From Paenibacillus sp. (GTDB lineage Bacteria; Bacillota; Bacilli; Paenibacillales; Paenibacillaceae): a DNA stretch of 15,012 nucleotides. How positions within the stretch are numbered: the stretch's first letter is position 1; each line of letters begins with the position of its first letter. A program made the translations under genes and the position numbers. Shown here one piece after another: positions 1 to 15,012 of this stretch. The notes beneath the pieces were generated by a model that worked only from the letters and a program-made list of their open reading frames with translations, was not told the origin of the DNA and did no database searches. Location of the stretch: NCBI GenBank assembly GCA_029256665.1, contig JAQSXN010000017.1:1-15012 (forward strand), in the 5' to 3' direction.

Positions 1-555
1 TTGTATTTGCTCTTTATCGCGCTCAACCATATTTTCCGAAAGCTCGTCGTCAAGAAAGGCGAGTCGGATGCCGACAAGGCAAGCGGCAAGGAGAAGAAGA
101 AGAGCGGTTTCTGGATGACGGTATTCAAGGTGGAAGTGGCGGATATCGCGTTCGCGATCGATTCCATTCTCGCGGCGGTAGCGCTGGCCGTGGCATTGCC
201 CGCATCGGGCTTGCCGAAGATCGGCGGCATGGACGGCGGCCACTTCGCGGTCATATTCATAGGCGGCTTCATTGGTCTTCTCATTATGCGTTTCGCGGCT
301 ACATTGTTCGTCAAGCTGCTCGAAAGCAGACCCGGTCTTGAAATTGCGGCGTTCTGCATCGTGGGCTGGGTCGGCGTCAAGCTGGCGGTCCATACGCTCG
401 CGCATCCGTCGCTGCACGTCATTCCGCACGACTTTGCCGAATCGACCGGTTGGAAGCTTACGTTCTACGCCGTACTGATCATTATTGCGCTTACGGGCTG
501 GTTCTTGTCGAGCAGCAAAGAAGGTAAAGACAAAAAAGCCGTCAAAGCGGTATAA
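1..555 (+). CDS. TerC family integral membrane protein, C-terminal part (5' end outside window)
   Basis: The reading frame is open from the first base and stops at TAA 553-555, leaving 184 residues. TerC/YkoY-type proteins are usually about 220-270 residues, so the N-terminus probably lies upstream and the TTG at position 1 is likely internal. About four or five hydrophobic segments are visible. One carries VEVADIAFAIDSI, the acidic membrane motif typical of TerC proteins. A charged Lys/Asp/Glu-rich cytoplasmic loop lies near residues 18-34 and the C-terminus is Lys-rich. In Bacillus, TerC homologues (YceF/YkoY) are linked to manganese export and, as I recall, to metalation of secreted enzymes. 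The specific ion here is inferred from the family. There is no terminator before tdk, so the two genes may be cotranscribed. Confidence 0.85.
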   Translation: MYLLFIALNHIFRKLVVKKGESDADKASGKEKKKSGFWMTVFKVEVADIAFAIDSILAAVALAVALPASGLPKIGGMDGGHFAVIFIGGFIGLLIMRFAATLFVKLLESRPGLEIAAFCIVGWVGVKLAVHTLAHPSLHVIPHDFAESTGWKLTFYAVLIIIALTGWFLSSSKEGKDKKAVKAV

Positions 556-592
556 TAATATCCACGTTTAAGGACAGTGGAGGAGATCGCGT

Positions 593-1186
593 TTGGCACA
601 GCTTTATTACAAATACGGTACGATGAACAGCGGAAAGTCGTTCGAAATCATAAAGGTCGCCCATAATTACGAAGAGCAGGGCAAGCCGGTCCTGATCTAC
701 TCGCCGTCCGTAAGCGCCAGGGGCAGCGTGGAACGGGTGGGCTCCCGGGTCGGCTTTGAACGGGAAGCGATTCCCGTATCCGAAGATATGAACATGTACG
801 ACAGCGTTAAAGAACGAATGGCGGCTTCGGGCAGAATTTATTGCGTGCTCATCGACGAAGCGCAGTTCCTGAAGCGCCATCACATTCTGGAGCTTACGCA
901 GGTGGTGGACGAGCTTAACGTGCCGGTTATGGCGTTCGGGCTTAAGAACGACTTCCAGAACCGGCTGTTCGAAGGCAGCTACAATCTGCTCGTCCACGCG
1001 GACAAAATCGAGGAGATCAAAACGATCTGCTGGTATTGCGACCGCAAGGCGACGATGGTCATCCGCTTCCGCGACGGCGAACCCGTCAATTCCGGCGAGC
1101 AGATCCAGATCGGCGGCAACGAGGATTACAAGCCGGTGTGCCGGAAGTGTTACAACCGGGCGTTTCAACCATCGTCACATGCCTAA
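593..1186 (+). CDS. tdk: Thymidine kinase (type II, zinc-binding)
   Basis: This 197-residue protein phosphorylates thymidine to dTMP with ATP in the pyrimidine salvage pathway and acts in the cytosol. A Walker A loop GTMNSGKS lies at residues 9-16 and a Walker B segment VLIDEAQF near residues 84-91. The lasso region near the C-terminus has CWYC and CRKC pairs that form the structural zinc site. Length fits the bacterial TK1-like family (about 190-210 residues). The start is TTG at 593, chosen because GGAGGAG (579-585) sits 7 bases upstream and MAQLYYKYG matches the expected N-terminus. It lies 37 bases after the TerC gene without a terminator and is followed by a strong terminator. All family residues I can check appear intact. 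Confidence 0.95.
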
Positions 1187-1270
1187 ATGACGGTGGCAGT
1201 CCGCTTGGCAAAGGCAAATAGAAAGATGGAAAAGCGGAGGCATTGGAGAGCGAAAGTTAAAAAAATTTAA
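1187..1270 (+). CDS. Possible 27-residue basic peptide overlapping the tdk stop context
   Basis: An ATG directly abuts the tdk stop (TAAATG, 1184-1189) and opens a 27-codon frame ending at TAA 1268-1270, before the terminator. The peptide is very basic (MTVAVRLAKANRKMEKRRHW at its N-terminus, then more Arg/Lys). There is no Shine-Dalgarno sequence, so it could only be made by re-initiation after tdk. I do not recognise it, and A-rich sequence gives Lys codons by chance, so this is a weak candidate. Confidence 0.2.
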   Translation: MTVAVRLAKANRKMEKRRHWRAKVKKI

Positions 1271-1291
1271 ACTTATAGGAAGACAGCAAGC

Positions 1292-1331
1292 AGGCCGCCC
1301 TCGTTTACAAGACGGGGAGCGGCCTTTTTTT
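1292..1331 (+). terminator. Rho-independent terminator after tdk
   Basis: The left arm 1292-1304 pairs with 1312-1325 to give 13 base pairs with one bulged A (1318) and a 7-base loop TTACAAG. It is followed by seven T residues (1325-1331). It should end the TerC-tdk transcript and insulate the secreted-enzyme operon downstream. Confidence 0.92.
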
Positions 1332-1589
1332 GTGTGCAAAGGATTATATTTCGTAAGAAAAATAGGACTTTCATCCAAAAGATAAAGAATCTTTAGAATC
1401 ATTATAAATACAATAATTAACAAATTTAATTTATGTAAATTTAGAATGTAATTGTTTTGTAAAAATAATATACCCGATTATATCGAATTTACATTTAAAA
1501 AACTTCTAATTCATTGAGTGTGATAGAGCGAGTCGATATACTTGGAGATGTTGCAAAAATACATAGATCATGTGGTAGGAGGAAGAGAA
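1332..1589 (+). promoter_or_regulatory. AT-rich leader of the secreted-enzyme operon, probable promoter region
   Basis: This gene-free stretch changes abruptly from GC-rich coding sequence to very AT-rich DNA (about 1332-1500). It must carry the promoter of the operon starting at 1590, because a terminator precedes it. No canonical sigma-A promoter stands out. The best weak pair is TTGTTT (1452-1457) and GATTAT (1476-1481) with an 18-base spacer. A 9-base inverted repeat, ATGTAAATT (1433-1441) and AATTTACAT (1486-1494), brackets it and could be an operator, but such matches are common in AT-rich DNA. Isolated Pho-box-like hexamers occur (TTAACA 1417-1422, TTTACA 1488-1493) without the tandem 11-base spacing of a real Pho box. 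Confidence 0.4.
1577..1582 (+). promoter_or_regulatory. Ribosome binding site fixing the TTG start at 1590
   Basis: A perfect AGGAGG lies 7 bases before TTG 1590-1592. It favours this start over the in-frame upstream ATG codons at 1542 and 1548, and it places the signal peptide at the N-terminus. Confidence 0.85.
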
Positions 1590-4500
1590 TTGAAACCGAA
1601 TGGGAGCAAGACAAAAACAAGCCGTCTGATTTGGGTGCTGTTGTGCGCGCTGCTTATATGGCCGGCGCCGGCGCCGGGACTGAACGAACGGGCGGAAGCC
1701 GCGCCCGACGGGGATACGCTGATCGCCATGGACGGCGTCTGGACGTACCAAGATGACGGGTCCAATCAGCGGACGGCTTGGCGAGACGCGGAATTCGACG
1801 ATGCGGACTGGAATTCCGGGGCGGCCCCGCTGGGATACGGAGGCGCCTTGCCTTTGGCGACGCAAATCCAATATGGCTCCGACGAGGGCAAGAAGCCGAT
1901 CACGGCGTATTTTCGCCATGAATTTACGATAGAGGACGCGACGTCCGTCAAACAGCTGACGGCCAAGCTCATCAGAGACGACGGGGCGGTCGTCTATCTG
2001 AACGGCAATGAAGTATATCGCGCCAATATGCCGGCGGGACCGATCGCCTACAACACCCCCGCGGTCGCTGCCGTCAACACGGAACGCACGGAATATGAAT
2101 TCTCTATTGACCCTTGGTTGCTCGAGGACGGCGACAACGTCATGACCGTCGAGGTTCATCAGAATGCGGCGAGCAGCTCCGACCTGTTCTTCTCGATGCA
2201 GTTGACGGGATTGCCGACGCCTCCGGCCAAGGATAGGGGGCTTTATGCCGAGTATTACACCAACAAAGGACCATCCGGCAACTTCGCATACGACGAACGG
2301 AAGGCAACGACGGTGGACGCCTCCATCAACTTCGCGGATTTGAATCCCGTTCTTGGCAGGATGACCGGCAGAGAGGATACCGCCAGCGTTCGCTGGACGG
2401 GACAAATCGCGGCTCCGACGACGGGAGACTATACGTTCTACCTGAAGGGGGATAACGGCTTCCGTCTCTGGATCGGCGATATGGACACTCCGCTCATCGA
2501 TTTCTGGGAGGACAAATACGACGAGGAAAAGACTAGCCGCGCGATCACCCTGGAAGGCGGACGGAAATACGATTTCAAAATCGAATTTTTCGAAAACTTC
2601 GGCGGCGCCAACCTGTATTTGAACTGGGCGGGACCAGGCATCACCAAACAAATCGTGCCGGCAAGCGCGTTTTATTTGCCGGAGAGCTATGTTGGACCGA
2701 TCGGAGGGAAAGCAAGGGCAGCGGGCAATGCCGTCGATCTGAAGTTCTCGCATGAACTGGCCGCGCTTCCTGCCGACCTGAAGAACCATCTGAGCGTCGA
2801 TGCCGGCGGCAAGTCGATTGCTATCGAGAAAGCGGAGATCAGCGCACTCGATTCCTCGATCGTCCGCGCGGAGCTGGCGGAGAACGTCATTGCCGGACAA
2901 GCTTTATCGGTCCGATATGACGGTGAAGGAGACCTGAAATCAAGCGACGGACAAGATATGAATTCGTTCGTATTCGCCATCGAGAACGCCTCGATGCAGC
3001 TGGATTATTCGCCAGTCGCGATCGCGATGTCGCTGCACGGCAGCGCGAAGACGAATCGTTCGTTCGCCTGGTACACGAATTACGACTACCCGGACGACGC
3101 TCCCGATAACGCGAGAGACAGCATCGTGGAAGTCGTGCCCGCGAGCGAAACCTTCGATTCCCCTAACAAGCTTCGGTTCGAGGGCGAGTCGCAGGTGCTT
3201 CAAAACTTAAAATACAACAATTCAACCACCATCTCGTTTATCGGGCACAAGGCGCTGGTAGAAGGCTTGACGCCTGGAACGACTTACAAGTACAGACTCG
3301 GCAGCGACGGCAACTGGAGCGAGACGGGGTCGTTCGTAACGGAAGCGGAGAACGAGAAGGAGTACGAATTCCTGTATTTGACGGACTCTCAGGGCGGAAA
3401 TAGCGGGGATTACGAAGTGTGGGCCGATACGCTTGGCCAAGCGGTCGGCAATTATCCGAATTCGCAATTCCTTATTATGACCGGCGACATGGTAGATGCG
3501 GGTGCGCTGGAATACCAATGGTTGGATTATTTCGGCAAGCCGCAACAAACATTGCTTAACCTGCCGATCATGGCGGCGGTAGGCAATCACGAAGGTCCTT
3601 ATAACGACAACTATTATTATCACTTCAATTATCCGAACGATCAGATCGACGATCCGCTTCCCCCGGGCAGCGTGTATTCCTACGATTACGGCGACGCCCA
3701 CTTCATGATTCTCAACACGATGGACATGGGATGGGACGCGAGGCAACGCGAAGCGTTCCAGCAGCAGATCGAATGGCTGCGCCGCGAAGTGGCGGGCACG
3801 GACAAGAAGTGGAAGGTCGTCGCGTTCCACAAGGCGATCTATTCCGTTGGCGGACACTCCAAGGAAACCGAGATTTACGAGCTGAGGGACATGCTGTATC
3901 CGGTGTTCGACGAGCTTGGCATCGACGTCGTTCTGCAGGGGCACGACCATTCGTTTGTCAGAACGCACCAAATGTACGGCGACAAGGCGGTACTCGACGT
4001 GGAGAAGGACGAGAACGGCAACCCCCTGAATCCGAAAGGCACGTTGTACATGATCAACAACGCCGCGGGCACGAAGTATTACGATGTTCGGAACGACATC
4101 GACGACTATTACAGCGCCGTGAAGGAGCAGCCGAAGAAGCCGATCTACTCGGGCATCACCATGACTGATGACAGCTTTACGATCGAATCCTACCGTTCCG
4201 GCGAAGCCAATCCTTTCGATACGTACACGATCGTCAGGGACGACAGCAAGCCGGCCGCGGTTACAAGTCCTTCGGGGGGATTGGACGGCAACGGGGACGT
4301 ATCGTTGTCCTGGAGCATGCCGGATGATCCCAAGGAGCGGGAGAAGATCAGAGGCTTCCGAATCTACGAGACTAGCGGCAAGCTCGGGCGCAATTGGAGC
4401 CTGTACGTCCCCGCCGTCAAAGGACAAACGGACTACAGCCAATCGATCGAAGGCGCCGATCCGGACGTAACGTACGAGTTCGCGATCCGGGCGGTCGACG

Positions 4501-5108
4501 AGCGCAACAACTCGGACGAGGTTAAGACGACCGTGAAGGGAGACCGGATCGCATCGCCTTCGGCGCCTGCCGTGGACGACGGCTACAATCGGTTCGGCTG
4601 GAATAACGTGCCTGGCTTCGATTCGCTAACGGATTATGAATTCACGCTTGACGGCGGCGAAAGCTGGGCGGATGTAACGGCGAAGCCGCTCATGATCGGC
4701 GATGCCGACTATGAGACCGGCGCGGTTGGCGTACGCGTCAAGGCGGATGCAGGAGCTGGACGAGAAGCGGGAATTCCGTTGTTCTCCGACAAGCCGTTTA
4801 CCGTGAACAGCGTACATGACATATATTCGATCACCGGCAGCCTGAAACGGGACGAGGGCCTGCATATCGAAGCCACGGTCAAGCGTAGGGCCGATTACGA
4901 CGGTCCCGCCTATGCGGTATTCCAACTGATGGATGGCAACACGCCCATTCTCATTAACGCCGTGCCGATCAAGCGGGATGAAGTCAAGCTGACCCAGCGT
5001 TTCAATGTCAAGGGAGACAACTATAAAGTACGCGCATTCGTGTTCGATTCGTTCGACAGCGAATCCTTGGCGCCGGTAAGTTTGGCAAGAACGGTCGAGT
5101 TCAAGTAA
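1590..5108 (+). CDS. Secreted multimodular metallophosphoesterase (purple acid phosphatase-like)
   Basis: This is a 1172-residue exported protein expected to hydrolyse phosphate esters outside the cell. A signal peptide spans about residues 1-36 (basic start, hydrophobic LIWVLLCALLIWP, then AEAA). After it come a galactose-binding-like module (about 46-213, here module A), a PA14 domain (about 218-363), an Ig/SwmB-like segment (about 369-470), a PAP-type N-terminal fibronectin fold (about 476-590), the calcineurin-like catalytic domain (about 595-880), FN3 (about 888-985) and a C-terminal module B (about 990-1172). Metal-site motifs are D599-S-Q601, G632-D633, GNHE 665-668, H747 and GHDH 784-787. 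The first motif has Gln where DxH or GDxG families differ, so metal content is uncertain. PA14 domains often bind glycans. It is the first gene of a three-gene block, and modules A and B recur in the GH92 protein two genes downstream. The substrate is not proven; phosphorylated glycan is inferred from the operon. Confidence 0.88.
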   Translation: MKPNGSKTKTSRLIWVLLCALLIWPAPAPGLNERAEAAPDGDTLIAMDGVWTYQDDGSNQRTAWRDAEFDDADWNSGAAPLGYGGALPLATQIQYGSDEGKKPITAYFRHEFTIEDATSVKQLTAKLIRDDGAVVYLNGNEVYRANMPAGPIAYNTPAVAAVNTERTEYEFSIDPWLLEDGDNVMTVEVHQNAASSSDLFFSMQLTGLPTPPAKDRGLYAEYYTNKGPSGNFAYDERKATTVDASINFADLNPVLGRMTGREDTASVRWTGQIAAPTTGDYTFYLKGDNGFRLWIGDMDTPLIDFWEDKYDEEKTSRAITLEGGRKYDFKIEFFENFGGANLYLNWAGPGITKQIVPASAFYLPESYVGPIGGKARAAGNAVDLKFSHELAALPADLKNHLSVDAGGKSIAIEKAEISALDSSIVRAELAENVIAGQALSVRYDGEGDLKSSDGQDMNSFVFAIENASMQLDYSPVAIAMSLHGSAKTNRSFAWYTNYDYPDDAPDNARDSIVEVVPASETFDSPNKLRFEGESQVLQNLKYNNSTTISFIGHKALVEGLTPGTTYKYRLGSDGNWSETGSFVTEAENEKEYEFLYLTDSQGGNSGDYEVWADTLGQAVGNYPNSQFLIMTGDMVDAGALEYQWLDYFGKPQQTLLNLPIMAAVGNHEGPYNDNYYYHFNYPNDQIDDPLPPGSVYSYDYGDAHFMILNTMDMGWDARQREAFQQQIEWLRREVAGTDKKWKVVAFHKAIYSVGGHSKETEIYELRDMLYPVFDELGIDVVLQGHDHSFVRTHQMYGDKAVLDVEKDENGNPLNPKGTLYMINNAAGTKYYDVRNDIDDYYSAVKEQPKKPIYSGITMTDDSFTIESYRSGEANPFDTYTIVRDDSKPAAVTSPSGGLDGNGDVSLSWSMPDDPKEREKIRGFRIYETSGKLGRNWSLYVPAVKGQTDYSQSIEGADPDVTYEFAIRAVDERNNSDEVKTTVKGDRIASPSAPAVDDGYNRFGWNNVPGFDSLTDYEFTLDGGESWADVTAKPLMIGDADYETGAVGVRVKADAGAGREAGIPLFSDKPFTVNSVHDIYSITGSLKRDEGLHIEATVKRRADYDGPAYAVFQLMDGNTPILINAVPIKRDEVKLTQRFNVKGDNYKVRAFVFDSFDSESLAPVSLARTVEFK

Positions 5109-5132
5109 CGGGATGAAAGCGAGGACAATACG

Positions 5133-6794
5133 TTGAAAACATATATAGCGGGCATCTTGGTGCTCCTGATGATGCTTCCTTCGCTGCAAGTCTACGCGGC
5201 GCAGGACTTCGCGCTGGCGCTCAGCGCGAAGGAAGTCAAACGCGGCGGCGAGATCGTCGTATCCGGAACGGCGCCTGACGACGCGAGCGACGTATCCGTG
5301 AAGATCGTCAGCCCGAATGGAACGGTATTTTATCTGGAGGCGGCGACGCCCGATAGCGGACGTTACTCCGTTAACGTAATCATACCGACTCAGGCGGAAT
5401 TCGCGCCATACGGCGAATATACGGTCGCTGCCGGTCATCGCACGCTGCAGAAGACTTCGAAGTTTGCCGTAGTTGAACAGCTTGGCGGCGAAGACGGCGG
5501 AGACGGGGACGAGGGCGGAGACGGGGACGAGGGCGGAGACGGGGAAGACGGTGGAAACGGGGATGACGGCGGCAATAACGGCGGCGGGAATCCTGCCCCG
5601 GGTAACGACGTTATTCCTCCGAATGCTGGACAGGTTAGCCGAGGCACCGTGAAGCCTGAGCTCGGCTCTAATGGATATTATATTGCCGGCCGCACTACGC
5701 TGGGTGATGCTTTGAACGGCGCTGGCGATTCCGTCACGATCGAGCTGCCGGCATCGGCAGCGGAGCGCGGGGATTCCTTGGAATTTCCAGCACAATCGCT
5801 TAAAGCGATTGAAGAAGGCAAGAAAAATATCATTCTTAACTCCGGCGGCCTGAGCATGACCTTCCCGGCGGGAAGCATCGGTACTTACGGCACGGGCGAT
5901 TCCCGCATCCGCATTACGGTAAATACATCGTGGACGAGCGAGGCTCAAGATATCGTTGAGCGTTCTATTGCCTCCAACGAAAGCCTGCACCAAGTAGGAA
6001 TGGCACTGTCGGTCGTCATCGAGCTGGTGAACGCTGACGGTACGACGGAGATTCACGAGATGAAGCATCCAGTAACCGTGTCGCTTAAGCTTACTGTGGA
6101 GCAGGAGAACAAACTGCGTCTCAATCTGGCCGGCATCTACGATGTAGACGGCACGCAAGCGACTTATGTTCGAGGCTTCGCAAACAATGGCGTATTCACG
6201 TTCGACGCGGAGCACTTCTCCTATTATGCCGTTCTGGAATACGACAAACGTTTTGTCGATATGGCCAATCACTGGGCCGAGATCTCCGTACAATCTCTGG
6301 CGGCTCAATATATCGTGACTGGCGTGGACGAGCTTCACTATATGCCGGAGAACATCATCAAACGCGCCGACTTCGCGACCATGCTGGTTAGATCCCTGGA
6401 CTGGAAGGGCGCCGACATGCCAGAAGCTACAAAATCGGCGTTCACCGATGTGGACATGGACAGCTACTACGGCAACGCCGTTGGCATCGCCGCAGAGCTT
6501 GGCATCGTTACCGGCTACAACGGCAAGTTCAGACCGAACGACTTGATTACAAGGGAAGAAGCTGCAGTGGCGCTTGCTCGAGCATTGCCTTCTTTCGACC
6601 TTGATGCCGCACAAGGCTCGCCTTCCTTCGGCGACCAAGACGACATCTCGGCTTGGGCCGTGGAATCCGTGCGCGAAGCATGGGCGACCGGTCTGATTAA
6701 AGGCGACGACAAAGGCAATTTCAATCCGAAGCGCACGCTGACGCGGGCTCAGGTAGCGGCCATGATGGACCGGGCGCTGAACCAACAATCGTAA
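5133..6794 (+). CDS. S-layer-homology (SLH) domain cell-surface protein
   Basis: This 553-residue exported protein is expected to sit on the cell wall. It starts at TTG 5133 behind GAGGA (5121-5125), 24 bases after the phosphoesterase stop. A signal peptide ends near YAA (about residue 23). A beta-rich Ig-like domain follows (about 25-113), then an acidic Gly/Asp/Glu-rich linker (about 117-160) and a domain of unknown function (about 170-370). Three C-terminal SLH repeats follow (about 374-420, 437-485, 499-549). Their TRAE-type motifs read KRAD, TREE and TRAQ. SLH triplets bind pyruvylated secondary cell-wall polysaccharide in Paenibacillus and Bacillus. No catalytic motif is visible. Neither flanking enzyme has SLH repeats, so this protein may be a surface anchor or scaffold for them; that role is inferred only from position. 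Confidence 0.9.
   Translation: MKTYIAGILVLLMMLPSLQVYAAQDFALALSAKEVKRGGEIVVSGTAPDDASDVSVKIVSPNGTVFYLEAATPDSGRYSVNVIIPTQAEFAPYGEYTVAAGHRTLQKTSKFAVVEQLGGEDGGDGDEGGDGDEGGDGEDGGNGDDGGNNGGGNPAPGNDVIPPNAGQVSRGTVKPELGSNGYYIAGRTTLGDALNGAGDSVTIELPASAAERGDSLEFPAQSLKAIEEGKKNIILNSGGLSMTFPAGSIGTYGTGDSRIRITVNTSWTSEAQDIVERSIASNESLHQVGMALSVVIELVNADGTTEIHEMKHPVTVSLKLTVEQENKLRLNLAGIYDVDGTQATYVRGFANNGVFTFDAEHFSYYAVLEYDKRFVDMANHWAEISVQSLAAQYIVTGVDELHYMPENIIKRADFATMLVRSLDWKGADMPEATKSAFTDVDMDSYYGNAVGIAAELGIVTGYNGKFRPNDLITREEAAVALARALPSFDLDAAQGSPSFGDQDDISAWAVESVREAWATGLIKGDDKGNFNPKRTLTRAQVAAMMDRALNQQS
5496..5585 (+). repeat. 18-base tandem repeat encoding the acidic Gly/Asp linker
   Basis: The unit GGCGGAGACGGGGACGAG occurs perfectly twice (5496-5513, 5514-5531). 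Three progressively diverged copies follow (5532-5549, 5550-5567, 5568-5585). Each unit encodes six residues (G-G-D-G-D-E type), so slippage would change linker length without shifting frame. The acidic Asp/Gly composition could bind Ca2+, but no defined Ca-binding loop consensus is matched. Confidence 0.85.
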
Positions 6795-6816
6795 GGAACG
6801 GGAGCAGGAGGAAAAC

Positions 6817-9800
6817 ATGAAAAACAAATGGTTTGCGATCGTAATGGCGGTCATGGTAGTGTTCGGTCTGCTGCAGCCGCTTGCGGAGAGCGGGTATGCG
6901 GCAGACGGAGACGGCACGATAGTATCGGCTACGAGGAACGTTGCGCTTAACGCAATCGTTACGGCAACCGGTGCCTGCAATGAAAGAGAAATGCCTCAAT
7001 ACGCGGTAGACGGCAACAGCGCGACAAAGTGGTGCGATAATTCAAACGCGACCAACAAGTGGCTGGAGCTTGATCTTCGCGAAGAGTATGTCATTAATCA
7101 GTGGGTTGTCGAAAACAACTGCATGGCTGAATCCAACAAGTGTCCGTTCTGGAACACGAAGGACTTCCGCCTGCAGAAGAGCGTTGACGGCGAGACTTGG
7201 GCGGATGTCGATGTCGTGAACGACAACTCGCAAACGATCGTCGACCGCTATATTCCGCCCTTCACCGCCCGTTACGTGCGTTTCGTGGCAACGAAAGGCG
7301 CGCAAGACGGTCATACGGTAAGGTTGAACGAATTCAAGCTGTACGGCGTCGAAGTCGGGCAATACCCGGCTTACCCTGCGGTAGAGCTTGAGCCGGTCGA
7401 TTATGTCGATCCTTTCATTAATACGCTTGGGGACAACGGACAGACGAATCCGGGTCCTCGCACGCCGTTCGGCCTGGTCGCGCCGGGACCGGATAGCACA
7501 GGCACTACCGGCAATGCATTCAGCGGCTATTATTATCAGGATCCGGACATTGAAGGTTTCTCGCATGTCCGATTTAGCGGAGTAGGCTGCAGCGGTGCGG
7601 GCGGCAACATTCTGATGTCGCCGCAGACCGGCAATTTCACGAACAACAGCAGCATATACAAGCAAAAGTACGATAAGAACAGCGAGCAGGCTTCCGCCGG
7701 TTATTATGCCGTCGAGCTTGAATCCGGCATCAAGGCCGAGCTGACGGCTTCGGATCGCGTAGGTTTCCATCGCTACACGTTCCCGGCGGACGCAACCACG
7801 CGATCCGTGCTGGTCGATCTGTCTGCCTCTTATGCCGGCATGAATGGCGCGAGCTTGAAGGTGGAAGGCACGAACGAAATTTCCGGGATGATCGATTCCA
7901 AGAACGTCTGCGGACACGGCAATTATCGTCTGTATTATTCCATTCAATTCGACAAGGACTTTACTTCCGCGACAACATGGAAGGATGGTGCTACTAGTTC
8001 CGAAACCGAGCGCGAAGGCGTTAACATCGGCGCCTGGTTCAACTTCGACTCCGCAGCCGGAGAGACGATCCAAGCCAAGGTGGCCCTGTCGCCAATCAGC
8101 GTGGAGCAAGCCAAGTACGAGCGCGATCACGAAATCGAAGATTGGGATTTCGACGCGCAACACGAGAAGACGCGCGACGTATGGAGCGAGGCTCTAGGCA
8201 AGGTCGAGATCAAGGACAGCAACGAAGAAAATAAAAAAATCTTTTACACTCAGCTGTACCATGCTTACCAGCACCCTAACAACGTAACGAGCTCATTGGG
8301 ACAATTCCGCGCGGCGCGCGACGAATCCGTCTTGCGCGAGAGCTCCGAGATCGGCGAATCTTTCGATTATTACAACGGCTGGTCGACATGGGACGACTTC
8401 CGCAAATATTCCCTGTATTCGCTGCTGGAACCGCAGCGTTTCGAGAACATGGCGAAATCCATGATCGACGTTTACGAGACGCGCGGCTCTTATTCGCAAT
8501 GGGGGGCCGGCTACTGGCCGAGTCCGACCGTGCGCAACGAGTTTAACGGGGCCGTCATTCTGGACGCCATAGCCAAAGGCTTCGACTTTACAGACGAGCA
8601 ATTAGAGACGGCGCTGAAAGGAATGGCGGAGGATACCGACCAGTACACAGTCGAGGCGGGCAAGTTCAACGGCGGACTGGAGAAAGCCTACAGCGCCTAC
8701 TACCCGATGAAGCTGGCCGAGATGTTAAACGATCCGTACACGTACGATAAGTATAAGACGCTTGCTATGTCATATAAGCAATTGTGGAATCCGAACCAAG
8801 TGGACGAGAAGGGAGTGAAACAAGGTTTCTTCACTCCCGGCGGCGGAAACGTGCCTAGCGGATCCGTGACGAAGGTTAACGAATATGCCTACCAAGGCAA
8901 TATGTGGACTTATCGTTGGTTCGTGCCGCATGACGTGAACGGCATGGCGGAGCTGATGGGCGGCAAACGCGAGATGGCGATCGATCTGCAGCACTTCTTC
9001 GCAATCGACGAGTATGTCGCGATCAACGAACCGGACCTGCATGTCCCTTATTTGTTCAACTATCTGGGCATGCCATATTTGACGCAATACTATGCCCGTG
9101 AATACACGACGGAAGCCGTCGTTCAGAAGTATCATAACCACGGCTTGTACGAGAACCCGCTGTTGTCGCGCGTGTACCGTGCCGATCCGGAAGGCTACCT
9201 GTCCTCCATGGACGACGATGCCGGGGCGATGTCTTCATGGTTCGTGTACAGCGCGATGGGATTGTTCCCGGGCAACCCCGGCGATCCTTATTACCTGATC
9301 GGTTCCCCGATCTTCGAAGAGATGACGCTGAACCTGGACAACGGGAACAGCTTCACGATCAAAGCAAACGGAGTATCCTCCGCTAACCGCTTTATCCAAT
9401 CCGCCGAGCTGAACGGCGCAAGCTTCGATCAAGCCTGGATTAGCTACGAGGATCTGATGGCGGGAGGCACGCTTGAGTTCGAGATGAGCTCCGCACCTAA
9501 CGTCGAATGGGGCGCGGATCCTGAAGCGGCGCCTCCGGCGACCGACTTCTCCGGAGAGCCCACGGCTCCGGACATTCGCAAGGATGTCATCGCAGCTGGT
9601 TCGGAATGGCGATATCTGGACGAGGGCCGTTACGCCGGCAATGGCTGGACGGAGCTTGCGTTCGACGACCAGAGCTGGAAGTCAGGTAATGCGATATTAG
9701 GCTACGGCGGCAGCAACGTGACGACCACGGTGGGCTATGGTTCGAATGGCACCAATAAATATCCGACGACATACTTCCGTCAAACATTCGAATTAGACGA

Positions 9801-12261
9801 GCCGTCCAAGATACTTGGCCTTGAGGCCGGCGTCATTCGCGACGACGGCGTAATCGTGTACGTCAACGGCGTGGAAGTGTTCCGCAGCAACATGCCGAAC
9901 GGGCCGGTGGACTACGAAACCCATGCCAACGGAACAGTCAATAACGAACGTGACTGGATTACGTTCCGATTCGATCCTTCCTTGCTGGTCGAAGGAGAAA
10001 ACATTATCGCGGCAGAGATTCATCAGGTCAACGCGACGAGCTCGGACATCGCGTTCGACTTCCGTCTGGATGCGATCAAACCTTTGTCCGTGCCGGAGGC
10101 GCCTACGAATCCCGTTGTGGAAGATAAGGCCAATACGTTCGCTTGGACCAATGTCCCTGGGTTCACGGCAGCCGGCGATTATGAATATAGCATGGATGCC
10201 GGGGAGACTTGGAAGCAGGCGACTGGCAATCCGCAATTGATCGGACCGTTCGATCTGAAAGCGGGAGACGTACGCGTTCGCGTCAAGGCGGATTTGGCCA
10301 AGGAACGGGCAAGCGGTAAATCGCTGCTCTCCGATAAGCCATTTGAAGCGGATCGTTTATGGGATCTATTCGACCTTCACGCGGAAGTAACGAACGAAGG
10401 CAACTTGTCCGTTCAAGTGGAAGGCAAGCTGAAGAGCGAATACAACGATTCCGCGTACATTGTGTTCCAGCTTATGAACGCGGAAGAGAAGGCATGGATG
10501 ACGAGCTCGATGCCGGTCGAAGCCGGAGATTTTGAGGTCGAGCAATTATTTAACGTCAAGGGTGACCCCTATAAGGTTAACATTTATCTGGTCGATGAAT
10601 TCAACGGCAACGTCTACGACTCGACTTGGCTGGCGGAGCCGATCGCTCCGAAGCCGGAGGAAGAGCCGGAGCCGGGTACGGACCCGAGCGAGCCGGGCGA
10701 GCCTGCTCCGGAACCGCTGCCGTTGCCGGTCAAGGAAGTAAGACCGATCGAACCGCTAGGGCCGGACGGCACGGTTACGCCGATTGGGCCGATTGATCCG
10801 CTGGACCCTAATACGCCTATCCCTCCCGGTGAAGGACCGATCCGCGTTGACTTCGAGAACAGGACGGAATGGACGGACGGGCGAAGCGCCATCAACAACC
10901 GCGGGCTTAAGACGGAAGCTAACAACAACGGCAATACGGTTGTGGGCGATACGTTCGACGGCGCATGGCTGGCATTCCGGGATCTGAACTTCGGCGAGAA
11001 GGGCAGAGACGCGGTTGAAGTCGAATACGATGCTCCGTCGAACCGCGTGCCTGCCGACGCTCGTCTGGAATTCCGTCTAGGATCCGCCGATGGAGAAGTC
11101 ATTGCCGACATGGCACTGCCGAACACGGGCAATGCATGGAAAACACCGTATACGAAAATAAAAGCGCATTTCAGCCGTACCGTTACCGGGGTGAACGACG
11201 TGTTCGTCGTCATGCGCGGATCGATTAACAACGATCTGCCTTACATCGGCAATTTCGACCAATTCACGCTGATCAACGAAGGCTTGCGTTACGATTACGC
11301 CAAGCTGGAGCTGGAGAAGTACAACGAATGGGCAACGGGCAATCACCCGGTGCAAGGAACGCCGCTCAAGGTGGAGAACGGCAAAAGCGGTCAACAAGTG
11401 GCCAATACGTATAACGGCGCTTGGGTGGCGTACAAAGGCATGAACTTCGGGGATTCCGGCGTCAATACGTTTTCCGTCGAATATTCCGGCAACTCTGCGA
11501 ATACCGCAGCCGATTCTGCGTTGGAAATTCGATTGGGCGCCGTGGACGGAACACTGATCGGCAAAGTCGAAACTCCGCCGACGGCATCGAGCTGGGGAAC
11601 TTATGCCACTGCTTCGATTGATCTGACGCAACAGCTAACGGGAGTTCACGATATTTATCTTGTGTTCGCAGGCACAGTAAACAATACGTTTAAGTACATC
11701 GGCAACTTCGATAACGCCGCGTTCACTTTGACGACTCCGCCTCAGGAACCGGAGCCGGAACCAAGCCCGGACCCGCAGCCGGAACCAAGCCCGGAGCCGG
11801 ATCCTAATCCCGAGCCGAACCTGACGCTGCAGTTCGAATCCGCTAGCCAACAGTCGGATGCGGCTAATGCATTCAACAACGGCAAGCTGGGAACGGAAGC
11901 AGGCAACGGCGGAACCGTCGTGAAGAACACGTTTACGGGAGCTTGGCTGCAGTTCGACAATGTCGACTTCGGAACGCAAGGCAAGTCGAAAGCCTCTATC
12001 GTGTACTCGGCTCCTTCTAATCGGGTACCGAACAACGTTAGTGCCGAGCTGCGCCTTGGAGGCGAGAACGGTCCGGTTATCGGAACGGCAAACCTTACGA
12101 ACACAACGGCTTGGAACGTATTTAATACGGTCAATTTCGACCTGATTCAAGTCTTGACAGGCAGTCAGAGCATTTACGTGGTATTTACGGGATCGACGAC
12201 AAGCGATGTTCCGTACATCGGCAATTTGGACAGCATGACGTTCTCCTCCGGTACGAACTAA
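6817..12261 (+). CDS. Secreted GH92 alpha-mannosidase-family enzyme, putative mannosyl-phosphate hydrolase
   Basis: This 1814-residue exported protein starts at ATG 6817 behind AGGAGG (6806-6811), 22 bases after the SLH gene. Order: signal peptide (about 1-29, ending GYA), F5/8 type C/CBM32-like domain (about 35-187), GH92 catalytic region (about 194-899), module A (about 918-1087), module B (about 1091-1275), Pro-rich linker (about 1276-1341), and three CBM6-like repeats (about 1343-1488, 1490-1640, 1669-1814) with a PEP linker before the last. GH92 landmarks include VDPFINTLGDNG, GFSHVRFSGVGC (usually GFSHTHLSGTGC), NEP 737-739, WFVPHD and MDDDAG at 798-803 (general-base region). Characterised GH92 enzymes are Ca2+-dependent inverting exo-alpha-mannosidases. 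The acid position of the usual Y-x-E-G-N-x-W-x-Y motif reads Y-Q693-G-N-M-W-T-Y, so Glu is replaced by Gln. This points to a substrate with a good leaving group such as mannose-1-phosphate diester, or to a weak or inactive enzyme. The three CBM6-like repeats suggest a polymer or cell-wall substrate. Confidence 0.9.
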   Translation: MKNKWFAIVMAVMVVFGLLQPLAESGYAADGDGTIVSATRNVALNAIVTATGACNEREMPQYAVDGNSATKWCDNSNATNKWLELDLREEYVINQWVVENNCMAESNKCPFWNTKDFRLQKSVDGETWADVDVVNDNSQTIVDRYIPPFTARYVRFVATKGAQDGHTVRLNEFKLYGVEVGQYPAYPAVELEPVDYVDPFINTLGDNGQTNPGPRTPFGLVAPGPDSTGTTGNAFSGYYYQDPDIEGFSHVRFSGVGCSGAGGNILMSPQTGNFTNNSSIYKQKYDKNSEQASAGYYAVELESGIKAELTASDRVGFHRYTFPADATTRSVLVDLSASYAGMNGASLKVEGTNEISGMIDSKNVCGHGNYRLYYSIQFDKDFTSATTWKDGATSSETEREGVNIGAWFNFDSAAGETIQAKVALSPISVEQAKYERDHEIEDWDFDAQHEKTRDVWSEALGKVEIKDSNEENKKIFYTQLYHAYQHPNNVTSSLGQFRAARDESVLRESSEIGESFDYYNGWSTWDDFRKYSLYSLLEPQRFENMAKSMIDVYETRGSYSQWGAGYWPSPTVRNEFNGAVILDAIAKGFDFTDEQLETALKGMAEDTDQYTVEAGKFNGGLEKAYSAYYPMKLAEMLNDPYTYDKYKTLAMSYKQLWNPNQVDEKGVKQGFFTPGGGNVPSGSVTKVNEYAYQGNMWTYRWFVPHDVNGMAELMGGKREMAIDLQHFFAIDEYVAINEPDLHVPYLFNYLGMPYLTQYYAREYTTEAVVQKYHNHGLYENPLLSRVYRADPEGYLSSMDDDAGAMSSWFVYSAMGLFPGNPGDPYYLIGSPIFEEMTLNLDNGNSFTIKANGVSSANRFIQSAELNGASFDQAWISYEDLMAGGTLEFEMSSAPNVEWGADPEAAPPATDFSGEPTAPDIRKDVIAAGSEWRYLDEGRYAGNGWTELAFDDQSWKSGNAILGYGGSNVTTTVGYGSNGTNKYPTTYFRQTFELDEPSKILGLEAGVIRDDGVIVYVNGVEVFRSNMPNGPVDYETHANGTVNNERDWITFRFDPSLLVEGENIIAAEIHQVNATSSDIAFDFRLDAIKPLSVPEAPTNPVVEDKANTFAWTNVPGFTAAGDYEYSMDAGETWKQATGNPQLIGPFDLKAGDVRVRVKADLAKERASGKSLLSDKPFEADRLWDLFDLHAEVTNEGNLSVQVEGKLKSEYNDSAYIVFQLMNAEEKAWMTSSMPVEAGDFEVEQLFNVKGDPYKVNIYLVDEFNGNVYDSTWLAEPIAPKPEEEPEPGTDPSEPGEPAPEPLPLPVKEVRPIEPLGPDGTVTPIGPIDPLDPNTPIPPGEGPIRVDFENRTEWTDGRSAINNRGLKTEANNNGNTVVGDTFDGAWLAFRDLNFGEKGRDAVEVEYDAPSNRVPADARLEFRLGSADGEVIADMALPNTGNAWKTPYTKIKAHFSRTVTGVNDVFVVMRGSINNDLPYIGNFDQFTLINEGLRYDYAKLELEKYNEWATGNHPVQGTPLKVENGKSGQQVANTYNGAWVAYKGMNFGDSGVNTFSVEYSGNSANTAADSALEIRLGAVDGTLIGKVETPPTASSWGTYATASIDLTQQLTGVHDIYLVFAGTVNNTFKYIGNFDNAAFTLTTPPQEPEPEPSPDPQPEPSPEPDPNPEPNLTLQFESASQQSDAANAFNNGKLGTEAGNGGTVVKNTFTGAWLQFDNVDFGTQGKSKASIVYSAPSNRVPNNVSAELRLGGENGPVIGTANLTNTTAWNVFNTVNFDLIQVLTGSQSIYVVFTGSTTSDVPYIGNLDSMTFSSGTN
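10840..12261 (+). repeat. Three CBM6-like carbohydrate-binding repeats in the GH92 protein
   Basis: Three units of about 145 residues share the ends PYIGNFD, KYIGNFD and PYIGNLD. They also share a GAW(L/V)xF/Y strand and an (E)xRLG strand. Units 1 and 3 are the closest, sharing APSNRVP. The fold pattern resembles CBM6/35-type beta-sandwich carbohydrate-binding modules. Tandem copies would raise avidity for a polysaccharide. The family assignment is by pattern recognition and the ligand is unknown. Confidence 0.65.
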
Positions 12262-12308
12262 AGCGGCCGGATGACGATTAGCAAGGCTGCAACTAACGAA
12301 ATGCGCGT

Positions 12309-12358
12309 AAAGAAGCTTCCAGGATCCGCGGTAGATGCGGGAACTGGAAGCTTCTTTT
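12309..12358 (+). terminator. Probable bidirectional terminator between convergent genes
   Basis: A perfect 14-bp stem (12309-12322 with 12344-12357) encloses a loop that contains a further CCGC/GCGG stem (12326-12329 with 12337-12340). On the + strand it ends in TTTT. Read on the minus strand, TTCTTTA closes the hairpin. It lies between the stop of the GH92 gene (12261) and the stop of the convergent ATP-grasp gene (12390), so it probably serves both. Confidence 0.85.
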
Positions 12359-12389
12359 GTGTTGCGGGACAATGGCAATGCCTCTCCGG

Positions 12390-13640
12390 CTATTTCAAGG
12401 AATTCGACTGCTTCTTGTCATAGAAATAAAGCTTGAAGTTTTTGACGTGGCTATAGTAGTATCTGGCGATGCGAATGACTCGCTTCAAGTTCAGATCTTT
12501 TTTGTACCAGATGGAATACAGCACTTTCTTCTGTTTGAACAGCCCTTCGATCTCGGCGGATAACGCTGGTTCGGTGACGTACTTTCGCAATACCGTCCTC
12601 GGCACGTTGGTCCACATCCCGATTTGGCTGCCGTATACGCAGTCCGAGTTTTTGCCGTAGACGACTTGATCGATCATCGCGGTGATCATGTTCAGTCCCG
12701 CCGCCCTGACGAAGAAGCTGCTTCGGCCGAGGCGGGGATTGATTTCGAACAGCATGTATTTGCCCGTTCGGCTGTCGTATTTCATATCGATGTTGGAGTA
12801 GCCGACGTATCCGATCTGCTCGAGAAACGCCTTGATTTTTTTGTAGATGTCCATGTCGGAGCGCGAGATGATCGCCGCGTAATTGCCAAGCGTCTTAGGC
12901 GCGTATTCCTCCAGCACGGGCTGGCCGAGGCACATCATCTTGACGACTCCGTCATTGTCGGAGAAGCTGTTGATAACGCGCATGGAGCTGTCCTCGCCGG
13001 GAATGAATTCCTGAATGATCAGCTTGCCCATGTAGTCGGATTGATTCATGCTGCGAACCATCGTGAAATATTCGTCCTTCGATTTGAAGAAGTACACCTT
13101 CTTCTTTCCCTCGAACTCGCTGTGCAAATACGCGTAAGCATTGCTGTTCTCGGGTTTGACGATAATCGGGAATTGAAAATCCATGTGATCCAGCGCGATT
13201 TCGCGTTCATGTGGCTCGCATACGATCGTCTTGGGGTAATCCAGTCCGTACTGCTCGCATAGCTTGTAGAATTTGTCCTTCGTATCGAGCGTGTCCAGAA
13301 GCTCGTGCGATATAAATCGGTTAGCGATCAGCCCTTTGAACTTATCGTAATGCCGCGACAGCATGCCGGCATAATAATCCGAGCAAGGAATGACGATCAG
13401 CTTGCGCGTAGGAGAGGCGTATTGTTCCAATATGGAAAGCAGCGCGCCGGGAAATACGTCGTCACGGTCAAAGTCGTCGAATCGCACAAGATCGAACAGC
13501 TTGCTGTTCATGGTCGGTATGAGCAGGCGGCTGCACAGAAGCAGCGGCTTTATCCCGTAAGCTTCATGGATCAGTCTGACGTTTCCATATGCATTCTCGT
13601 CGCTTCCGAGTATGATGGGCAGAAAATCGTTATTGTTCAT
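12390..13640 (-). CDS. ATP-grasp carboxylate-amine ligase, D-aspartate-ligase-like
   Basis: This 416-residue soluble protein has an ATP-grasp fold, which joins a carboxylate (through an acyl-phosphate) to an amine. The N-terminus FLPIILGSDENAYGNVRLIH resembles, from memory, the D-aspartate ligase Aslfm of Enterococcus faecium, which adds D-Asp to peptidoglycan precursors. ATP-grasp motifs are IVKPEN with K162, QEFIPGED at 210-217 and the Mg-binding FEINPR with E299 and N301. The frame extends 39 codons upstream, but ATG 13640 is chosen because AAGGAG lies 5 bases before it and the family similarity begins there. It is transcribed alone, convergent to the GH92 operon. The true substrate pair is unknown, since most Paenibacillaceae have directly cross-linked peptidoglycan; it could instead modify another wall or capsule component. 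Confidence 0.75.
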   Translation of the reverse strand: MNNNDFLPIILGSDENAYGNVRLIHEAYGIKPLLLCSRLLIPTMNSKLFDLVRFDDFDRDDVFPGALLSILEQYASPTRKLIVIPCSDYYAGMLSRHYDKFKGLIANRFISHELLDTLDTKDKFYKLCEQYGLDYPKTIVCEPHEREIALDHMDFQFPIIVKPENSNAYAYLHSEFEGKKKVYFFKSKDEYFTMVRSMNQSDYMGKLIIQEFIPGEDSSMRVINSFSDNDGVVKMMCLGQPVLEEYAPKTLGNYAAIISRSDMDIYKKIKAFLEQIGYVGYSNIDMKYDSRTGKYMLFEINPRLGRSSFFVRAAGLNMITAMIDQVVYGKNSDCVYGSQIGMWTNVPRTVLRKYVTEPALSAEIEGLFKQKKVLYSIWYKKDLNLKRVIRIARYYYSHVKNFKLYFYDKKQSNSLK

Positions 13641-13645
13641 GATAT

Positions 13646-13651
13646 CTCCTT
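13646..13651 (-). promoter_or_regulatory. Ribosome binding site fixing the ATP-grasp start at 13640
   Basis: On the minus strand AAGGAG is followed by ATATC and then ATG (13640). This argues against the longer open frame that begins at 13757. Confidence 0.8.
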
Positions 13652-13683
13652 GCCTTGTAGGTTCTATATTGAAGTATTGTCCC

Positions 13684-13713
13684 AATGTACAGTCTAATAC
13701 TTTCGATTGCCAA
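13684..13713 (-). promoter_or_regulatory. Candidate sigma-A promoter of the ATP-grasp gene
   Basis: On the minus strand TTGGCA (13713-13708) is separated by 18 bases from TACATT (13689-13684), giving five and four matches to the consensus hexamers. Its position about 45 bases before the start codon is suitable. This is a weak prediction from sequence only. Confidence 0.35.
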
Positions 13714-13858
13714 TCTACAACTCTATTTTTTGACGCGCCATTATCAATATCGTGCAATGGAGTAGATCATGAAAAACAAATGCGCGAAAACAGGCGTTGC
13801 AGTATACTAGTAACATTCAATATGGAAGCGTTGTCATTTTACGAAAGTAATTAGAAAG

Positions 13859-13874
13859 TCCCGGATCGCCGGGA
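13859..13874 (+). promoter_or_regulatory. Small hairpin next to the kinase ribosome binding site
   Basis: TCCCGG and CCGGGA form a perfect 6-bp stem with tetraloop ATCG, ending 2 bases before AGGAGGG (13877-13883). There is no T-run, so it is not a terminator. It could affect translation or mRNA stability of the downstream kinase, but may be incidental. Confidence 0.4.
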
Positions 13875-13887
13875 GCAGGAGGGAACT

Positions 13888-15012
13888 ATGCCGCTGCAAC
13901 GAATCAGCATCCGCTTCCGGCTTATGGTGCTCATGATTACGCTAACGACGCTGCCGGTCGTCACGGTCACCTGGCAGGCTACGAACAATACGAGAAGCTC
14001 AGTAGAGAAGGAGATGATCGACGCCAACGAATCCCGGATGGTCTGGGCCAGCCAATATTTGGACGAATTGATCGAGCAGATGGATACGCTGTTCTATGCG
14101 CTTCATATCCGCTCCGACTTGATCGGGGATCTGACGAGAATCGACGACTTGGAAGCGGGAGAACGGTATCGCCTGCAAAATGCTTTATTCGCCGCCATGA
14201 ACACGGCCTACTACTCGTTCTCCCGCAAGATCGACAACTTGACGTTGTACATGCATGCCACGGAGCGGGCCTATTCGGTCAATTACGCCAATAGCGGCAT
14301 CACCCATTCGCTCGATATTCGCGAGGGTCCGTGGAGCCGCATGTTAACAGAGCCGTCAGGCTTGTATTTCAAGGCGTCCGGCGACATGCTGAGCGCGTAC
14401 CATTCCATGAACGAATTCCAAGGGCAGGAGCTTATCGGCGGCATCTCCGTCCGAATCGACGACAAGGTTTGGCGGCAAGCGGGAGAGCTATTGCAATCGG
14501 AGCCGGAAAGCGCGATCTATCTCGTCAGCGACGACGGGGAGCTGCTTCCCGGCTCTTCGCCGTTGCCCGATGACGCGGAGCTGCTTCAGGCGCTGGAGGG
14601 AGCTGGCCGCGCGCGCTCTCCGGACGTGGCTTTCGCGAGGACGAAGCAGGACTACGTATTCTCGAAGCGGGTCAGCGGCGGCGAGCTGCGGATCGTCAAG
14701 GCCATACCCGCCGCGACGATCGACGCCATCGCCCAGCGGACGATGACGGCGGGCTTATGGACCGGCGTGTTGTTCACGGCCGTTTCCATACTCCTGTCCA
14801 TCGTCGTGTCGCTGCGCATCAGCCGCCCGATCGTCAGCTTGGCTAAGACGATGAGGAAATCGCACATTCACGATTTCGAGATGAAGTCCGTGCAGAGCAG
14901 TGACGAGATCGGGTTGCTGGAAGCGGGCTACAACTTCATGATGGCCCGGATGAAGGCGCTCATCGAGAACGAGTACCAGCACGAGATCGACGTGAAGAAT
15001 GCCCAGCTGATC
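13888..15012 (+). CDS. Two-component sensor histidine kinase, YesM type (3' end outside window)
   Basis: The frame opens at ATG 13888, 4 bases after AGGAGGG, and is still open at the right edge after 375 codons. A first membrane helix (about residues 12-30), an extracellular Cache-like sensor domain (about 31-285), a second membrane helix (about 289-312) and a HAMP linker (about 312-365) are seen in order. The last residues, ENEYQHEIDVKNAQLI, match the start of the His_kinase segment of YesM/LytS-type kinases; the phospho-accepting His should follow just outside. In Paenibacillus such kinases are usually paired with an AraC-type response regulator and control carbohydrate uptake or extracellular enzymes. 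Whether it controls the operon at 1590-12261 cannot be told from here, since the ATP-grasp gene lies between them. Confidence 0.88.
   Translation, partial: MPLQRISIRFRLMVLMITLTTLPVVTVTWQATNNTRSSVEKEMIDANESRMVWASQYLDELIEQMDTLFYALHIRSDLIGDLTRIDDLEAGERYRLQNALFAAMNTAYYSFSRKIDNLTLYMHATERAYSVNYANSGITHSLDIREGPWSRMLTEPSGLYFKASGDMLSAYHSMNEFQGQELIGGISVRIDDKVWRQAGELLQSEPESAIYLVSDDGELLPGSSPLPDDAELLQALEGAGRARSPDVAFARTKQDYVFSKRVSGGELRIVKAIPAATIDAIAQRTMTAGLWTGVLFTAVSILLSIVVSLRISRPIVSLAKTMRKSHIHDFEMKSVQSSDEIGLLEAGYNFMMARMKALIENEYQHEIDVKNAQLI

Follow-up and report, generated by a model that had tools for sequence, protein, structure and literature searches.

A candidate dock-receptor pair for surface anchoring and its two-enzyme case, a predicted phosphomannan operon of Paenibacillus

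We analyzed a 15,012-nucleotide stretch of DNA from Paenibacillus sp. (hereafter the window) and found a predicted three-gene operon whose middle product appears to belong to a recurring system for mounting proteins on the cell wall. Our main reading, which we hold to be reasonably probable, is an undescribed form of trans-anchoring in Paenibacillaceae and related Bacillota. A beta-sandwich domain of about 100 residues, here called the dock, would bind a receptor domain on a wall anchor encoded by the neighboring gene; the docks sit on secreted enzymes and repeat proteins, and the anchors are of the SLH or the sortase type. The dock-receptor pair is a stronger and newer reading than the pathway that the operon suggests, the operon being its two-enzyme case. 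For the operon itself we lean slightly towards a two-enzyme surface complex that combines GH92 uncapping, dephosphorylation, and docking to the anchor.

Gene organization and conservation of the operon

The window is one whole contig of an assembly that is 64% complete and split into 630 contigs, so absences in this genome prove little. Three open reading frames on the same strand end at 5108, 6794, and 12261. The gaps between them are 24 nt (5109-5132, phosphoesterase to anchor) and 22 nt (6795-6816, anchor to GH92), as the initial annotation had given them, and its calls of a phosphoesterase, an SLH protein, and a GH92 enzyme are right by Pfam. The best start of the phosphoesterase gene is a TTG at 1590, preceded by AGGAGG; the anchor gene starts with TTG at 5133 and the GH92 gene with ATG at 6817. 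Judged by eye, the N-termini of all three proteins resemble Sec signal peptides, in agreement with the signal peptide annotated on each. The features are as follows.

1290-1332, + strand: intrinsic terminator with T-tract, separating the operon from the thymidine kinase gene before it (folded segment 1286-1336, -27.5 kcal/mol, z -4.3)
1590-5108, + strand: secreted-looking PAP-like metallophosphoesterase with signal peptide, one domain that the GH92 protein also has, PA14, PAP N, Metallophos, fn3, and dock (Pfam; shared domains from cross-matches)
2235-2663, + strand: PA14 domain (PF07691, residues 232-374 of the 1542-5108 translation)
3372-3953, + strand: Metallophos catalytic domain (PF00149) with D-x-Q, GDxVDxG, GNHE, H, and GHDH
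4797-5105, + strand: C-terminal dock domain of 103 residues (our own dock searches and profile)
5133-6794, + strand: surface anchor with signal peptide, receptor, Gly/Asp/Glu-rich linker, middle domain, and SLH repeats (PF00395)
5208-5480, + strand: N-terminal receptor domain "slhN" (receptor searches; family weakly MG2-like)
6243-6791, + strand: SLH repeats (PF00395)
6817-12261, + strand: secreted-looking multidomain GH92 protein with F5/8C, GH92, CBM6, CBM35, and domains in common with the phosphoesterase, including a dock variant (Pfam, NCBIfam TIGR01180)
7402-9489, + strand: GH92 catalytic domains (PF17678 and PF07971, residues 196-891; best solved relative 2xsg, CcMan5)
8893-8895, + strand: Gln693 at the general-acid position, where ordinary GH92 has Glu (alignment)
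10363-10644, + strand: dock variant within the GH92 protein (profile match, E 3.6e-14)
11380-12186, + strand: CBM6 and CBM35 region (Pfam)
12309-12358, + strand: intrinsic terminator with T-tract, 3' of the GH92 gene (folded segment 12308-12362, -32.2 kcal/mol, z -7.2)

The two hairpins confirm the terminators annotated before the first and after the last gene (fold z -4.3 and -7.2), and none of 200 shuffles folded equally well for either. A simple terminator scan missed both, possibly because each stem has a bulge or an internal loop. Together, the small gaps, the flanking hairpins, and the conserved trio indicate that the three genes form a real, predicted operon. An Rfam scan of the window gave no match. 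Downstream, a gene for an ATP-grasp protein (PF02655) at 12390-13757 on the minus strand runs convergent to the operon, and 13888-15012 on the plus strand holds the 5' part of a protein cut by the contig end, which by eye resembles a membrane sensor kinase and had no Pfam match.

A search of 60 genomes with the GH92 catalytic domain, the window's genome among them, found a full-length operon-type gene in the latter and in six genomes of the same genus. The GH92 proteins of those six are 66-86% identical, and the phosphoesterase and SLH genes stand in the same order in all six. A scan of GTDB species genomes, in which 80 of 177 relatives were retained, added loci from Paenibacillus, Fontibacillus, Saccharibacillus, Gracilibacillus, Lentibacillus, and others; its patterns included NMWTYRWF and MDDDAGAM, so that Gln-type enzymes were favored. 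Operon-type GH92 was found in 26 loci, with all three genes in 23 and GH92 without the other two in three. One contig of 466,962 bases was counted under two labels (L033 and L040); the repeat is included in the 26 and the 23 and excluded from the 22 distinct loci, which come besides the window. The initial annotation had proposed looking for the gene pair in relatives, and phosphoesterase, SLH, and GH92 genes do occur together in these 22 distinct loci. Neither the flanking thymidine kinase gene nor the ATP-grasp gene had a match in the 29 relative loci compared.

The GH92 protein belongs with CcMan5

Pfam gives the order F5/8C, GH92N, GH92, CBM6, and CBM35, with PF17678 and PF07971 far over their cut-offs and a match to 2xsg at E 1.9e-111. 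At the general-acid position, YQGNMW of the window aligns with YQGTLW of 2xsg and TEGNAW of 6f8z: ordinary GH92 enzymes have Glu here (EGN), whereas CcMan5 and the window have Gln. All 26 fetched operon-type copies carry this Gln, and the downstream acidic cluster MDDDAGAMS is kept in the operon-type enzymes. The replacement of Glu by Gln reportedly marks phosphodiester activity (Tiels et al. 2012), and CcMan5 is said to need no general acid, phosphate being a good leaving group.

A tree of 47 sequences places CcMan5 in one clade with the operon group, with support of 1.0. A pair of Glu-type Bacteroidota sequences is the operon group's immediate sister, so Gln either arose twice or reverted once; the closest non-Bacillota relatives likewise have Glu at the acid position. 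Clade and residue (Gln in 26/26) support the uncapping type proposed in the initial annotation. Passages of PMC5930347 report that CcMan5, from Cellulosimicrobium cellulans, targets Man-alpha-1,6-PO4-Man phosphodiester linkages, and parts of PMC9246025 describe its use for uncapping glycans to mannose-6-phosphate. The general acid and the bases of GH92 are named in sections of PMC5930347 and PMC10167667, and the latter reports that Ala and Gln variants at the acid position of Bt3990 had not entirely lost activity on alpha-1,2-mannobiose.

A separate group of 57 Bacteroidota GH92 sequences (L060-L117 minus L086) has the CcMan5-like YQGT, with Gln in 57 of 57, under search patterns that favor such enzymes; these are possibly further uncapping enzymes, going by the motif. 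Next to Gln-type Bacteroidota GH92 genes, pairing with a phosphatase was inconsistent: the ten neighboring proteins from nine loci included members of phosphate-ester families in two cases (one GDPD and one Exo_endo_phos), together with three DUF218, in three of the nine loci, and otherwise other families.

The phosphoesterase and the loci with PhoX upstream

The phosphoesterase has a PAP N and a Metallophos domain, with PF16656 and PF00149 over cut-off; an NCBIfam scan of the protein gave no match. Its metal-ligand motifs (D-x-Q, GDxVDxG, GNHE or GNHD, H, and GHDH) are kept in the rows of all 23 relatives, L040 being L033 again. We take GDxxY to be the purple acid phosphatase motif that holds the metal-ligand tyrosine. 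The window has GDMVDAG instead, and Asp stands at the Tyr position in 23 of 23 relatives' rows. Since this tyrosine is missing, we call the enzyme PAP-like and not a PAP. The PAP-like enzyme of the initial annotation stands as far as its PAP N and Metallophos domains go, and departs from the family in its motif I, D-x-Q, and in a second motif, GDxVDxG, without Tyr.

In three loci (L043, L045, and L058), the phosphoesterase is reduced to a degenerate C-terminal stretch immediately 5' of GH92, with a TAT-signal-bearing PhoX alkaline phosphatase encoded just upstream (E 1e-82 to 1e-83). The three loci share 96-97% identity across the region and are treated as a single event. Their GH92 had no dock match, and the stretches examined had no receptor match. 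On the sequence comparison, the PhoX-bearing loci make the strongest case for a phosphatase as a partner of GH92.

A putative dock on the enzymes and a putative receptor on the anchor

The receptor was suggested by a change of anchor type. In L038, L039, and L042 (Paenibacillus bovis, Gracilibacillus orientalis, and Lentibacillus populi), the anchor gene is the final one of the three, and its product has the same N-terminal domain of about 90 residues followed by an acidic linker, LPNTS or LPDTS, a hydrophobic stretch, and basic residues, which we take to be a sortase-type anchor in place of SLH. As the N-terminal domain alone is common to both anchor types, it suggested a receptor role.

Single-sequence searches of 99 genomes gave 17 receptor and 12 dock matches outside the operon, and the partner domain adjoins all 12 of the docks and 16 of the 17 receptors. 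These matches fall into 19 loci, and in 18 of them a large ORF with a dock directly adjoins a protein with SLH repeats and receptor, L149 being the exception; in L147, receptor and SLH repeats are on two ORFs, as from a broken frame. Sixteen of the 18 dock partners were scanned with Pfam (L146 and L153 left out) and show seven architectures. They comprise an esterase, a type I phosphodiesterase, 5'-nucleotidases, Metallophos proteins with or without Big_2, Shr-like HID, pectate-lyase-like, and aBig_2 repeat proteins (L141 from an overlapping ORF). The dock is the sole domain common to all scanned partners, some of which also share Metallophos with the window's phosphoesterase, and it is N-terminal in L143, L145, and L146. 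The SLH query matched none of the 38 dock-bearing ORFs of the loci read. The dock copy in GH92 is 27% identical to that of the phosphoesterase.

By these comparisons, the SLH protein is a predicted member of a recurring anchor/dock pair and not a loose companion, with a dock on both enzymes. The initial annotation had supposed that the SLH protein would hold the process at the surface; it missed the pairing of anchor and dock genes, whose recurrence favors such a role.

Survey of genomes of the window's family

Profiles of 17 rows each were run on 197 genomes of the window's family, which the named relatives indicate to be Paenibacillaceae. The receptor was found in 58 genomes and the dock in 57, and every genome with a dock has a receptor. 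Docks lay within 8 kb of a receptor on the same strand in 92 of 95 cases and receptors were paired in 68 of 72, but with seeds taken from linked loci and genomes that are related to each other, such counts measure the conservation of linkage and not independent events, and 92/95 overstates independence. The different partner types are a better measure of pairing.

Among the 92, 57 docks are immediately upstream of the receptor (105-262 nt between domains), nine are upstream at about 3.6 kb, as with the N-terminal dock in L143, and 26 are downstream. Twenty-four of the latter, at 4.8-5.6 kb, are arranged like the GH92 copy and are putative GH92 docks; in the other two, L174 and L175, the anchor gene comes first and the dock gene second. 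Of the three unpaired docks, two are followed directly by an SLH protein that gave no receptor match, and the third, L169, has none nearby.

A further search of 99 genomes with the receptor profile gave 58 matches in 42 genomes. Of 19 more receptor loci, 13 have a dock (one scoring 11 bits only and one 3.3 kb away), and in six no dock was found in the stretch read. In two of these six the receptor is in a 2113-residue protein beside a separate SLH protein, L201 has a triple receptor, one has a weak score, and L197 and L198 resemble plain anchors. SLH proteins with three tandem receptor-like domains, all weakly scoring, occur at L201:9331-11643 and L172:7019-14443, with no dock match in the stretch read; judging from their domain content, they are possible multivalent scaffolds. 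At L186:6972-12317 and L187:4416-9773, the receptor lies inside SLH proteins of about 1780 residues with a dock gene nearby, so that an anchor may itself carry other domains.

The domain preceding the dock was tried as a neighborhood control and is operon-specific (18 matches, all in the nine operon genomes), hence uninformative. Searches of protein databases with the dock and the receptor found two and five close relatives only, the window's own included.

Structure prediction for the dock and receptor

In the window, the phosphoesterase stop and the anchor start are in one frame and a single in-frame stop joins the two, as in seven other loci. Natural read-through fusing enzyme and anchor was dropped as an explanation because the two ORFs do not share a frame in other relatives. 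For AF2 modeling, the stop was read as Gln, giving a tandem of dock, short linker with the signal peptide, and receptor, and the alignment had 26 rows (8 tandem and 18 single-domain). The predicted structure reached a pTM of 0.82, a prediction from one tandem with the phosphoesterase dock and no measure of binding; pLDDT was mostly above 90 in both domains, and the linker was of low confidence. A control from the same anchor, consisting of receptor, disordered linker, and middle domain, gave 0.62, which in such a model is about what the larger domain would contribute alone. Our own estimate for two independent domains of such size is a pTM of roughly 0.45.

The model shows both domains as all-beta. 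Weak similarity to MG2 was seen in 14 of 17 members of the receptor family (best E 3e-7), the listed matches of the window's own copy not including MG2. No Pfam family covers the dock, the window's copy giving no match even at E 1, and comparison of the dock and receptor profiles detected no relationship (probability 0.2%). Among the best 50 of 1973 Foldseek matches in the PDB, TMq was at most 0.37, which is what matching of a single Ig or MG domain at a time would give.

Possible phosphate regulation and mannan context

Three tandem TTWAC-like half-sites at 11-nt spacing, scoring at least 14 of 15, are found upstream of 15 of 23 operons, with pattern and threshold set after the sequences were seen. 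The same pattern occurs in 0 of 189 other upstream regions of these loci and in 1 of 250 from other loci. Operon upstream regions have an A+T content of 0.67 versus 0.54 in the controls, and A+T-rich controls scored at least 14 in 0 of 59 and 0 of 64 cases. A first scan with a B. subtilis-type consensus, for which start codons were picked by a simple ribosome-site rule, outscored 95% of shuffles in just two of the 23 upstream regions. In seven carrier genomes, the pstS-type gene has two consecutive half-sites in all seven and never three in a row under the pattern used; two consecutive half-sites also occur in 10 of 70 A+T-rich control regions.

With a score of 11.7, the operon promoter in the window lacks a convincing Pho box. 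Phosphate control of the operon family is likely, to judge from these repeats. The phosphate link of the initial annotation gains from the repeats in 15 of 23 operons and from PhoX upstream of the decayed phosphoesterase, and finds no backing in the window's promoter.

GH76 genes are present in seven of nine operon-carrier genomes, the window's included, and were not found in the carriers G013 and G004. A separate contig of the window's genome has three consecutive GH76 genes (C155:2158-5838), likely an alpha-mannan locus by gene content. According to passages of PMC10154615, fungal alpha-mannans contain phosphate bridging two mannoses; phosphate terms had no match in PMC9213526.

Proposed mechanism and alternative explanations

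The operon would encode a cell-surface complex of two enzymes acting on phosphorylated alpha-mannan. GH92 would take the alpha-mannosyl cap off Man-alpha-1-P-6-Man diesters and expose mannose-6-phosphate, with phosphate as the leaving group, so that a general acid would not be needed; the PAP-like enzyme would next free the phosphate. Both enzymes are presumably secreted and lack a recognizable anchor of their own, and the middle gene's product would hold them on the wall. The N-terminal domain of the anchor would bind the C-terminal dock of the phosphoesterase and the divergent copy in GH92, and its SLH repeats, or the sortase-type motif in three relatives, would attach to the wall. We infer both reactions, their order, the physical binding, docking through the GH92 copy, and induction by phosphate limitation. 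Coupled uncapping and dephosphorylation is plausible from its genomic context; the pathway of the initial annotation has gained comparative support from the conserved trio, the CcMan5 clade, and the PhoX case, and its enzymatic steps are still predictions.

The operon might instead serve general phosphate scavenging, with GH92 opening mannosyl-phosphate diesters, a broad surface phosphatase or phosphodiesterase, and mannose as an incidental product. We consider this possible, if doubtful. The Pho-box-like repeats, the alkaline phosphatase family gene phoX where the phosphoesterase has decayed, the several other dock partners that are phosphoesterases (5'-nucleotidase, type I phosphodiesterase, and Metallophos with Big_2), and the two carriers with an operon and no GH76 (G013 and G004) all fit it, whereas GH76 in 7/9 carriers, including the window's genome, and the several glycan-binding modules on GH92 speak against it. 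A more ordinary reading makes GH92 a common alpha-mannosidase whose Gln merely lowers activity, beside a phosphoesterase with an unrelated substrate in a loose set of surface enzymes. That nearest outside relatives have Glu is in its favor, as is the residual alpha-1,2-mannobiose activity of the Bt3990 Ala and Gln variants reported in PMC10167667; with Gln in every one of the 26 operon-type copies, the clade shared with CcMan5, and the conserved trio with its PhoX case, we judge it distinctly unlikely.

For the dock-receptor pair, the alternative is a duplicated ancestral two-gene cassette, in which the two domains are adjacent by descent without binding to each other, and the SLH protein serves some other purpose. 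We find such descent alone unlikely to account for the data: the mostly fixed gene order, the relatedness of the loci, and the receptor proteins with no dock nearby agree with it, but the dock is the partners' only common domain, L174 and L175 have the opposite order, L143, L145, and L146 carry the dock at the N-terminus, the anchor type is swapped in L038, L039, and L042, GH92 copies without a dock are also without an anchor, and the tandem model has a pTM of 0.82 versus 0.62. Binding of dock and receptor is the reading that we prefer.

Significance and comparison with known systems

If the pair binds, Gram-positive bacteria would have a further way, in addition to cohesin-dockerin, of placing enzymes in trans on an SLH anchor. 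The dock occurs in about 3 of 10 of the genomes sampled from the window's family (57/197), and the pair could serve surface display. One domain would then also predict the partner of many unannotated surface proteins. The operon offers a testable route by which soil bacteria might gain phosphate and mannose from fungal wall phosphomannan, and its GH92 enzymes are candidate uncapping enzymes for the production of mannose-6-phosphate glycans. Neither the trio nor the dock-receptor pair is described in the titles and abstract openings listed for open-access literature on the pathway and on SLH-based assembly, and the negative extends to that literature only.

A phosphomannanase of Bacillus circulans (the PR-factor of McLellan and Lampen) is said to be a Bacillus-group enzyme that opens yeast phosphomannan. 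We know of no gene assigned to it, and its identity with the present operon is a guess. The yeast-mannan system of Bacteroides thetaiotaomicron includes a phosphatase. Its loci resemble our case in degrading fungal alpha-mannan with GH92 among other enzymes, and differ in that the fragments are imported, as described in parts of PMC10154615. CcMan5 (PDB 2xsg and 4aq0) shares the supported clade and the Gln at the general-acid position. To our knowledge, it is known as a single enzyme and not within a phosphatase-anchor operon. It also has a CBM32, the F5/8C type, according to a section of PMC10167667. S1 of Paenibacillus curdlanolyticus B-6 is likewise an SLH protein proposed to collect enzymes at the surface; it differs in build, with 863 residues, two N-terminal SLH, and an assembly described as glycosylation-dependent (PMC6823336).

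Most loci have one receptor domain per anchor, with three in L172 and L201. In the type II cohesin-dockerin system of cellulosomes, an enzyme-borne module binds a separate SLH-anchored receptor protein. The present pair differs in that the three operon proteins have no cohesin or dockerin Pfam match (E 0.001), and in that its two domains are modeled as all-beta, with a receptor family that is weakly MG2-like. By analogy with that system and in keeping with the model, a module on the enzyme would here too bind a separate SLH-anchored receptor.
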